From contig MGPB01000033.1 in the NCBI GenBank assembly GCA_001795455.1, positions 124,001 through 188,000 of the forward strand: 64,000 bases of DNA. Reading direction: 5' to 3'. Source of the stretch: Curvibacter sp. GWA2_63_95. Lineage in GTDB: Bacteria > Pseudomonadota > Gammaproteobacteria > Burkholderiales > Burkholderiaceae_C. Below, piece after piece: positions 1 through 64,000 of the stretch. Position numbers and translations under genes: made by a program. Below the pieces are notes generated by a model. The model ran no database searches. It was not told the origin of the DNA and was given only the letters and a program-made list of their open reading frames with translations. The number at the start of each line of letters is the position of its first letter. Position 1 is the first letter of the stretch.

Positions 1-1
1 C

Positions 2-895
2 CCCGGCGTGATCGCCTTCACCGGTGGCTACCACGGTCGTACCAATTTCACACTGGGCCTCACCGGCAAAGTGGCGCCCTACAAGCTGGGCTTCGGCCCC
101 TTCCCCGGCGAAGTGTTCCACGCCCTGTTCCCCAATGAACTGCATGGTGTAAGCGTGGCAGATGCCCTGCACTCGGTGGAACTGATTTTCAAGAACGATG
201 TGGAACCGGAACGGGTCGCTGCCTTCATTGTGGAACCGGTGCAGGGCGAAGGCGGTTTCTACGTGGCCCCTCCCGAGTTCATCTCCGGCCTCAAGGCAAT
301 GGCCGACAAGTACGGCATTTTGTTGATTGCCGACGAAGTGCAAACCGGCGCGGGCCGCACCGGTACCTGGTTTGCCTGCGAGCAATGGCCTGTGGCTCCT
401 GATTTGATTACCACCGCCAAGTCCCTGGCCGGTGGCTTCCCACTCTCCGGTGTGGTCGGCCGTGCTGACGTGATTGACGCGCCAGCCGCAGGTGGTTTGG
501 GCGGCACCTATGCCGGCAGCCCCGTGGCTTGCGCCGCTGCACTGGCGGTGATCAAGGCCTTTGAAGAAGAAAAACTCCTGCAGCGCAGCAAAGACATGGG
601 CACCTTCCTGGTGGAGAAGCTCAAGGCGATTGCCACCAAGGTGCCCGCTATCGGCGACGTGCGCGGCTTGGGCGCCATGGTCGCCATCGAGTTGTTTGAA
701 GGTGGCGATGTACACCGCCCTGACGCCGTATTGACCAAGAAGGTGGTCACAGAGGCTGCACGCCGCGGGCTGATCCTGCTGTCCTGCGGCACCTACGGCA
801 ACGTCATCCGCATCCTGGTGCCCCTGACCGCGCCGGACGCCCTGCTCGAAGAAGGTCTGGCCATTCTGGCCGACAGCTTTGCTGCCATGGCCTGA
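2..895 (+). CDS. gabT: 4-aminobutyrate aminotransferase, C-terminal part (5' end outside window)
   Basis: A PLP-dependent class-III aminotransferase that moves the amino group of GABA to 2-oxoglutarate, giving succinate semialdehyde. The frame is open from base 2, so about 130 N-terminal residues lie upstream of the window. The GTG proposed in the ORF track is internal. Visible motifs are GYHGRT near the phosphate site, DEVQTGAGRTG with the Asp that contacts the pyridine nitrogen, and TTAKSLAGGFPLS with the Schiff-base Lys. gabD lies at the far end of the same gene run, so GABA can be carried to succinate. Family assignment is firm. Substrate choice (GABA rather than another omega-amino acid) is inferred from the family and from gabD. 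Confidence 0.9.
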   Translation, partial: PGVIAFTGGYHGRTNFTLGLTGKVAPYKLGFGPFPGEVFHALFPNELHGVSVADALHSVELIFKNDVEPERVAAFIVEPVQGEGGFYVAPPEFISGLKAMADKYGILLIADEVQTGAGRTGTWFACEQWPVAPDLITTAKSLAGGFPLSGVVGRADVIDAPAAGGLGGTYAGSPVACAAALAVIKAFEEEKLLQRSKDMGTFLVEKLKAIATKVPAIGDVRGLGAMVAIELFEGGDVHRPDAVLTKKVVTEAARRGLILLSCGTYGNVIRILVPLTAPDALLEEGLAILADSFAAMA

Positions 896-928
896 TCGCC
901 TCTTTTGAATCTGCTCCTCAAAAAACAC

Positions 929-2023
929 ATGTCCTCTACTGAACCCTTGGTGCGCTTTAGCGGCGTACAAAAAACGTACGACGGCGAGCAGCTGGTGGTG
1001 CGGGAGCTGAACCTCGATATCCAGCGCGGTGAATTCCTCAGCCTGCTCGGACCCTCGGGCTCCGGCAAGACCACCACCCTGATGATGCTGGCCGGGTTCG
1101 AGTCCCCCACAGCAGGCGACATCCTGCTCGACGGCAAGCAGATCACCCGCACCCCGCCGCACAAGCGCAACTTCGGCATGGTGTTCCAAAACTACGCGCT
1201 GTTCCCCCACATGACCGTGGCACAGAACGTGGCTTATCCGCTCACCGTGCGCAAAGTACCCAAAGACGAGCAAACCAAGCGGGTGCAAAAGGCACTGGAC
1301 ATGGTGCGCCTGACCGGCATGGGCGAGCGCCTGCCCGCCCGCCTCTCGGGCGGTCAACAGCAGCGCGTGGCTTTGGCACGGGCGCTGGTGTTCGAGCCCC
1401 AACTGGTGCTGATGGACGAGCCCTTGGGCGCGCTGGACAAGCAGTTGCGCGAACACATGCAGCTGGAACTCAAAGAGCTGCACCGCCAGCTGGGTGTGAC
1501 CTTTGTGTATGTGACTCATGACCAGGGTGAAGCCCTGACCATGAGCGACCGGGTGGCGGTGTTCAACGAAGGCGTGATCCAGCAGCTGGCCGATGCCCAG
1601 AGCCTGTACGAAACTCCCAGCAACCGCTTTGTGGCCGGCTTTGTAGGCGACAGCACGGTGCTACGCGGCACCTTGGGTGGTACTGCAGACGCTCCTTGCA
1701 TCGTTCTCGGCCAAGGCCAGACGCTGCCGGGCATCAATGTCAACAATGCAGCTACAGGCGCCGCAGTGGAAGCCTGTGTGCGGCCCGAGCGGATTGCACT
1801 GCACGTGCAAGCTCCGGCCGCTCTCAATACGGTGGCAGCACAGGTGGCCGGCATCGTGTACTACGGCGACCACGTGCGCTTGCAATGCGAACTGGGTACC
1901 GGTCAAGCACAAGCCACCGTGAAGCTGCCGCTCACCCACGCATGCGCCCTTACACCGCCCGCCATGGGCAGCACGGTGCACCTCGAGTTCCCGACTCCGT
2001 TTACGCGCCTCTACGCGCTCTGA
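929..2023 (+). CDS. PotA-type ABC importer ATPase
   Basis: The ATP-hydrolysing subunit of a polyamine/opine/GABA-type ABC importer, acting at the inner face of the cytoplasmic membrane. It shows Walker A GPSGSGKTT (about residue 43), the Q-loop VFQNYALFPHMT, signature LSGGQQQR, Walker B LVLMDEPLGALD and the H-loop YVTHD. A C-terminal TOBE region of about 110 residues follows, as is usual for the PotA/FbpC/CysA group. I chose ATG 929 over the track's TTG because the conserved region begins just after it. It lies 33 bp after gabT and ahead of the binding protein and two permeases. Subfamily is secure. The ligand is not readable from the ATPase. Confidence 0.92.
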   Translation: MSSTEPLVRFSGVQKTYDGEQLVVRELNLDIQRGEFLSLLGPSGSGKTTTLMMLAGFESPTAGDILLDGKQITRTPPHKRNFGMVFQNYALFPHMTVAQNVAYPLTVRKVPKDEQTKRVQKALDMVRLTGMGERLPARLSGGQQQRVALARALVFEPQLVLMDEPLGALDKQLREHMQLELKELHRQLGVTFVYVTHDQGEALTMSDRVAVFNEGVIQQLADAQSLYETPSNRFVAGFVGDSTVLRGTLGGTADAPCIVLGQGQTLPGINVNNAATGAAVEACVRPERIALHVQAPAALNTVAAQVAGIVYYGDHVRLQCELGTGQAQATVKLPLTHACALTPPAMGSTVHLEFPTPFTRLYAL

Positions 2024-2069
2024 AGTTTTTCTCCCTGTCCCTTCCTCAACCTCCAAAGGAAATTGCTCC

Positions 2070-3101
2070 ATGAAAAAAAGCCTGATCGCATTGGCATCTG
2101 TTGCTGCCTGCTTCGCGATGAATGTCCATGCCCAAGACGCCATTACCGTGGTGAACTTCGGTGGTGCTAACGCCAACGCCCAAAAGGCCGCGTACTACGA
2201 GCCAGTTGCCAAAGATGGCATCAAGGTCACTGCAGTGGAATACAACGGTGAACAAGCCAAAATCAAGGCCATGGTGGAAACCAAGAACGTGACTTGGGAC
2301 TTGGTGGAAGTGGAATCCCCCGACGTGGCCCGCGGCTGCGACGAAGGCCTGTTCGAAAAACTCGACTACAGCAAAATCGCCCCCAAGGCCGACCTGCTGC
2401 CCTCTGCTGTGACCGAATGTGGCGTGGGCATTTTTGTCTGGTCCACCGTGATGGCCTATAACGGCGACAAGCTCAAGAAAGCCCCTACCAGCTGGGCTGA
2501 CTTCTTCGACACCACCAAGATCCCCGGCAAGCGCGGCATGCGCAAAGGCGCCCGCTACAACCTCGAATTCGCCTTGCTGGCCGATGGTGTGAAGCCTGCT
2601 GACGTCTACAAGGTGCTGGCCACCAAAGACGGCGCAGAGCGCGCCTTCAAAAAACTGACCGCCCTCAAGCCCAACATCCAATGGTGGGAAGCCGGCGCCC
2701 AAGCGCCCCAGTTCCTGGTGGCTGGCGATGTGGTCTTGTCCACCGTGTACAACGGCCGCATTGATGCTGCCAACCGCGAAGGCCGCAACCTGCAGATTTA
2801 CTGGCCCGGTGGCATTTATGACCTGGACTATTGGGTCATCCCCAAAGGCACTGCCAAGAAAGACGCTGCCTACAAGTTCCTGAACTTCGCCATGAAGCCT
2901 GAGAACCAAGCCGTCTACGCCCAAAACATCGCTTACGGCCCGACCAACAAGAAGGCTTTGTCCAAGCTCAGCGCCAAGGTGTTGGGTGACCTGCCGACTT
3001 CCGAGAAGAACGCCAAGGAAGCCTTGCAGTTCAACACCACCTTCTGGGCTGACCAGGGCGAAGCTCTGGAAAAGCGTTTTGCTGCCTGGGCCACCCAGTA
3101 A
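2070..3101 (+). CDS. PotD/PotF-like periplasmic binding protein
   Basis: A 343-aa periplasmic solute receptor for the adjacent ABC importer. The first 21 residues form a Sec signal peptide ending MNVHA-QDA. The mature part begins ITVVNFGGANANAQ, the start typical of the spermidine/putrescine-binding (SBP_bac_8) group. A good ribosome-binding site (AAAGGAAA) precedes ATG 2070. Neighbours gabT, a guanidino hydrolase and gabD suggest the ligand is a polyamine, GABA or 4-guanidinobutyrate. This is inference from context, because ligand residues cannot be assigned by eye. Confidence 0.9.
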   Translation: MKKSLIALASVAACFAMNVHAQDAITVVNFGGANANAQKAAYYEPVAKDGIKVTAVEYNGEQAKIKAMVETKNVTWDLVEVESPDVARGCDEGLFEKLDYSKIAPKADLLPSAVTECGVGIFVWSTVMAYNGDKLKKAPTSWADFFDTTKIPGKRGMRKGARYNLEFALLADGVKPADVYKVLATKDGAERAFKKLTALKPNIQWWEAGAQAPQFLVAGDVVLSTVYNGRIDAANREGRNLQIYWPGGIYDLDYWVIPKGTAKKDAAYKFLNFAMKPENQAVYAQNIAYGPTNKKALSKLSAKVLGDLPTSEKNAKEALQFNTTFWADQGEALEKRFAAWATQ

Positions 3102-3128
3102 TCCGTAGACCGTCAGGAGCCTGAACCC

Positions 3129-4370
3129 ATGTCCATGCAAGCCAGTGCCATCCAGCCCCCGGGCGATCTCCGTGCGGCACTCTCCCGTGCGGAGTCCCGC
3201 CGCAAATGGCGGGCTTTCAGCCTGACACTGCCCTTGCTGGTGTTTTTGCTCCTGACCCTGCTGGTTCCCATTGCCGCTCTGTTGATGCGCGCGGTGGAAA
3301 ACCCCGAAGTCGCCAAGGCCCTGCCCACTACGGTAGAAGCCTTGGCCGGCTGGGACCGCACGTCCCAACCCCAAGCCGCCGCCTATGCCGCCTTGGTTCA
3401 AGATTTATCGCACCTGCCGGACACGGCAGATGCAGGCGCCTTGGCGCGCCGCCTGAATACCGAAGCCCCCGGCGCCCGCTCGCTGATCATGGGTGCCTAC
3501 AAGGCCTTGCCCATCGAAGGGGATGCTGCATCCGTCCGCCAGCAGTTGCTGGACAAAGACGCCCGCTGGGCCGAGCCTGAGTTCTGGCAGGCCATTGCCA
3601 AAAACGGCGCCCGCTGGACACCCGACTACCTGCTGGCCTCGGTGGACCTGAAACGCGACGCCAACGGCCATATCGAACGCATGCCCGAAGACCAGCGCGC
3701 CTACGGTGGCATTCTGGTGCGCACCTTCCAGATCAGCTTTATCGTCACCCTGCTGTGCCTGGTGCTGGCTTATCCACTGGCCTACTGGCTCTCCACCTTG
3801 CCGGAGCGCAAAGCCAACGTGCTGATGATTCTGGTGCTGGTACCTTTCTGGACCTCCATCCTGGTGCGGGTGGCGGCGTGGATCGTGTTGCTGCAATCAG
3901 AAGGTCTGGTCAACGGTGCGCTGCTGGGCATCGGTGTGATCAGCGAGCCACTGGCGCTGCTGTTCAACCGCACCGGCGTGATCATTTCCATGGTGCACAT
4001 CCTGCTGCCGTTCATGATCCTGCCGCTGTACAGCGTGATGAAGAGCGTGCCGCCCACCTATGTGCGCGCTGCCGTATCGCTGGGCAGTGCTCCGCTGGCC
4101 GCCTTCGTGCGGGTCTACGTGCCGCAAACCTTCCCTGGTGTGGGTGCCGGTGCGCTGCTGGTGTTCATTCTGGCCATTGGTTACTACATCACGCCGGCCC
4201 TGCTGGGTGGCGCGGATGACCAGATGCTGAGCTACTACATCGCCCGCTATACCAACGTCGAAGTCAACTGGGGCATGGCCTGCGCCTTGGGTGCCTTGCT
4301 GCTCGCCACCACCCTGGTGTTGTATGCCGTGTACCGCCGCATCGGCAAATCCGACTTGGCCTTGGCATAA
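3129..4370 (+). CDS. PotB-type ABC permease with a long periplasmic insertion
   Basis: The first membrane subunit of the polyamine-type importer (MetI-like fold). After a cytoplasmic N-terminus, TM1 lies at about residues 30-54 and the next at about 197-220. A hydrophilic region of about 140 residues lies between them. The EAA coupling loop reads AAVSLGSAPLAAFVRVYVPQTFPG. PotB/PotH proteins are usually about 280-310 aa, so 413 aa is long and the excess sits in this first periplasmic loop. The gene starts 27 bp after the binding protein with AGGAGC as ribosome-binding site. The subunit role is certain and the function of the extra domain unknown. Confidence 0.9.
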   Translation: MSMQASAIQPPGDLRAALSRAESRRKWRAFSLTLPLLVFLLLTLLVPIAALLMRAVENPEVAKALPTTVEALAGWDRTSQPQAAAYAALVQDLSHLPDTADAGALARRLNTEAPGARSLIMGAYKALPIEGDAASVRQQLLDKDARWAEPEFWQAIAKNGARWTPDYLLASVDLKRDANGHIERMPEDQRAYGGILVRTFQISFIVTLLCLVLAYPLAYWLSTLPERKANVLMILVLVPFWTSILVRVAAWIVLLQSEGLVNGALLGIGVISEPLALLFNRTGVIISMVHILLPFMILPLYSVMKSVPPTYVRAAVSLGSAPLAAFVRVYVPQTFPGVGAGALLVFILAIGYYITPALLGGADDQMLSYYIARYTNVEVNWGMACALGALLLATTLVLYAVYRRIGKSDLALA

Positions 4371-4381
4371 GAAAGACACCC

Positions 4382-5200
4382 ATGTTCAAACTGCCTGAAT
4401 TCCCCCTCTATTTCACGCTGGCCGACAAGGCCGGTTGGTGGCTGCTGCGCATTGTGTGTGTGCTGGTGCTGGGCTACTTGCTGGCGCCCATCCTGGCCAT
4501 CATTCCGCTGTCGTTTTCCAGCAGCTCATTCTTGACCTACCCCATCCCAGGCTGGTCTACCAAGTGGTACAGCCACCTGTTCACCGCGCCCGAGTGGTCC
4601 AACGCCATGCGCAACAGCTTCATCGTGGCGCCTGCCGCCACTGTGATTGCCACCGTACTGGGTACCTTGGCCGCTGTGGGTCTGACCCGCACCGAGTTCC
4701 GTTTCAAGGGCTTGTTGATGGCCTTCCTGATCGCCCCCATGGTCGTCCCGGTGATCGTGATCGGCGTGGCGACCTACCTGTACTTCGCCCCCTTGGGCCT
4801 GAGCGACAGCTATGTGGGCCTGATTGCAGTGCACGCGGCCATGGGTGCGCCCTTTGTGCTGACCACCGTGCTGGCCACACTGGCCAACTTCAACCACAAC
4901 CTGGTGCGTGCCTCGCTGAGCCTGGGCGAAACACCGTTCAACACCTTCATGCGCGTTACCCTGCCGGTGATTGCCCCGGGCGTGATTTCCGGCGCACTGT
5001 TCGCCTTTGCCACCTCGTTTGACGAAGTGGTGGTCACCCTGTTCCTCGCGGGTGCGGAGCAAACTACCCTGCCGCGCCAGATGTTTACCGGTATCCGCGA
5101 AAACATCTCGCCCACGATTGCGGCCGTGGCCACCTTGCTGATCCTGTTCACCACCACCATGTTGCTGGTGCTGGAGTGGCTGCGCGGCCGCAAAGCCTGA
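4382..5200 (+). CDS. PotC-type ABC permease
   Basis: The second membrane subunit of the importer, 272 aa with about six transmembrane segments. It shows the EAA loop ASLSLGETPFNTFMRVTLPVIAPG and the PotC-like end of the family. The motif FATSFDEVVVTLFLAG is typical of PotC/PotI/YdcV. It starts 12 bp after the PotB-like gene, so the two are probably translationally linked. The ureohydrolase gene follows 17 bp later. Confidence 0.92.
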   Translation: MFKLPEFPLYFTLADKAGWWLLRIVCVLVLGYLLAPILAIIPLSFSSSSFLTYPIPGWSTKWYSHLFTAPEWSNAMRNSFIVAPAATVIATVLGTLAAVGLTRTEFRFKGLLMAFLIAPMVVPVIVIGVATYLYFAPLGLSDSYVGLIAVHAAMGAPFVLTTVLATLANFNHNLVRASLSLGETPFNTFMRVTLPVIAPGVISGALFAFATSFDEVVVTLFLAGAEQTTLPRQMFTGIRENISPTIAAVATLLILFTTTMLLVLEWLRGRKA

Positions 5201-5217
5201 CCCTGAACCCTGTCCCT

Positions 5218-6162
5218 ATGGATTTGAACCAACCGCTCTCCGGCAATGCCATGCCGCGCTTCGGCGGCATCGCCAGCATGATGCGCCTGCCGGTCGCCAC
5301 ATCCGCCCAAGGGTTGGATGCCGCCTTCATCGGTGTACCACTGGACATAGGCACCAGCCACCGCCCGGGTGCGCGCTTCGGCCCGCGCCAGATCCGTGCC
5401 GAGTCCTGTCTGCTGCGCCCCTACAACATGGCCACCGGCGCCGCTCCATTTGATGTCCTGCAGGTGGCGGATCTGGGCGATGTGCCCATCAACACTTACT
5501 CTTTGCTCAAGTCGGTAGACATCATCACCGCCTACTACGCCGATGTGCTGGGCCATGGCTGCATACCGCTCACCCTGGGCGGTGACCACACCATTGCATT
5601 GCCTATTTTGCGGGCCATGGCCGCCAAGCACGGCCCGGTGGCGATGGTGCATGTGGATGCGCATGCGGACGTGAATGAAGACATGTTCGGCGAGCGTATC
5701 GCGCATGGCACACCGTTCCGCCGCGCGGTGGAAGAAGGCCTACTGGACTGCAACAAGGTCACCCAAATCGGATTGCGCGGCACCGGTTATGCGGCCGACG
5801 ACTTCGACTGGCCGCGCCGCCAGGGCTTTACGCTGGTGCCTGCCCACGAGGTGTGGCACCAGTCGTTGGCACCGGTGATGGAGCAAGTGCGCCAGCGCGT
5901 GGGCAACACTCCGTGCTACCTGAGCTTTGACATTGACGGTATCGACCCGGCCTACGCCGGCGGCACCGGAACGCCGGAGATCGGCGGGCTGACCGTGCCA
6001 CAGGCGCTTGAAATCATCCGGGGTTGCCGTGGGCTTACTATCGTTGGGGCAGACTTGGTGGAGGTATCACCGCCCTACGACACCACGGGCAACACCGCCC
6101 TGCTGGGGGCCAACCTGTTGTACGAGATGCTGTGTGTGCTGCCCGGAGTGCCGGTGCGCTGA
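5218..6162 (+). CDS. speB: Agmatinase-family ureohydrolase, probably guanidinobutyrase
   Basis: A binuclear-metal hydrolase that releases urea from a guanidino substrate. All family ligands are present: GGDHT, DAHAD and SFDIDGID, plus the VEVSPPYD motif. The N-terminus (NQPLSGNAMPRFGG) and the RPYNMATGAAPFD region resemble, from memory, Pseudomonas 4-guanidinobutyrase (GbuA) more than enterobacterial agmatinase. Guanidinobutyrase would yield GABA directly, feeding gabT and gabD in the same gene run. Agmatinase would yield putrescine and need further enzymes not seen here. I chose ATG 5218 because the track start (5176) lies inside the preceding permease gene. Family is secure and substrate is inferred. 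Confidence 0.88.
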   Translation: MDLNQPLSGNAMPRFGGIASMMRLPVATSAQGLDAAFIGVPLDIGTSHRPGARFGPRQIRAESCLLRPYNMATGAAPFDVLQVADLGDVPINTYSLLKSVDIITAYYADVLGHGCIPLTLGGDHTIALPILRAMAAKHGPVAMVHVDAHADVNEDMFGERIAHGTPFRRAVEEGLLDCNKVTQIGLRGTGYAADDFDWPRRQGFTLVPAHEVWHQSLAPVMEQVRQRVGNTPCYLSFDIDGIDPAYAGGTGTPEIGGLTVPQALEIIRGCRGLTIVGADLVEVSPPYDTTGNTALLGANLLYEMLCVLPGVPVR

Positions 6163-6181
6163 GTGCAGATGCCGCAGCCGT

Positions 6182-6236
6182 AATTGCTACGTTTTTCATA
6201 GCTGCTTGCGCATATTCCATGGGCGCCAGCAGCCAG
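6182..6236 (+). repeat. Dispersed repeat copy (GATAGCTGCTTGCGCA family)
   Basis: A copy of the window's main dispersed repeat, in the 100-bp gap between the ureohydrolase gene and gabD. The core reads CATAGCTGCTTGCGCATATT and is followed by GGGCGCCAGCAGCC. The same order of blocks is seen at 62074-62127. Confidence 0.75.
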
Positions 6237-6262
6237 TTTTGTTTAAATATCGAGGAGACACC

Positions 6263-7735
6263 ATGTCCACATCGCCGCTTTCCCTGCTCAAAGACCCCAG
6301 CCTGCTCAAGACCGACGCCCTGATCAACGGCCAATGGGTCAAAGGCGCCAGCCGCTTTGCGGTGACCGATCCGTCCAACGGCCAGCACCTGGCCGATGTG
6401 GCCAACCTCGGACCCAAAGAGACCGACGCCGCCATTGCCGCCGCCAACGCCGCCTGGCCTGCCTGGAAAGGCAAAACCGCCAAGGAGCGCAGCATCATCC
6501 TGCGCAAGTGGTTTGACTTGCTCATGGCCAACCAGGAAGACCTGGCCCGCATCATGACCGCCGAGCAAGGCAAACCCTTTGCCGAAGCCAAGGGCGAGAT
6601 TGCCTATGGCGCCAGCTTTGTGGAGTGGTTTGCCGAAGAAGCCAAGCGCGTCAACGGCGAGACCCTGCCCCAGTTCGACAACAACCGCCGTCTGATGGTG
6701 ATCAAACAGCCCATTGGCGTGTGCGCGGCCATCACGCCTTGGAACTTCCCGCTGGCCATGATCACCCGCAAGGTGGCGCCTGCCTTGGCAGCCGGTTGCC
6801 CGGTCATCATCAAACCCGCGGAACTCACACCCCTGACTGCTTTGGCAGCCGCCGAACTGGCCATCCGCGCCGGCATCCCGGCCGGTGTGCTCAACATGAT
6901 CACCGCCGACAGCGACCAATCCATTGCCGTGGGCAAGGTCATCTGCGCCAGCGATGTGGTGCGCCACCTGAGCTTCACCGGTTCCACTGAAGTCGGCCGC
7001 ATCCTGATGGCGCAAAGCGCGCCCACGGTCAAAAAACTGTCGCTGGAGTTGGGCGGCAATGCCCCCTTCATCGTGTTCGACGACGCCGATGTGGACTCCG
7101 CCGTGGAAGGCGCCTTGGCCAGCAAATACCGCAACGCCGGCCAGACCTGCGTCTGCGCCAACCGCTTCTACGTGCAGGCCGGTGTGTACGACCAGTTCGT
7201 GGCCAAGTTCGCTGCCCGGGTGAAAGCCATGAAGGTGGGCAACGGCTTTGAAGACGGCGTGCTGCAGGGCCCGCTGATCGAGGACGCCGCTGTGGCCAAG
7301 GTGAAGCGCCATGTGGCCGACGCCGTGGCCAAAGGCGGCAAGGTGGAAACCGGCGGCAACGCCCTGCAAGGCCAGTTCTTCGAGCCCACCGTGGTGTCCG
7401 GCGCCACCGCCGACATGCTGTGCGCCCGTGAAGAGACCTTTGGCCCCTTCGCGCCAGTGTTCAAGTTCACCACCGAGCAGGAAGCCATTGACGCGGCCAA
7501 CGCCACCGAGTTCGGCCTGGCCAGCTACTTCTACAGCCGCGACATCGGCCGCATCTACCGCGTGGGCGAAGCGCTGGAGTACGGCATGGTGGGCGTGAAC
7601 GTGGGCATTCTGGCCACCGAACACGTGCCCTTCGGCGGGGTCAAGCAATCCGGCTTGGGCCGCGAAGGCTCGCACTTCGGCATGGACGACTACATCGAGG
7701 TGAAGTACCTCTGCTTGGGCGACATCCTGAAATAA
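6263..7735 (+). CDS. gabD: Succinate-semialdehyde dehydrogenase (NADP-type GabD)
   Basis: Oxidises succinate semialdehyde, the product of GabT, to succinate. The 490-aa protein has the ALDH cofactor motif PWNFPLAMITRK, the FTGSTEVG turn, the general-base Glu in LELGGNAPF and the nucleophile Cys in NAGQTCVCANR. The second Cys two residues on is the one that forms the redox-sensitive disulfide in E. coli GabD. The track ORF begins at 6008, but AGGAGA before ATG 6263 and the family's start favour 6263. It ends the operon, followed by a strong terminator. Confidence 0.93.
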   Translation: MSTSPLSLLKDPSLLKTDALINGQWVKGASRFAVTDPSNGQHLADVANLGPKETDAAIAAANAAWPAWKGKTAKERSIILRKWFDLLMANQEDLARIMTAEQGKPFAEAKGEIAYGASFVEWFAEEAKRVNGETLPQFDNNRRLMVIKQPIGVCAAITPWNFPLAMITRKVAPALAAGCPVIIKPAELTPLTALAAAELAIRAGIPAGVLNMITADSDQSIAVGKVICASDVVRHLSFTGSTEVGRILMAQSAPTVKKLSLELGGNAPFIVFDDADVDSAVEGALASKYRNAGQTCVCANRFYVQAGVYDQFVAKFAARVKAMKVGNGFEDGVLQGPLIEDAAVAKVKRHVADAVAKGGKVETGGNALQGQFFEPTVVSGATADMLCAREETFGPFAPVFKFTTEQEAIDAANATEFGLASYFYSRDIGRIYRVGEALEYGMVGVNVGILATEHVPFGGVKQSGLGREGSHFGMDDYIEVKYLCLGDILK

Positions 7736-7756
7736 AGCCACACAGCACCCCACATC

Positions 7757-7779
7757 AGCCCGCTTCGGCGGGCTTTTTT
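7757..7779 (+). terminator. Rho-independent terminator after gabD
   Basis: A perfect 7-bp stem AGCCCGC/GCGGGCT with a TTCG loop, followed by six T. It lies 22 bp after the gabD stop. Confidence 0.92.
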
Positions 7780-7826
7780 GCGTCCAAGCCTTTGCCGAAA
7801 CAATAACAGCCTATGCAATATCAGCC

Positions 7827-7855
7827 TTGACAATATTTGCTTAGGCAATTAATAT
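7827..7855 (+). promoter_or_regulatory. Near-perfect sigma-70 promoter of the marR-efflux operon
   Basis: TTGACA at 7827-7832 and TAATAT at 7850-7855 with exactly 17 bp between them. Only 7 nt separate the -10 box from ATG 7863, and no Shine-Dalgarno sequence is visible, so the transcript should be leaderless or nearly so. Confidence 0.8.
7837..7848. promoter_or_regulatory. Likely MarR operator
   Basis: The interrupted palindrome TTGC-TTAG-GCAA lies within the -35/-10 spacer. MarR-family regulators typically bind short TTGC-N4-GCAA-like palindromes at their own promoter. Occupancy here would block RNA polymerase directly. Confidence 0.65.
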
Positions 7856-7862
7856 TTGCGCC

Positions 7863-8387
7863 ATGTCCAAACCAACGACTCCGTTTTACAGCCCCGACAA
7901 CTACCAGCCGGAGGCCAGCGTGGGGTACTTGATGCGCAGCATCCTCAATCACGTGGCCCAGGCCGTTGACCGGGAACTCGCCCACACCGAGCTCACCAAT
8001 GCGCAGTGGATTCCGCTCTTCAAGCTCTACACCAAGAAGGCCTCTACAGTGGCCGAACTCGCCCGCGCCTGCGAGATCGACAACGGCGCGACCACCCGCC
8101 TGCTCGACCGCATGGAGGCCAAAGGCCTGTGCCAACGGGTGCGCTCCGAACAAGACCGCCGCGTCGTCAACCTCGAACTCACCGCGGCTGGCAAGACCGC
8201 TGCAGGCGATATCCCGCGCATCTTGAGCGACGTACAAAACGCCCATCTTGAGGGCTTTAGTCGCGCAGAGTTTGAAGCACTCCAAGGCTTTCTGAGCCGC
8301 ATTCTTGACAACGCCCAACGCATCAAGGCTGCCAGCCAGGCCGCCCCCGCGATCCCCGACACAGAAACCGAAACGCCCCATGTTTAA
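7863..8387 (+). CDS. MarR-family transcriptional regulator
   Basis: A 174-aa winged-helix repressor. The region ELARACEIDNGATTRLLDRMEAKGL is the recognition helix-turn-helix, and the wing follows at RVRSEQDRRVVNLELTAAGK, the DxR signature of the family. It leads the efflux operon, and its stop overlaps the start of the outer-membrane-channel gene, so it is co-transcribed with the genes it probably represses. The inducer is unknown, although MarR/EmrR types generally respond to aromatic or phenolic compounds. There is no ribosome-binding site and a consensus promoter almost abuts the ATG. Confidence 0.92.
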   Translation: MSKPTTPFYSPDNYQPEASVGYLMRSILNHVAQAVDRELAHTELTNAQWIPLFKLYTKKASTVAELARACEIDNGATTRLLDRMEAKGLCQRVRSEQDRRVVNLELTAAGKTAAGDIPRILSDVQNAHLEGFSRAEFEALQGFLSRILDNAQRIKAASQAAPAIPDTETETPHV

Positions 8388-9873
8388 TTCCACCACCGCC
8401 TCATCCCGGGCACTGCGCTGGAGCCGCTTTGCCCTGAGTGCGGCTGCACTCGCCTCACTGAGCGCCTGCGCCAATTTTTCCGGCATCTTTTCCCAGGCCA
8501 AGCCCGTTGCAGCCCAGCAAGCCGGCCTGTCCACCCAAGCCATTCCGGCCGACAGCGTCGCCCTGAACAGCCAATGGTGGAAAGTCTACGGCGATGAACA
8601 ACTGAACCAACTGGTGGACAAGGCCTTGGCCAACAACCCCAGCCTGCGCGTGGCCCAGGCCCGCGTGCAGCGCGTGATGGCGTCCATCGACAACGCGGAC
8701 GCTGCAGGCGCCCCCCAACTGAATGCCAGCCTGGATGCCACCCGCCAGCTCTACACCCGCAACGGCCTGGTGCCCGCCCCGATTGCAGGCAGCGAGCGCG
8801 ACATTGCCACCCTGCAAGCCTCCGGCAATTGGGAACTGGACCTGTTCGGCAAGAACCGTGCAGCGCTCGATGCGGCCATCGGCCAAAGCCGTGCCGCCCA
8901 GGCCGATGCCCAGGCTGCCCGCATGCTGCTGGCCAGCAATGTGGCGCGCAGCTACTTTCAATGGATGCGGGTACAAGCCCAACTTGAAGTCGCACAGCGC
9001 ACCCTGACCCAACGCGAACAAACCAAGCAGTTGGTACAGGACCGCCTGCAAGCCGGCCTTGATACCCAGCTTGAACTCCAGCAAAGCGAGAGTGGTTTGC
9101 CGGATGCCCGCTTCCAGATCGAGGTCCTCAGAGAGCAGGAAGCCTTGTTGCTCAACACGCTCAGCGCCTTGACTTCACAACAAAACAGCCCGCTAGCGCT
9201 TTTAAAACCTGCGCAAGCAGCTATCAATTCCATAGCAAATGCGCAGACCAAAGTGCAAACCGTGCCGCTGGACCTGCTGGGCCGCCGCGCCGATGTGGTG
9301 GCTGCCCGTTGGCGTGTGGAAGCGGCCACCCGCGACGTGGACAACGCCAAGACCCTGTTCTACCCCAACATCAACCTGACCGCCTTCGCCGGGTTTTCGA
9401 GCATCGGTTTTGACAAGCTGGTGCAAAGCAGCAGCGCGCAATGGGGCGTGGGCCCGGCCATTCGCCTGCCCCTGTTTGAAGGTGGCCGCTTGCGCGCCAA
9501 CCTCAAGGGCAAGACCGCCGACCTGGACGCCGCTATCGAGACCTACAACGCCGCCGTCGTCGACGCGGTGCGGGACGTGGCCGACCAGCTCGCCTCCACC
9601 CAAGCCATCTCCCGCCAGCAGCGGGAGCAGAAAGCGGCGCAACAGTCTGCCGAATCGGCCTACGCCATTGCCGTGCAACGCTTTGAGGCCGGCTTGGGCA
9701 ACTACCTCAACGTGCTCACCGCAGAAACCGCCGTCCTGACCCAGCGCAAATTGGGCGTGGACCTGGCGGCCCGCAGTGTGGACACGCAAATCCAACTCAT
9801 CCGCGCGCTGGGTGGTGGCTTCAACGAGACAGACATCAGCACCGCGCAGGCCGGCAACACCGCCGCCCACTAA
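8380..9873 (+). CDS. NodT-family outer-membrane efflux lipoprotein
   Basis: The TolC/OprM-like outer-membrane channel of the pump, 497 aa. It starts at an ATG overlapping the marR stop by 8 bp. A lipoprotein signal ends in the lipobox SLSAC (Cys about residue 26). Two coiled-coil repeat halves of the OMF fold follow, with the usual LLGRRADVVAARWRVEAA motif before the second half. A dispersed-repeat copy lies in frame at 9189-9240 and encodes the loop LALLKPAQAAINSIANAQ. Neighbours are the membrane-fusion protein and the MFS pump. Substrates are unknown. Confidence 0.9.
   Translation: MFNSTTASSRALRWSRFALSAAALASLSACANFSGIFSQAKPVAAQQAGLSTQAIPADSVALNSQWWKVYGDEQLNQLVDKALANNPSLRVAQARVQRVMASIDNADAAGAPQLNASLDATRQLYTRNGLVPAPIAGSERDIATLQASGNWELDLFGKNRAALDAAIGQSRAAQADAQAARMLLASNVARSYFQWMRVQAQLEVAQRTLTQREQTKQLVQDRLQAGLDTQLELQQSESGLPDARFQIEVLREQEALLLNTLSALTSQQNSPLALLKPAQAAINSIANAQTKVQTVPLDLLGRRADVVAARWRVEAATRDVDNAKTLFYPNINLTAFAGFSSIGFDKLVQSSSAQWGVGPAIRLPLFEGGRLRANLKGKTADLDAAIETYNAAVVDAVRDVADQLASTQAISRQQREQKAAQQSAESAYAIAVQRFEAGLGNYLNVLTAETAVLTQRKLGVDLAARSVDTQIQLIRALGGGFNETDISTAQAGNTAAH
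9189..9240 (-). repeat. Dispersed repeat copy inside the efflux-channel gene
   Basis: The reverse complement contains TTGATAGCTGCTTGCGCAGG followed by a GCGCTAGCGG end, matching the family. It is in frame, adds no stop, and falls in a loop between two conserved halves of the channel. Confidence 0.7.
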
Positions 9874-9914
9874 GCCCCTCAGACACCGACCGAACCTGAT
9901 TGAAAGACAGCACC

Positions 9915-11168
9915 ATGAGCACACCTTCCACCTCCGTCGCTACCCCTGCCGGCAACCCCGCACGCAAAAAAGCCCTGACCGCCCTCTCCATCGTCGTCCT
10001 GCTGGGCCTGGTCTACGGGGGCTTTGAGTACTACGGCGCGCGCCACTCCGAAGAAACCGACAACGCTTATGTGCAGGGCAACGTCATCCAGATCACCCCC
10101 CAGGTCGGTGGCACCGTCACCGCCATCATGGCCGACGACACCGACTTCGTGAAAGCCGGTCAGGCGCTGGTGAAGCTGGACCCGGCCGACGCCAGGGTTG
10201 CCCTCGACCAGGCCGAAGCCAACCTGGCCCAAGCCGTGCGCCAGGTGCGCACGCTGTACGCCAACAATGGCAGCCTCTCGGCCCAGGTAACCCTGCGCGA
10301 ATCCGACATTGCCAAGGCCCAGACCGAGATTGCCCGTGCCACCGACGACCTGAACCGTCGCCAGGCTCTGGCCGGCAACGGTGCGGTGTCCAAGGAGGAA
10401 CTCAACCACGCCAAGTCGCAGCTCAGCACCGCCCAGAACGCCCTGGCCGCGGCCCAGGCTGGCGTGGCGGCCGCGCGCGAACAGCTCTCCAGCAACCAGA
10501 CGCTAACCGACGGCACCAGTGTGGAAGGCCACCCTAGCGTGGTGGCCGCATCGGCCAAGGTGCGTGAAGCCTTTTTGGCCCTGCACCGCGCCGAACTGCC
10601 GGCCCCCGTCGATGGCTATGTGGCCAAACGCACAGTGCAACTCGGCCAGCGCGTGGCCGCGGGTGCTCCGCTGATGTCCATCATCCCGCTGAACCAGGTG
10701 TGGGTGGATGCCAACTTCAAGGAAGTGCAACTGCGCAACATCCGCATCGGCCAGCCCGTCACACTCACCGCCGACCTTTATGGCAAGAAGATGGAATACA
10801 AGGGCACGGTGGCCGGCCTGGGCGTCGGTACCGGCGCAGCGTTCTCGCTGCTGCCCGCACAAAACGCCACGGGCAACTGGATCAAGGTGGTGCAACGTGT
10901 GCCGGTGCGTGTGACGCTGGACGCCGAGCAATTGGCCCAAAACCCGCTGCGCGTGGGACTGTCCATGGAAGCCACGGTGGACGTGACCGACCAGAGCGGC
11001 AAGTCGCTGGCCGATGCCCCGCGCACCGCCTCTGTCACACAGACCGATGTGTACACCGTGCTGGACCAACAGGCCAACGCGGAGGTGCGCAAGGTCATTG
11101 CCTCCAACCTGGGCCGGGGCGTCAAAGCCAATGTCCATGCGGCGGCCAAACCCGGTACCGGCGTGTAA
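9915..11168 (+). CDS. EmrA/HlyD-type membrane fusion protein
   Basis: The periplasmic adaptor linking the inner-membrane pump to the outer-membrane channel. One transmembrane anchor lies at about residues 22-40 (ALSIVVLLGLVYGGFEYYG). A biotinyl-lipoyl half (TDNAYVQGNVIQITPQVGGTV) follows, then a long alpha-hairpin rich in Ala/Gln, the second lipoyl half (PAPVDGYVAKRTVQLGQRV) and a beta-barrel region. ATG 9915 is preferred over the TTG at 9900. It lies between the channel and pump genes with short spacers. Confidence 0.92.
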   Translation: MSTPSTSVATPAGNPARKKALTALSIVVLLGLVYGGFEYYGARHSEETDNAYVQGNVIQITPQVGGTVTAIMADDTDFVKAGQALVKLDPADARVALDQAEANLAQAVRQVRTLYANNGSLSAQVTLRESDIAKAQTEIARATDDLNRRQALAGNGAVSKEELNHAKSQLSTAQNALAAAQAGVAAAREQLSSNQTLTDGTSVEGHPSVVAASAKVREAFLALHRAELPAPVDGYVAKRTVQLGQRVAAGAPLMSIIPLNQVWVDANFKEVQLRNIRIGQPVTLTADLYGKKMEYKGTVAGLGVGTGAAFSLLPAQNATGNWIKVVQRVPVRVTLDAEQLAQNPLRVGLSMEATVDVTDQSGKSLADAPRTASVTQTDVYTVLDQQANAEVRKVIASNLGRGVKANVHAAAKPGTGV

Positions 11169-11173
11169 ACCCC

Positions 11174-12745
11174 ATGAGCACCCCTGCCGCCTACGTTGCG
11201 CCCGCGCCCTTGCAGGGTTCGGCGCGCCTGTGGGGCACGATTGCCCTGTCCGCCGCCACCTTCATGAACGTGCTGGACTCGTCGATTGCCAACGTGTCCC
11301 TGCCGGCCATTGCCGGCGATCTCGGTGTCAGCTCCAACCAGGGCACCTGGGTCATCACCAGCTTCGGTGTGGCCAACGCCATTGCCCTTCCCCTGACCGG
11401 CTGGCTGTCGCAACGCTTCGGCCAAGTGCGTCTGTTCATCACCAGCGTGCTGCTGTTTGTGCTGTCCAGCTGGCTGTGTGGCATTGCCCCCAACATGCCC
11501 TTTCTGATCGGTGCGCGCGCGCTGCAAGGCTTTGTGGCCGGCCCCATGATGCCGCTGGCCCAGACGCTGCTGCTCTCCAGCTACCCGCCGGCCCTGGCCG
11601 GATTGGCCATGGCGCTCTGGGCCATGACCACGCTGGTCGCACCGGTGATGGGCCCATTGCTGGGCGGCTGGATCACTGACAACGCCCACTGGGGATGGAT
11701 CTTCTTCATCAACGTGCCTATCGGCCTGGTCGCAGGTTTCATCACCTGGAGCATCTTCCACAAACGCGAAACGCCCACCCGCAAACTGCCCATTGACACC
11801 GTAGGCCTGGCCCTGCTGGTGATTGCAGTGACTGCCATCCAGATGATGCTGGACCGAGGCAAAGAGCTGGACTGGTTTCACTCCAACGAAATCATTGCCC
11901 TGACGGTACTGTCCGTGGTGGCCTTTGCCTTTCTGATCGCGTGGGAGCTGACGGACAAGCATCCGGTGGTGGACCTCAAGCTGTTCAAGGTGCGCAACTT
12001 CCTGACCGGCACCGTGGCCATGTCGATCGCCTACGGCCTGTTCATGGGCAACATCGTGCTGCTGCCGCTATGGCTCCAGAGCTTCATGGGTTACACCGCC
12101 ACGCAGGCGGGCATGCTGATGGCCCCCGTGGGGATCTTTGCCATCATCCTGTCCCCGGTGATTGGCAAGAACATCACCAAGTTCGACACCCGCCGACTTG
12201 CGACCATTGCCTTTTTGGTGTTTGCCCTGGTGCTTTGGATGCGCTCGCATTTCAGCACGCTGTCGGATTTCAACACCATGATGATCCCCACGCTGATCCA
12301 GGGCATTGCGCTGGCGCTGTTCTTCATCCCGCTGACCAGCATCATTCTGGGTGGACTGCCGGGCGAGAAGATTGCCTCGGCCTCGGGCCTGAGCAGCTTC
12401 TGCCGGGTGCTATTTGGTTCTTTCGGAACTTCGATCTCCGTCACCCTGTGGCAGGACCGTACCACCCTGCACCATGCCCAGCTGACAGAGTTGGTCAACC
12501 GCGGCAGCACTGCCTCCAACAGCGCACTGGCCGGCCTGAACGCATCAGGGCTGAGCACGGAACAAGCCCTCAGCCAGATCAACCGGATGATCGACCAGCA
12601 AGCCGCCACGCTGGCCGCCAACGATGTGTTTTACGCCTCGGCTCTGATTTTTGTGGCGCTAATTCCGCTAGTGTGGCTGTCACGCCCCCAACGTGCCGGC
12701 GCCGGAGGTGGCGCAGCGGCCGACGCGGCAGCGGCTGCGCATTGA
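11174..12745 (+). CDS. EmrB-type MFS drug exporter (DHA2, 14 TM)
   Basis: The inner-membrane pump, 523 aa with about 14 hydrophobic segments, typical of the proton-driven DHA2 family. Motif C-like GPLLGGWITDNAHWGWIFFINVP and the N-terminal MNVLDSSIANVSLPAIAGDL are diagnostic. The track extends this frame back to 10700, but that part overlaps the fusion-protein gene. ATG 11174 follows that gene's stop by 5 bp. Together with the adaptor and OMF it forms an EmrAB-TolC-like exporter of small hydrophobic or aromatic compounds. The operon ends at the terminator at 12771. Confidence 0.93.
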   Translation: MSTPAAYVAPAPLQGSARLWGTIALSAATFMNVLDSSIANVSLPAIAGDLGVSSNQGTWVITSFGVANAIALPLTGWLSQRFGQVRLFITSVLLFVLSSWLCGIAPNMPFLIGARALQGFVAGPMMPLAQTLLLSSYPPALAGLAMALWAMTTLVAPVMGPLLGGWITDNAHWGWIFFINVPIGLVAGFITWSIFHKRETPTRKLPIDTVGLALLVIAVTAIQMMLDRGKELDWFHSNEIIALTVLSVVAFAFLIAWELTDKHPVVDLKLFKVRNFLTGTVAMSIAYGLFMGNIVLLPLWLQSFMGYTATQAGMLMAPVGIFAIILSPVIGKNITKFDTRRLATIAFLVFALVLWMRSHFSTLSDFNTMMIPTLIQGIALALFFIPLTSIILGGLPGEKIASASGLSSFCRVLFGSFGTSISVTLWQDRTTLHHAQLTELVNRGSTASNSALAGLNASGLSTEQALSQINRMIDQQAATLAANDVFYASALIFVALIPLVWLSRPQRAGAGGGAAADAAAAAH

Positions 12746-12770
12746 GACCGGGGCTGGCAAGCGGCCATAA

Positions 12771-12797
12771 AAAATCGGGGCCTGGGCCCCGATTTTT
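12771..12797. terminator. Bidirectional terminator
   Basis: The stem AAAATCGGGGCC/GGCCCCGATTTT has A and T tracts on both sides. It lies between the convergent efflux operon (+) and the small membrane-protein gene (-) and can serve both. Confidence 0.9.
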
Positions 12798-12816
12798 TTA
12801 TTTGCTCAAACTCCAA

Positions 12817-13308
12817 TCAGCCCAGTTCCGGACCATTGGACGTTGCCGCCATACGGTTGGTGCGGTTGGCACCGTTGTTCACCGACCAGGGAATGCTGGC
12901 CGGCTTGTCCAGAGGAGCCACTTTGGCCAACAAGGCCTGCCAGAAGAACCCACTCTGGATGGCAATCACCGCAAACAGCATATAGCTTTGCGAGCTGGAG
13001 GCCAGCCACAGGTTGTAGGTGGGCATGAACACAAAAGGCGATACCAGCAATGGCAGCACAATGCGCAGCGGTTGCATGGACTCGATGCCCTTGCCCATGT
13101 TGAACAGGTCCCAGTAGTAGTTGGTGAACATGCCCAAAATCATCCAGCACACCAGATGCCATGCATACACGATGCTGTGGTTGCGCACCAGCAAGGTGAT
13201 CCAGGGCTGCGAGCTCTCATCTGCGTTGACGATCAGCACCATAAAGGCCCCCGTGGTGAAGAACACCACGAAGTAAATGAACATCAGGAATTTGAGAGCT
13301 CTGGACAT
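12817..13308 (-). CDS. Small conserved membrane protein, unknown function
   Basis: A 163-aa protein with four hydrophobic segments: FLMFIYFVVFFTTGAFMVLIV, IVYAWHLVCWMILGMFTNYYW, a third around LRIVLPLLVSPFVFMPTYNLWL, and YMLFAVIAIQSGFFWQALLA. A polar, Asn-rich tail follows. I do not recognise a family. It stands alone on the minus strand, convergent with the efflux operon and 53 bp downstream of scoB, with which it might share a transcript. Confidence 0.75.
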   Translation of the reverse strand: MSRALKFLMFIYFVVFFTTGAFMVLIVNADESSQPWITLLVRNHSIVYAWHLVCWMILGMFTNYYWDLFNMGKGIESMQPLRIVLPLLVSPFVFMPTYNLWLASSSQSYMLFAVIAIQSGFFWQALLAKVAPLDKPASIPWSVNNGANRTNRMAATSNGPELG

Positions 13309-13361
13309 GTTTTCCCCGGGTTTGAAATGGCGAAAGTATCTTACCCGCTGTCAGGCGCTGC

Positions 13362-14000
<639 letters not shown>

Positions 14001-14002
14001 GG

Positions 14003-14710
14003 TTACACCCCTCCCTTTTCAGTGATGGTTCGTTTTTCGATGCGTTTTTCCGGTGTGGCGTTCAGCACGATGCGGTGCACATAAATGCCGGGCAGGTGCA
14101 CCTGGTCGGGTGCAATCTCGCCGGTCTCCACAATCTCTTCCACCTCCACCACAGTGATCTTGCCGGCCATGGCCACCGCAGGGTTGAAGTTACGCGCGGT
14201 AAAGCGGAACTGCAGGTTGCCGGACTTGTCGGCCCGGTGTGCCTTCACCAGTGCCACGTCGGGCACCAGGGCGCGCTCCATCACATAGGTCTCCCCGTCA
14301 AATTCGCGCAGCTCTTTTCCCTCGGCCACGATGGTGCCCACACCAGTCTTGGTGAAAAAAGCCGGAATGCCGGCACCACCAGCGCGCAGCTTCTCGGCCA
14401 GCGTGCCTTGGGGGGTGAATTCCAGTTCCAGTTCGCTCGCCAGGTACTGGCGCTCAAACTCCTTGTTCTCGCCCACATAGGAAGAAATCATCTTCTTGAT
14501 CTGGCGTGTCTCCAAAAGCTTGCCCAGGCCGAAACCGTCTACACCGGCATTGTTGGAAATGGCGGTCAAGTTCTTGGCGCCACTGTCTTTCAGCGCATCA
14601 ATCAGCGCCTCGGGAATGCCACACAGGCCAAAGCCGCCCACGGCCAGCAGCTGGCCGTCTTTCACGATGCCTTCAAGTGCCTTGGCAGCACTAGGGTAGA
14701 TTTTGTTCAC
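14003..14710 (-). CDS. scoA: Succinyl-CoA:3-ketoacid CoA-transferase subunit A
   Basis: The CoA-binding partner of ScoB. The [17 protein letters not shown] glycine motif near the N-terminus and the [15 protein letters not shown] motif are typical of the family, and 235 aa is the normal length. The start codon is GTG at 14710, with GGAGA upstream. It is transcribed divergently from a PAS-LuxR regulator across an 80-bp gap that holds a perfect inverted repeat, which suggests control by that regulator. Confidence 0.93.
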
Positions 14711-14748
14711 AGCAGGGTCTCCATAAAAAGAAGCGACTGCCGTACGAT

Positions 14749-14770
14749 ACTACGTATGACCCTACGTAGT
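14749..14770. promoter_or_regulatory. Perfect inverted repeat between scoA and the luxR-type gene
   Basis: ACTACGTA-TGACCC-TACGTAGT has 8-bp arms and a 6-bp spacer. It lies 38 bp upstream of the scoA GTG and 20 bp upstream of the regulator ATG. Both arms contain the palindrome TACGTA. It is a strong candidate operator for the adjacent LuxR-type HTH protein. Confidence 0.7.
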
Positions 14771-14790
14771 TCCCCGTAAAGCCCAACCCT

Positions 14791-15348
14791 ATGGACTTCG
14801 ACTACCGACTCGCTTTCGATCTGGCTCCTGTGGGCCTGGCTTTGTCACGCAACCGCACCATGGTGGACTGCAACCAACGCTTATGCGAGATGTTCGGGGC
14901 TGACCGGACCCAACTCATCGGACAGTCGTTCCAGGTGCTCTACCCCAGCGCCGATGAATACGAACGCACCGGCGCCCGCATCAGCCCCATCCTCAACCGC
15001 AGTGGCACCTATGCCGACGACCGCATCATGAAACGGCTGGACGGCCGCTTCAAGGGCGAGACTTTTTGGTGCCACGTCACCGGACGTGCGTTGAACCGCG
15101 ATGCGCCGCACGAAGCCGGCATTTGGAGTTTTGAGGACCTGAGCGCACGCCGCCCGGTGAAAGCAGAACTCACGCCACGCGAGCGCGAGGTGGCGGCCCA
15201 CCTGATGCAGGGCCTGACCTCCAAACACATTGGAAAAACGCTGGAGATCAGCCACCGCACGGTGGAGATCTACCGTGCCCGGCTCATGCGCAAGTACAAG
15301 GCCTCCACCACCGCCGACCTCGTACACAAGCTCATGGCCGGCGGCTGA
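14791..15348 (+). CDS. PAS-LuxR transcriptional regulator
   Basis: A 185-aa cytoplasmic regulator. The N-terminal 115 residues form a PAS domain (FDLAPVGLALSRNRTMVDCN, then GRFKGETFWCHVTGR). The C-terminus is a LuxR/FixJ helix-turn-helix (TPREREVAAHLMQGLTSKHIGKTLEISHRTVEIYRARLM). There is no receiver domain, so it senses a ligand or redox state directly rather than through phosphorylation. The divergent arrangement with scoAB and the shared inverted repeat point to control of CoA-transferase expression. Confidence 0.9.
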   Translation: MDFDYRLAFDLAPVGLALSRNRTMVDCNQRLCEMFGADRTQLIGQSFQVLYPSADEYERTGARISPILNRSGTYADDRIMKRLDGRFKGETFWCHVTGRALNRDAPHEAGIWSFEDLSARRPVKAELTPREREVAAHLMQGLTSKHIGKTLEISHRTVEIYRARLMRKYKASTTADLVHKLMAGG

Positions 15349-15352
15349 GACA

Positions 15353-16000
15353 TCACAGATGCAGGCTGCGCACCAGCAGCCCGGCGGCAATGCTCCACAT
15401 CATGCCCGCCACCAGCAGGTCCAGCAGGCGCCAAGCCAGGGGCTTGGCAAACAAGGGGGTGAGCATGCGGGCACCAAAGCCCAGCGCCACAAACCACAGC
15501 ACGCTCCCGCCCCCCGCCCCCAGCAAGAAGGCACCGTGCGTCCCCACAGGCTGCTGCGCCCCCACGGCCCCCACCAGTACCACCGTATCCAGGTACACAT
15601 GGGGGTTGAGCAAGCTCAGGGACAAGGTCTGCGCCACCATGCGACCCACTGGCACCGCAACGCCGCTGGCTGTGGCTTGCAGGGTACCGGGCCGCACCGC
15701 CCGGCGCAGGGCCTGCGCGCCATACACGGCCAACACCAGCGCCCCCACGAGCCCCAGGGCGTCCAACACCCGCGGGTACTGCCCCAGGGAGGCTGCCAGC
15801 CCACTGACGCCCACGGCCATCAAGGCAATGTCCAACAGCGCACACACGGCCACCACGGCAGCCACATGCTCACGCCGCAGCCCCTGGCGCAACACATGCA
15901 TGTTTTGCGCCCCAATGGCCATGATGAGGGACAGGCTGAGCGTGAAGCCGGTCAGAAAAACAGGAGGACTGAATGAAGAAAACATGCCCAGAGTATCCAC
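15353..16000 (-). CDS. argO: LysE/ArgO-family amino-acid exporter
   Basis: An inner-membrane exporter of basic amino acids, 215 aa with about six hydrophobic segments. The start FLTGFTLSLSLIMAIGAQNMHVLRQGL and the motif LSLLNPHVYLDTVVLVG are diagnostic of the LysE/ArgO branch. A second possible start is ATG 15985. It is divergent from the argP-like gene, the classical arrangement in which ArgP/LysG activates the exporter when Arg or Lys accumulates. Confidence 0.85.
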   Translation of the reverse strand: MDTLGMFSSFSPPVFLTGFTLSLSLIMAIGAQNMHVLRQGLRREHVAAVVAVCALLDIALMAVGVSGLAASLGQYPRVLDALGLVGALVLAVYGAQALRRAVRPGTLQATASGVAVPVGRMVAQTLSLSLLNPHVYLDTVVLVGAVGAQQPVGTHGAFLLGAGGGSVLWFVALGFGARMLTPLFAKPLAWRLLDLLVAGMMWSIAAGLLVRSLHL

Positions 16001-16065
16001 ACCAAACAGTGCTTTAGCTACTGAAATCTGCTAATGTAGAAACAGTAACGCTTAACCAAAGACCC

Positions 16066-16965
16066 ATGCTTGATACTGCTTTGCTGGCCACCGTGGCTGC
16101 CGTTGTACGCGAAGGCAGCTTCGAGCGCGCGGCACGTGCGCTGCACCTCACCCCCTCTGCCGTGTCCCAGCGTATCCGCCTGGCCGAAGAGCGGGTGGGC
16201 ACGGTACTGGTGGTGCGCGGCCAGCCCTGCACCCCCACCGAAGCCGGTGTGCACCTGTGCCGCCATGCCGACACGGTGGCACTGCTGGAGAGCGAGCTGC
16301 ACCGCACCATGCCAGCCCTGCGCCATGACATGGTGACCACACCCGTAGCCACCATCCGAATCGCCATCAATGCCGACAGCATGGCCACCTGGTTTGTGCA
16401 CGCCATGCAGGCGTTTTGCTCCGACAGTGCCACCCTGTTGGACGTGACGCTGGACGACCAGGACAAGACCAGCGAGTGGCTGCGCCGCGGCCAGGTGCTG
16501 GCCGCCGTCACCTCGCTGGCCAAGGCAGTGCAGGGCTGCCGCAGCCGCAAACTAGGCACCCTGCGTTATTGCGCCACCGCGTCCCCCGCCTTTATGCAGC
16601 GGTGGTTTCCCACAGGCGTGAGTGCCGACACCCTGGCCCACGCGCCCAGCCTGGTGTTTGACCGCAACGACCGCCTGCAGGAGCAATGGGTGCGCCGCCT
16701 GACCCGCAAGGACATGGTGCTGCCCGCCCACCGCCTACCTTCGTCGCAGGCGTTTATCGACGTGGCACTGGCAGGCATTGGTTGGGGCATGAATCCGTTG
16801 GCGCTGGTGCAGGAACACCTGGCCACGGGCCGCCTGGTGGAGCTGCTACCAGACCGCCCCCTGGACATCCCGCTGTACTGGCAAGTAGCCAAGCTGCCCC
16901 TGCCGGAACTGGCGCGGCTGAGCCAATGTGTGCAGGGGACTGCGGGAAAGGTGTTGGTGGGGTGA
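16066..16965 (+). CDS. argP: LysR-family regulator, ArgP/LysG type
   Basis: A 299-aa LysR regulator. The N-terminal winged HTH reads LLATVAAVVREGSFERAARALHLTPSAVSQRIRLAEER, closely like ArgP (IciA), and an effector-binding domain follows. It lies divergently from argO, with 65 bp between the starts. That gap contains an AT-rich stretch with CTAC and GTAG half-sites that could serve as a LysR box. Function as an Arg/Lys-responsive activator of argO is inferred from family and context. Confidence 0.85.
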   Translation: MLDTALLATVAAVVREGSFERAARALHLTPSAVSQRIRLAEERVGTVLVVRGQPCTPTEAGVHLCRHADTVALLESELHRTMPALRHDMVTTPVATIRIAINADSMATWFVHAMQAFCSDSATLLDVTLDDQDKTSEWLRRGQVLAAVTSLAKAVQGCRSRKLGTLRYCATASPAFMQRWFPTGVSADTLAHAPSLVFDRNDRLQEQWVRRLTRKDMVLPAHRLPSSQAFIDVALAGIGWGMNPLALVQEHLATGRLVELLPDRPLDIPLYWQVAKLPLPELARLSQCVQGTAGKVLVG

Positions 16966-17038
16966 GGCTGGGTGGCCCCTTGCTCCTTGGCTGGGGGGGG
17001 AGTGGGTGTTAAAAAAACGGCCCAGGCCCAAAAAAGAA

Positions 17039-17344
17039 TCAGCCCGGCTGAGGTCCGTCGTACCCCTCAATCACAATCACATCCGCCGTAGCCGCACCCA
17101 CCCGGCAATCACGCGCCGCCTGGTACTCGGCCGAATTCCAGCAATTCTGCGCCGCTTGGTAACTGGGAAACTCAATCACCACATTGCGGCTGCGTGCCGT
17201 GCCCTCCACGGCCTCAAACGCCCCCGAGCGCACCAGAAAACGCGCCCCGTATTTGGCAAATGCCACCGCATTGGCGGTGATATAGGTTTTGTACTGCTCC
17301 GTGTCGGTCACATCCACACGTGCCACCCAATAGCCTTTGCTCAT
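17039..17344 (-). CDS. DUF1330 protein
   Basis: A 101-aa protein of the DUF1330 family, a dimeric ferredoxin-like alpha/beta barrel fold. The motifs KGYWVARVDVTDTEQYKTYI and RNVVIEFPSYQAAQNCWNSAEYQ are typical. Biochemical role is unknown. ATG 17344 with GGAGA upstream is a better start than the track's 17365. It lies 17 bp downstream of the IclR-type gene in the same orientation and so may be part of the aromatic cluster. Confidence 0.88.
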   Translation of the reverse strand: MSKGYWVARVDVTDTEQYKTYITANAVAFAKYGARFLVRSGAFEAVEGTARSRNVVIEFPSYQAAQNCWNSAEYQAARDCRVGAATADVIVIEGYDGPQPG

Positions 17345-17361
17345 TCGTTGGTCTCCTTGCT

Positions 17362-18168
17362 TCAAATCAGATTGCGCATGGCGCGCGCGGTTTCCTGCAA
17401 CACAGGCAGTACGCGGGCCACGGCGTCGTCGGTGGACTCATTTCCCATGGGCATGGTCACATTCAGCGCCCCCACCAGCACACTGTGCCGGTCCATCAGC
17501 GGCACCGCCACACCGCGGTGGTTCAGCTCCAGCTGTTGCTCCGAGATGGCCCAGCCCTGCTGGCGGATGCGCGCCAACTCTACGCGCAAGCGGTCTTTGC
17601 TGGCAATGGTGTGCGAGGTATAGGCGCGCAGGTCCCGGGTGGTGAGCCAACGCTCCAGCCACTCCGGCTCGCGCATGGACAGCAGCAGCATGCCCGCCGC
17701 CGTCACCTGCGCGGGCACCCGTGCACCCAGCACGTAGCCCGTATTCATGCTGCGGTTGGTGCCGTTGCGGGCGATATACACAATGTCATCGCCGTCCATC
17801 ACACACACGTAGGCAATCTCCTGCGTGCCCGCCGTCACGCGTTGCAAAAACGGCTGCACGATGCGCGGCAGCCGTGCCGATTCCAGGTAGGACTGGCCCA
17901 GCCGCAGCACGCGGGGCGTCAGCCAGAACAACTTGCCGTCGGTGGCCACATAACCGAGGTATTGCAGGGTCAGCAGGTAACGCCGCGCAGCGGTGCGTGT
18001 CATGCCACAGCGCTCACCGGCCTGGCTGGCGGTCATGCGGGGGTGGGCGTCGTCAAAGGTCTCAATGATGGACAGCCCTTTTTCCAGACCCGCGATCCAG
18101 TCTTTTTTGTCCAGCCCCGGTGTTTCAGGTTCGGTCTGGGCGGCAGGTGGGGTGGCAGTGCGTGGCAT
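17362..18168 (-). CDS. IclR-family regulator (PcaR/PobR-like)
   Basis: A 268-aa IclR regulator. The N-terminal HTH is preceded by KKDWIAGLEKGLSIIETFDDAHPRMTASQAG. This start and the line GMTRTAARRYLLTLQYLGYV are typical of the PcaR/PcaU/PobR branch that senses protocatechuate-pathway compounds. The C-terminal ligand domain includes the ASMRE-like LLSMREPEW stretch. The longer track start (18219) is less likely. It is divergent from the AroE-like gene, and the intergenic region holds palindromes of the expected kind. It probably controls the whole cluster to 26747. Confidence 0.88.
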   Translation of the reverse strand: MPRTATPPAAQTEPETPGLDKKDWIAGLEKGLSIIETFDDAHPRMTASQAGERCGMTRTAARRYLLTLQYLGYVATDGKLFWLTPRVLRLGQSYLESARLPRIVQPFLQRVTAGTQEIAYVCVMDGDDIVYIARNGTNRSMNTGYVLGARVPAQVTAAGMLLLSMREPEWLERWLTTRDLRAYTSHTIASKDRLRVELARIRQQGWAISEQQLELNHRGVAVPLMDRHSVLVGALNVTMPMGNESTDDAVARVLPVLQETARAMRNLI

Positions 18169-18220
18169 GGGCAAATTCTGGCGGCAAGGAATGGCGAAAG
18201 GCCTAGTAATAACCCGCATT

Positions 18221-18235
18221 ACGATCGATCATCGT
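18221..18235. promoter_or_regulatory. Inverted repeat ACGAT-N5-ATCGT
   Basis: The first of two adjacent inverted repeats upstream of the IclR-type gene. It shares the GATC/ATCG vocabulary of the second site at 18244-18258 and is a possible auxiliary operator. Confidence 0.5.
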
Positions 18236-18243
18236 ACAAATAC

Positions 18244-18258
18244 GTTCGATGATCGAAC
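18244..18258. promoter_or_regulatory. Likely IclR/PcaR-type operator
   Basis: The perfect palindrome GTTCGAT-G-ATCGAAC lies between the divergent IclR and AroE-like genes. From memory, PcaR/PcaU/PobR sites have the form GTTCGATnATCGnAC, which this matches very well. Confidence 0.72.
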
Positions 18259-18346
18259 ATATTTACGAGATTATCCTTTTGATACGCGAGATGCTTGGCT
18301 AAAGTTCGCTGCGAAATCGCGATATTGATCGACAAACGAACAAACC

Positions 18347-19282
18347 ATGCACTCCGCCGCCTTCCCCACGCTTTCAGGCACCACTGACGTTTACCTGATC
18401 GTCGGCTACCCGGTGGCCCAGGTGCAGGCGCCAGCCCTGTTCAATGCCGTGTTTGCCCGCGCAGGGCTGAACGCCGTGATGGTGCCCGTGGAAATTGCCC
18501 CCCTACACCTGCTGGCGTTTGTGAAGTCTGCGTTCCTGGCTCCCAACGTGCGGGGCCTGTGTGCCACCATTCCCCACAAGAGTGCGCTGGCCGACGCGAT
18601 GCACCGCAGCAGCCCCAGCGCCCACATGGCCGGCGCAGTGAATGCTGTGCGCCGCCATGCGGACGGACATTTGGAAGGTGAGCTGTTTGACGGCCAGGGC
18701 CTGCGCGCCGCGCTGGATTACTTTGGCATGGCCTACAGCGGTCGGCGCGTGCTGGTGCTGGGCGCCGGAGGGGCCGCCGCGGCCATCGCCACGGAACTGG
18801 CCAGCGCTGCGCCTCATGCAGCCGCCCAGGTCTGCCTCTATGACCCTGCACCCGGCAAAGCCCTGGCGTTGGCCAGGCGCATTGCCGCCGCTACCCCTGC
18901 GCCGGTTGCGGCCGTAACCACCAACGACCCTGCCGGGTTTGACCTGGTGATCAATGCCAGCCCGCTGGGCTTGCACCCCGACGATGCTCTGCCCTGCGAC
19001 GTGCAGCGCATGGAGCCCCATGCGGCTGTGATGGACATTGTGATGAAGCACCAGCCCAGCCGCTGGGTGCGCGCAGCGCGGGCCCGTGGCCTGCAGGCAC
19101 AACCCGGGTTTGAGATGCTGATCCAGCAAACCGTGCCGTATCTGGAGTTTTTTGGCCTGCACCAGGCTGCCCAGCTGGTGCGCGACGATGCCACCTTTCT
19201 GCGCGAGCAGATCTACCCCCACACGCTGCGCAGCGAGATCCGCGGGCGCGAGCCACACCGGCTGATCCCCGCGCTGCTCTGA
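18347..19282 (+). CDS. Shikimate/quinate dehydrogenase-like protein (AroE paralogue)
   Basis: An NAD(P)-dependent dehydrogenase of the AroE fold, 311 aa, distinct from the housekeeping aroE at 39019. The catalytic Lys (TIPHK), Asn (GAVNAV), Asp (ELFDGQG) and Rossmann motif (VLGAGGAAAAIA) are present. The substrate-carboxylate motif, normally HSxSP, reads QVQAP, so both Ser are lost. It probably oxidises quinate, shikimate or a related compound into the dehydroshikimate route served by downstream genes. It has no Shine-Dalgarno sequence before ATG 18347. It heads the catabolic operon, divergent from the IclR regulator. Confidence 0.82.
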   Translation: MHSAAFPTLSGTTDVYLIVGYPVAQVQAPALFNAVFARAGLNAVMVPVEIAPLHLLAFVKSAFLAPNVRGLCATIPHKSALADAMHRSSPSAHMAGAVNAVRRHADGHLEGELFDGQGLRAALDYFGMAYSGRRVLVLGAGGAAAAIATELASAAPHAAAQVCLYDPAPGKALALARRIAAATPAPVAAVTTNDPAGFDLVINASPLGLHPDDALPCDVQRMEPHAAVMDIVMKHQPSRWVRAARARGLQAQPGFEMLIQQTVPYLEFFGLHQAAQLVRDDATFLREQIYPHTLRSEIRGREPHRLIPALL

Positions 19283-19341
19283 CCTGTTCACCCCGCCCCT
19301 TCACCCTGGCCTTTTATTGATTCAAACGAGGAGACAACGAC

Positions 19342-20547
19342 ATGCAAAAACGAAACACTCTCAAATTGATAGCTGCTTGCGCAGCATTGGTGTGCTCTAC
19401 AGCCACTTTTGCCCAAGAAACCATCAAGATCGCCAACATTGTGGAGCTCTCCGGTGGTGGCGCCACCGCCGGCACCAACTTCAAGAACGGCGTGGAACTG
19501 GCCGTGAAGGAAATCAACGCCGCAGGCGGCATCTTGGGCAAGAAGATCCAGACCATCACCTCCGACACCCAGTCCAACCCTGGCGTGGCCAAGGGCCTGA
19601 CCCAGAAGGCCGTGGACGACGAGGTGTTTGCCATCTTCGGCCCCGTGTTCTCGGGCTCCATCATGGTGTCCATGGCGGAAAGCCGCAAAGCCGAAATCCC
19701 CAACTTCACGGGCGGTGAGGCGGCCAGCATCACCCTGCAGGGCAACCCCTACATCTTCCGCACCAGCTTCACCCAGGCCACTGCCATGCCCAAGGTGGGC
19801 CGCTACATCAGCGACACCGCCAAGCTCAAGACCTTGGCCGTGGTCTACGTGAACAACGACTTCGGCAAGGGCGGCCTGGACATGATCAAGAAGGCGCTGG
19901 ACAAGTCGTCCACCAAGGTGGTGGCCGAGATCTCCACCGACTCGGGCCAGGTGGACTTTTCTGCCGCCGTGCTCAAGGCCAAGCAAAGCGGCGCCGACGG
20001 CGTGTTCGTCTACTCCAACGAAGAAGAGTCTGCCCGCATGCTGCGCGAGCTGCGCAAGCAGGGCTGGAACAAACCCGTCATTGGAGAAACGACCCTCACC
20101 GGCCAAAAGGTGATTGAGCTGGCCGGCGAAGCCGCCAACGGCGCCGTGGCCCACGTGGGCCTGACGGTAGACGCCCCCCTACCCGCGATCCGCGCCTTCC
20201 GCGCCAAGTTCGAGCGTGACTACAAATACGTGTCCGACCACAACGGCATGAAGGGTTACTCCGGCGTCTACGTGCTCAAGGCCGCCATCGAAAAGGTGGG
20301 CAAGCTGGACCGCAAGGCCGTGGCCAACGCGCTGCACAGCCTGGTGGTGACCACCGACAAGGAGCCCGGCATCCTGATGAACGTGGCCTTTGACCAAAAC
20401 GGTGACCTGGACCGCGAGAGCTTTCTGGTGGAGGTGAAGAACGGCCAGCAAGTGGTGGTGGCCACCCTACCCCCGCTCAACCCGATTGCGGTGAACAAGC
20501 CCGCTGCAGCCCCTGCGGCCAAGCCAGCGGCGCCTGCCAAGAAGTAA
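19342..20547 (+). CDS. LivK-type periplasmic binding protein of the aromatic-cluster importer
   Basis: A 401-aa periplasmic receptor of the branched-chain/aromatic (HAAT) ABC family. The signal peptide ends ATFA-QETIK. The mature protein begins IKIANIVELSGGGATAGTNFKNG, and a Pro/Ala/Lys-rich tail of about 25 residues ends it. Ribosome-binding site GAGGAGA. Codons 5-14 lie in a dispersed repeat, which supplies the hydrophobic LKLIAACAA stretch of the signal peptide. The ligand is probably quinate, shikimate or an aromatic acid rather than an amino acid, judged only from the neighbours. Confidence 0.87.
   Translation: MQKRNTLKLIAACAALVCSTATFAQETIKIANIVELSGGGATAGTNFKNGVELAVKEINAAGGILGKKIQTITSDTQSNPGVAKGLTQKAVDDEVFAIFGPVFSGSIMVSMAESRKAEIPNFTGGEAASITLQGNPYIFRTSFTQATAMPKVGRYISDTAKLKTLAVVYVNNDFGKGGLDMIKKALDKSSTKVVAEISTDSGQVDFSAAVLKAKQSGADGVFVYSNEEESARMLRELRKQGWNKPVIGETTLTGQKVIELAGEAANGAVAHVGLTVDAPLPAIRAFRAKFERDYKYVSDHNGMKGYSGVYVLKAAIEKVGKLDRKAVANALHSLVVTTDKEPGILMNVAFDQNGDLDRESFLVEVKNGQQVVVATLPPLNPIAVNKPAAAPAAKPAAPAKK
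19356..19386 (+). repeat. Dispersed repeat core inside a signal-peptide region
   Basis: CACTCTCA followed by two variable bases and TTGATAGCTGCTTGCGCAG, nearly identical to 21523-21553 in the permease gene of the same operon. It is translated as part of the signal peptide. Confidence 0.7.
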
Positions 20548-20551
20548 ACCT

Positions 20552-20584
20552 GCCCGGCCCGGCCGCCATGCACCGCTGCCGGGC
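20552..20584 (+). other. Intercistronic hairpin
   Basis: GCCCGGC/GCCGGGC lies 4 bp after the binding-protein stop, without a long T-run. Such stems after binding-protein genes commonly protect the upstream message or reduce readthrough to the permease genes. Confidence 0.5.
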
Positions 20585-20617
20585 CTGCGTTTTCCACGTC
20601 ACACCGCGGGACCTCCC

Positions 20618-21493
20618 ATGACCGACTTCCTCCAACTGCTCTTCAGTGGCATGGCCACCGGGGCCATCTACGGCCTGGCCGCGCTGGGTTTTACCTTGCT
20701 GTGGCAGGCCAGCGGCACCATCAACTTCGCCCAGGGCGAGTTTGTAATGCTGCCGGCTTTCATGATGCTGGGCTTTTTGAGCCTGGGCGCACCCATGGCA
20801 GTGAGCTTTTCCATGTCCGTGGTGCTGGCGGTGTTTCTGCTGGGTTGGGTGTTCAAGCGCGGTCTGGTGGACCCGCTGTTCAAGTACGGCATGATGCCCA
20901 TCGTCGTGGCCACCATCGGCCTGTCGATTGCCATGCGCAACGGCTTGCGCGCCGGTTACAGCGCCGAGGCCCACCCCTTCCCCAGCCTGTTTGCCGACAA
21001 GCTGTTCAACATCGCCGGCGTGACCATCACCCTGGCCGATGTGGGCACCTTCAGCATTGCGCTGGTGCTGGTGTTTGCCACCCAGGCCTTCATGACCAAA
21101 ACCGTGACCGGCCGCGCCATGCAGGCCGTGGCGCAAAACACCGAGAGCGCCTCGGTGCTGGGCATCAACGTGCCGCGCATGATCTTCTACGCCTTTGCCA
21201 TCAACGCCGTGCTGGCGGTGGCAGCAGCCCTCCTGGTCACGCCCACGTATCTGGCCAAGTTCGACATGGGCGAGTCGCTGGGCAACAAGGCCTTCTTCGC
21301 GGCCATCATCGGCGGCTTCAACAACTCGCGCGGAGCGCTCTTGGGCGGGCTGATTGTGGGCGTGTGCGAGAACCTGGCCGCGGCCTATATCTCCCCGGCC
21401 TACAAGGACGCAGTCGCGCTGGTGATCTTCATGGTCGTGATTTTGTTCAAGCCGCAAGGCCTGCTGGGCAAAAAAGTGGAGCGCAAAGTCTGA
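20618..21493 (+). CDS. LivH-type ABC permease
   Basis: The first membrane subunit of the HAAT-family importer, 291 aa with about eight hydrophobic segments. The N-terminus (LLFSGMATGAIYGLAALGFTLLWQASGTINFAQGEF) is a LivH hallmark. The coupling motif near AQNTESASVLGINV and the late FFAAIIGGFNNSRGALLGGL also match. It follows the binding protein and precedes the LivM partner by 18 bp. Confidence 0.92.
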   Translation: MTDFLQLLFSGMATGAIYGLAALGFTLLWQASGTINFAQGEFVMLPAFMMLGFLSLGAPMAVSFSMSVVLAVFLLGWVFKRGLVDPLFKYGMMPIVVATIGLSIAMRNGLRAGYSAEAHPFPSLFADKLFNIAGVTITLADVGTFSIALVLVFATQAFMTKTVTGRAMQAVAQNTESASVLGINVPRMIFYAFAINAVLAVAAALLVTPTYLAKFDMGESLGNKAFFAAIIGGFNNSRGALLGGLIVGVCENLAAAYISPAYKDAVALVIFMVVILFKPQGLLGKKVERKV

Positions 21494-21511
21494 GTACCGC
21501 TGGACACCACC

Positions 21512-22495
21512 ATGAAAAAAATCACTCTCATTTTGATAGCTGCTTGCGCAGTACTGCTGCTGTCTGCACCGCCTTTTCTCAAGAATTACGGCATCTACCT
21601 GCTGTCCTACTGGCTGGTGTTTGTCATCGCCACCATGGGCCTGAACCTCACCGTGGGTTACGCCGGGCAAAAGTCCCTGGGCCATGCGGCCTTCTTCGGT
21701 ATCGGGGCCTACACCGTGGCCATCCTGATGAAAGCCGGCATCAGCTTCTGGCTGGGCCTGCCAGCCGCCGCATTCATCTGCTTTTTTGTCGGCATTGCGC
21801 TGGGATTTCCGGCGCTGCGGGTGCAGACCATTTACCTGGCCTTTGCCACCCTGGGCTTCAACACCGCGGTGTGGCTGGTCATGCGCAATGAAGAGTGGCT
21901 GACCGGGGGCACCTTCGGCATCAACAACATTGCCCGCCCCAGCCTGTTGGGCTTCTCGCTCGAAGGCAACCTCGCCTACTACTACTTTGTGCTGGCCACG
22001 GCGCTGCTGCTGGGCGCGCTGCAGTGGGGCCTGCTGCGCAGCCCCTGGGGCAAGGCGTTTACCGCGCTGCGCGACAACCCGATCCGTGCCGAGAGCCTGG
22101 GCATCAACACCCGCAGCTACACCTTGCTGAGCTTTGCGATTGGTGCGGTGTATGCGGGCATTGCCGGTGCGCTGTTTGCCTCGCTGGTGCAGTTCATCGA
22201 GCCCGCACCCTTCACCGTGGGTGCGTCCATCATGATGTACCTGATGGTCGTCGTCGGTGGCCCGGGTTACTTTTTGGGTCCGCTGCTGGGCTCCGCGGTG
22301 GGCGTGATCCTGCCGGAGTGGTTGCGCTTTGCGCAGGCCTGGTACCTGTTTGTCTTTGGCGCTGCCGTGGTGCTGTTGATGATCTGGCTGCCCGATGGAC
22401 TGCTGAGCATTCCCGACCGCATCAAGGCCAAGCGCCAGGCGCGCGAAGCCAGCGCCGCACGCGCGGCCGCCGCCCAACAACAGGGAGCCAAGTGA
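21512..22495 (+). CDS. LivM-type ABC permease
   Basis: The second membrane subunit, 327 aa. Family marks are MGLNLTVGYAGQKSLGHAAFFGIGAYT and the coupling region FTALRDNPIRAESLGINTRSY. The first transmembrane segment (ITLILIAACAVLLLSA) is encoded largely by the dispersed-repeat core, as in the binding-protein gene of this operon. A basic, Ala-rich C-terminus follows the last membrane segment. The stop overlaps the next gene's ATG (TGATG). Confidence 0.92.
   Translation: MKKITLILIAACAVLLLSAPPFLKNYGIYLLSYWLVFVIATMGLNLTVGYAGQKSLGHAAFFGIGAYTVAILMKAGISFWLGLPAAAFICFFVGIALGFPALRVQTIYLAFATLGFNTAVWLVMRNEEWLTGGTFGINNIARPSLLGFSLEGNLAYYYFVLATALLLGALQWGLLRSPWGKAFTALRDNPIRAESLGINTRSYTLLSFAIGAVYAGIAGALFASLVQFIEPAPFTVGASIMMYLMVVVGGPGYFLGPLLGSAVGVILPEWLRFAQAWYLFVFGAAVVLLMIWLPDGLLSIPDRIKAKRQAREASAARAAAAQQQGAK
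21523..21553 (+). repeat. Dispersed repeat core inside the LivM-type gene
   Basis: Same block as 19356-19386, differing at a few positions. It encodes part of the first transmembrane segment. Confidence 0.7.
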
Positions 22496-23253
22496 TGAGC
22501 CAGCCTGTCCTCAAAGTCAGCAATATCAAAAAGGCCTATGGCGCCATCCAGGCGGTAGGCGGTGTGTCCTTCGAAGTCATGCCCGGAGAAATCTTCGGCG
22601 TGATCGGGCCCAACGGCTCGGGCAAGACCACGCTGTTCAACAGCATGCTGGGCCAGATCACGCCGGACGCCGGAAAAATCGAACTCAAGGGCAAAGACGT
22701 GACCCACGCCGGTCCACTGGAGCTCAACCGCCTGGGTGTGGGCCGCACCTTCCAAACCCTGCAGGTGTTTGGCAAGATGACCGTGCGCGACAACCTCATC
22801 GTGGCCGCGCAGGAACACCAAGGCAGCATGCTGAGCCGCATGTTTGCCCCCAGCGATTCGGGCCTGGGCGCCAAGGCCGATGCGCTGATCGACCAGTTCC
22901 GCATCCGCCATGTGGCCGACAAAAAGGCTGGCGAGCTGAGCTATGGCCAGCAAAAGCTGGTGGACATTGCCATGGCCTTCATGAGCGAGCCCGACCTGGT
23001 GTTGCTGGACGAACCCTGCGCAGGTGTGAACCCCAGTCTGGTGGGTGGCATCAGCACTTTGCTGAAGGAGCTCAACCGCAACCCGAAGTTCGGCAAGAAG
23101 AGCTCCTTCGTCGTCATCGAGCACAACATGGACTTTGTGATGGACCTGTGCCACCGCATCATGGTGATGGTGGAAGGCCAGGTGCTGGCCATCGGTACAC
23201 CGGAAGAAATCCGCAGCAACAAACAGGTGCTGGACGCCTACCTCGGGAGCTGA
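22495..23253 (+). CDS. LivG-type ABC ATPase
   Basis: One of the two ATPases of the importer, 252 aa. Walker A GPNGSGKTT, the LSYGQQK signature, Walker B LVLLDEPCAGVNP and the VVIEHNMDFVMDLC H-loop region are as in LivG. The track begins this frame at 21895, but that part is out of frame with LivM. ATG 22495 overlaps the LivM stop, which implies translational coupling. Confidence 0.93.
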   Translation: MSQPVLKVSNIKKAYGAIQAVGGVSFEVMPGEIFGVIGPNGSGKTTLFNSMLGQITPDAGKIELKGKDVTHAGPLELNRLGVGRTFQTLQVFGKMTVRDNLIVAAQEHQGSMLSRMFAPSDSGLGAKADALIDQFRIRHVADKKAGELSYGQQKLVDIAMAFMSEPDLVLLDEPCAGVNPSLVGGISTLLKELNRNPKFGKKSSFVVIEHNMDFVMDLCHRIMVMVEGQVLAIGTPEEIRSNKQVLDAYLGS

Positions 23254-23256
23254 AGC

Positions 23257-24000
23257 ATGACCACAGACACCTGCATTGAATTCAAGGACGTGGTGGCGGG
23301 CTACAAGGATTTCATGATCCTGAACAACCTGTCGTTCAAAGCCAAGCGTGGCACCATCACCCTGCTGCTGGGCCCCAATGGCGCGGGCAAGTCCACGGTG
23401 CTCAAAACTTTGTTTGGCCTGCTCAAACCACGCCAGGGCGACATATTGCTGGACGGCGTGAGCGTGGCCGGCGCCAGCCAGAAGGCGCTGCTGGCCCAGG
23501 GCATTGCCTTTGTGCCGCAGGGGCGCAACCTGTTTGGCCAACTCAGCGTGTGGGAGAACCTGGAGCTGGGCGGCATTACGCTGGGCATGAAGACCACCCA
23601 CGAGCGCATTCCCGAGGTGCTGGAGTTCTTTCCGCGCGTGAAGGAGCGCCTGCACTCGGCGGCATCAGCCTTGTCGGGTGGCGAGCAAAAGCAGCTGGAG
23701 ATTGGCCGCGCACTGCTGCTGCGCCCCAAGGTCATCCTGATCGACGAGCCCTCCATCGGCCTCTCGCCCATGGTGGTGGCCGATGTGTTCAAACTCTTGC
23801 GCAAACTGGCCGACCAGGGAACGACGGTGCTCATGGTGGAGCAGAACGTGAAGAGCGCGCTGAAGATTTCGGACGAAGCCATTGCGTTGGAGTCGGGCCG
23901 CCTGGTGCTGCAAAAGCCGGCATCGGAATTGCTGGCAGACCCCAACATCGAGCGCTTGTTTTTGGGTGGCGCGCACACCACGGCTGCGACCACTGTTTAA
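23257..24000 (+). CDS. LivF-type ABC ATPase
   Basis: The second ATPase, 247 aa. Walker A GPNGAGKST, FVPQGRNLFGQLSVWENLELG (typical of LivF), signature LSGGEQKQLEIGRAL and Walker B VILIDEPSIGLSP are present. It starts 3 bp after the LivG-type gene and completes a five-gene importer whose ligand is likely an aromatic or alicyclic acid used by the flanking enzymes. Confidence 0.93.
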   Translation: MTTDTCIEFKDVVAGYKDFMILNNLSFKAKRGTITLLLGPNGAGKSTVLKTLFGLLKPRQGDILLDGVSVAGASQKALLAQGIAFVPQGRNLFGQLSVWENLELGGITLGMKTTHERIPEVLEFFPRVKERLHSAASALSGGEQKQLEIGRALLLRPKVILIDEPSIGLSPMVVADVFKLLRKLADQGTTVLMVEQNVKSALKISDEAIALESGRLVLQKPASELLADPNIERLFLGGAHTTAATTV

Positions 24001-24024
24001 TTTTTTTTGTCCACGGGAGACTTT

Positions 24025-24912
24025 ATGGCCGACACCTCCACACGCCCCAGCGGCGCTGACCGCGAACACATCGACGAAGGCCCCAACCCCCTGGGGCTGG
24101 AAGGCATCGAATTCATCGAGTACACCACCTCCAAGCCACAGGCCCTGGGTCAGGTGCTGGAGGCCATGGGTTTTCGCCCGATTGCGCGCCATCGCTCGCG
24201 CGAGGTGCTGTTGTACCGCCAGGGCGACATCAACGTCATCGTCAACGCCCACGGCCGCGGCGCGGCGCTGACCGAGAAACCGGTGATTGCCGCCATCGCC
24301 TTGCGCGTGCAGGACGCCACCGCCGCCTACCGCCGCGCGCTGGAGCGTGGTGCCTGGGCCGTGCCGGTGCAGGTAGAGGTGATGGAGCTGCACATCCCGG
24401 CCGTGCATGGCGTGGGCAACAGCCGCATCTACTTTGTCGACCGCCACCGCGAGTTCTCCATCTACGACGTGGACTTCACCCCCGTGCCCGCGGTAGAAAA
24501 AAACCCGCCCGCCATCACCGGCCTGCACTTCTTTGGGGTGGTGCAGTACATCGGCAACGACCGCGTGGACGACTGGACCGAGTTTTATGGTGCCCTGTTT
24601 GGCTTTACTGCGCTGGAGCCCGAAACCCGCTTTGGCATCTTGCCCAAGGGGCGTATTCTGCAAAGCCCCTGCAAGACCTTCTATCTGCAGCTCATCGAGC
24701 CCGAACCCGGCGTGCTGGATGTGGAGGACGATGAATGTTTCCAGCGCGTGGGCCTGGGCACCCCCGATGTGAAAGCCACCGTCGCCGCACTGCGCGCGCG
24801 CGGCGTGGACTTTGTGCCGTCCAAAGACCCGACGCAGGACGACAAGGGCGCGCTCACCCGCCCCACCATGGGCAACGCCATGTTCGAGCTGGTTCACCAC
24901 GTGCGGAGCTAG
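24025..24912 (+). CDS. Stand-alone HPPD-like VOC protein (QuiC C-terminal-domain homologue)
   Basis: A 295-aa vicinal-oxygen-chelate protein resembling 4-hydroxyphenylpyruvate dioxygenase and, more relevantly, the C-terminal domain of the fused QuiC dehydroshikimate dehydratase. It starts NPLGLEGIEFIEYTTSKPQALG and has the HPPD-like line HRSREVLLYRQGDINVIVN. Of the three HPPD metal ligands (His, His, Glu), the matching motifs read LHFFGVV (His), CFQRVGLG (Arg instead of His) and MFELVHH (Glu). Dioxygenase activity is therefore doubtful. ATG 24025 with GGGAGA is preferred over the TTG at 24007. The TIM-barrel half of QuiC follows 6 bp downstream. Confidence 0.75.
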   Translation: MADTSTRPSGADREHIDEGPNPLGLEGIEFIEYTTSKPQALGQVLEAMGFRPIARHRSREVLLYRQGDINVIVNAHGRGAALTEKPVIAAIALRVQDATAAYRRALERGAWAVPVQVEVMELHIPAVHGVGNSRIYFVDRHREFSIYDVDFTPVPAVEKNPPAITGLHFFGVVQYIGNDRVDDWTEFYGALFGFTALEPETRFGILPKGRILQSPCKTFYLQLIEPEPGVLDVEDDECFQRVGLGTPDVKATVAALRARGVDFVPSKDPTQDDKGALTRPTMGNAMFELVHHVRS

Positions 24913-24918
24913 ACCACC

Positions 24919-25821
24919 ATGAGCCAATTCGAAGGCAAATTTGACGACTTCGGGATGGACACCATCTCGCTGGCGGGTCCACTCAAGGCCAAGCTCTCCG
25001 CCATGAAGGCCGCCGGCTTCACCCAGGTGATGCTGCTGGCGCGTGATCTGGTGGGCCACCCCGATGGCTGGCAAGCCGCCGTGCAGGAAGTGAAAGACAG
25101 CGGCCTGCGCGTCACCGGTTTTCAGGTGCTGCGCGACTTTGAGGGCCTGAGTGGCCACCTGCACGCGTACAAGATGGACATCGCCAAGAGCATGATGGAG
25201 ATGTGCGCCGCACTGGACTGCCGTGTCATGCTGGCCTGCTCCAGCACGTCCACCCACGCCACCGGCGACACCGACGCCTTGGTCAAAGACCTGCGCAAGC
25301 TGGCGATGCTGGCCATCCCCATGAACATCAAGATCGCGTTTGAGGCGCTGTCCTGGGGCCGCACCATCAACGAGTTTCCGCAGGCCTGGGACCTCATCAT
25401 GCAGGCCGACATGCCCAACCTGGGCCTGGGCTTTGACTCCTTCCATATGTTCGCCACCAAGACGCCGCTGGAGGATCTGGAGATTCTGGACCCCAGCAAG
25501 ATCTTCCTGGTGCAGCTGGCCGATTTCATGTGGAACGAAATCAAGACCGTGGAAGAGCGCATCACCACAGCACGCACCTTCCGCGTGTTCCCCGGCGAAG
25601 GCGTGCACAGCGAGGCCCTGGCCGAGCTGGTACTCAAGCTGCACCAGCTGGGCTACCGCGGCGACTACAGCTTTGAAGTGTTCAACGACGACTACCAGCA
25701 GATGCCGCTGGAGACCGTGGCCGCACGCGCACGCCGTGCTGCGCTGTGGCTGGGTGAAGACGTGCTGCGCCGTTCCGTGCCCCTGCCCAACCAGCTGCGC
25801 CTGAAACAAGCCGTGCGCTGA
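24919..25821 (+). CDS. 3-dehydroshikimate dehydratase-like TIM-barrel protein (QuiC N-terminal-domain homologue)
   Basis: A 300-aa protein of the sugar-phosphate-isomerase/AP-endonuclease-2 fold, matching the catalytic N-terminal domain of QuiC. That domain converts 3-dehydroshikimate to protocatechuate. Metal-ligand motifs are in order: AFEALSWGR (Glu), LGLGFDSFHM (Asp), FLVQLADFM (Gln) and YSFEVFNDDY (Glu). In Pseudomonas QuiC this domain is fused in front of the HPPD-like domain. Here the two are separate genes in the opposite order. A metal-dependent dehydratase is the best guess, with another sugar-acid isomerase possible. Confidence 0.78.
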   Translation: MSQFEGKFDDFGMDTISLAGPLKAKLSAMKAAGFTQVMLLARDLVGHPDGWQAAVQEVKDSGLRVTGFQVLRDFEGLSGHLHAYKMDIAKSMMEMCAALDCRVMLACSSTSTHATGDTDALVKDLRKLAMLAIPMNIKIAFEALSWGRTINEFPQAWDLIMQADMPNLGLGFDSFHMFATKTPLEDLEILDPSKIFLVQLADFMWNEIKTVEERITTARTFRVFPGEGVHSEALAELVLKLHQLGYRGDYSFEVFNDDYQQMPLETVAARARRAALWLGEDVLRRSVPLPNQLRLKQAVR

Positions 25822-25826
25822 ATGCC

Positions 25827-26747
25827 ATGAGCAGTGTGTTTGACGACTTCTTGCACCCGCCCGAGGTGCTGGATGCCTTTGGCGCCCAGCGCTTTGTGGC
25901 GGCCATGCTGCGCGTGGAATCCGCGCTGGCCCAAGCGCAGGCCCATTGCGGCATGATTCCGGCCTCGGCCGCACAGTCTATCGTTGGCACCTGCAAGGTC
26001 GACCTGTTTGATGCGCCCCGCATCGTGCGCGACAGCGGCCGTGCGGGCAGCCTGGCCATACCCCTGGTCAAAAGCCTCAAGGAAACGGTAGGCCTGTTCA
26101 ACCCCGAGGCGGTGCCCTATGTGCACTTTGCCTGCACCAAACAAGACTTGGTGGACACGGCCACGGTGCTCATCACGCGCGATGTGCTGGAGCGGCTGCG
26201 CGGCGATGTGCAACGCTGCGCGCACATCCTGCAGACGCTGGGCGCCTCAGATGCAGCTGCCCCCCTGTTGCGGGGGCTGCAACGGCTGGCGCATAGCGCG
26301 ACGGATGCGCTGGCAGTGCAACTGGGTGGCACGCTGGCGCAAAGCCCAGAACACGGGGCCGATGTGGTGCGTGATGTCGCCCAGCGCCTGGATCTGGCTG
26401 TGCCCGCAGCTCCCTGGCACACCCAGCGCGACGCCTGGGTGGCGCTGGGTTGCGATGTGGGCCTGCTGATTGGCAGCCTGGGCACCCTGGCCAAAGGCAT
26501 TGCACGTGATGCCGGCCCGGAGCAAGTGCCCGCTGGCTGCCTGGTCGCCCTGGCCATGGCCAAACGTGCGCCACAGCGGGTGGCCAGCCTGTTAGCCTCG
26601 ATGCCCGAGGCCTACGAGCGCGGCCTGGGCGTGTGGCAGGCCGAACAGGCAGACTGGGCACAGCTGCTCATGTCCGCCCACGCCAGCGCCAGCGGTGTGT
26701 GCCATGCATTACAAACCGACACCAAGGTACGAACTGAGCAGGTGTGA
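25827..26747 (+). CDS. PcaB-like protein lacking the fumarase-superfamily signature
   Basis: A 306-aa homologue of 3-carboxy-cis,cis-muconate cycloisomerase (fumarase/argininosuccinate-lyase superfamily). PcaB is usually about 350-450 aa. The start FDDFLHPPEVLDAFGAQRFVAAMLRVESALAQAQ and the line VALAMAKRAPQRVASLLASMPEAYERGLGVWQAE align with the family. The GSSxMPxKxNP loop that should lie just before the latter is missing (DAGPEQVPAGCLVAL instead), and the earlier TSQD motif reads TKQD. Reading frame and codon use are normal, so this looks like a maintained but altered paralogue rather than fresh decay. It starts 5 bp after the dehydratase gene and ends the operon. Confidence 0.72.
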   Translation: MSSVFDDFLHPPEVLDAFGAQRFVAAMLRVESALAQAQAHCGMIPASAAQSIVGTCKVDLFDAPRIVRDSGRAGSLAIPLVKSLKETVGLFNPEAVPYVHFACTKQDLVDTATVLITRDVLERLRGDVQRCAHILQTLGASDAAAPLLRGLQRLAHSATDALAVQLGGTLAQSPEHGADVVRDVAQRLDLAVPAAPWHTQRDAWVALGCDVGLLIGSLGTLAKGIARDAGPEQVPAGCLVALAMAKRAPQRVASLLASMPEAYERGLGVWQAEQADWAQLLMSAHASASGVCHALQTDTKVRTEQV

Positions 26748-26806
26748 GCTGGGTTGATCAGGTCGGCAGGGCTGGCCACTGAGGCGGTGTCATTTGTTGA
26801 AATTCG

Positions 26807-26830
26807 GCAGTGGGCCAGGAGCCGGCGTTG
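26807..26830 (+). repeat. Direct repeat, copy 1
   Basis: A 24-bp block (GCAGTGGGCCAG-GA-GCCGGCGTTG) that matches 27139-27162 at 21 of 24 positions. The two copies flank the 79-aa orphan gene. Confidence 0.7.
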
Positions 26831-26897
26831 CCCAACGTCTACTATCGGGTGGTAGATTCGGACTACAACCAATCGGTTGCACCATCACGTTCGAGGC

Positions 26898-27137
26898 ATG
26901 GAACTTCACATCATTTACACAGAAACGGAAATGCTCCTTTCGAAGGAGAGCTTCCCAACGTGGCGTGAGATACAAGACCGATATGCGGAGTACAAGGCTT
27001 CACTCGGTCCATGGGAGCATGATGCTGTGATTGACTATCTCGCTTTTGACTACCCCGGACTAGAACCTTCGGCAGCGACACAGGTTGAGTCGCTGCTTGC
27101 AGCTGAAAGCCAGACATGCGTACTCACATTTAAGTGA
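26898..27137 (+). CDS. Orphan 79-aa protein
   Basis: A small acidic protein beginning MELHIIYTETEMLLSK. I do not recognise it. Composition is that of a globular protein (four Trp/Tyr-containing segments, no membrane segment). G+C is lower than in the genes to the left. The ATG at 26898, with GAGG five bases before it, is preferred over the track start at 26877. The gene is bounded by two 24-bp direct repeats and no mobility gene is adjacent. It could be a cassette-like insertion. Confidence 0.5.
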   Translation: MELHIIYTETEMLLSKESFPTWREIQDRYAEYKASLGPWEHDAVIDYLAFDYPGLEPSAATQVESLLAAESQTCVLTFK

Positions 27138-27138
27138 C

Positions 27139-27162
27139 GCAATGGGCCAGTTGCCGGCGTTG
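27139..27162 (+). repeat. Direct repeat, copy 2
   Basis: GCAATGGGCCAG-TT-GCCGGCGTTG, 21/24 identical to 26807-26830. It begins 1 bp after the stop of the orphan gene. Confidence 0.7.
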
Positions 27163-27285
27163 GTGAGTGACTGCTTTCTGGTCTCGACAATGTTTCAAAA
27201 TGTCAATTTGAACCGGGTCGATTCAAATCAAGCCCCAAATTGGAAGTTGTCACAAGCATCAGGCTGAGGTGGCCATTGGCAGTTT

Positions 27286-27987
27286 CTACACCCAAGGCAG
27301 CGGCAACTCCTCTTTGTCAAATGCTCGCTGTACTGCCGGACGAGCCAGAACGCGCGCTAACCATGGACCAATGTGCGAAAAATCCCTTGCCTTGCGTCCT
27401 TCAAAATTGCGGGTCCAACGACACAGCATCATCCCGTACACGTCTAGTACGCTGAACGTCGTGCCCAACATCCAAGGTGCCGCTGTTGTAGCAAGGTGCA
27501 TTTCAATTTGTTCCAACAAGAACAGAACACGCTGCTGTGCATGTGATTTGATCTGCTCAATGGCATGAACGGAATCGGCCCAGCGCTCTGGGTAAAAGTA
27601 CACGATTAGCGCTTGCTGCAAAGTAGTCGAAAACCAACTGAGCCACTTATATGCATGTGCACGCTCTACGCTTCCCATTCTGGGCATCAATCCCGCATCT
27701 GGGTGAGTGTCGGCCAGATGCAAGCAGATCGCAGCAGTCTCGTACAACACCAGATCGCCTTCCACCAGCACCGGAATAAGTCCGTTAGGGTTGAGTGCGC
27801 GGTACGCTTCAGAATCAAGGCCGCCGCCGTCTTTGTCAATTTTTATCAACTCGAACGGGATTTCCAACTCCTCCAAAAGAATATGCGGCGCCATGCTGGC
27901 GGCACTGGGAAAGTAATGCAATTGAATGGCAGAACTTCTTGTTGTATTTGCAGTTTGGGACGAATGGTCGTGCATATTGCTTTGCAT
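27286..27987 (-). CDS. Glutathione S-transferase family protein
   Basis: A 233-aa cytosolic protein with an N-terminal thioredoxin-like domain (IQLHYFPSAASMAPHILLEELEIPFELI, then NPNGLIPVLVEGDLVLYETAAICLHLAD with the cis-Pro and the Glu-Thr pair that binds glutathione). A helical C-terminal domain follows. The active-site region carries Ser residues (SAASMAP), as in beta/theta-like or GstA-type proteins. ATG 27987 or 27972 is more plausible than the track start at 28032. It is divergent from the arginase-fold gene and sits in the lower-G+C accessory stretch. Substrate is unknown. Confidence 0.85.
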   Translation of the reverse strand: MQSNMHDHSSQTANTTRSSAIQLHYFPSAASMAPHILLEELEIPFELIKIDKDGGGLDSEAYRALNPNGLIPVLVEGDLVLYETAAICLHLADTHPDAGLMPRMGSVERAHAYKWLSWFSTTLQQALIVYFYPERWADSVHAIEQIKSHAQQRVLFLLEQIEMHLATTAAPWMLGTTFSVLDVYGMMLCRWTRNFEGRKARDFSHIGPWLARVLARPAVQRAFDKEELPLPWV

Positions 27988-28015
27988 AATACCTGCGCGA
28001 CCATTGAAAATAGAT

Positions 28016-28879
28016 ATGCAAAATTCCAACATTCATGCAAAAAGGCATCCAAGTAAACCGGCATCTCTGACCATGTTCTTGGGGCGGGTGGGTGACCGCA
28101 ACCCATTGGGCATGCTTGGTTCAAAGCATTTAGGAGAGGCTTTGGCGCTGCGAATTGGATTGACGCCAAATACGCTGGGGACTCCCGCGCCACCGTTGTC
28201 TGCCAAATGGGATATTGAGCTGGAAGCTGCACGCCCCGGACTGACTGCGCTATCGTCTTCACTGGCGCAGACTTTCGAGCGCGGTGAAATTCCTGTAACA
28301 ACACTGGGACGGTGCGCCGCATCCTTGGGCACGCTACCCGTGGTGTCGCGATATCGTCCGGATGCGGTCGTTGTGTGGTTTGACGCACATGCGGACAGCA
28401 ACCTGCCAAGCACCTCGGAATCTGGTTATCTCGGCGGTCTAGTGCTGACTGGCGCCGCCGGTCTTTGGCATACCGGTTTACCCGGAGGTTTGAAGCTCCA
28501 CAACGTCGTACTGGTCGGGGCGCGTGACATTGATGCTGGTGAACAATTACTGATTGATAGCAAACAACTAATGCTGGTGAAAGCAGGCAGCGATTTGGCC
28601 CAGCGACTAGCTGAGGCCATCGGGGACAGACCGGTGTATGTGCACATTGACTGCGATGTTCTGGAGCCCGGCACTGTGCCAACAGAATATCTAGTACCTG
28701 GTGGTCTGACGGTGGCCGATTTGCAGCAAGCAGCGACAGTTTTAGCAAAGAACGAACTCGTCGGACTTGAAATTTCTGAATTTCAGGCTTGTTGGTCTAC
28801 AAATGGAATGGTTGCATCACCAGAACCTCTGATTGATGCGCTGCAGCCACTCTTGTCCAAATTTTTGGCTGATGAATAG
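28016..28879 (+). CDS. Arginase-fold protein with altered first metal motif
   Basis: A ureohydrolase-superfamily protein of about 287 aa. The DAHAD motif (VVVWFDAHADSNLP) and HIDCDVLEPG are present, so four Asp/His ligands remain. The first motif, normally GGDHS, reads LGRCAASLG, replacing the metal-binding His by Cys or Ala. I recall a subgroup of arginase-like proteins with GNC or similar at this point, whose substrates are unknown. The start is uncertain: ATG 28016 is used here, but ATG 28073 (MFLGRVGDRNP) is also reasonable. It is divergent from a GST gene, with the two starts only a few tens of bases apart. Confidence 0.75.
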   Translation: MQNSNIHAKRHPSKPASLTMFLGRVGDRNPLGMLGSKHLGEALALRIGLTPNTLGTPAPPLSAKWDIELEAARPGLTALSSSLAQTFERGEIPVTTLGRCAASLGTLPVVSRYRPDAVVVWFDAHADSNLPSTSESGYLGGLVLTGAAGLWHTGLPGGLKLHNVVLVGARDIDAGEQLLIDSKQLMLVKAGSDLAQRLAEAIGDRPVYVHIDCDVLEPGTVPTEYLVPGGLTVADLQQAATVLAKNELVGLEISEFQACWSTNGMVASPEPLIDALQPLLSKFLADE

Positions 28880-29269
28880 CACTGGCTCAGTCCTTTTACA
28901 GACCATTGCCTCCCAAGTTGCAGTGCCGCTCGGGTTTTAGAGGTGTTTCGGTTCAGATTTATACCGATTTGTCAGCTTCAAAATATCCCCTAAACGGGTG
29001 ATTTTTAAAGGTCTGCTTCCACCCCAGAGCAGAGGCGCCTGCAGACTGAATGCTGTCCTAGCCATTGTTACCCGGCCAGCGCCAGAACGGACATTGGCAT
29101 CCACGTTCTAGGGGTTGCTTCGTGGCAAGTTGTTCATCTTAGTGAGCTGCAGTCATGGGCTAATTGCTGGCTTTTCCACCACTTCGAAGTGGGAATTAAA
29201 TGGCAGGTCAACGTACAAGATGTTGGGCGGCAAAGCCGTCCCACACGAATGCGAGGTTGGGCCATTTAA
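28880..29269. other. Gene-free stretch
   Basis: About 390 bp after the arginase-fold gene. I see no credible ORF, RNA gene or strong repeat. Six-frame ORFs here are short and have no ribosome-binding site. Base composition is mixed and less G+C-rich than the flanking core genes. Confidence 0.6.
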
Positions 29270-29692
29270 TCATTCGCATTCACCCTCGAAAACTAGCCGA
29301 CCAAGCAGAACTGTCAATGGCTTCTTGGTGGCCGAAACGTTCGGAAAAATGTTGACGCTCAGGACCGGGACGATACCGTCAATGGCTTCCGCATAGTAGA
29401 CAAAGAAGATCTTGTCTCTGCTGGCTGTTTCCATGAAGACCGGCTTCGAGAAGGTGCCAAGATGACTGTTAAAGCCAGCGATTTCGCCTGTTATCCGGTT
29501 TACCGTGAACTGAGTTCCAGGCCTACCCGGCAGAGTGCCGTTTGGCCCGTCGATCAACGTAGGGTCGTCAGCGCGATAGTGCTGCTTTTTCGTAATAACG
29601 CAGACAAAGTGCGAGCTGTCTGCCGAAGCGGCGTGGACGGTCAGTCCCAGCAGCGCATAGATTGTCAATTTGAGCTTCAGTAGATGCCGCAT
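29270..29692 (-). CDS. Secreted orphan protein
   Basis: A 140-aa protein with a clear Sec signal peptide (LLKLKLTIYALLGLTVHAASA-DSS). The exported part is about 115 residues and has two Cys, one near its start (FVCVITKK) and one two residues from the C-terminus (EGECE), well placed for a disulfide. I recognise no family. Codon use and G+C are lower than in the core genome. It stands alone between two gene-free stretches, and a 9-bp inverted repeat lies just upstream of its start. Confidence 0.65.
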   Translation of the reverse strand: MRHLLKLKLTIYALLGLTVHAASADSSHFVCVITKKQHYRADDPTLIDGPNGTLPGRPGTQFTVNRITGEIAGFNSHLGTFSKPVFMETASRDKIFFVYYAEAIDGIVPVLSVNIFPNVSATKKPLTVLLGRLVFEGECE

Positions 29693-29712
29693 TCGAGGCC
29701 TAACTATTGATA

Positions 29713-29734
29713 TATCCCGCAGATTTGCGGGATA
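29713..29734. repeat. Inverted repeat upstream of the secreted orphan gene
   Basis: TATCCCGCA-GATT-TGCGGGATA, 9-bp perfect arms and a 4-nt loop, 21 bp before the start codon of the minus-strand gene. No T-run follows on either strand, so a simple terminator is unlikely. It may be an operator, an mRNA leader hairpin or a recombination remnant. Confidence 0.65.
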
Positions 29735-30250
29735 ACACGGGAGCCAGTCAGATTACGTGGCACCGAAATTTTGGAATTCATCATGAGAATCAGTCGCCTG
29801 CGAAAAGAAACTAGATAGATGTACAGGTATGGTGAAAACGACAAAGTCGACGGCTAGCTTAGCTCAGTTTGGCTAGGCTCCGTTCAAACCGAAAGATCAC
29901 CTCGAACGGCAGCTTCCGCGGCAAACTTGAAGTCTACGATTGCCCACTTACTGGCACACAGACTGACTACCCGTAAGCTGACTTTCACCAAAGACTGGTA
30001 ACGCCGCATATCGGCTGTCCATCGTACCTGCTTGGCATGCCAGTCCTAAATGTCTCCTATCGAGCAACGAGTCTGAGCTTGTCGATTTCCGCTTTGGGTC
30101 GACATCTGCCGAAGACATACATGGGCGCATTGCTAAACCCTGGGGGCAGGCAATGCTGTGACTTTCGTACCCGGCCTTTGCCGCTGGGCCATTCCCACCC
30201 CAGAGATGCCGATGAACGCCCTGCAGCCCCGGCTGCTGCCGGGGGCGGTC
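29735..30250. other. Gene-free stretch
   Basis: About 516 bp between the secreted orphan gene and the decarboxylase-family gene. No credible ORF with a start signal was found on either strand. The text looks like decayed sequence at the edge of the accessory stretch. It contains GGCTAGCTTAGCTCAGTTTG-like repeats of short words but no recognisable RNA gene. Confidence 0.55.
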
Positions 30251-30658
30251 TCAGACCTGCCCGCCCACGACCTCGTTGGCAGTGCGAAACGCTTCCACCG
30301 ATGCGGGCACGCCGCAGTACACCGCGGCGTGCAGCAGCACCTCTTGAATCTCTGCCGCCGTAGCGCCATTATTGAGCGCGCCGCGCACGTGTCCCTTGAG
30401 TTCGTTCTGTTTGCCCAGCGCCGTGAGCATGGCCACGGTGATGAGGCTGCGGGTTTTCAGATCCAGCCCCGGGCGCTGCCACACGTCGCCCCAGGCGGCA
30501 CGTGTGATGTGCTCTTGGATGGGGGCGGTGAATGGTGTGGCGTTGGCAAAGGCTGCCTCCACAAAGGCCTCGCCCATCACCTGCGTGCGCATGGCCAGGC
30601 CTTTGTCGAAGGCTTCAGCTTGGTTCGAAGGGGGCAAGCGGTTGGGGTCCAGGGGCAT
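30251..30658 (-). CDS. Carboxymuconolactone decarboxylase family protein (PcaC-like)
   Basis: A 135-aa all-helical protein of the CMD/AhpD fold. The lines WGDVWQRPGLDLKTRSLITVAMLTALGKQNELKGHVRGALNNGAT and EVLLHAAVYCGVPASVEAFR are very close to PcaC. PcaC removes CO2 from 4-carboxymuconolactone in the protocatechuate pathway. No other pca gene is adjacent, although a PcaB-like gene lies 3.5 kb away, so a pathway role is possible but unproven. ATG 30658 has GGAG six bases upstream. The alternative start 30670 lacks one. Confidence 0.88.
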   Translation of the reverse strand: MPLDPNRLPPSNQAEAFDKGLAMRTQVMGEAFVEAAFANATPFTAPIQEHITRAAWGDVWQRPGLDLKTRSLITVAMLTALGKQNELKGHVRGALNNGATAAEIQEVLLHAAVYCGVPASVEAFRTANEVVGGQV

Positions 30659-30697
30659 GCGAGGCTCCATCAGGGCAAGGTGGCGATGCCCTGGATG

Positions 30698-30790
30698 TTA
30701 GCCGCCATGCCATTGCGCCAAGTTGGCCAGGGTGACGACGAGGCCACTGCTCCAGATAGAGAGGCCCAGAGTTTTTTGAAGTTGTGCCAT
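30698..30790 (-). CDS. Possible 30-aa peptide upstream of the PcaC-like gene
   Basis: A short ORF (MAQLQKTLGLSIWSSG at its start) with GGAG eight bases before its ATG, ending 40 bp before the PcaC-like start. It has a hydrophobic middle. It may be a leader peptide, a truncated gene (a +1 shift would extend it by ten residues) or chance. It is absent from the ORF track because it is short. Confidence 0.3.
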   Translation of the reverse strand: MAQLQKTLGLSIWSSGLVVTLANLAQWHGG

Positions 30791-30840
30791 GGTGTGTGCT
30801 CCGGTGGTGGAAGGGGGTTCGCAGTAGGATGAATGGTAGG

Positions 30841-30863
30841 AATGTGCACCCCATATGTACATT
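30841..30863. promoter_or_regulatory. Imperfect inverted repeat in a divergent intergenic region
   Basis: AATGTGCA-N7-TGTACATT, 7 of 8 arm positions paired. It lies between the minus-strand PcaC-like unit and the plus-strand peroxidase-related gene and could be a shared operator. Confidence 0.4.
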
Positions 30864-30912
30864 CGATTAATCACATTGCCGCAATAGCTTTTACAAAAAC
30901 AGGAGACACCCC

Positions 30913-31491
30913 ATGGCCAGCACGCGTTACCCCTTGCCCGATCTGAACACCCTGCCAGAGGACATCCGCGCCAAGATTTTGGAGGTACAGGAGAAGTCGG
31001 GATTTGTGCCCAACGTGTTTCTGGCCTTTGCCCGCCGCCCGGCCGAATGGCGCGCCTTCTTTGCCTACCACGATGCCCTGATGCTGCGTGAGGACAGCAG
31101 CCTCACCAAGGGCGAGCGCGAGATGATCATCACCACCACCAGCGCGGCCAACCACTGCCTCTATTGCGTGGTGGCGCACGGCGCGATTTTGCGCATCTAT
31201 GAGAAGAAACCGCTGGTGGCCGACCAGGTGGCAGTGAACTACCGCAAGGCCGACATCACACCCCGCCAACGCGCCATGCTGGACTTTGCGATGAAGGTCT
31301 GCCTGGAGAGCCACACCGTGGAAGACGCCGACTTTGCGGCGCTGCACGCCCACGGCTTTGATGACGAGGACATCTGGGACATTACCGGTATCACCGCGTT
31401 TTTTGGCCTGAGTAACCGCATGGCCAATGTCACCAGCATGATGCCCAACCCCGAGTTTTATCTGCTGGGCCGGGTGCCCAAGGCCAAGTAA
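30913..31491 (+). CDS. AhpD-like peroxidase-related protein
   Basis: A 192-aa protein of the CMD/AhpD superfamily, peroxidase-related subgroup. The redox motif CLYCVVAHG (CxxC plus His) is the AhpD active-site pattern. The preceding EREMIITTTSAANH and the later DDEDIWDITGITAFFGLSNRMAN are typical. It likely reduces peroxides or an oxidised partner in the cytoplasm. Ribosome-binding site AGGAGA. The gene lies 5 bp before the gamma-glutamyltransferase gene, so the two probably form an operon with a thiol/glutathione theme. Confidence 0.87.
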   Translation: MASTRYPLPDLNTLPEDIRAKILEVQEKSGFVPNVFLAFARRPAEWRAFFAYHDALMLREDSSLTKGEREMIITTTSAANHCLYCVVAHGAILRIYEKKPLVADQVAVNYRKADITPRQRAMLDFAMKVCLESHTVEDADFAALHAHGFDDEDIWDITGITAFFGLSNRMANVTSMMPNPEFYLLGRVPKAK

Positions 31492-31496
31492 GCGCT

Positions 31497-33332
31497 ATGT
31501 TGCGCGCACGCCCAAACACCCGTGTCGGCCTTGCTCTTCTGGTTGCCGCCCTGGCGGGCTGCACCAGCGCACCCACGGCCTGGCAGTACGCAGTGCCCGT
31601 ACAGCCCGAAGGCGCCAGTGGCAGCACTGCCAAACCCGGCTGGGCCACCCGCAGCTACGCCGTGGCCGCCGCCAACCCGCTGGCAACTGACGCCGGCCAT
31701 CAAGTGCTGCGCGCCGGTGGCAGCGCGGTGGACGCGGCCATTGCAGTGCAAATGGTGCTGGCCCTGGTGGAGCCACAAAGCAGTGGCATTGGTGGCGGCG
31801 CATTTCTGCTGCACTTCGATGGCCAGACAACGCAGGCCTTTGACGGCCGCGAGACCGCCCCCGCCGGTGCCACACCGAGGCTGTTTCTGGACGACAGTGG
31901 CCAAGCCCTCAAGTTTGCAGATGCGGTGGTGGGCGGTCGTTCTGTTGGCGTGCCGGGTGCGGTGGCCATGTTGGCCCGGGCTCACCAGCAGCACGGGCGC
32001 CTGCCCTGGGCCCAGCTCTTCACCCCGGCCATCACACTGGCCACGCAAGGCTTTGCCATCAGCCCGCGCATGGCCACGCTGCTGGCCAGCGAGCCACACT
32101 TGAAGAAAGACCCGGTGGCCGCCGCCTATTTTTACGACACGGCTGGCAAGCCCTGGCCTGCCGGCCACGTGCTGCGCAACCCGGAGCTGGCTGCGGTGCT
32201 GCAACGCATCGCCAACGAGGGGCCTGCGGCTTTGCTGCAAGGCGAGGTGGCCCAGGCTATCGCCCGCAAGGTGCAAGGCCACCCCAGCAACCCCGGCACC
32301 TTGAATACCCAAGACCTGGCTGGCTACCAGCCGCTGGTGCGCGAGCCGCTGTGTTTTGACTACGCCGTGAACGCCGCTGCCCGGGACTACCGCATCTGCG
32401 GCATGCCACCGCCCAGCTCGGGCGCCATTGCCATCGGCCAAATCCTCAGGTTGCTGGACAACACCCCGGCCGACCGCCTGCCCCTGGCCCAAGGCCAGCC
32501 CACCGCCGACTGGTTGCACCTGTACACCGAGGCCTCGCGTCTCGCCTTTGCCGACCGCGCACAGTTTGTGGCCGACCCGGCCTTTGTGCAGGCGCCTGCG
32601 GGCAGTTGGCTGAGCCTGCTGGATCCGGCCTACCTGGCCCGCCGCGCTCAGGCCATCGACACGGGACCAGCTGGCAAAAGCATGCAAACGGCCCCACCCG
32701 GCAACCCGGGCGCCACACCCGTGGCCTATGCGCCCATGCCCCACCAACTGGAGTACGGCACTTCGCACATCTCGGTGGTGGACGCCTATGGCAACGCACT
32801 GGCCATGACCACCACCATTGAAGACGCCTGGGGTTCGCGCCAGATGGTGAACCGCGGCGTGGGCCTGGCCGGTGGCTTTTTGCTGAACAACCAGCTCACC
32901 GACTTCAGCTTCAGCCCCACAGGCACCGACGGCCGACCCGTAGCGAACCGAGTGGAGCCGGGTAAGCGGCCACGCTCCAGCATGTCGCCCACGCTGGTGT
33001 TCAACAAGGCTACCGGGCAACTGGTCATGAGCGGTGGCAGCCCGGGCGGCGCGCTCATCATCCACTTCACGGCCAAGACGCTGTACGGCGTGCTGCACTG
33101 GGGCCTGAGCACCCAGCAGGCGATTGACCTGCCCAACTTCGCCTCGCTGAACGGGCCCACGCTGCTGGAGGAGAAGCGCTTTGATGCCGCCACCCTCAAT
33201 GCCCTACAGGCACGTGGCCACACGGTGGTGGAAATTCCCATGCCTAGCGGGCTGCAAGCCATCCAGCGCACGCCGGGCGGTTATTTCGGTGGTGCCGATC
33301 CGCGGCGTGAGGGTGTGGTGCTGGGGGATTGA
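31497..33332 (+). CDS. ggt: Gamma-glutamyltransferase, predicted lipoprotein
   Basis: An N-terminal-nucleophile hydrolase that cleaves glutathione and transfers gamma-glutamyl groups, 611 aa. The lipobox ALAGC (Cys about residue 22) suggests a membrane-anchored periplasmic form rather than the soluble form usual in E. coli. The large subunit begins SYAVAAANPLATDAGHQVLRAGGSAVDAAIAVQ. The autoprocessing/nucleophile Thr lies in EYGTSHISVVDAYGNA, and MSPTLVF and SGGSPGGALI follow in the small subunit. The usual TTH is TSH here, keeping the nucleophile. It lies directly after the AhpD-like gene. Confidence 0.92.
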   Translation: MLRARPNTRVGLALLVAALAGCTSAPTAWQYAVPVQPEGASGSTAKPGWATRSYAVAAANPLATDAGHQVLRAGGSAVDAAIAVQMVLALVEPQSSGIGGGAFLLHFDGQTTQAFDGRETAPAGATPRLFLDDSGQALKFADAVVGGRSVGVPGAVAMLARAHQQHGRLPWAQLFTPAITLATQGFAISPRMATLLASEPHLKKDPVAAAYFYDTAGKPWPAGHVLRNPELAAVLQRIANEGPAALLQGEVAQAIARKVQGHPSNPGTLNTQDLAGYQPLVREPLCFDYAVNAAARDYRICGMPPPSSGAIAIGQILRLLDNTPADRLPLAQGQPTADWLHLYTEASRLAFADRAQFVADPAFVQAPAGSWLSLLDPAYLARRAQAIDTGPAGKSMQTAPPGNPGATPVAYAPMPHQLEYGTSHISVVDAYGNALAMTTTIEDAWGSRQMVNRGVGLAGGFLLNNQLTDFSFSPTGTDGRPVANRVEPGKRPRSSMSPTLVFNKATGQLVMSGGSPGGALIIHFTAKTLYGVLHWGLSTQQAIDLPNFASLNGPTLLEEKRFDAATLNALQARGHTVVEIPMPSGLQAIQRTPGGYFGGADPRREGVVLGD

Positions 33333-33339
33333 TTTTTAC

Positions 33340-33406
33340 AAGCCAAATTGGCACCTAGCCCCCACAGATATTGCGCAAGCAGCTATATAAACCATAGCAA
33401 ATTCAG
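33340..33406 (-). repeat. Dispersed repeat copy after ggt
   Basis: The reverse complement reads TATAGCTGCTTGCGCAATAT and continues GTGGGGGCTAGGTGCC. It is a full-length intergenic family member. Confidence 0.78.
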
Positions 33407-33424
33407 AACCGAGCCTGCGATTCC

Positions 33425-33540
33425 GCGCCGGGCCGCCCCCAGCGGTTCTGGACCGCTTGGCGGCCAGCGCCGCTAGGCAATTAGCCTCTTTAGGGGGCAA
33501 CGACCCGCGTAGCGGCGGAACGTGGGGGCCACGTTCCTAC
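33425..33540. repeat. Hairpin-rich dispersed element upstream of dnaG
   Basis: Four short inverted repeats in about 115 bp: AGCGGT-TCTGG-ACCGCT, AGGC-AATTA-GCCT, a GCGGC-rich pair and AACGTGG-GGG-CCACGTT (33519-33535). From memory, very similar GGGGGCAACGACCCGCG-type elements are scattered in Comamonadaceae genomes. It ends 9 bp before the dnaG ATG and so forms part of its leader. Confidence 0.55.
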
Positions 33541-33549
33541 AATCACCCC

Positions 33550-35565
33550 ATGGCCATCCCCCAAACCTTCATCCAGGAACTGCTTGCGCGCACGGACGTG
33601 GTGGAGATCGTGGGGCGTTATGTGCAGCTCAAAAAGGGCGGCGCCAATTTCATGGGCCTGTGCCCCTTCCATGGCGAGAAATCGCCCTCGTTCTCGGTCA
33701 GCCCCGCCAAACAGTTCTACCACTGCTTTGGCTGCGGCAAAAACGGCAACGCCATCAGCTTTCTGATGGACCACGCCGGTATGACTTTTATTGAAGCGGT
33801 GAAGGACCTGGCCGGCCAGTACGGCATGGTGATCCCGGAAGAAGAAGGCAGCCCGCAAGACCGCGCCCGCGCCCAGGAGCAGCGCCAAAAACAAAACACC
33901 CTGACCAGCGTGCTGGAGAAAGCCGGCGACGCCTACAAGCGTGGACTGAAGGAGTCGCCGCGCGCTATTGATTACCTGAAGGGTCGCGGCCTCTCGGGCG
34001 AGATCGCCAAGCAGTTTGGCCTGGGCTACGCCCCCGAGGGCTGGCGCAGCCTGGCCAGCATCTTCCCGCAGTACGACGACCCGCTGCTGGTGGAAAGCGG
34101 CCTGGTCATCCTGCACGAGGCCGAAAACGGTGGTGAAGAAAAGCGCTACGACCGCTTCCGCGACCGCGTGATGTTCCCCATCCGCAACATCAAAGGTGAG
34201 TGCATTGGTTTTGGCGGCCGCGTGCTGGGCGACGAAAAGCCCAAGTACCTCAATTCACCGGAAACCCCGGTTTTCAGCAAGGGCCGCGAGCTCTATGGCC
34301 TGTTCGAGGCCCGCAGCTCACTGCGCGAGTTTGGCTACGTGCTGGTCACCGAAGGGTATATGGACGTGGTGGCGCTGGCGCAGCTGGGTTTTCCCAACGC
34401 GGTGGCCACGCTGGGCACGGCCTGTACCAACGAGCATGTGCAAAAGCTGTTCCGCTTCACCGATGCGGTGGTCTTCAGCTTTGACGGTGACGCCGCAGGG
34501 CGCCGCGCCGCACGCAAGGCGCTGGACGGCGCCCTGCCCTTTGCCACCGATGTGCGCAGCATCAAGTTTCTGTTCCTGCCCGCTGAGCACGACCCCGACA
34601 GCTTCATCCGCGCCCATGGCAATGAGGCGTTTGCCGACTACGTGTCCAAGGCCACGCCGCTGAGCCGGTTTCTGGTGGAGGCGGCCCAAGAGGGTTGCGA
34701 CCTCACGACCGCCGAAGGCCGCGCCCATATGTCCAGCAACGCCAAGCCACTGTGGACGCAGTTGCCCGACGGCGCACTCAAGCTGCAGCTGCTGGCCGAA
34801 ATCGCGCACTTGGTACAACTCAACAGCGCCGAACTGGGCGCACTGTGGGCCAGCAGCGCTACCGGAAAACCGGCCGCCGAGCCCCAGCGCCGCAAGAGTG
34901 CACCGCCCCCGCAGTACGACGGTGCGCCGGATGACGGCCACTTTGCCTACGAAGAGCCGGCCGAGCCCTGGATTCCGCAGGAAGAGTGGAAGAAGAAAAC
35001 CGACTGGAAAAAGGACGGCTGGACGCCACGCAGCGGCAAATGGGAGGGAAAGTGGGAAGGCAAAGGCGGCAGCCGCTTTGGCGCCCGCGAGCCCCGCCCC
35101 AGTGGCCCGCGCGCCAAACTGGACAGCCGCGCCGACCACGCCGCGCGCATTTTGCTAAGCCACAGCGAACTGTGGGAGGTGTTGACCAGCGAAGACCACG
35201 GCCTGCTGTGCGAGCTGCCCTCGCCACACGGCGATCTGTTCATCTGGCTGGAGGGCCAATTGCACGAACACGGGCCGGTGTCGCGCGGCACTCTGCGCGA
35301 TGCCATCGTGGGCCACCAGGCCGAGGACTTGGCGCTGCGCCTCATGGCGGGCCCCACACTGGCTAGCGAGCCGCTGGCGGAATCGGGCCCCGAGCTGCGT
35401 GACCTGCTCAACCGCATGCTGATTGACCGCATCAAAGAGCTGGAAACCGAGGCCATTGCCGCCGCCAGCCATGACACCAGCGCCCTGCAGCGCTACCGGG
35501 AGCTGCAACTGCGCCGCAAGCAACTGGAGCTGGCCGTGCAGCCCAACGCGGCGGCCGCAGGCTAA
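33550..35565 (+). CDS. dnaG: DNA primase
   Basis: Synthesises the RNA primers for replication, 671 aa. The CHC2 zinc finger starts near residue 38 (LCPFHGEKSPSFSV, then FYHCFGCG). The RNA-polymerase domain follows, with the Toprim acidic motifs VTEGYMDVV and FSFDGDAAGRRAA. A Lys/Trp/Gly-rich linker (about residues 480-520) joins the C-terminal DnaB-binding domain. The track start at 33457 is in the repeat-rich leader. ATG 33550 matches the family N-terminus MAIPQTFIQELLARTD. Unlike the usual rpsU-dnaG-rpoD order, ggt lies upstream and a reversed gene separates it from rpoD. Confidence 0.96.
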   Translation: MAIPQTFIQELLARTDVVEIVGRYVQLKKGGANFMGLCPFHGEKSPSFSVSPAKQFYHCFGCGKNGNAISFLMDHAGMTFIEAVKDLAGQYGMVIPEEEGSPQDRARAQEQRQKQNTLTSVLEKAGDAYKRGLKESPRAIDYLKGRGLSGEIAKQFGLGYAPEGWRSLASIFPQYDDPLLVESGLVILHEAENGGEEKRYDRFRDRVMFPIRNIKGECIGFGGRVLGDEKPKYLNSPETPVFSKGRELYGLFEARSSLREFGYVLVTEGYMDVVALAQLGFPNAVATLGTACTNEHVQKLFRFTDAVVFSFDGDAAGRRAARKALDGALPFATDVRSIKFLFLPAEHDPDSFIRAHGNEAFADYVSKATPLSRFLVEAAQEGCDLTTAEGRAHMSSNAKPLWTQLPDGALKLQLLAEIAHLVQLNSAELGALWASSATGKPAAEPQRRKSAPPPQYDGAPDDGHFAYEEPAEPWIPQEEWKKKTDWKKDGWTPRSGKWEGKWEGKGGSRFGAREPRPSGPRAKLDSRADHAARILLSHSELWEVLTSEDHGLLCELPSPHGDLFIWLEGQLHEHGPVSRGTLRDAIVGHQAEDLALRLMAGPTLASEPLAESGPELRDLLNRMLIDRIKELETEAIAAASHDTSALQRYRELQLRRKQLELAVQPNAAAAG

Positions 35566-35594
35566 ACGCCGCCAGCGCACCAGCAGCCGTGGGG

Positions 35595-36380
35595 CTATTT
35601 GGCGGCCTTGAGCAGGTACTTTTGCCGCAACTGGGTGTAGCGTCCGTCGTTGCGCAGCTTCTGCAAGGCCGCATTCAGACGCTTGGCGACGTCCGGGTCT
35701 ACCGACAGGTTCAGTCCGTACCAGTAATTGAGGCTGTCATCCAGCACCAGCGCGGGCACCAGGTCCGCGGGGTCAATGCCGACATTTTTGGCGTTGTAGG
35801 CAGCGGCCCAGTCCAGCGACACCAGCAGGTCAAAACGCTTGGCGATGAACTTGCGCATGTTCTGCTCGTCGTTCACGCCCTGCTCCAGCCCCGAGACGGC
35901 GCCGTCCATGGGCATGGGCACAAAGCCCTGCTTGATGAGGTTTTTGGTCGCTGCCGACTCCAGCGTGGTACCGATGCGGTAGGCCCGGGCATCGTCCAGC
36001 GACTTGAGCTGGATGTCGCTGCGGTCTGCCCATTTGTAGAACAGGATGCGCCGCGGCCCGATGGGCCCCACCCATCGGAACAGGGACTCCCGCTCCGGCG
36101 TACGCACCAATGAGTACAACACCGTGTCACCGGGTTTGGTGGCGCGGTCATAGGCCCGTACCCAGGGAAGCAGCTGCTTTTGCAGGGGGATGCCAGCCTC
36201 GGCAGCCATCAGGTCCAGCAACTCGCTGGCAAAACCGGTGATCTTGCCCTCGTGTTCGTAGTTCAGCGGGGGGAGCGACTCCGTCAGCGCCTGCAAAGTG
36301 GGCGCCTGGGGCTGTGCAGAAGCCCATGGGCCGCCCGCGAGCAGGGTAGCCAGAAGCAGAACACCATTGAATAAATACAT
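35595..36380 (-). CDS. Periplasmic solute-binding protein, family 3
   Basis: A 261-aa extracytoplasmic receptor of the amino-acid-binding (SBP_bac_3) fold. The signal peptide ends GGPWASA-QPQ. The exported part has the ITGFASELLDLMAAEAGI line that starts the ligand-binding lobe, and IGTTLESAATKNLIKQG at the hinge. No ABC permease or ATPase adjoins it, so it may be an orphan receptor. It lies reversed between dnaG and rpoD. There is no clear ribosome-binding site, but TATAGT lies 13 bases before the ATG on the coding strand. Confidence 0.82.
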   Translation of the reverse strand: MYLFNGVLLLATLLAGGPWASAQPQAPTLQALTESLPPLNYEHEGKITGFASELLDLMAAEAGIPLQKQLLPWVRAYDRATKPGDTVLYSLVRTPERESLFRWVGPIGPRRILFYKWADRSDIQLKSLDDARAYRIGTTLESAATKNLIKQGFVPMPMDGAVSGLEQGVNDEQNMRKFIAKRFDLLVSLDWAAAYNAKNVGIDPADLVPALVLDDSLNYWYGLNLSVDPDVAKRLNAALQKLRNDGRYTQLRQKYLLKAAK

Positions 36381-36620
36381 TTAACAACTATAATGCTGGA
36401 TTATTTCGGCAAGAGCGACAGCAGCACCTCCGGGCTAGGCCACACGTTGACACCAAGTCACAACCGGCCACCTCACCGCAAGGACTGCACCCCAAATGAT
36501 CGCCCTCCCATCTTGCCACAGGGGTATTACCGCCCCGTCTTGCCACCTACTTCGCCCACCGCGTGACGTAGCTGGCGCCTGATCTGTTTGCCTGTTTTTT
36601 TGTTGACCTGAGGTTTTTGC

Positions 36621-38921
36621 ATGCCCGCTTCAAAATCTGCCAAGCCTGTCCAGTCCGCCAGCAAGTCCGCCCCGAAGACCGATAAGAAAGCCTCCTCCGT
36701 GCCCGCACCAAAATCCAAAGCCGCCCAGTTAAAAGAGGCTGCCGACGCGCTCCTGGCCGCCGCAGATACGCCCGCCAAGAAAAAAGCTGGCCGTCCAGCC
36801 AAGGCCGCAGCGGCAGAATCCAGCGCCCCAGCCAAGGCCACCACTGGCGCCAAGCGCGGCCGCAAACCCAAGGCTGCCACCGAGTCCAGTGGTGATGACA
36901 TGGACATGTCGGACATCGAAGCCGATTTGGCCGGAGAGCCCGAAGTCGCCGCCGCACCGGGGGAAAAGGTCAAGCCTCTGCGCATGAAGATCAGCAAGGC
37001 AAAAGAACGCGCCTTGATGAAGGAATTCGGCCTGGATGAAACCGTCCTCTCCGAAGAAGACATGGCCAAGCGCCGCGCGCGCCTCAAGGCCCTGATCACA
37101 CTGGGCAAGACCCGCGGCTACCTGACCCACGGCGAAATCTCCGACCACTTGCCCGACAAGCTGGTCGATGCGGAAACGCTGGAAGTGGTGATCTCCATGT
37201 TGAACGACATGGGCGTGGCGGTGTACGAGCAAACGCCGGACGCAGAGACCCTGCTGCTGAACAACAACGTGTCCACCGCAGCCACGGTGGAAGAAGCCGA
37301 AGAGGAAGCGGAAGCTGCCCTGTCTACGGTGGACAGCGAATTCGGCCGCACCACCGACCCCGTGCGCATGTACATGCGCGAAATGGGCACGGTTGAGCTG
37401 CTGACACGCGAAGGCGAAATTGAAATTGCCAAGCGCATCGAAGGCGGCCTGATGGCGATGATGGAAGCGATCTCCGCCTCCCCCGCCACCATCGCGGAAA
37501 TCCTGCGCCTGGGTGAAGACATCCGCGAAGGCAAGGTCGTCATCACCACTATCGTGGACGGCTTCTCCAACCCCAACGAAGCCGACGACTATGTGGCCGA
37601 AGAAGACTTCGACGAATTCGACGAAGCCGACGATGACGACGGCAAGGGCGGCTCCAAGGCACTGACCAAGAAGCTCGAAGAGTTGAAGAAGCAAGCGCTG
37701 GAGCGCTTCGACAAGATGCGCGAGCTCTTTGAGAAGGTGCACAAGGTATACGACAAGGAAGGCTACGGCACTCCCGCCTACGTAAAGGCGCAAACGGCCC
37801 TGAGCGAAGAGCTCATGACCATCCGTTTCACCGCCAAGGCGATTGAAAAGCTGTGCGACATGGTGCGCAGCCAGGTCGACGATGTGCGCAAGAAGGAACG
37901 CGAGCTGCGTCGCATCATTGTGGACAAGTGCGGCTACCCGCAAGAACACTTCATTGCCGATTTCAGCGGTCGCGACAAAGCGGGCAACAAGGTGGCTTCC
38001 AACTTGCTGAACCTCAAGTGGATCGAGAAGCAGGCCGCCTCTGGCAAGCCCTGGGCAGCCGTCATGGGCCGCAACATTCCGCCGGTGCAAGACCTGCAGC
38101 AAAAGCTGATGGATCTGCAAGCCCAGGTGGTGGTGCCCTTGGACCAGCTGAAAGACATCAACAAGCGCATGAACGAAGGCGAGTACTCGTCGCGTGCAGC
38201 CAAGAAGGAAATGATCGAGGCCAACTTGCGCCTCGTGATCTCCATTGCAAAGAAGTACACCAACCGCGGCCTGCAGTTCCTGGACCTGATCCAGGAAGGC
38301 AACATCGGCCTGATGAAGGCAGTGGACAAGTTTGAATACCGCCGCGGCTACAAGTTCTCGACCTACGCCACTTGGTGGATCCGCCAGGCCATCACGCGCT
38401 CCATCGCGGACCAGGCACGCACCATCCGGATTCCGGTGCACATGATCGAAACCATCAACAAGATGAACCGCATCAGCCGTCAGCACCTGCAGGAGTTTGG
38501 CTTTGAGCCCGATGCCTCGGTATTGGCCGCAAAGATGGAAATTCCGGAAGACAAGATCCGCAAGATCATGAAGATCGCCAAAGAGCCGATCTCCATGGAA
38601 ACGCCGATCGGTGACGATGACGACAGCCACTTGGGCGACTTCATCGAGGACAGCGCCAACACCGCGCCCATGGAAGCCGCCATGCAAGCCGGCTTGCGTG
38701 ATGTGGTCAAGGACATCCTCGACAGCTTGACGCCGCGCGAAGCCAAGGTGCTGCGCATGCGCTTCGGTATCGAAATGACCTCTGACCACACGCTGGAGGA
38801 GGTGGGCAAGCAGTTCGACGTGACCCGCGAACGCATCCGCCAAATCGAAGCCAAGGCGCTGCGCAAGCTCAAGCACCCCAGCCGCTCGGACAAGCTGCGC
38901 AGCTTCACCGACACGCTGTAA
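36621..38921 (+). CDS. rpoD: Primary sigma factor RpoD (sigma-70)
   Basis: The housekeeping sigma subunit of RNA polymerase, 766 aa. An Ala/Lys-rich low-complexity leader of about 110 residues precedes region 1.1. Region 1.2 begins [22 protein letters not shown] long acidic non-conserved region follows ([15 protein letters not shown]). Region 2 ([36 protein letters not shown]) and region 4 ([26 protein letters not shown]) are canonical. The 240-bp upstream gap holds a TTGACA at about 36452 but no matching -10 at standard spacing that I would defend. Confidence 0.97.
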
Positions 38922-38946
38922 AGCCATCCGGCTTTTGCAAGCCATT

Positions 38947-38991
38947 TAGCGCCCCAGCCCACATGGAATGTGCGCGGGGCGCTATTTTTTT
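38947..38991 (+). terminator. rpoD terminator built on a TAGCGCC-type palindrome
   Basis: The outer stem TAGCGCCCC/GGGGCGCTA encloses an inner CACAT-GGA-ATGTG stem and is followed by seven T. A similar TAGCGCC element lies at 50853-50882. Confidence 0.85.
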
Positions 38992-39018
38992 GATAGTAGA
39001 TAAATCTGTATTGCTCCC

Positions 39019-39861
39019 ATGGCCAACGAACAAGCGTACCGACTCGCCGGTGTGATGGGATGGCCCGTCGCCCACTCCCGCTCGCCCCTCCTGCACAACC
39101 ACTGGATTGCCGAGCACGGCCTGCGCGGCGCCTACGTGCTGCTGCCGGTGCAACCCGAGAAGATTGAACAGGCCCTGCGTGCCCTGCCCGTGCTGGGCTT
39201 TGCCGGTTGCAACCTGACGATCCCGCACAAGGTGGCCGCCATGGCCATCGTAGACCATCTGGAACCGCTGGCGCAGCGCATTGGTGCGGCCAACACCATC
39301 GTCGTCGGGGCAGACGGAGCGCTCACCGGCCGCAACACTGACGCCTATGGCTTTATCCAGAGTCTGCGCGATGCGCAACCCGGCTGGCGCGCCGATGCGG
39401 GCCCTGCCTGCGTAGTGGGTGCCGGTGGCGCGGCGCGCGCCGTTATGGCGGGACTGCTGGACGAAGGGGCTAGCGAAATTCGCCTGAGCAACCGCAGTGA
39501 TGCCAAGGCGATGGACATGGCCCAGGAGTTTGGCCCACGGGTGCGTGCAGTACCCTGGGCAGAACGCCATGCAGCGCTGGAAGGCGTTGCCCTGCTGGTG
39601 AACACCACCAACCAGGGAATGCACGGTCAAGAGGCACTGGATTTGCGACTGGACGTACTACCCGCCACCGCGCTGGTGTCGGACATCGTTTATGTTCCCT
39701 TGGAAACGCCGTTGCTGGTGGCAGCCAAAGCCCGGGGGAACGCCACCGTCAACGGTCTGGGCATGCTACTCAACCAGGCACGCCCGGCGTTTGAAGCATG
39801 GTTTGGTCCGCTACCAGCCATCTCCCCCACCCTGATGGAGAAGGTACTGGCCAGCTTTTAG
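39019..39861 (+). CDS. aroE: Shikimate dehydrogenase
   Basis: Reduces 3-dehydroshikimate to shikimate with NADPH in the common aromatic pathway. The 280-aa protein has the complete set: VMGWPVAHSRSPLLHN (substrate Ser pair), LTIPHK with the catalytic Lys, GAANTIV, GRNTDAYG with the Asp, and the VVGAGGAARAV Rossmann motif. It is the housekeeping copy, in contrast to the altered paralogue at 18347. It follows rpoD after its terminator. Confidence 0.95.
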   Translation: MANEQAYRLAGVMGWPVAHSRSPLLHNHWIAEHGLRGAYVLLPVQPEKIEQALRALPVLGFAGCNLTIPHKVAAMAIVDHLEPLAQRIGAANTIVVGADGALTGRNTDAYGFIQSLRDAQPGWRADAGPACVVGAGGAARAVMAGLLDEGASEIRLSNRSDAKAMDMAQEFGPRVRAVPWAERHAALEGVALLVNTTNQGMHGQEALDLRLDVLPATALVSDIVYVPLETPLLVAAKARGNATVNGLGMLLNQARPAFEAWFGPLPAISPTLMEKVLASF

Positions 39862-39864
39862 GGC

Positions 39865-40146
39865 CTAGCGGGGGGACTTGGGAGCGCGTTCCTGTACAAA
39901 ACCAAAGGCGAACTGCAACACTTCTTCGAGCGAGAGCTCAATGGCATGGCGCTCCTGCTCCGTCAGGTAGAACATCATGTCCACATCGTGGCGTACATAG
40001 CGCGCGGGCAGGCGGTTCAGCGCCACGCACGCCACATCGGCCAGCATGTCGTTGCTGAAATCGGGAAACGCCTGGGCCCGGCGTACCACCTCCTCGAACA
40101 CCAGGCGTTCGTAATAGTTGTGGACTTGTTCGAAATTGAAATTCAT
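39865..40146 (-). CDS. ComFB-like small protein
   Basis: A 93-aa helical protein with the line QVHNYYERLVFEEVVRRAQAFPDFSNDMLADVACVALNRLPARYV. This matches, from memory, the late-competence ComFB family. ComFB-domain proteins have recently been described as cyclic-dinucleotide receptors in other phyla, so a signalling role is possible. It is convergent with aroE, with a 3-bp gap. A ribosome-binding site is not obvious from the annotated start. Family assignment is moderate and function unknown. Confidence 0.75.
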   Translation of the reverse strand: MNFNFEQVHNYYERLVFEEVVRRAQAFPDFSNDMLADVACVALNRLPARYVRHDVDMMFYLTEQERHAIELSLEEVLQFAFGFVQERAPKSPR

Positions 40147-40306
40147 GACGGTCTCCGCAAGATGCTCACCCCAGAGGGGGTCTTGCCAAGAACGTTAGCA
40201 CCTCCCCTGCGCACTGGCAAGGGCTGCAAGACTGCCCGGACGGCACAACAATAGTGGCGTTTTTAGGAGGGATTGCCCGAAAAACATGCGTCACCAGCTA
40301 TGAAAC

Positions 40307-40335
40307 TTGTAGCAGCCGAAAATCTGCGCTATAGT
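40307..40335 (+). promoter_or_regulatory. Candidate sigma-70 promoter for the HxlR-type gene
   Basis: TTGTAG and TATAGT separated by 17 bp, 68 bp upstream of ATG 40404. Confidence 0.45.
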
Positions 40336-40403
40336 TTCCGCTCATTTCAGCGGTTGCGGCCCCACGGGCGCAATCTGTTACGGTACAGACAAAGGGCAAG
40401 GTA

Positions 40404-40715
40404 ATGAGTGCAAAAGAATCGATCGCAGTGGGACAACTGTTGGGATTGCTGGAATCCCGGTATGCGATTCGCGTTTTGTGGGCCTTGCGCGACGGCCATG
40501 CACAAACCTTCCGCCTGCTGCAGGACAGCGTGGGCGGTATCACCCCCAACACCCTGAACACCCGGATCAAGGAATTGCGCGAAGCCGGCCTGCTGACGCA
40601 CGGCAGTGACGGCTATGTAGTCACCGCCGCCGGCGCCGACCTGCTCAAACGCCTGGGCGACCTGCAGGCGTTTGCCGTCAAGTGGTCCACCAGCCTGGCC
40701 AAAAAGGCCAAGTAA
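40404..40715 (+). CDS. HxlR-type winged-helix regulator
   Basis: A 103-aa single-domain DNA-binding protein. The line LLESRYAIRVLWALRDGHAQTFRLLQDSVGGITPNTLNTRIKELREAGLL is the winged HTH typical of HxlR/MarR-like one-domain regulators. No ligand domain is present, so it acts as a dimer sensing redox or small molecules through a few residues, if at all. There is no Cys, which argues against thiol sensing. It is monocistronic, with its own candidate promoter and a strong terminator. Confidence 0.82.
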   Translation: MSAKESIAVGQLLGLLESRYAIRVLWALRDGHAQTFRLLQDSVGGITPNTLNTRIKELREAGLLTHGSDGYVVTAAGADLLKRLGDLQAFAVKWSTSLAKKAK

Positions 40716-40750
40716 ACCGGGTCGGCAGAAGCCGACGGCAAGTACCCACC

Positions 40751-40775
40751 AGACAGGCTTGGCCTGTCTTTTTTT
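40751..40775 (+). terminator. Rho-independent terminator
   Basis: AGACAGGC-TTG-GCCTGTCT followed by T6, 36 bp after the HxlR-type gene. Confidence 0.93.
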
Positions 40776-40809
40776 CGTCTGCGGCATAATTTAGGGCTTT
40801 TCTGCCCTC

Positions 40810-40856
40810 CAGCGCACGTCCCATGTGCGCCAGCAGCTACTCTTTTTATAGCAAAC
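40810..40856 (-). repeat. Dispersed repeat relative in the FKBP leader
   Basis: The reverse complement carries GCTATAAAAAGAGTAGCTGC followed by GGCGCACATGGGACGTGCGC. This is the same block order as the family but with a variant core and an internal GCGCAC/GTGCGC stem. Confidence 0.5.
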
Positions 40857-40868
40857 AAGGAACTCCCC

Positions 40869-41222
40869 ATGCAAACCACCGCCAGCGGCCTGCAATTTGA
40901 AGACACCACCGAAGGCACCGGTGCTGTGGCCACCAAAGGCCAGAGCGTGACCGTGCATTACACCGGTTGGCTCTACAACGACGGCGTCCAGGGCGCCAAG
41001 TTCGACTCCAGCAAAGACCGCAATGACCCCTTTGTGTTCAGCTTGGGCGCCGGTATGGTGATCCGCGGCTGGGACGAAGGCGTAGCCGGTATGAAAGTGG
41101 GCGGTGCCCGCACCCTGATCATCCCCGCCGCACTGGGCTACGGCGCCCGCGGCGCCGGTGGTGTGATTCCGCCCAATGCCACACTCAAGTTTGATGTGGA
41201 ATTGCTCGGCGTATCGGGCTAA
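40869..41222 (+). CDS. FKBP-type peptidyl-prolyl cis-trans isomerase
   Basis: A minimal 117-aa FKBP domain that catalyses proline isomerisation during folding. It shows VTVHYTGWLYNDGVQGAKFDSS, FVFSLGAGMVIRGWDEGVAGMKVGGARTLIIPAALGYG and a FDVELLGV end, with all the usual aromatic pocket residues. It lacks a signal peptide, so it is cytoplasmic. The chaperone gene grpE follows 67 bp later. Confidence 0.94.
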   Translation: MQTTASGLQFEDTTEGTGAVATKGQSVTVHYTGWLYNDGVQGAKFDSSKDRNDPFVFSLGAGMVIRGWDEGVAGMKVGGARTLIIPAALGYGARGAGGVIPPNATLKFDVELLGVSG

Positions 41223-41289
41223 AGCCCCTTGAAACTGCGCCCCGGGACACCAACTGGGGCGCAAACCCGCCTAACTTCGATCCAAACGC

Positions 41290-41853
41290 ATGTCTGACAC
41301 TTCCTCCTCCCCTACCCCCAACCCCACGGCCGCCAACTACCAGAGCACCGAGGAGATGGTTGCAGCCCAGGCCGCCAACGAGGCGGATGCCCTGACCCAG
41401 GCGCAAGCCGAACTGGCCACCTTGCAAGCCAAGAGCAGCGAGCTGGCCGACCAATTCCTGCGCGCCAAGGCCGAGGCCGAAAACGCCCGCCGCCGCGCCG
41501 AAGACGAAATCTCCAAAGCCCGCAAGTTTGCCGTCGAGTCGTTCGCCGAAAGCTTGCTGCCCGTGGCGGACAGCCTGGAAGCCGGACTGGTGATCAAGGA
41601 CGCCACGCCCGAGCAAATCCGCGAAGGCGCCCAAGCCACCCTGCGCCAGTTGGTGGCTGCGCTGGAGCGCAACAAGGTGATTGCCATTGCACCCGCTGCG
41701 GGCACCAAGTTTGACCCACACCAGCACCAGGCGATCAGCGTGGTACCTGCAGACCAGGAAGCCAACACCGTGGTCAGCGTACTGCAAAAAGGCTATTCGA
41801 TCGCCGACCGCGTGCTGCGCCCGGCACTGGTGACCGTGGCCGCTGCGAAATAA
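41290..41853 (+). CDS. grpE: Nucleotide-exchange factor GrpE
   Basis: Releases ADP from DnaK, 187 aa. A disordered N-terminus is followed by a long coiled coil (about residues 35-90) and the C-terminal beta domain with [19 protein letters not shown], the GrpE signature region. It is first in grpE-dnaK-dnaJ. A CCCCTTGAAA block 56 bp upstream resembles a heat-shock -35, but no good -10 is visible at standard spacing. Confidence 0.95.
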
Positions 41854-41886
41854 AGCAAGCACCCTAAAAAATACCACTTTAAGGAA

Positions 41887-41923
41887 TGTGGGCTCTTGAA
41901 AGCCAGACAGTAGCCCACACCTT
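41887..41923 (+). promoter_or_regulatory. Candidate heat-shock promoter and stem upstream of dnaK
   Basis: CTTGAAA (41895-41901) and CCCACACCTT (41914-41923), 12 bp apart, resemble a sigma-32 promoter. The same stretch is enclosed by the inverted repeat TGTGGGCT (41887-41894) and AGCCCACA (41912-41919). No CIRCE element is present. Confidence 0.5.
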
Positions 41924-41960
41924 ATCCACATCTGAATTTTTAAGTTAGCAGGAGTAAATC

Positions 41961-43904
<1,944 letters not shown>

Positions 43905-43931
43905 TTGCGCTGACACGCGCAGCTGAAAGAT

Positions 43932-43970
43932 GCCGCGTTGAACGCCAGTTGGGGTTCAACGCGGCTTTTC
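43932..43970 (+). terminator. Hairpin between dnaK and dnaJ
   Basis: A 12-bp perfect stem GCCGCGTTGAAC/GTTCAACGCGGC with a 10-nt loop, followed by TTTTCTGTT. It may act as a partial terminator so that DnaK is made in excess of DnaJ. Confidence 0.8.
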
Positions 43971-43996
43971 TGTTGTAAACGGGCACAGAGACACAC

Positions 43997-45133
43997 ATGG
44001 CCAAACGAGACTATTACGAAATTCTGGGCGTTTCCAAAACCGCTTCGGAAGAAGAGATCAAAAAGGCCTATCGCAAGCTGGCGATGAAGCACCACCCTGA
44101 CCGCAACCAGGGTGATGCGGCCAAGGCCGCCGAAGAGAAGTTCAAGGAAGGCAAAGAAGCCTACGAGATGCTGTCGGACGCGCAGAAACGCGCCGCCTAC
44201 GACCAGTACGGCCACGCCGGCGTGGATCCCAACCGCGGTGGCGGTGGGGGCGGCGAAGGCTACGGCGGGTTTGCCGAGGCCTTTGGCGACATTTTCGGCG
44301 ACATGTTCGGCCAGCAGCGTGGCGGCGGTGCGCGCGGAGGTCGCCAGGTCTACCGTGGCAGCGACCTGAGCTACGCCATGGAAGTGACACTGGAAGAAGC
44401 CGCCCGCGGCAAAGATGCGCAAATCCGAATTCCCAGCTGGGACAGCTGCGACACCTGCAAAGGCAGTGGTGCCAAGCCCGGCACCCAGGTCAAAACCTGC
44501 GGCACCTGCAATGGCGCTGGCACCGTGCAAATGCGCCAGGGCTTCTTCAGCGTGCAGCAAAACTGCCCCACCTGCCGCGGCAATGGCAAGGTCATCCCCG
44601 AACCCTGCACTGCCTGCAGCGGCCAGGGCAAGATCAAACGCCAGAAGACGCTGGAAGTCAAAATCCCCGCAGGTATCGACGGTGGCATGCGCATCCGCAG
44701 CGCGGGCAATGGTGAACCGGGCACCAATGGTGGTCCCCCTGGCGACCTGTACATCGAGATTCGCCTGAAGAAACACGACATCTTTGAGCGCGATGGTGAC
44801 GACCTGCATTGCTCGGTGCCCATCAGCATCGTCACAGCCTCGCTGGGCGGTGAAATTGATGTGCCCACGCTGGCCGGCAAAGCTGCCATCGACATTCCCG
44901 AAGGCACCCAGACCGGCAAACAGTTCCGCCTGCGCGGCAAAGGCATCAAGGGCGTGCGCTCCAGCTACCCCGGCGACCTGTACTGCCACATTGCGGTGGA
45001 AACCCCGGTCAAACTCAGCGAGCACCAGCGAAAGTTGCTCAAGGAGCTGGACGAGTCCTTCAAGAAAGGCGGCAGCAAACACTCACCCTCGGGTGACAGC
45101 TGGACCGATCGCTTGAAGAGCTTCTTTAGCTGA
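43997..45133 (+). CDS. dnaJ: Hsp40 co-chaperone DnaJ
   Basis: Delivers substrates to DnaK and stimulates its ATPase, 378 aa. The J domain has [10 protein letters not shown] with the essential HPD, followed by a Gly/Phe-rich linker. Four zinc-binding CxxCxGxG repeats ([32 protein letters not shown]) and the C-terminal peptide-binding domains are intact. It is the last chaperone gene and is followed by a terminator. Confidence 0.97.
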
Positions 45134-45172
45134 TACAGGTCAAGAAAATCGGGACATCTCCGTCCCTTCTGC

Positions 45173-45210
45173 AAGCCGCTCGGTCTATAAACGACCCAGC
45201 GGCTTTTTTT
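45173..45210 (+). terminator. Terminator after dnaJ
   Basis: AAGCCGCT/AGCGGCTT with an inner GGTC-TATAAAC-GACC stem, then T7. It ends 12 bp before the next ATG. Confidence 0.9.
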
Positions 45211-45222
45211 CTGGAGGACTCC

Positions 45223-46587
45223 ATGGGCGTTTCCATCACCTTTCTCGGCGCAGCGGGCACGGTCACCGGCTCCAAATACCTGGTACGGCACGGCGACCAG
45301 TGCCTGCTGGTGGACTGCGGCCTATTCCAGGGCTACAAGCCGCTGCGCCTGCGCAACTGGGCGCCCTTGCCCATCGTCCCCGACCAAGTGGATGCGGTAT
45401 TGCTTACCCATGCCCACCTGGACCACAGTGGCTACCTGCCGCTGCTGGCCAAAGAAGGCTACCGCGGGCCAATTTACGCCTCAACCGGCACGCGTGATTT
45501 GTGCCGGGTGCTGCTGCCCGATAGCGGCCATATCCAGGAAGAAGATGCCGCCTTTGCCAACCGCCATGGCTTCTCCAAACACTCGCCCGCGCTGCCGCTC
45601 TACACCCGTCAGGATGCGTTGGACTGCCTGCCACTGATCAAGACCGTACACCACGGAAGTACGTTCCAGCCGCTTCCCAACTGGCGCGCCACCTTCCAGC
45701 CTGCCGGCCATATCCTGGGCGCCTCCAGCATCCTGCTGGAGGTAGCGGGCCGCCGCATTCTGTTCTCGGGTGATCTGGGCCGACCCGATGACTCCCTGAT
45801 GAATCCACCGGCCCCCGCACCGCAGGCGGACACGGTGCTGATCGAATCCACCTACGGAGACCGCACCCACCCCCAGGACAATCTGCTGGCCGAACTGGGG
45901 CCTGCGCTACAGCGCCTGGCGGCGCGCGGGGGTGTGGCTGTGGTACCCGTCTTTGCGGTCGGTCGCGCACAGGCCCTGCTGCATGCCATTGCCCAGCTCA
46001 AGGCCCAAGGCACCTTGCCCCACGGGCTGCCGGTATTTCTGGACAGCCCCATGGCGGTGCACACCACCCATCTGTTTGAACAGCATCCCGGAGAGCACCG
46101 CCTGAGCCGCGACGCGGTGCATGCCATGACCCATGCGGCCACCATGGTCAACAGCACCGACGAGTCCAAAGCGCTGGCCGCACGCCACGGCCCCATGGTG
46201 ATTCTGTCGGCCAGTGGCATGGCCACCGGAGGTCGGGTGTTGCACCACTTGGCCCACCACGCGGGCAACCACCGCAACATGGTCATCCTCACGGGCTACC
46301 AATCGCCCGGCACGCGCGGCGCCACGCTGGCCAGCGGTGCCCACAGCGTGCGCATCCATGGCCGCGAGGTGGAGGTGCACGCCGAAATCGTGCAGCTGGA
46401 ATCGGCTTCGGCCCACGCCGATGCCAACCAGCTGCTGGACTGGCTGCGTAGCAGCCCGAGTCGGCCAGACCAGGTCTATGTGGTGCATGGCGACATGGAA
46501 GCTGCAGACACTTTGCGCGGACGCATCGAACACGAACTGCACTGGCGCGCGCTCGTGCCTGAGCATGGCTCTACCTGGCCCTGCTGA
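45223..46587 (+). CDS. Metallo-beta-lactamase/beta-CASP RNA-processing nuclease family protein
   Basis: A 454-aa zinc-dependent nuclease-like protein of the CPSF/YsH1 type. The MBL motifs HAHLDHSG, GHILGASS and LFSGDLGRP are present. The beta-CASP domain has IESTYGDR, VPVFAVGRAQALLH, MVILSASGMATGGR and the C-terminal SASAHADANQL. Bacterial members cleave RNA, although the target here is not predictable. It lies after the dnaJ terminator, in line with trhO. Confidence 0.92.
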   Translation: MGVSITFLGAAGTVTGSKYLVRHGDQCLLVDCGLFQGYKPLRLRNWAPLPIVPDQVDAVLLTHAHLDHSGYLPLLAKEGYRGPIYASTGTRDLCRVLLPDSGHIQEEDAAFANRHGFSKHSPALPLYTRQDALDCLPLIKTVHHGSTFQPLPNWRATFQPAGHILGASSILLEVAGRRILFSGDLGRPDDSLMNPPAPAPQADTVLIESTYGDRTHPQDNLLAELGPALQRLAARGGVAVVPVFAVGRAQALLHAIAQLKAQGTLPHGLPVFLDSPMAVHTTHLFEQHPGEHRLSRDAVHAMTHAATMVNSTDESKALAARHGPMVILSASGMATGGRVLHHLAHHAGNHRNMVILTGYQSPGTRGATLASGAHSVRIHGREVEVHAEIVQLESASAHADANQLLDWLRSSPSRPDQVYVVHGDMEAADTLRGRIEHELHWRALVPEHGSTWPC

Positions 46588-46625
46588 AGCCCACACACCG
46601 CCCTGCCCCAAGGCACAATTGCACG

Positions 46626-47576
46626 ATGTCTCCCACCCGCTACCTGACCGCTGCGTTTTACAAATTTGTCGACCTGCCCGACTACGCCGAGCGCAAGCCA
46701 GCGCTGCTGGCATTGTGCGAGGCGCACAAGGTCAAGGGCCTGATTTTGCTGGCCCGTGAGGGTATCAACAGCACCATCGCCGGGGCGCCCGACGATGTAC
46801 ATGCCGTCCTCGCCTACTTGCGGGCTGACCCGCTGCTGGCCGATTTGCAGCACAAGGAATCGTTTGCCAGCAAGGCGCCGTTCTACCGCATGAAAGTACG
46901 CCTCAAGAAGGAAATCGTCACCATGCAGGTGGATGGCATCAGCCCCACGCAGATGGCGGGCACCTACGTCAAACCCGAAGACTGGAATGCGCTGATCTCC
47001 GATCCCGAGGTGGTGGTGGTGGACACCCGCAACGACTACGAGGTGGACATTGGCACCTTCAGCGGTGCCATCAATCCCCACATCAAGACGTTTGCCGAAC
47101 TGCCCGGATGGGTGCAGCAATCCGAGCGGCTACGTCCTCAAGATGGCAAAAAACCGAAAGTCGCGATGTTTTGCACCGGCGGCATCCGCTGCGAAAAATC
47201 CACCGCCTACATGCGGGCACAGGGCTACGACGAGGTCTACCACCTCGAAGGCGGCATCCTCAAGTATCTGGAAACCGTCCCCCCGGCAAAGAGTTTGTGG
47301 CAAGGTGAGTGCTTTGTCTTTGATGAGCGCGTGTCCGTGGGGCACGGCCTGGTGCCCGGCCAGCACGGCTTGTGCCGGGCCTGCCGCCAGCCGCTGGAAG
47401 ATGGCGCCACCGCATCGCCCCTGTTTGAGGCCGGCGTCAGCTGCCCGCGCTGCCACGCCACCACCAGCGACACCCAGAAAGCCAGTGCCCGCGAACGCCA
47501 ACGCCAGTGGGAGTTGGCCAAAACGCGCCAGCAGGTGCACATAGGCGCCGTGCTGCCCAAGCCAGTGACCGGCTGA
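46626..47576 (+). CDS. trhO: tRNA uridine(34) hydroxylase (rhodanese-like YceA/TrhO)
   Basis: Hydroxylates U34 of certain tRNAs as the first step toward 5-methoxyuridine or cmo5U. The 316-aa protein has an N-terminal acylphosphatase-like region and a rhodanese domain with the active-site loop MFCTGGIRCEKSTAYM. A C-terminal extension has CxxC pairs (LCRACRQPL, CPRCHA), as in the E. coli protein. It lies 38 bp after the beta-CASP gene and 7 bp before a GST gene. Confidence 0.92.
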   Translation: MSPTRYLTAAFYKFVDLPDYAERKPALLALCEAHKVKGLILLAREGINSTIAGAPDDVHAVLAYLRADPLLADLQHKESFASKAPFYRMKVRLKKEIVTMQVDGISPTQMAGTYVKPEDWNALISDPEVVVVDTRNDYEVDIGTFSGAINPHIKTFAELPGWVQQSERLRPQDGKKPKVAMFCTGGIRCEKSTAYMRAQGYDEVYHLEGGILKYLETVPPAKSLWQGECFVFDERVSVGHGLVPGQHGLCRACRQPLEDGATASPLFEAGVSCPRCHATTSDTQKASARERQRQWELAKTRQQVHIGAVLPKPVTG

Positions 47577-47583
47577 GGTCCGC

Positions 47584-48234
47584 ATGCCACTGCCGGTGCT
47601 GTATTCGTTCCGGCGTTGCCCCTACGCCATGCGGGCCCGCATGGCGGTGGCAGTGAGCCAGCAACCCTGTGAGCTGCGCGAGGTGGTGTTGGCCCACAAA
47701 CCGGCAGAACTGCTGCTGGCATCCCCCAAAGGCACGGTACCGGTCCTGGTGCTGGTTGATGGCACGGTCATCGACCAAAGCCTGGACATCATGCGCTGGG
47801 CCTTGCAGGCCCGTGATCCGGAACACTGGCTGCCCCGCACCGAGACCCAGTGGGAGCGCACGCACGCCTGGATTGCCGAAAACGACGGTCCTTTCAAACA
47901 CGCGCTGGACCGTTACAAATACCCCCACCGCTACGCCCTGCCCGACGGACGGGCCCACCGGGCTGCAGGTGCCGTGTTTTTGCAAACCCTCAACGCGACA
48001 TTGGTGGCACAAGCCTTTCTCTCGGGCCCGCACTTTGGTTTGGCCGATGCTGCCTTGGCCCCCTTTGTGCGCCAGTTTTCGCACACTGATGCGCTGTGGT
48101 TTGCCCAGCAGGACTGGCCCGCATTGCAAGCCTGGCTGGTGCAGTTCGAGCAATCCACAAGCTACCTGAGCACCATGGACAAACAACCCGCGTGGGCACC
48201 TGGGCAGGCCACAGTGATTTTTCCACCCCCTTGA
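47584..48234 (+). CDS. Glutathione S-transferase-like protein (omega/GrxB-like)
   Basis: A 216-aa protein with the thioredoxin-like active site SFRRCPYAMRARMA (single Cys) and the glutathione-binding SPKGTVPVLVLVDGTVIDQSLDIMRWA. A helical domain follows. The Cys-Pro-Tyr pattern is that of omega-class/GrxB-like thiol transferases rather than Ser or Tyr GSTs. It is cytoplasmic and directly follows trhO. Confidence 0.87.
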   Translation: MPLPVLYSFRRCPYAMRARMAVAVSQQPCELREVVLAHKPAELLLASPKGTVPVLVLVDGTVIDQSLDIMRWALQARDPEHWLPRTETQWERTHAWIAENDGPFKHALDRYKYPHRYALPDGRAHRAAGAVFLQTLNATLVAQAFLSGPHFGLADAALAPFVRQFSHTDALWFAQQDWPALQAWLVQFEQSTSYLSTMDKQPAWAPGQATVIFPPP

Positions 48235-48409
48235 GGGAAATTTACAACTCGTTACGAGAAACTGTGTATCAAGTGGGTAAATCTGGGCACCCGGTCCTGT
48301 CAAGGGCTAGGGATGGCCCACGGTCCATGCGATCATTCCGCATCACAAATTCAGTCGATGGACGAAGGGGCCGCCAGCCTCACGGGGCGGCGGCACCTTT
48401 CAGCGGTAC

Positions 48410-50827
48410 ATGAGCGCATTTCAGCCCTTTTCCACCAGCAATAGCACCCCGGAGTCGCGCGCGCAAGCGCTGCGGCTGGTGCGCGCGATGATGGGGAAAA
48501 CGCTAGGCTATTTTGAAGACCGCGAAGACGCCCAGCTCAAACAAATCCGGGCCCACCTCCTGGACTTGGCCGACGGCAAGCTGCCACTGTTGCAATCCCA
48601 AAACCTGCGCACCGCAGCCGTGCTGCTGGACCGCCAAGCCGATAAATTCAAGCGCCTGTACCGCGATGCCCTGCAGCAAAGTTTGCAGGAAGACATCCAG
48701 ACCGTTTGGCCCGAAATGGAAAAACTGGGCGCCAAACCCGCCCCGGCCAACGACCACGCACTGGACGGCATGACGCTGAGCCTGATCGACGTGGACGAGG
48801 TCCACCGCATCCTTCTGCTGGACCGCGTGGCCCAACAGTTCAACACCCGTTACGAAAACAGCCTCACCCCTCTCACGCAAAAGCTGGGCACCCTGTTTGG
48901 CAACGAGTCCCCGTCCCTCTCGTCCAATCCCTTCCGTCCCGTAGTGCTGCTGGGGGCCTTCATGCGGGCCTGGGACAAGGGCGAATTTGAACCCCAGGCC
49001 ACCGAACACCTGCTGCAAGCGCTGGAGCCAGGTCACACCATCGACCTGGCACCGCTCTACACCGACCTGAGCGCGACACTCACCCAAGCCGGCATCCAGG
49101 CCCACGCCGTACACCGCATCCGCAAATCGGTGTCCTCGGCCTACGCACCGCTGTCCGGTGCAGCCCCTTTGGGTGATGCGGGCCAGAGCAGCCAGGCCCC
49201 CCTGCAATCCGCACCGGCCCCGCTCACACCACACGCAACACCCGCCCCAGATGCAGAGCCCGCTCGCAGCGCCTGGAGCGGCCTTGCGCCCGCGGGTCAG
49301 CACATCGCCACCCAGGTCAAGGCTTTTTTGCAGCGCCTAGGTGTAGGGGCCGGACCGGGCCCCACGGGTGCCACAAGTTCTGGCGCCCCCAACCCGACTG
49401 CAGGCACCGCCCGGCACGACGACGGCGACGCGGAGAGCAGCGACCGCGGCTACGCCCTGCAGCCCGCAGGCCATAGGGCGCCGGCCGACCCTGCCCTGCT
49501 CAATTACCTGGGGCAAATGCAGGCAGACGCCGGGCCCAACGCCTCACGGTTTCAGTTCTTGCAGCCGCAAGACAGCCCGCACGGCCACCAGAACGTGTTG
49601 CGCCAGATCCGCGAGCAGGACGCCATCCGCCAAGCCCCCGAGCTGGACCGTGGCACGGTGGACGCACTGGCCGAGGTGTTTGACTACGTGTTTGCCGACC
49701 AGGCCATTCCCATGCAAATGAAGGTGGTGATTGGCCGCCTGCAGATCCCGGTGCTGCGCGCCGCCATGATGGACCGCGACTTCTTCCTGAGCAGCGAGCA
49801 CCCGGCACGCAAGCTGGTGGACACACTGGCCTCATCCTCCGTGGCGTGGACACCGGAAAAGGGCGAAGAAGACCCGCTCTACCGGCGCATCGAACACACG
49901 GTGCAGCGTGTGCTGCACGAGTTTGAAGACGACCTCACCCTGTTCAGCCTGCTACTGGCCGAATTCACCGAATTCCTGTTCGAGAGCGAACAGCAGGCGC
50001 AGCAACAGATCGAACCTGTCGCCAATCAGGAGCGCGACCAGGAGGCCCTGAACGCCGCGCTGGCCCATGCCGACGAGATCGTGCATGCCCGCATCAGCGC
50101 CCTGCCCGACAAGCTGCCGCTGGTGCCCTTCCTCAAGCCGTTTCTGACAACCCAGTGGCGCCAGGTCATTGCTGCGGCGTGGATGCGGGAAGACGACGAG
50201 CCCGGCCGCTGGAATGCCGCCCTGCAGACCATGGACCAATTGATTTGGAGCACCCAGCCCAAGACCACCCCGGAAGACCGCAAGGCGCTGGTCGCGGTAT
50301 TGCCCGAACTGGTGCGTACGCTGAACGTAGAGCTGGACGCTATGGAGTGGTACGGTGATCCGCGCGCCACCTTCACGCGCCGCCTGATCGGCACCCACAT
50401 GCTGGCCATCCGCATGAAGGCGCCGCCCCCCATCGATACCCAAAGCGCAGCACTGGAAGAAAGCGCGGGCGACGCCGCCATGGAAGCCCTGGACCAGCGA
50501 CGTGCCACGCAGCTCACGGTGCAGGATCCCTCGGCTATGGACGATTTCGATGCGAGCGCCCAGCTGTTGACGCGCGGCGTCTGGTTTGAAGTGGCCGAGC
50601 CCGGCACCGCGCCACACCGCTGCCGCCTGAGCTGGGTCAGCCCCATGCGCACACGCTTTTTATTCACCAACCGGGAAGGCTTTGACGCCTTTGTGCGCTC
50701 CGAACGCGAAGTGGCCAACATGTTGCGCCTGGGCCACCTGCAACTGCTGGAGCAGGCACCCATTGTGGAGCGTGCGCTGAACCGGCTCATGGCCGACAAC
50801 GACGACGGGTTGCGCCTGCAAGCCTGA
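48410..50827 (+). CDS. DUF1631 family protein
   Basis: An 805-aa cytoplasmic protein of the DUF1631 family, common in beta- and gammaproteobacteria. The N-terminal helical region (ALRLVRAMMGKTLGYFEDRE) and the C-terminal half with WFEVAEPGTAPHRCRLSWVSPMRTRFLFTNREG (PilZ-like barrel) are typical. A Pro/Ala/Gly-rich linker of about 110 residues (about 250-360) separates them. The PilZ-like end suggests, without proof, a link to cyclic-di-GMP or surface behaviour. It is monocistronic. Confidence 0.85.
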   Translation: MSAFQPFSTSNSTPESRAQALRLVRAMMGKTLGYFEDREDAQLKQIRAHLLDLADGKLPLLQSQNLRTAAVLLDRQADKFKRLYRDALQQSLQEDIQTVWPEMEKLGAKPAPANDHALDGMTLSLIDVDEVHRILLLDRVAQQFNTRYENSLTPLTQKLGTLFGNESPSLSSNPFRPVVLLGAFMRAWDKGEFEPQATEHLLQALEPGHTIDLAPLYTDLSATLTQAGIQAHAVHRIRKSVSSAYAPLSGAAPLGDAGQSSQAPLQSAPAPLTPHATPAPDAEPARSAWSGLAPAGQHIATQVKAFLQRLGVGAGPGPTGATSSGAPNPTAGTARHDDGDAESSDRGYALQPAGHRAPADPALLNYLGQMQADAGPNASRFQFLQPQDSPHGHQNVLRQIREQDAIRQAPELDRGTVDALAEVFDYVFADQAIPMQMKVVIGRLQIPVLRAAMMDRDFFLSSEHPARKLVDTLASSSVAWTPEKGEEDPLYRRIEHTVQRVLHEFEDDLTLFSLLLAEFTEFLFESEQQAQQQIEPVANQERDQEALNAALAHADEIVHARISALPDKLPLVPFLKPFLTTQWRQVIAAAWMREDDEPGRWNAALQTMDQLIWSTQPKTTPEDRKALVAVLPELVRTLNVELDAMEWYGDPRATFTRRLIGTHMLAIRMKAPPPIDTQSAALEESAGDAAMEALDQRRATQLTVQDPSAMDDFDASAQLLTRGVWFEVAEPGTAPHRCRLSWVSPMRTRFLFTNREGFDAFVRSEREVANMLRLGHLQLLEQAPIVERALNRLMADNDDGLRLQA

Positions 50828-50849
50828 GGCGCAACAGGCGCTCTCAAAA

Positions 50850-50882
50850 AAATAGCGCCTCGCGCAGATGGCGCGGGCGCTA
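50850..50882 (-). terminator. TAGCGCC palindrome, terminator for the nitronate monooxygenase gene
   Basis: TAGCGCC/GGCGCTA encloses a CGCGC/GCGCG inner stem. On the minus strand it is followed by a T-run (the A-tract at 50846-50852). It resembles the rpoD terminator. Confidence 0.75.
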
Positions 50883-50903
50883 CAGGCTTAAACCCCTTGC
50901 AAT

Positions 50904-51869
50904 TTACGCGTAGTTGCGGGCCAGCAGTTCGGCCTTGGCAGCGGCGTACTCCCGTTTGAGTTGGGCCACATACTCGCCCGCCGGCTGCACTTTGGTCACG
51001 GCGCCAATGCCCTGGCCGCAGCCCCAGATGTCCTTCCAGGCCTTGGCCGATGCACCGCCAAAGTTCATCTTGCTGGGGTCGCTCTCGGGCAGGTTGGCCG
51101 GATCCAGGCCCGCAGCTCGGATGCTGGGTGCCAGGTAGTTGCCGTGCACGCCGGTGAACAGGTTGCTGTAGACGATCTCATCGGAGTCATTCGCCACGAT
51201 GGCGTCCTTGTACTCCTGGGCAGCGCGTGCCTCTTCGGTGGCGATGAAGGCCGAGCCGATGTAGGCAAAGTCCGCCCCCATGGCCTGGGCCGACAGCACA
51301 GCGGCGCCAGTGGAAATGGAGCCGCTGAGTGCGACCGGACCGTCAAACCACTGGCGGATTTCCTGGATCAGTGCGAACGGGCTCTTCACGCCCGCATGGC
51401 CACCAGCCCCTGCAGCCACGGCGATCAGACCGTCCGCGCCCTTCTCGATCGCCTTGTGTGCATGCTTGTTGTTGATGATGTCGTGCAGCACCACGCCACC
51501 GTAGCTGTGGGCCGCGGCGTTGATCTCTTCGCGCGCGCCCAAGGACGTGATGATGATGGGCACCTTGTACTTCACGCACAGCGCCATGTCGTGCTCCAGC
51601 CGGTCGTTGCTCTTGTGCACGATCTGGTTGATGGCAAAGGGCGCAGCAGGCTTGTCGGGGTGGGCGGCGTTATACGCAGCCAGCGTTTCGGTAATTTCCT
51701 TGAGCCAGTCTTCCAGCAGCTCGGCCGGGCGGGCGTTCAGCGCAGGCATGGAACCCACCACACCGGCAATGCACTGGGCGATCACCAGCTTGGGGTTGCT
51801 GATGATGAACAGCGGCGAGCCGATCACGGGGAAAGGCAAGCGGTCTAGCGGTGCAGGCAGTCTGGACAT
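50904..51869 (-). CDS. Nitronate monooxygenase-family flavoprotein
   Basis: A 321-aa FMN-dependent TIM-barrel oxidoreductase of the nitronate monooxygenase/FabK group. It shows FPVIGSPLFIISNPKLVIAQ at the N-terminus, the glycine-rich GADGLIAVAAGAGGHAGVKS with the catalytic-site His, and ALSGSISTGAAVLSAQAMGADFAYIGSAFIAT for phosphate binding. ATG 51869 is preceded by GAGGAGAC and is better than the track start at 51887. It lies downstream of an acyl-CoA dehydrogenase gene in the same direction, with a repeat copy between them. Substrate is unknown. Confidence 0.9.
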   Translation of the reverse strand: MSRLPAPLDRLPFPVIGSPLFIISNPKLVIAQCIAGVVGSMPALNARPAELLEDWLKEITETLAAYNAAHPDKPAAPFAINQIVHKSNDRLEHDMALCVKYKVPIIITSLGAREEINAAAHSYGGVVLHDIINNKHAHKAIEKGADGLIAVAAGAGGHAGVKSPFALIQEIRQWFDGPVALSGSISTGAAVLSAQAMGADFAYIGSAFIATEEARAAQEYKDAIVANDSDEIVYSNLFTGVHGNYLAPSIRAAGLDPANLPESDPSKMNFGGASAKAWKDIWGCGQGIGAVTKVQPAGEYVAQLKREYAAAKAELLARNYA

Positions 51870-51889
51870 GGAGTCTCCTCGGGTCAATT

Positions 51890-51958
51890 TTTATATGAAA
51901 TCAGGCGCTAGCCCCCGTGGATACTGCGCGAGCAGCTAGCAATTCAGTAGCAAATAAA
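51890..51958 (-). repeat. Dispersed repeat copy between two minus-strand genes
   Basis: The reverse complement contains GCTAGCTGCTCGCGCAGTAT and GGGGGCTAGCGCC. It is a full-length intergenic copy within a putative operon. Confidence 0.78.
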
Positions 51959-51971
51959 GCGCGAACTCCGC

Positions 51972-53762
51972 TCAGAACGCGTCCAGTGACAACGCCGTCA
52001 CGCTGTCAGCACCTTCCACAATGCTGTCGCGCAGGCCGCCGGCCTTGCTCAGCAGGTGGTCGGCATAAAAGCGCGCGGTGGTGATCTTGGCTTGCATGAA
52101 AGGCACATCGGTACCGGCAGCAATCTGTTGCTCGGCCACCAGCAGCGATCGGGCCAGTTGCCAGCCTGCCATCAGGTTGCCGGCCAGCATCAGGTAGGGA
52201 ACGCTGCCCGCAAACACGGCGTTGGGGCTGGTTTTGGTGTTGCCGGCCACAAAGTCCACCACGTCGATGAATGCCAGGCGTGCGGCCTTCAGGCGCTGGG
52301 CCACAGCCAATGCGTGGGCCGAGCCGCTGGCAGCCAGTTCGGCTTCGGTCTTCTCGATCTGCGCGGCAATACCCTTGGCAGTTTGGCCACCATCACGCGC
52401 TGTCTTGCGGCCCACCAGGTCATTGGCCTGGATGGCGGTCGTGCCTTCGTAGATGGTCAGAATCTTGGCGTCGCGGTAGTACTGGGCCGCACCGGTTTCT
52501 TCGATGAAACCCATGCCACCATGCACCTGCACGCCCAGGGATGTGACTTCCAGACTCATCTCGGTGCTGTAGCCCTTGATCAGCGGCACCAGGTACTCAT
52601 AGAAGGCCTGGTTCTGCTTGCGCGTATCCGCATCGGGGTGGTGGTGGGCCGCGTCGTAGGCGCTGGCGCCTACGCTGGCCAGGGCACGGCAGCCTTCGGT
52701 GTAGGCGCGCATGGTCATCAGCATGCGGCGCACATCGGGGTGGTGAATGATGGGTGCAGCGGCAGGCATGGAGCCATCCACCGGGCGGCTTTGCACGCGG
52801 TCTTTGGAGAACTGCACGGCCTTTTGGTAGGCGCGCTCGGCAATCGCAATGCCCTGCACACCCACGCCGTAGCGCGCGGCGTTCATCATGATGAACATGT
52901 ACTCCAGACCGCGGTTTTCCTGGCCCACCAGGTAGCCAATGGCGCCACCATGGTCGCCGTACTGCAGCACGGCGGTCGGGCTGGCCTTGATGCCCATCTT
53001 GTGTTCGATGGAGACACAGTGCACATCGTTGCGCGCACCCAGGCTTCCGTCCTTGTTCACCATGAACTTCGGCACCACAAACAGGCTGATGCCCTTCACG
53101 CCTTCGGGCGCGCCGGTCACGCGGGCCAACACCAGATGGACGATGTTCTCGGCCATATCGTGCTCACCCCAGGTGATGAAAATCTTGGTGCCGAACACCT
53201 TGTAGCTGCCATCGGCCTGCGGCTCGGCGCGGCTGCGCACCGCAGCCAGATCGCTGCCAGCTTGTGGCTCGGTCAGGTTCATGGTGCCGGTCCATTTGCC
53301 GCTGACCAGGTTTTCGAGATATGTCGCCTTGAGTTCGTCAGAGCCCGCGGTCAGCAATGCCTCAATCGCACCGTCAGACAGCAACGGGCACAGCGCAAAG
53401 CTCATGTTGGCGCTGTTGACCATTTCCCCGCAGGCGGCGCCAATCGTCTTGGGCAGGCCCTGGCCACCGAAGTCGGTGGGGTGCTGCAGGCCTTGCCAGC
53501 CGCCGTCGGTGAATTGCTTGAAGGCTTCCTTGAAGCCCGGGGTGGCCGTGACCACGCCGTCTTTCCAGCTCGACGGGTTCTTGTCACCTTCCCAATTCAG
53601 CGGAGCGAGCACGCCTTCGGTGAACTTGGCAGACTCTTCCAACACCGCTTGGGCAGTGTCCAGGCCCGCATCTTCAAAACCGGGGAGTTGCGCGATCTGT
53701 TCAATATTGGCCAGGTGCTGGATGTTGAACAGCATGTCCTTGACGGGGGCGACGTAGCTCAT
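51972..53762 (-). CDS. Acyl-CoA dehydrogenase, long type (DmdC-like)
   Basis: An FAD-dependent acyl-CoA dehydrogenase of 596 aa, about 200 residues longer than classical ACADs. This fits the long group with a C-terminal extension to which 3-methylmercaptopropionyl-CoA dehydrogenase (DmdC) belongs. Visible are [57 protein letters not shown] and the catalytic Glu in [17 protein letters not shown] 53762 (MSYVAP) is the family start. Electrons would pass to the ETF encoded by the next two genes upstream. True substrate is uncertain. Confidence 0.9.
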
Positions 53763-53813
53763 GGGAGTCTCCAAAAATTCTAGTTACAAGCGGGTTACGC
53801 AGGCCTGCAGGCC

Positions 53814-53846
53814 AAAAAAAAGGGCATCGCACGCGATGCCCTTTTT
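53814..53846. terminator. Bidirectional terminator downstream of etfA
   Basis: GGGCATCGC-AC-GCGATGCCC with A8 and T5 on either side. It separates etfBA from the acyl-CoA dehydrogenase gene. Confidence 0.92.
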
Positions 53847-53856
53847 CACACGGACA

Positions 53857-54789
53857 TCAGAGCGCCGCAATCAGTTCGGGCACCGCCACAAACAGGTCGG
53901 CTTCCAGGCCAAAGTCGGCCACGCTGAAGATCGGTGCTTCGGGGTCCTTGTTGATCGCCACGATGACCTTGCTGTCCTTCATGCCGGCCAAGTGCTGGAT
54001 GGCACCGCTGATACCGCAGGCCACATACAGCTGGGGCGCGACGATCTTGCCGGTCTGGCCCACTTGCCAATCGTTGGGGGCGTAGCCCGCATCCACCGCA
54101 GCGCGCGAAGCACCCAAGGCGGCACCCAGCTTGTCGGCCAAGGGCGTCATGACTTCCATGAATTTTTCGCTGGAACCCAACGCGCGGCCACCCGACACGA
54201 TGATCTTGGCAGCGGTCAGCTCGGGGCGGTCGTTCTTGGCGATCTCGGAACCCACAAAGGCCACACCAGCACTGGCAGCAGCGGCGGCCATGGTTTCCAC
54301 TGCGGCGGAACCACCGGTCGCGGCAGCAGGGTCAAAACCGGTGGTGCGCACGGTCAGCACTTTCACGGCATCGGTGGCCTGCACGGTGGCAATGGCGTTG
54401 CCAGCGTAGATGGGGCGCTCAAACGTGTCGGCGCTGAGGACCTTGGTGATGTCGGACACCTGGCCTACGTCCAGCTTGGCAGCCACACGGGGGGCGATGT
54501 TCTTGCCCGATGCGGTGGCAGGGAACACGATGTGGCTGTAGTTGCCAGCGATGGCCAGCACCTGGGCTGCCACGTTTTCGGCCAGGCCGTGAGCCAGATC
54601 GGCGCTGTCGGCATGGATGACCTTGGACACACCGGCAATTTGCGCAGCGGCGGCAGCGGCAGCGGCGGCATTGCTGCCAGCCACCAGCACATGCACGTCA
54701 CCACCGGCTTGGGCCGCTGCAGTGACGGTGTTCAGGGTGGCGCCCTTGATGGAGGCGTTGTCGTGTTCGGCGATTACGAGTGCGGTCAT
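53857..54789 (-). CDS. etfA: Electron transfer flavoprotein alpha subunit
   Basis: The FAD-binding subunit of ETF, which takes electrons from acyl-CoA dehydrogenases and passes them to ETF-ubiquinone oxidoreductase. The 310-aa protein has the C-terminal FAD signature [45 protein letters not shown]. An Ala-rich stretch ([17 protein letters not shown]) lies near residue 40. It starts 2 bp after etfB and forms a dimer with it. Confidence 0.96.
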
Positions 54790-54791
54790 GG

Positions 54792-55541
54792 TCAGATTAC
54801 CTTTGCAACGTTCTTCAGTTTGTCCACCAGCGTGGCGACATCGGGCACCTTGATACCCGCGCTGCGCTTGGCGGGTTCGGCCACGCTCAAAGTCTTGATG
54901 CGCGGGGCCACGTTCACGCCGAGGTCTTCGGGCTTGAAGGTGTCGAGCTGCTTCTTCTTGGCCTTCATGATGTTGGGCAAGGTCACGTAGCGGGGTTCGT
55001 TCAAACGCAGGTCCGTGGTGATGATGGCGGGCAGGGTCACGGCCAGGGTTTCCAGGCCACCGTCCACTTCACGCGTCACATGGGCCTTGCCGTCCACCAC
55101 TTCCACCTTGGAGGCGAAGGTGGCTTGGGGCAAATCGGCCAGGGCCGCTAGCATCTGGCCGGTCTGGTTGCAATCATCGTCAATGGCTTGTTTGCCCAAA
55201 ATCACCAGGCCGGGCTGCTCTTTGTCCACCAGGGCCTTGAGCAGCTTGGCCACGGCCAGGGGCTGCAGTTCTTCGGTGGTTTCCACCAGGATGCCGCGGT
55301 CGGCGCCGATGGCCATGGCGGTACGCAAGGTTTCCTGGCACTGGGCCACACCGCAGGACACGGCGATCACCTCGGTGACCACGCCTTTTTCCTTCAAACG
55401 CACGGCTTCTTCCACCGCAATTTCGTCAAAGGGGTTCATGCTCATCTTGACGTTGGCGATGTCTACACCCGTGCCATCCGACTTCACTCGGACCTTCACG
55501 TTGTAGTCCACCACACGTTTGACGGGTACCAGGACTTTCAT
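54792..55541 (-). CDS. etfB: Electron transfer flavoprotein beta subunit
   Basis: The AMP-binding subunit of ETF, 249 aa. It begins [19 protein letters not shown] and contains the ETF-beta signature [52 protein letters not shown]. The ATG at 55541 has GGAG eight bases upstream, while the track's GTG at 55550 would put GGAG directly next to the start. A TTGACGTGCACGTCAA palindrome lies 39 bp upstream, next to a candidate -10, so regulation by an acyl-CoA-type repressor is plausible. Confidence 0.96.
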
Positions 55542-55580
55542 TGCTGCCACTCCAGATGGTTAAAAAATGCTCAGTTTTAG

Positions 55581-55596
55581 TTGACGTGCACGTCAA
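55581..55596. promoter_or_regulatory. Perfect 16-bp palindrome upstream of etfB
   Basis: TTGACGTGCACGTCAA. On the minus strand a TAGAAT (+ strand 55604-55609) lies just upstream, placing the palindrome at about +1 to +16, an ideal repressor position. The ACGT-N2-ACGT core recalls LiuR/LiuQ-type sites (from memory). Confidence 0.65.
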
Positions 55597-55756
55597 TTGG
55601 TCGATTCTATGCGGGACGGCGAGTTGCCCCTGACTATCGCTTGCGCTCTGCCATCCCCATCACAAAATAGAACGATCGTGCTTTTTTTCGATTATAGCGG
55701 CGCCAGCCTCGCCATTTGGCGCTTTGGTGACTTAACTTAGAGGCAACTCATCAAAT

Positions 55757-57046
55757 TCACGGTGCTGTGCGTGTATGCACTACCCGTTGCGGGTAGGGAA
55801 TGTCGATGCCATGCGTACGCAGGGCGCGCAAGATGGCCAGGTTGATGTCGGAACGCAGATTGCCCTGGCCGTTCTCCAGGTCATTGATCCAGTAGCCCAC
55901 CGTGAACTCCAGCCCGTCAGCGCCAAAATTGGCCAGGCTGATGGCGGGCGCCGGCTCCCGCAACACGCGCGGCTGGCTCAGCGCGGCCTGCAGCAGCAAG
56001 GCCATGACCTGCTCCACATCGCTCTCGTAGCCCACCGCAATGTTGATGACCTGGTTCACCCGGCTGTCGGCCAGCGACATGTTTTCCACGCGCTGGGTGA
56101 TCAGCATCTCGTTGGGCACGATGGACTCGCGCCCGGTCTGGGAACGCACCACGGTGTAACGCGCGTTGATCTCGGTGATCGTGCCTTCGAAGTTGTCCAC
56201 CCGCACGACATCGCCAATGCGCATGCTGCGCTCGGCCAGGATCACAAACCCGCTCACATAGTTGGCCGCCAACTTCTGCAAGCCAAAACCGATACCCACG
56301 CCGACGGCACCGCCCAACACCGACAAGGCAGTCAGGTCGATGCCCACAGCAGACAGTGCCAGCATCAGGCCGACAAACATCAGCAGCGCACGCGCCGCGT
56401 TGCTCACTGCCTTGCGCAGCGACAACTCCCCACCCGTGGCGGAACGCAACAAGCGCGCTTCAATACCGGCCGATATCCACAGGGTGATGATCAGCACAGC
56501 GCCTGCGGTAATCAGACCCTCAATCAGCGTACGCACCGATAACGTGGTGCCCCCTACCTTCCAGGTGATGAGGTCCAACTCGTTCAGGATGACCGGCAGC
56601 AAGCCACTGACCCACAGCACCATGGCCAGCCAGGCGACCCAGGAAATGGTTTGCTCCAGCGGCTTGACCCAGCGCGACTCGGCAAACGTGGCCTGCAGCA
56701 CCTTGACGCCCACACGGATCACGACCAGAGACATCAGCACCGGAATGGCAATACGCAACACCGCCACCGGCACAAAATTGCCCAACAGCTCCAGCGACAC
56801 ATAGCCCAGGCACAGCAAGGCCAACGGAAAGAGCACACCGTCCACCACCCGCTTGCCAAACCAAATGGACCGCTCCTCGTGCATGCCCAGGGTACGGCGC
56901 AGCGCCGCCACCAGCCCCCAGGCCATTGCCACGCTGAGCGCCAGCGCCAAGAGCTCCAGCAGCACCGTGGGCTGCGTGAAGGTGCTCAACCAGGCTTCGA
57001 AATCATCAATGGGTTTGGGAGCAGGAAGGTTTTTCAGAGAGTTCAT
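55757..57046 (-). CDS. Small-conductance mechanosensitive channel (MscS family)
   Basis: A 429-aa inner-membrane channel that opens on membrane tension to release solutes. Four or five extra N-terminal membrane segments precede the pore-lining helix (LSVLGGAVGVGIGFGLQKLAANYVSGFVILAE). The conserved beta domain follows (GDVVRVDNFEGTITEINARYTVVRSQTGRESIVPNEMLI). The C-terminal cytoplasmic cage is present. Its ATG overlaps the stop of the upstream deacetylase-family gene by 4 bp, so the two are co-translated. Confidence 0.93.
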   Translation of the reverse strand: MNSLKNLPAPKPIDDFEAWLSTFTQPTVLLELLALALSVAMAWGLVAALRRTLGMHEERSIWFGKRVVDGVLFPLALLCLGYVSLELLGNFVPVAVLRIAIPVLMSLVVIRVGVKVLQATFAESRWVKPLEQTISWVAWLAMVLWVSGLLPVILNELDLITWKVGGTTLSVRTLIEGLITAGAVLIITLWISAGIEARLLRSATGGELSLRKAVSNAARALLMFVGLMLALSAVGIDLTALSVLGGAVGVGIGFGLQKLAANYVSGFVILAERSMRIGDVVRVDNFEGTITEINARYTVVRSQTGRESIVPNEMLITQRVENMSLADSRVNQVINIAVGYESDVEQVMALLLQAALSQPRVLREPAPAISLANFGADGLEFTVGYWINDLENGQGNLRSDINLAILRALRTHGIDIPYPQRVVHTRTAP

Positions 57047-58014
57047 TGCAAATCTGCCAGTACGCGCACATGCGCCTCTACGCTGCGGGCCAGGGCCTCC
57101 AGGTGGTAGCCGCCTTCCAGGCAGGAGACGATGCGCCCCTGCGCATGGCGATCAGCCACCGCCTTGATCTGCGCCGTGATCCACGCGTAATCATTTTCTA
57201 CCAGACCCATCTGGGCCATCTCATCGTCGCGGTGGGCATCAAAACCCGCGCTGATAAATACCATCTCGGGACGGTAGGCCTCCAGCCGCGGCAACCAGTG
57301 CTGAGCGACCAGCTCGCGCACCGCGGCCCCTTTGGTGTAGGCCGGCACCGGCACATTCACTAGGTTGCTGGCGTGCGAGCGCGAGCCGCCCTCAGGGTAA
57401 AACGGGTGCTGAAAAAAGCTCACCATCAGAATGCGCTGGTCACCGGTCACGATGTTTTCGGTGCCATTGCCGTGGTGCACATCAAAGTCGACGATGGCTA
57501 CACGTTTAAGGCCATGCCGCTCCAGCGCATGGCGCGCGGCTACCGCCACGTTGTTGATGAAACAAAAGCCCATGGCCTTGTCTTTGCAGGCATGGTGGCC
57601 GGGCGGCCGGGTGGCGCAAAAGGCATTGGCCAGTTCACCGGCCATCACGGCATCGGTGGCGGCCACGGCAGCACCGGCGGCGCGCAAGGCGGCATCCCAG
57701 GTGTGCACATTGAGGCTGGTATCGGGGTCCATCTGCGCATGGGTGGGGCCACCGGCGGCCATCTCTTCGCGCAAGCTGTCGGTCAGGCCGCGCAACGAGG
57801 CCACATACATGCGGCCATGGGCCAGTTCAAGGTCGGTGATGGAGGCCTGGGGAGCTTCGCGCGAGTCCAGCGCATCGGCCACGCCGCTCAGCAGCAGGCG
57901 GTCGTCAATGGCATCCAGTCTTTGGGGGCATTCGGGGTGGCCCTCGCCCATCTCATGCTTGCGGCAATCGCGGTGCGAAAAGTATCCGGTCTTGTTTGCC
58001 AGTGCGCTCGTCAT
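57043..58014 (-). CDS. Histone-deacetylase-family protein (acetylpolyamine amidohydrolase-like)
   Basis: A 323-aa Zn-dependent deacetylase of the arginase-like HDAC fold. It shows GEGHPECPQRLDAI at the N-terminus, RPPGHHACKDKAMGFCFINNVAVAARHAL with the active-site His pair, VAIVDFDVHHGNGTENI with the Asp/His zinc ligands, and FISAGFDAHRDDEM. Bacterial members act on acetylated polyamines, acetoin or proteins. The substrate is not known. It is divergent from moxR, with only 26 bp between the starts, and overlaps the MscS gene downstream. Confidence 0.92.
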   Translation of the reverse strand: MTSALANKTGYFSHRDCRKHEMGEGHPECPQRLDAIDDRLLLSGVADALDSREAPQASITDLELAHGRMYVASLRGLTDSLREEMAAGGPTHAQMDPDTSLNVHTWDAALRAAGAAVAATDAVMAGELANAFCATRPPGHHACKDKAMGFCFINNVAVAARHALERHGLKRVAIVDFDVHHGNGTENIVTGDQRILMVSFFQHPFYPEGGSRSHASNLVNVPVPAYTKGAAVRELVAQHWLPRLEAYRPEMVFISAGFDAHRDDEMAQMGLVENDYAWITAQIKAVADRHAQGRIVSCLEGGYHLEALARSVEAHVRVLADLQ

Positions 58015-58040
58015 TCAGGATTTTCGGGTAACGTCGTGCC

Positions 58041-58961
58041 ATGGACGCACAACACAAGCTTAAATCATTGCTGGCCCAGCTTAACATGGTGATTGTGGGA
58101 AAACCCGCGCAAATCCAGGACTGCGTCGCCTGCCTTCTGGCCGGTGGCCACCTGTTGATTGACGATGTCCCGGGCGTGGGCAAAACCACGCTGGCGCACG
58201 CGCTGGCACGCAGTTTTGGCCTGCAGTTTTCGCGCGTGCAGTTCACCTCGGACCTGATGCCCAGCGACCTGTCAGGCGTGTCAATTTACGAGCGCGCCAA
58301 AGAGGCCTTTGTGTTCCACCCCGGCCCCATCTTTGCGCAGGTACTGTTGGCCGACGAGATCAACCGCGCCAGCCCCAAGACGCAAAGTGCGCTGCTGGAA
58401 GCCATGGAGGAAAAGCAGGTCACCGTGGAAGGCGAAACCCGCCCCCTGCCCCAGCCCTTCTTTGTGATTGCCACCCAAAACCCGCTGGACCAGTTAGGCA
58501 CCTACGCGCTGCCCGAATCACAACTGGACCGCTTTTTGATGCGCATCTCGCTGGGCTACCCCGATCGGGCTTCCGAGCGCGCGCTGCTGGCCGGTGCCGA
58601 CCGGCGCGCCATGGTCGACGAGTTGCCCAGCCTGCTGGCCGACGGCGAGCTGGCCCAATTGCAAGCCACTGTGCTGGCCGTGCATGCCGCAGGCCCTTTG
58701 CTGGACTATGTGCAGGACCTGATTGCCGCCACCCGCTCGGGCCAGTGGTTTTTGCAGGGCCTGTCGCCACGCGCCGGCATTGCCGTAGTGCGCGCCGCCA
58801 AAGCCCAGGCCCTGCTCAGCGGACGCGACTATGTAGCGCCCGACGATGTGCAGGCGGTGCTGCCACAGACCATTGCCCACCGCCTGATTCCCGTGGGAGA
58901 TTCGGGCCGTGGCGCGGTGGAGCAAGTGCAAGCCATGCTGCAAGCCGTTCCTCTCCCCTGA
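58041..58961 (+). CDS. MoxR-family AAA+ ATPase
   Basis: A 306-aa chaperone-like AAA+ ATPase with Walker A DVPGVGKTT, Walker B VLLADEINRASPKTQSALLEAMEE and the sensor IATQNPLDQLGTYALPESQLDRF. MoxR ATPases mature or regulate partner proteins encoded nearby, often through DUF58/VWA-type proteins. Here it is followed by DUF58 and TgpA-like genes, the standard three-gene group. Confidence 0.94.
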   Translation: MDAQHKLKSLLAQLNMVIVGKPAQIQDCVACLLAGGHLLIDDVPGVGKTTLAHALARSFGLQFSRVQFTSDLMPSDLSGVSIYERAKEAFVFHPGPIFAQVLLADEINRASPKTQSALLEAMEEKQVTVEGETRPLPQPFFVIATQNPLDQLGTYALPESQLDRFLMRISLGYPDRASERALLAGADRRAMVDELPSLLADGELAQLQATVLAVHAAGPLLDYVQDLIAATRSGQWFLQGLSPRAGIAVVRAAKAQALLSGRDYVAPDDVQAVLPQTIAHRLIPVGDSGRGAVEQVQAMLQAVPLP

Positions 58962-58964
58962 TGA

Positions 58965-59065
58965 CGCCCCCCCGAAGCGCCTCCGGCGCCTCCCCCCCAG
59001 GGGGGCGCACCCTGTGGCCCGGCACAGCCGGCTCCACGGGTGCCCTGGTGTGGAACCCCCTCACC
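58965..59065. repeat. GC-rich dispersed element between moxR and the DUF58 gene
   Basis: Contains GCGCC-TCC-GGCGC, CCCCCC-A-GGGGGG and GCCGGCTC-type stems. From memory it resembles an element (GAAGCGGCTTCGCCGC-like, then GGCCCGGCAAAGCCGG) scattered in Comamonadaceae genomes. It lies immediately before the likely DUF58 start at 59066. Confidence 0.55.
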
Positions 59066-60013
59066 ATGTTGCGCCGCAGGTTCCGCGCCTGGTTCGAGTC
59101 GCGCCTGCCGCTCAAGGACAGCACCACGCTGACGCAGCGCAACGTCTACATCCTGCCCACACGCCCCGGCCTCATGCTGGGCCTCACGCTCTTGGTGCTG
59201 CTGGTGGCCAGCATCAACTACCAGCTCAACCTGGGCTATGTGCTGACCTTTTTGCTGACCGGCAGCGCCGTCATTGGCATGCATGTGTGCCATGGCACCC
59301 TGCGCGGACTCACTATGCATTTGATAGCGCCTGACGCACAGTTCATGGGGGCTAGCGTGCCAATTGGCATACAACTGCAAAGCGACAGCCGACGCGTGCG
59401 CTACGGCATTGGCCTGGCCGTGCTGGGCACCCAGCATTGGAGCTGGACCGATGTGCCGGCCCAGGGCAGTGCCAAGGTGCAGGTGGCCTTCACCCCCACC
59501 CAGCGCGGCCTGCACCGCCTGCCGGCGCTGACGGCTGAGACCCGTTTCCCGCTGGGCACCTTCCGCGTGTGGACGGTGTGGCGCCCGGCCGCGCAGGTGC
59601 TGGTCTACCCGGCCCCCGAGGCCCACCCGCCGCCCCTGCCTCCGGGCGAACCGAAGGCTGGTGGCGCGGCCAATAGCCACAAACAACACACCGGCGAATT
59701 TGACGGCGTGCGTGCCTACCGGCGTGGCGACCCGCTCAAGCTGGTGGTCTGGAAAAAAGTCGCCAAGGCCGACGAACTGGTGAGCCGCGACGCCCAGCAG
59801 TCGCAGCGCTTTGAGCTGTGGTTAGACCTGGCCCACGCCGGCCAGGGTGCGGGCGCCTCGCGCGAGCACGCCCTCTCGCGCCTGTGCGCCTGGGTGCTGC
59901 TGGCCGAGAAACAAGGCATGCGTTATGGCCTGCGCCTGGGCAGCCAGCAGATCGCACCCGACAGCGGCCCCGCCCACCAGAAGAACTGCCTGCAGGCGCT
60001 GGCCTTGGCCTGA
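59066..60013 (+). CDS. DUF58 family protein
   Basis: A 315-aa protein. Two hydrophobic segments (GLMLGLTLLVLLVASINYQLNLGYVLTFLLTGSAVIG) are followed by the DUF58 line GEFDGVRAYRRGDPLKLVVWKKVAKADELV. The open frame extends back to ATG 58961, which overlaps the moxR stop, but those 35 residues (rich in Pro and Gly) are encoded by the dispersed element, so ATG 59066 is preferred. Function is unknown but coupled to MoxR. An internal repeat relative lies at 59308-59368. Confidence 0.87.
   Translation: MLRRRFRAWFESRLPLKDSTTLTQRNVYILPTRPGLMLGLTLLVLLVASINYQLNLGYVLTFLLTGSAVIGMHVCHGTLRGLTMHLIAPDAQFMGASVPIGIQLQSDSRRVRYGIGLAVLGTQHWSWTDVPAQGSAKVQVAFTPTQRGLHRLPALTAETRFPLGTFRVWTVWRPAAQVLVYPAPEAHPPPLPPGEPKAGGAANSHKQHTGEFDGVRAYRRGDPLKLVVWKKVAKADELVSRDAQQSQRFELWLDLAHAGQGAGASREHALSRLCAWVLLAEKQGMRYGLRLGSQQIAPDSGPAHQKNCLQALALA
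59308..59368 (+). repeat. Divergent dispersed-repeat relative inside the DUF58 gene
   Basis: Carries TTTGATAGCGCCTGACGCAC and then GGGGGCTAGCGTGCC. The end block is conserved and the core diverged. It is in frame, encoding MHLIAPDAQFMGASVP. Confidence 0.5.
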
Positions 60014-60032
60014 ACACCCCCCATTGAGTTCC

Positions 60033-62042
60033 ATGCTGCAACGCCTCACCCACCTGCCCCGCGAAGCGCGCGACACCCTGTTTTTGCTGGCGGTGATTGC
60101 CTGGGTGATCCTGCCGCAGGTGGAGCGCCTGCCGCTGTGGTGCAGTGCCATGGCCGGCGTGGTGCTGCTGTGGCGCGGACACATCGCAGTGCAAGGCCAG
60201 TCCCTGCCCGCGCGCTGGTGGTTGCTGGGCCTGCTGGCCCTGGCCAGCGCCGCCACCTGGTGGAGCTACAAAACCCTGCTAGGGCGCGATGCGGGTGTCA
60301 CGCTCATCGTGGTGTTGCTGACGCTGAAGACGCTGGAGATGCGCGCCCGGCGCGACGCCTTTGTGATCTTCTTCCTGGGCTTCTTCACCATGCTCAGCAA
60401 CTTCTTTTTCTCGCAAAGCCTGCTCACCGCAGCGGCCATGCTGGTGGCGCTGCTGGGTCTGCTCACCGCACTGGTCAACAGCCACATGCCGGTGGGCCGC
60501 CCGCCACTGCTGCAGGCTGCCAAAACCGCAGGTTGGATGGCACTGCTGGGCGCCCCCATCATGGCGGTGTTGTTCATGCTGTTTCCGCGCATAGCGCCAC
60601 TGTGGGGCCTGCCGGGTGACGCCATGAGCGGGCGCAGCGGCCTCTCGGGCCAGATGCAGGTGGGCACCATCGCCAGCCTGGCGCTGGACGACAGCATTGC
60701 CATGCGCATTCGTTTTGACGGACCGCCGCCTGCGCAAGGCGAGCTGTATTTCCGCGGCCCGGTGTTCTCCAGCTTTGACGGGCGTGAGTGGCGCGCATTG
60801 CGCTCCACCTTCCCCAGCCGCTACCAGCTGGCGGCCGATGTGCAGGTGCAAGGTCCACCCGTGAATTACCAAGTCACGCTGGCCGCCAACAACCGCCCCT
60901 GGCTGCTGGTGCTGGATGCCACGCCCACCAAACCCGAGATCGTGGGCTACACCCCCACCATGGCAAGTGACCTGCAGTGGCTGGCCGACCAGCCCATGGC
61001 CGACCTGGTGCGTTACCGCGCCACCAGTTACCCGCAGTTCCGCCACGGCCCCACACGCTTGGCCGTGGGCCTGCAAGACTATGTGGACCTGCCCAGCGGC
61101 TTCAACCCGCGCACCCTGCAATTGGCCGCCGACATGCGCCGCAGCCCCGAACTGGCACGCGCCACTACGCCCCAGCTGGTAGACGCCGTGATGCAACGCC
61201 TGCGCACTGGTGGCTACGAGTACACGCTGGAGCCCGGCGTCTACGGCACCCACACGGCGGACGAGTTCTGGTTCGACCGCAAAGCCGGATTTTGTGAACA
61301 CATTGCGTCCAGCTTCGTGCTGCTGATGCGTGCGCTGGACGTGCCGGCCCGCGTGGTCACTGGCTACCAGGGCGGACAGGTCAACAGTGTGGATGGCTTC
61401 TGGACCGTGCGCCAGAGCGACGCCCACGCCTGGGCCGAAGTCTGGGTCGCGGGCCAGGGCTGGGTGCGGGTGGACCCCACCTCGGCCGTGGCACCGGGGC
61501 GCACCGGAACCTTCACCCGCCTGCAACCGCCACAAAACGTATTCACCCAGGCACTCAACACTGTGAGCCCCGGCTTTGCCATCAACCTGCGGGCCATGTG
61601 GGAAGCGGCCAACAACCGCTGGAACCAGTGGGTGCTGAACTACAGCCAGTCCAAGCAAATGGACCTGCTGCGCAATCTGGGCTTCGACGCGCCCAGCTGG
61701 GAAGACCTGAGCTATGTGCTGATCGCCCTGGTCGTGTTGGCCAGCAGTATGGGCGCGGTGTGGACGCTGTGGGAGCGTTACCACCAAGACCCGTGGCTGC
61801 GCCTGCTGCACCGCGCCCAGGCCCGGCTGCGCCAAGCCGGGTGGACCGTAGGCACGCAAGACACCCCGCGCCAACTGGCCGCACGGCTGCAGGCCCACGG
61901 CGCGGATCGAACGGACACCACCACCATTGCCGCCTGGCTGCTGCGGCTGGAGGCCTGGCGCTACGCGCCGCAAGCCCCCGCCAGCCTGGCTGCATTGCAG
62001 CGAGAATGCAGGCAACTGCCCTGGCCCACGCGCCTGACCTGA
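60033..62042 (+). CDS. TgpA-like transglutaminase-domain membrane protein
   Basis: A 669-aa inner-membrane protein. Six N-terminal hydrophobic segments (DUF3488 region) lead to a periplasmic transglutaminase-like domain. The catalytic triad is visible in GFCEHIASSFVLLMRALDVPARVVTGYQGG (Cys), SDAHAWAEVWV (His) and VRVDPTSAV (Asp). A last membrane segment and a cytoplasmic DUF4129-like end follow. It completes the MoxR-DUF58-TgpA group, whose Pseudomonas TgpA is a periplasmic enzyme of cell-envelope function. ATG 60033 is chosen. The track start at 59847 overlaps the DUF58 gene. Confidence 0.9.
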   Translation: MLQRLTHLPREARDTLFLLAVIAWVILPQVERLPLWCSAMAGVVLLWRGHIAVQGQSLPARWWLLGLLALASAATWWSYKTLLGRDAGVTLIVVLLTLKTLEMRARRDAFVIFFLGFFTMLSNFFFSQSLLTAAAMLVALLGLLTALVNSHMPVGRPPLLQAAKTAGWMALLGAPIMAVLFMLFPRIAPLWGLPGDAMSGRSGLSGQMQVGTIASLALDDSIAMRIRFDGPPPAQGELYFRGPVFSSFDGREWRALRSTFPSRYQLAADVQVQGPPVNYQVTLAANNRPWLLVLDATPTKPEIVGYTPTMASDLQWLADQPMADLVRYRATSYPQFRHGPTRLAVGLQDYVDLPSGFNPRTLQLAADMRRSPELARATTPQLVDAVMQRLRTGGYEYTLEPGVYGTHTADEFWFDRKAGFCEHIASSFVLLMRALDVPARVVTGYQGGQVNSVDGFWTVRQSDAHAWAEVWVAGQGWVRVDPTSAVAPGRTGTFTRLQPPQNVFTQALNTVSPGFAINLRAMWEAANNRWNQWVLNYSQSKQMDLLRNLGFDAPSWEDLSYVLIALVVLASSMGAVWTLWERYHQDPWLRLLHRAQARLRQAGWTVGTQDTPRQLAARLQAHGADRTDTTTIAAWLLRLEAWRYAPQAPASLAALQRECRQLPWPTRLT

Positions 62043-62054
62043 ACATTGGACCTT

Positions 62055-63179
62055 GTGACTTTTTCAATTCGCCTAATTGCTACGCTTTTGATAGCTGCTT
62101 GCGCAATATCCGCGGGAGCTAGCACCCAAAAACGCCATAAATCTGCAGGCAAACCGGCCCACCGGCCCAAAGCACCCGCCGCCGCCCAGGTGGCCACCAC
62201 CGGCCCGCTGTACGCCACCCGCCCCGAGATCATGCAAGTGGCCGACGATCTGGCCCAGCGCCGCAACCTGGACCCGGCCTGGGTGCGCCAGGCCATCGGC
62301 CAGGCCCGGCTGGTGCCGGCCATCCAGCGCGCCAGCACACCGCCCACGGTGGGAACCCCCAAGAACTGGGCCGTCTACCGCAGTCGTTTTATCGACCCCA
62401 TCCGCATCAAGGCCGGCGTGCAGTTCTGGCAGGACAACCGCGCCACCCTGGAACGTGCCGAACGCGAAACCGGCGTGCCCGCGCAAATCATCGTGGGCAT
62501 CATCGGGGTGGAAACCATCTACGGCCAGCAGACGGGCAACTACCGGGTCATCGACGCGCTCAGCACCCTGGCCTTTGACTTTCCTGCCGCCCACCCGCGT
62601 GCAGCGGATCGTGCCAAGTTTTTCCTCTCCGAGCTGGAGGCTTTTCTCAGCCTCACCGCCCGCACCAACACCGACCCGCTGGCCCTCAAGGGCAGCTACG
62701 CCGGTGCCATGGGCCTGCCACAGTTCATGCCGTCGAGCTGGGCCAAGTACGCGGTGGACTTTGATGGCGACAGCCGTGTCGACCTGTTCCACAGTGCGGC
62801 CGATGTGATTGGCTCGGTGGCCAATTACTTCGTCACCTTCAAGTGGCAGCCCGGCCAGCCCACGCACTACCCGGTGCAGTTCGACCTGGCCCGGCTGGAC
62901 CGTGCCACTCTGCTGGCGCCGGACATCCTGCCCACCTTCAGCGCACAGGCCATGCAAGACAAAGGCGTGCTGCTGGACACGGCAGCGGCCGCACACACGG
63001 GCAAGCTGGCGCTGGTGGAACTGCAAAACGGTGCCGACGCACCGCTGTACATCGCCGGCACCGACAACTTCTACGCCATCACCCGCTACAACTGGAGCAG
63101 CTACTACGCGCTGGCGGTGATCGAGCTGGGGCAAGAGGTGGCCGCCGCTTTGCCCGCCCCACCCGGCGTGCCAAAATAA
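62055..63179 (+). CDS. mltB: Membrane-bound lytic murein transglycosylase B
   Basis: Cleaves peptidoglycan glycan strands by a non-hydrolytic reaction, about 374 aa. The SLT-type domain has the catalytic Glu region IIVGIIGVETIYGQQTGNYRVIDALSTLAFDFP and the motif SYAGAMGLPQFMPSSW, as in MltB. The lipobox is IAAC at about residue 16 and comes from the dispersed repeat, which also supplies most of the signal peptide. GTG 62055 is the likely start, with TTG 62046 possible. A PG-binding-like C-terminal region is present. It lies 12 bp after the TgpA-like gene. Confidence 0.9.
   Translation: MTFSIRLIATLLIAACAISAGASTQKRHKSAGKPAHRPKAPAAAQVATTGPLYATRPEIMQVADDLAQRRNLDPAWVRQAIGQARLVPAIQRASTPPTVGTPKNWAVYRSRFIDPIRIKAGVQFWQDNRATLERAERETGVPAQIIVGIIGVETIYGQQTGNYRVIDALSTLAFDFPAAHPRAADRAKFFLSELEAFLSLTARTNTDPLALKGSYAGAMGLPQFMPSSWAKYAVDFDGDSRVDLFHSAADVIGSVANYFVTFKWQPGQPTHYPVQFDLARLDRATLLAPDILPTFSAQAMQDKGVLLDTAAAAHTGKLALVELQNGADAPLYIAGTDNFYAITRYNWSSYYALAVIELGQEVAAALPAPPGVPK
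62074..62127 (+). repeat. Dispersed repeat copy forming the mltB signal peptide
   Basis: AATTGCTACGCTTTTGATAG continues as the common core and GGGAGCTAGCACC end. It is translated as IATLLIAACAISAGAST. Confidence 0.8.
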
Positions 63180-63182
63180 ACC

Positions 63183-64000
63183 ATGCCTACACCCGCCGAC
63201 ACCGCCCTGGACAACACGGACGAACACTCCACGACCGCGCTGTACCGTGCGGCGGTGGGCGATGTCAACAGTGCCTATTACCTGCCGCTGTTTGCACGTT
63301 TTGAAGCGGCCGACCGCCCAGGCCTGAGCTGGAACGGTGCGGCTGCGCTCTACACCCTCAACTGGCTGGCCTTTCGCCAGCTCTGGCACGCCGCGCTGGT
63401 GTATGCCGGGGTGCTGGTGAGCTTGGCACTGGGCATTTTTGGCATCGGGCGCCTGGTGTTCCAGTTTTCGGACACCACGCAGTGGGCCCTGGTGGGCGCA
63501 CTGGTGTTGCTGTCGGTCTTGCTGCCAGGTTTGGGCGGCAATGCCGTCTTGCATGCGGCCACACGCAAGCGCATGGCCGCGGCACTCAAGGCCACCCACA
63601 CCGTGGCCGAGGCCTGCACCTTCCTGAGCCGCAAGGCGCCCACCCGCCAAAGCCTGATCGCCCAGATGGTCGCCAACGCATTGGTGCTGGCCCTGCTGGC
63701 CTACGCCTGGGTGCAATTTGAAGGCTGGGCACCCGCGCCGGCCCCCACCCCCACGGCAGCCGATGCCCGCAACATTGCAGTGGGGCGCACCATTGATGTG
63801 TCGGTACCACCAGCCCCCACACCGGAAGCCACGGCCTCGGCACCAGCCCCTGCCCCCCTGGGCACAGCCTCCGCGGTTCCGCCTACCCCGCTAACGCAAG
63901 CCTCGGCCAGCGTGACCGCCCCCGCACGGGTGGAAGCCGCCTCGGCACCTCGGGCCGCTGCGTCTGCCGCCCCCCGAGCCACCGCCACGCCGCCTGCGCC
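63183..64000 (+). CDS. Membrane protein with Ala/Pro-rich region, 3' end outside window
   Basis: An open frame from ATG 63183, 3 bp after mltB, to the end of the window without a stop. For that reason it is not in the ORF track. The first 60 residues include SWNGAAALYTLNWLAFRQLW, like the amphipathic start of DUF2628-type membrane proteins. Three hydrophobic segments follow (VYAGVLVSLALGIFGIGRLVF, WALVGALVLLSVLLPGLGG, ALVLALLAYAWVQF), then a long Ala/Pro/Thr-rich stretch. It is likely a periplasmic-linker membrane protein. Function is unknown. Confidence 0.75.
   Translation, partial: MPTPADTALDNTDEHSTTALYRAAVGDVNSAYYLPLFARFEAADRPGLSWNGAAALYTLNWLAFRQLWHAALVYAGVLVSLALGIFGIGRLVFQFSDTTQWALVGALVLLSVLLPGLGGNAVLHAATRKRMAAALKATHTVAEACTFLSRKAPTRQSLIAQMVANALVLALLAYAWVQFEGWAPAPAPTPTAADARNIAVGRTIDVSVPPAPTPEATASAPAPAPLGTASAVPPTPLTQASASVTAPARVEAASAPRAAASAAPRATATPPA

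Follow-up and report, generated by a model that had tools for sequence, protein, structure and literature searches.

The PcaB-like gene and its operon

The window analysed here is a 64,000-nucleotide stretch of DNA from Curvibacter sp. GWA2_63_95 (contig MGPB01000033.1); among named organisms, Rhodoferax species are the closest (90 and 82% identity). The gene under study is the last one of an operon, and the features of the locus are as follows (window coordinates, strand).

17362..18168, -: divergent regulator of the IclR type, with PcaR/PcaU as its closest family (269.6 bits, cut-off 284.75)
18347..19282, +: gene resembling quinate/shikimate dehydrogenase, upstream of the transporter genes
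19342..24000, +: Liv-type ABC transporter (binding protein, two permeases, two ATPases)
24025..24912, +: HPPD-like VOC protein, equivalent to the C-terminal half of QuiC but encoded by its own gene; of the three iron ligands of HPPD, two are replaced
24919..25821, +: 3-dehydroshikimate dehydratase (DSD), equivalent to the TIM-barrel half of QuiC; the alignment, as read, shows intact catalytic positions
25827..26747, +: predicted PcaB-like pseudoenzyme, 306 aa (from PcaB comparison, predicted fold and orthologues)
26136..26147, +: TKQD replacing the C1 motif TSQD, residues 104-107
26241..26267, +: site of the lost C2 segment, residues ~139-147, ~23-27 aa gone
26496..26525, +: site of the lost C3 loop, residues ~224-233, ~21-27 aa gone
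30251..30670, -: PcaC-like decarboxylase gene, outside the operon (TIGR02425 154.6 bits, cut-off 155.7)

The DSD and VOC proteins matched the two halves of QuiC1 (5HMQ), and an alignment read by eye indicated that DSD retains the catalytic positions listed for QuiC1/QsuB (PMC7442255). In the VOC protein, two iron ligands were replaced (His to Gln or a gap, and His to Arg) in all orthologues aligned, and the protein was among the most conserved of the operon (dN/dS 0.005-0.08). Judging from its sequence, VOC is probably a second non-catalytic homologue beside DSD. The HPPD-like domain of QsuB is likewise non-catalytic; no activity was found for it, and a role as an oligomerisation aid has been proposed (PMC7442255). 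VOC is unlikely to be an alternative protocatechuate dioxygenase feeding PcaB, because the two ligands are replaced in every orthologue, and the equivalent QsuB domain showed no such activity (PMC7442255).

Farther downstream, a GST-like ORF (27286-28032, -) overlapped an arginase-family ORF (27926-28879, +) by approximately 100 bp; one of the two start codons is probably mis-set, because both ORFs have Pfam support.

The PcaB-like ORF begins 5 bp downstream of the stop codon of DSD. Its product matched PcaB (3-carboxy-cis,cis-muconate cycloisomerase) structure 1RE5 with an E value of 7e-37 (phmmer) in three blocks, and the catalytic parts were missing between the blocks. The preliminary description had reported that the GSSxMPxKxNP loop (C3) is deleted, that TSQD reads TKQD, and that the gene sits in an operon. 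All three statements were borne out: the match to 1RE5 was interrupted at query residues 226/231 against 255/281; residues 104-107 are TKQD, which departs from the C1 pattern T(S/T)QD; and the order Liv-type transporter, VOC, DSD, PcaB-like was found, within contig reach, with the 300-aa, 270-aa, and most 400-aa forms described below. The further statement that the rest of the protein and its frame are intact held for the frame and the core fold but not for the remainder. The C2 segment (GRTWLQHATP-type, ARTLMQPASVTSFG) is gone between query residues 139-147 (~149-173 of 1RE5), the pattern (G/A)R(T/S)xxQxAxxxxxG has no match in the 306-aa protein, and the C-terminal domain of ~120 residues is missing as well (306 aa against ~450; the match stops at 326 of 450).

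The PcaB equivalog model TIGR02426 gave 179.1 bits, below its curated cut-off of 355.75; scores elsewhere were 40.1 (L060), 338.3 (L036), and 376.2 bits for the PcaB of genome G178. Pfam Lyase_1 was passed (32.3 bits, cut-off 27). The AlphaFold model (pLDDT 89.1, pTM 0.88) superposed on the PcaB structures 1RE5 and 1Q5N with TM scores of 0.86-0.89 normalised by the query; as modelled, the protein has the fold of the fumarase/aspartase (Lyase_1) superfamily. H100, Q106, D107, and the WxxQRD segment were retained across the 300-aa clade. Read from the alignment, the catalytic residues of the family have been lost from the window protein, and the short forms would be devoid of cycloisomerase activity. 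Takeover of the function by another PcaB copy was ruled out, as no second homologue was found at E 0.001 in the 3.88 Mb window genome (99.9% complete).

Conservation and selection among orthologues

The preliminary description had proposed looking for orthologues with the same deletion and measuring dN/dS, and had named a sequencing gap or progressively decaying orthologues as evidence against its reading. Of 103 genomes of the genus, 12 shared the ~300-aa form without stops; in four the protein was ~400 aa long and still had the segments, and in one an N-terminal fragment was all that was left. In the set of relatives, the gene lay beside DSD in all seven DSD-bearing genomes of the genus; these counts and those from fetched contigs are not additive, since some of the loci (e.g. 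L031, L141) probably belong to the same species as some of the genomes. A sequencing gap or a local frameshift was ruled out by the same form in 12 genomes, a recurrence beyond chance.

The dN/dS values among the 300-aa forms were 0.06-0.22 (NG86), well below 1; for the pair of the window and L068, the estimate was 0.35 with Biopython's NG86 and 0.15 with YN00. In the closest pairs, L004 and L005 differed at eight of 663 nonsynonymous and 39 of 231 synonymous sites, and L002 and L032 at 15 of 662 and 50 of 229, respectively. Furthermore, 12 + 6 short genes (300-aa and 270-aa forms) were free of stops and frameshifts. The protein is thus maintained by selection, and a pseudogene was ruled out for both of these clades; what stood of the concern about decay was a graded erosion of motifs from the 400-aa forms downward.

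These numbers also bear on the main rival explanation, a slowly decaying relic that lost its purpose with PcaGH, is under weak constraint, and moves toward loss by in-frame deletions. We regard it as unlikely, although several observations suit it. The lengths form a graded series (450, 400, 300, 270, 174, and 166 aa), and the gene evolved 3-6 times faster than its neighbours (VOC, DSD, and transporter ATPases, dN/dS 0.01-0.08). In addition, there are the remnants at L012 and L046, a locus (L042) where DSD has lost its catalytic residues as well, and the many DSD loci, the majority, without a PcaB-like gene. Against it, the low dN/dS was measured in recent pairs that diverged later than the deletions, all the short genes above had open frames, and the gene was kept in seven of seven DSD-bearing genomes of the genus in the set of relatives.

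The conservation was concentrated in the N-terminal part. Between the 300-aa and 270-aa clades, identity averaged 0.65 in residues 22-45, 0.59 in residues 46-73, and 0.48 in residues 74-100, but 0.25-0.33 past residue 141, whereas canonical PcaBs showed 0.65, 0.42, and 0.57 in the same N-terminal blocks and 0.59-0.72 past residue 141. Unlike in canonical PcaB, residues 22-100 are therefore the best-conserved part of the short forms. Because dS of this part was not consistently below that of the rest of the gene, the constraint acts at the protein level, and nucleotide-level constraint was ruled out. The residues invariant across the short clades were mostly hydrophobic or structural and lay in the N-terminal domain, and the pocket residues differed between the two short lineages. 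Such a pattern is more in keeping with an interaction surface than with a ligand pocket.

The preliminary description had suggested that the function has changed, for instance to the binding of an intermediate of the pathway, or that the protein is a new enzyme. Loss of the cycloisomerase chemistry is supported by the conserved deletions, the dN/dS values, the conserved operon, and the absence of PcaGH; the two specific roles gained no support from the divergent pocket and the conserved N-terminal domain. A sensor or buffer that binds the intermediate without catalysis would be consistent with the retention of H100, Q106, D107, and WxxQRD in the 300-aa clade, but it is improbable: the 270-aa clade lacks the histidine, the C1 motif, and QRD, both short clades lack the pocket-completing C2 and C3, and 3-carboxymuconate is not expected in such cells. 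Still less probable is a new enzyme with an active site rebuilt on the same fold; purifying selection, the operon context, and near-intact motifs in the 400-aa forms of a few PcaH-less genomes would agree with it, but the short clades share no conserved set of new polar residues, and their invariant residues are of the kind described above.

Parallel losses and PcaH

Limnohabitans-type genomes carried a form of 271-299 aa (the 270-aa form), in which C2 and C3 are gone and C1 is destroyed, the histidine and QRD being lost with it. Its dN/dS was 0.12-0.22, and it was predicted to be folded (pLDDT 85.7), with PcaB as the nearest structure. The tree of VOC and DSD rejected the 300-aa and 270-aa forms as a single clade (p-AU 0.00013), whereas the PcaB-like tree left such a clade standing (p-AU 0.61). 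From the partner-gene tree we infer that the two short forms arose independently, on the premise that the operon travelled as a unit, because the PcaB-like tree itself does not decide.

Other lineages showed further stages. In genus g120, G178 is PcaH-positive and has GGSSAMPHKRNPVA, while G272 is PcaH-negative and has only that loop (C3) deleted (GRSAAACMVAL against GRGGSSAMPHKRNPVACMVAL in G178). Drifted C3 motifs were seen in the 400-aa forms L033, L034, L006, L035, and L036 (GGPSNMPHKHNP, GASSDMPYKNNP, GASSDMPHKNNP, GSSTAMLHKHNP, and GGSSDMEHKRNP, respectively), and every motif of the PcaB-like protein of L042 was destroyed by substitution. By sequence comparison, three or more lineages of freshwater and soil bacteria, all without the step that would supply PcaB, have lost the catalytic segments, and in two of them a folded protein is demonstrably still preserved by selection.

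Several loci deserve a separate description. At L042 (3256-7185), DSD has also lost catalytic residues (the Glu of FEAL, the His of DSFH, and the segment after QLADF), and both frames are open. Two isolated remnants of 166-185 aa stood at the end of the graded erosion. The ORFs of L046 (2516-3040, 174 aa) and L012 (1411-1911, 166 aa) consist of the N-terminal part (SIIGTCKVDLFDVAKIVRE) and what is left of the C-terminal tail, fused in frame with no middle part between them; L046 follows VOC-DSD directly and keeps the N-terminal 140 residues. They may be minimal forms or remnants, possibly pseudogenes, and misassembly is possible in these metagenome assemblies. L011 (1501-2895, genome G045) encodes a distant 464-aa PcaB relative among other neighbouring genes; it reads SHQD where TSQD is expected, and no GSSxMPxKxNP is recognisable (TPGSLPPRPRTPTS).

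The state of the PcaB-like gene largely paralleled that of PcaH (protocatechuate 3,4-dioxygenase). The window genome had no PF00775 or TIGR02422 match, i.e. no intradiol dioxygenase or PcaH, and contained LigB-family extradiol enzymes. TIGR02422 (PcaH) exceeded its cut-off in every genome whose PcaB stands in a pca context, but in no genome with a deleted or drifted form; such an absence counts less where the genome is a draft or comes from a metagenome. When the genomes were tabulated in 35 rows, L043 and L044 sharing one row, canonical C3 was found in 11 of 11 PcaH-positive and 3 of 24 PcaH-negative rows (Fisher p 9e-7, kinship uncorrected). Three genomes without PcaH (G086, G238, and G124) still had a near-canonical C3, which could mean that PcaH was lost recently or that the enzyme serves another purpose. 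Because genomes with deleted forms lack PcaH, the substrate of PcaB should not be made, and 3-carboxymuconate is expected to be absent from these cells. Several genomes of the genus have kept the PcaC-like gene close to the operon despite lacking PcaGH.

Proposed role and known systems

We consider it reasonably probable (roughly 0.62) that the gene encodes a PcaB-derived pseudoenzyme kept by selection after a pathway switch, most likely as a non-catalytic partner protein. The ancestral operon would have comprised transporter, VOC, DSD, and PcaB, in some cases with PcaC and PcaD, serving shikimate-type uptake and leading protocatechuate into ortho cleavage via PcaGH, PcaB, PcaC, and PcaD, as in G178, where PcaB-PcaC-PcaD follow DSD and PcaH is located elsewhere. 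PcaGH would then have been lost and protocatechuate rerouted to 4,5-cleavage. Because this loss leaves PcaB without a substrate, its catalytic parts would have been free to go, by decay or deletion and separately in several lineages, whereas the helical core persisted. Purifying selection may now hold the protein for a non-catalytic job. Most likely its N-terminal domain would contact DSD and/or VOC, which are probably co-translated with it, and thereby stabilise or tune protocatechuate formation; either is an obvious partner candidate because of the probable co-translation and the fixed linkage.

DSD was present in 104 of 301 genomes of the family, and a PcaB-like ORF lay within 2.5 kb downstream at 5 of the 40 VOC-DSD loci fetched, which were chosen non-randomly. 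Many genomes with DSD do without the gene, which is absent from most VOC-DSD loci of the family; any role toward DSD is thus lineage-specific, and an obligatory DSD subunit as a general rule was ruled out by the common DSD-VOC pairs without it. A more specific proposal, on balance doubtful, is that the short form is a repeatedly evolved non-catalytic subunit of a complex of DSD, metal-less VOC, and PcaB pseudoenzyme. If true, two dead enzyme homologues would have been recruited around one live enzyme, DSD.

The literature searched contained no description of a bacterial pseudoenzyme of PcaB or of the fumarase superfamily, and the present protein would be a case of this kind, produced by excisions of catalytic segments that recurred between lineages. 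The path from metabolic enzyme to pseudoenzyme can thus be followed in genomes as a natural series: its trigger would be that the upstream dioxygenase was lost, and there are graded intermediates, deletions in parallel, and a before/after pair from one genus (G178 and G272). There is also an annotation risk, since short forms called cycloisomerases would imply a beta-ketoadipate pathway that is absent.

PcaB itself (1RE5, 1Q5N, 2FEL; TIGR02426) shares common descent with the window protein, a similar N-terminal and central helical fold, and the position after DSD in relatives such as G178; the window protein differs in lacking C2, C3, and the C-terminal domain, in reading TKQD, and in a genome without PcaGH. 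The two-domain DSDs QuiC1/QsuB (5HMQ; NF042435) correspond, by their two halves, to the two genes preceding the PcaB-like gene, and their HPPD-like domain is a further homologue for which no activity was found, with the same proposed aid to oligomerisation (PMC7442255). The halves are separate genes in the window, however, and the window VOC has lost iron ligands; the PcaB-like protein is non-homologous to QuiC1/QsuB and absent from QuiC1 systems. Because the operon seems to gather non-catalytic homologues around DSD, the unexplained HPPD-like half of the two-domain enzymes becomes testable. The delta-1 form of delta-crystallin, a relative of argininosuccinate lyase, is inactive. Delta-crystallin is likewise a fumarase-superfamily protein, and one that serves a non-enzymatic role (reviewed in PMC10211241), but it keeps the full length and the motif loops, whereas in the PcaB-like protein the catalytic segments have been excised.
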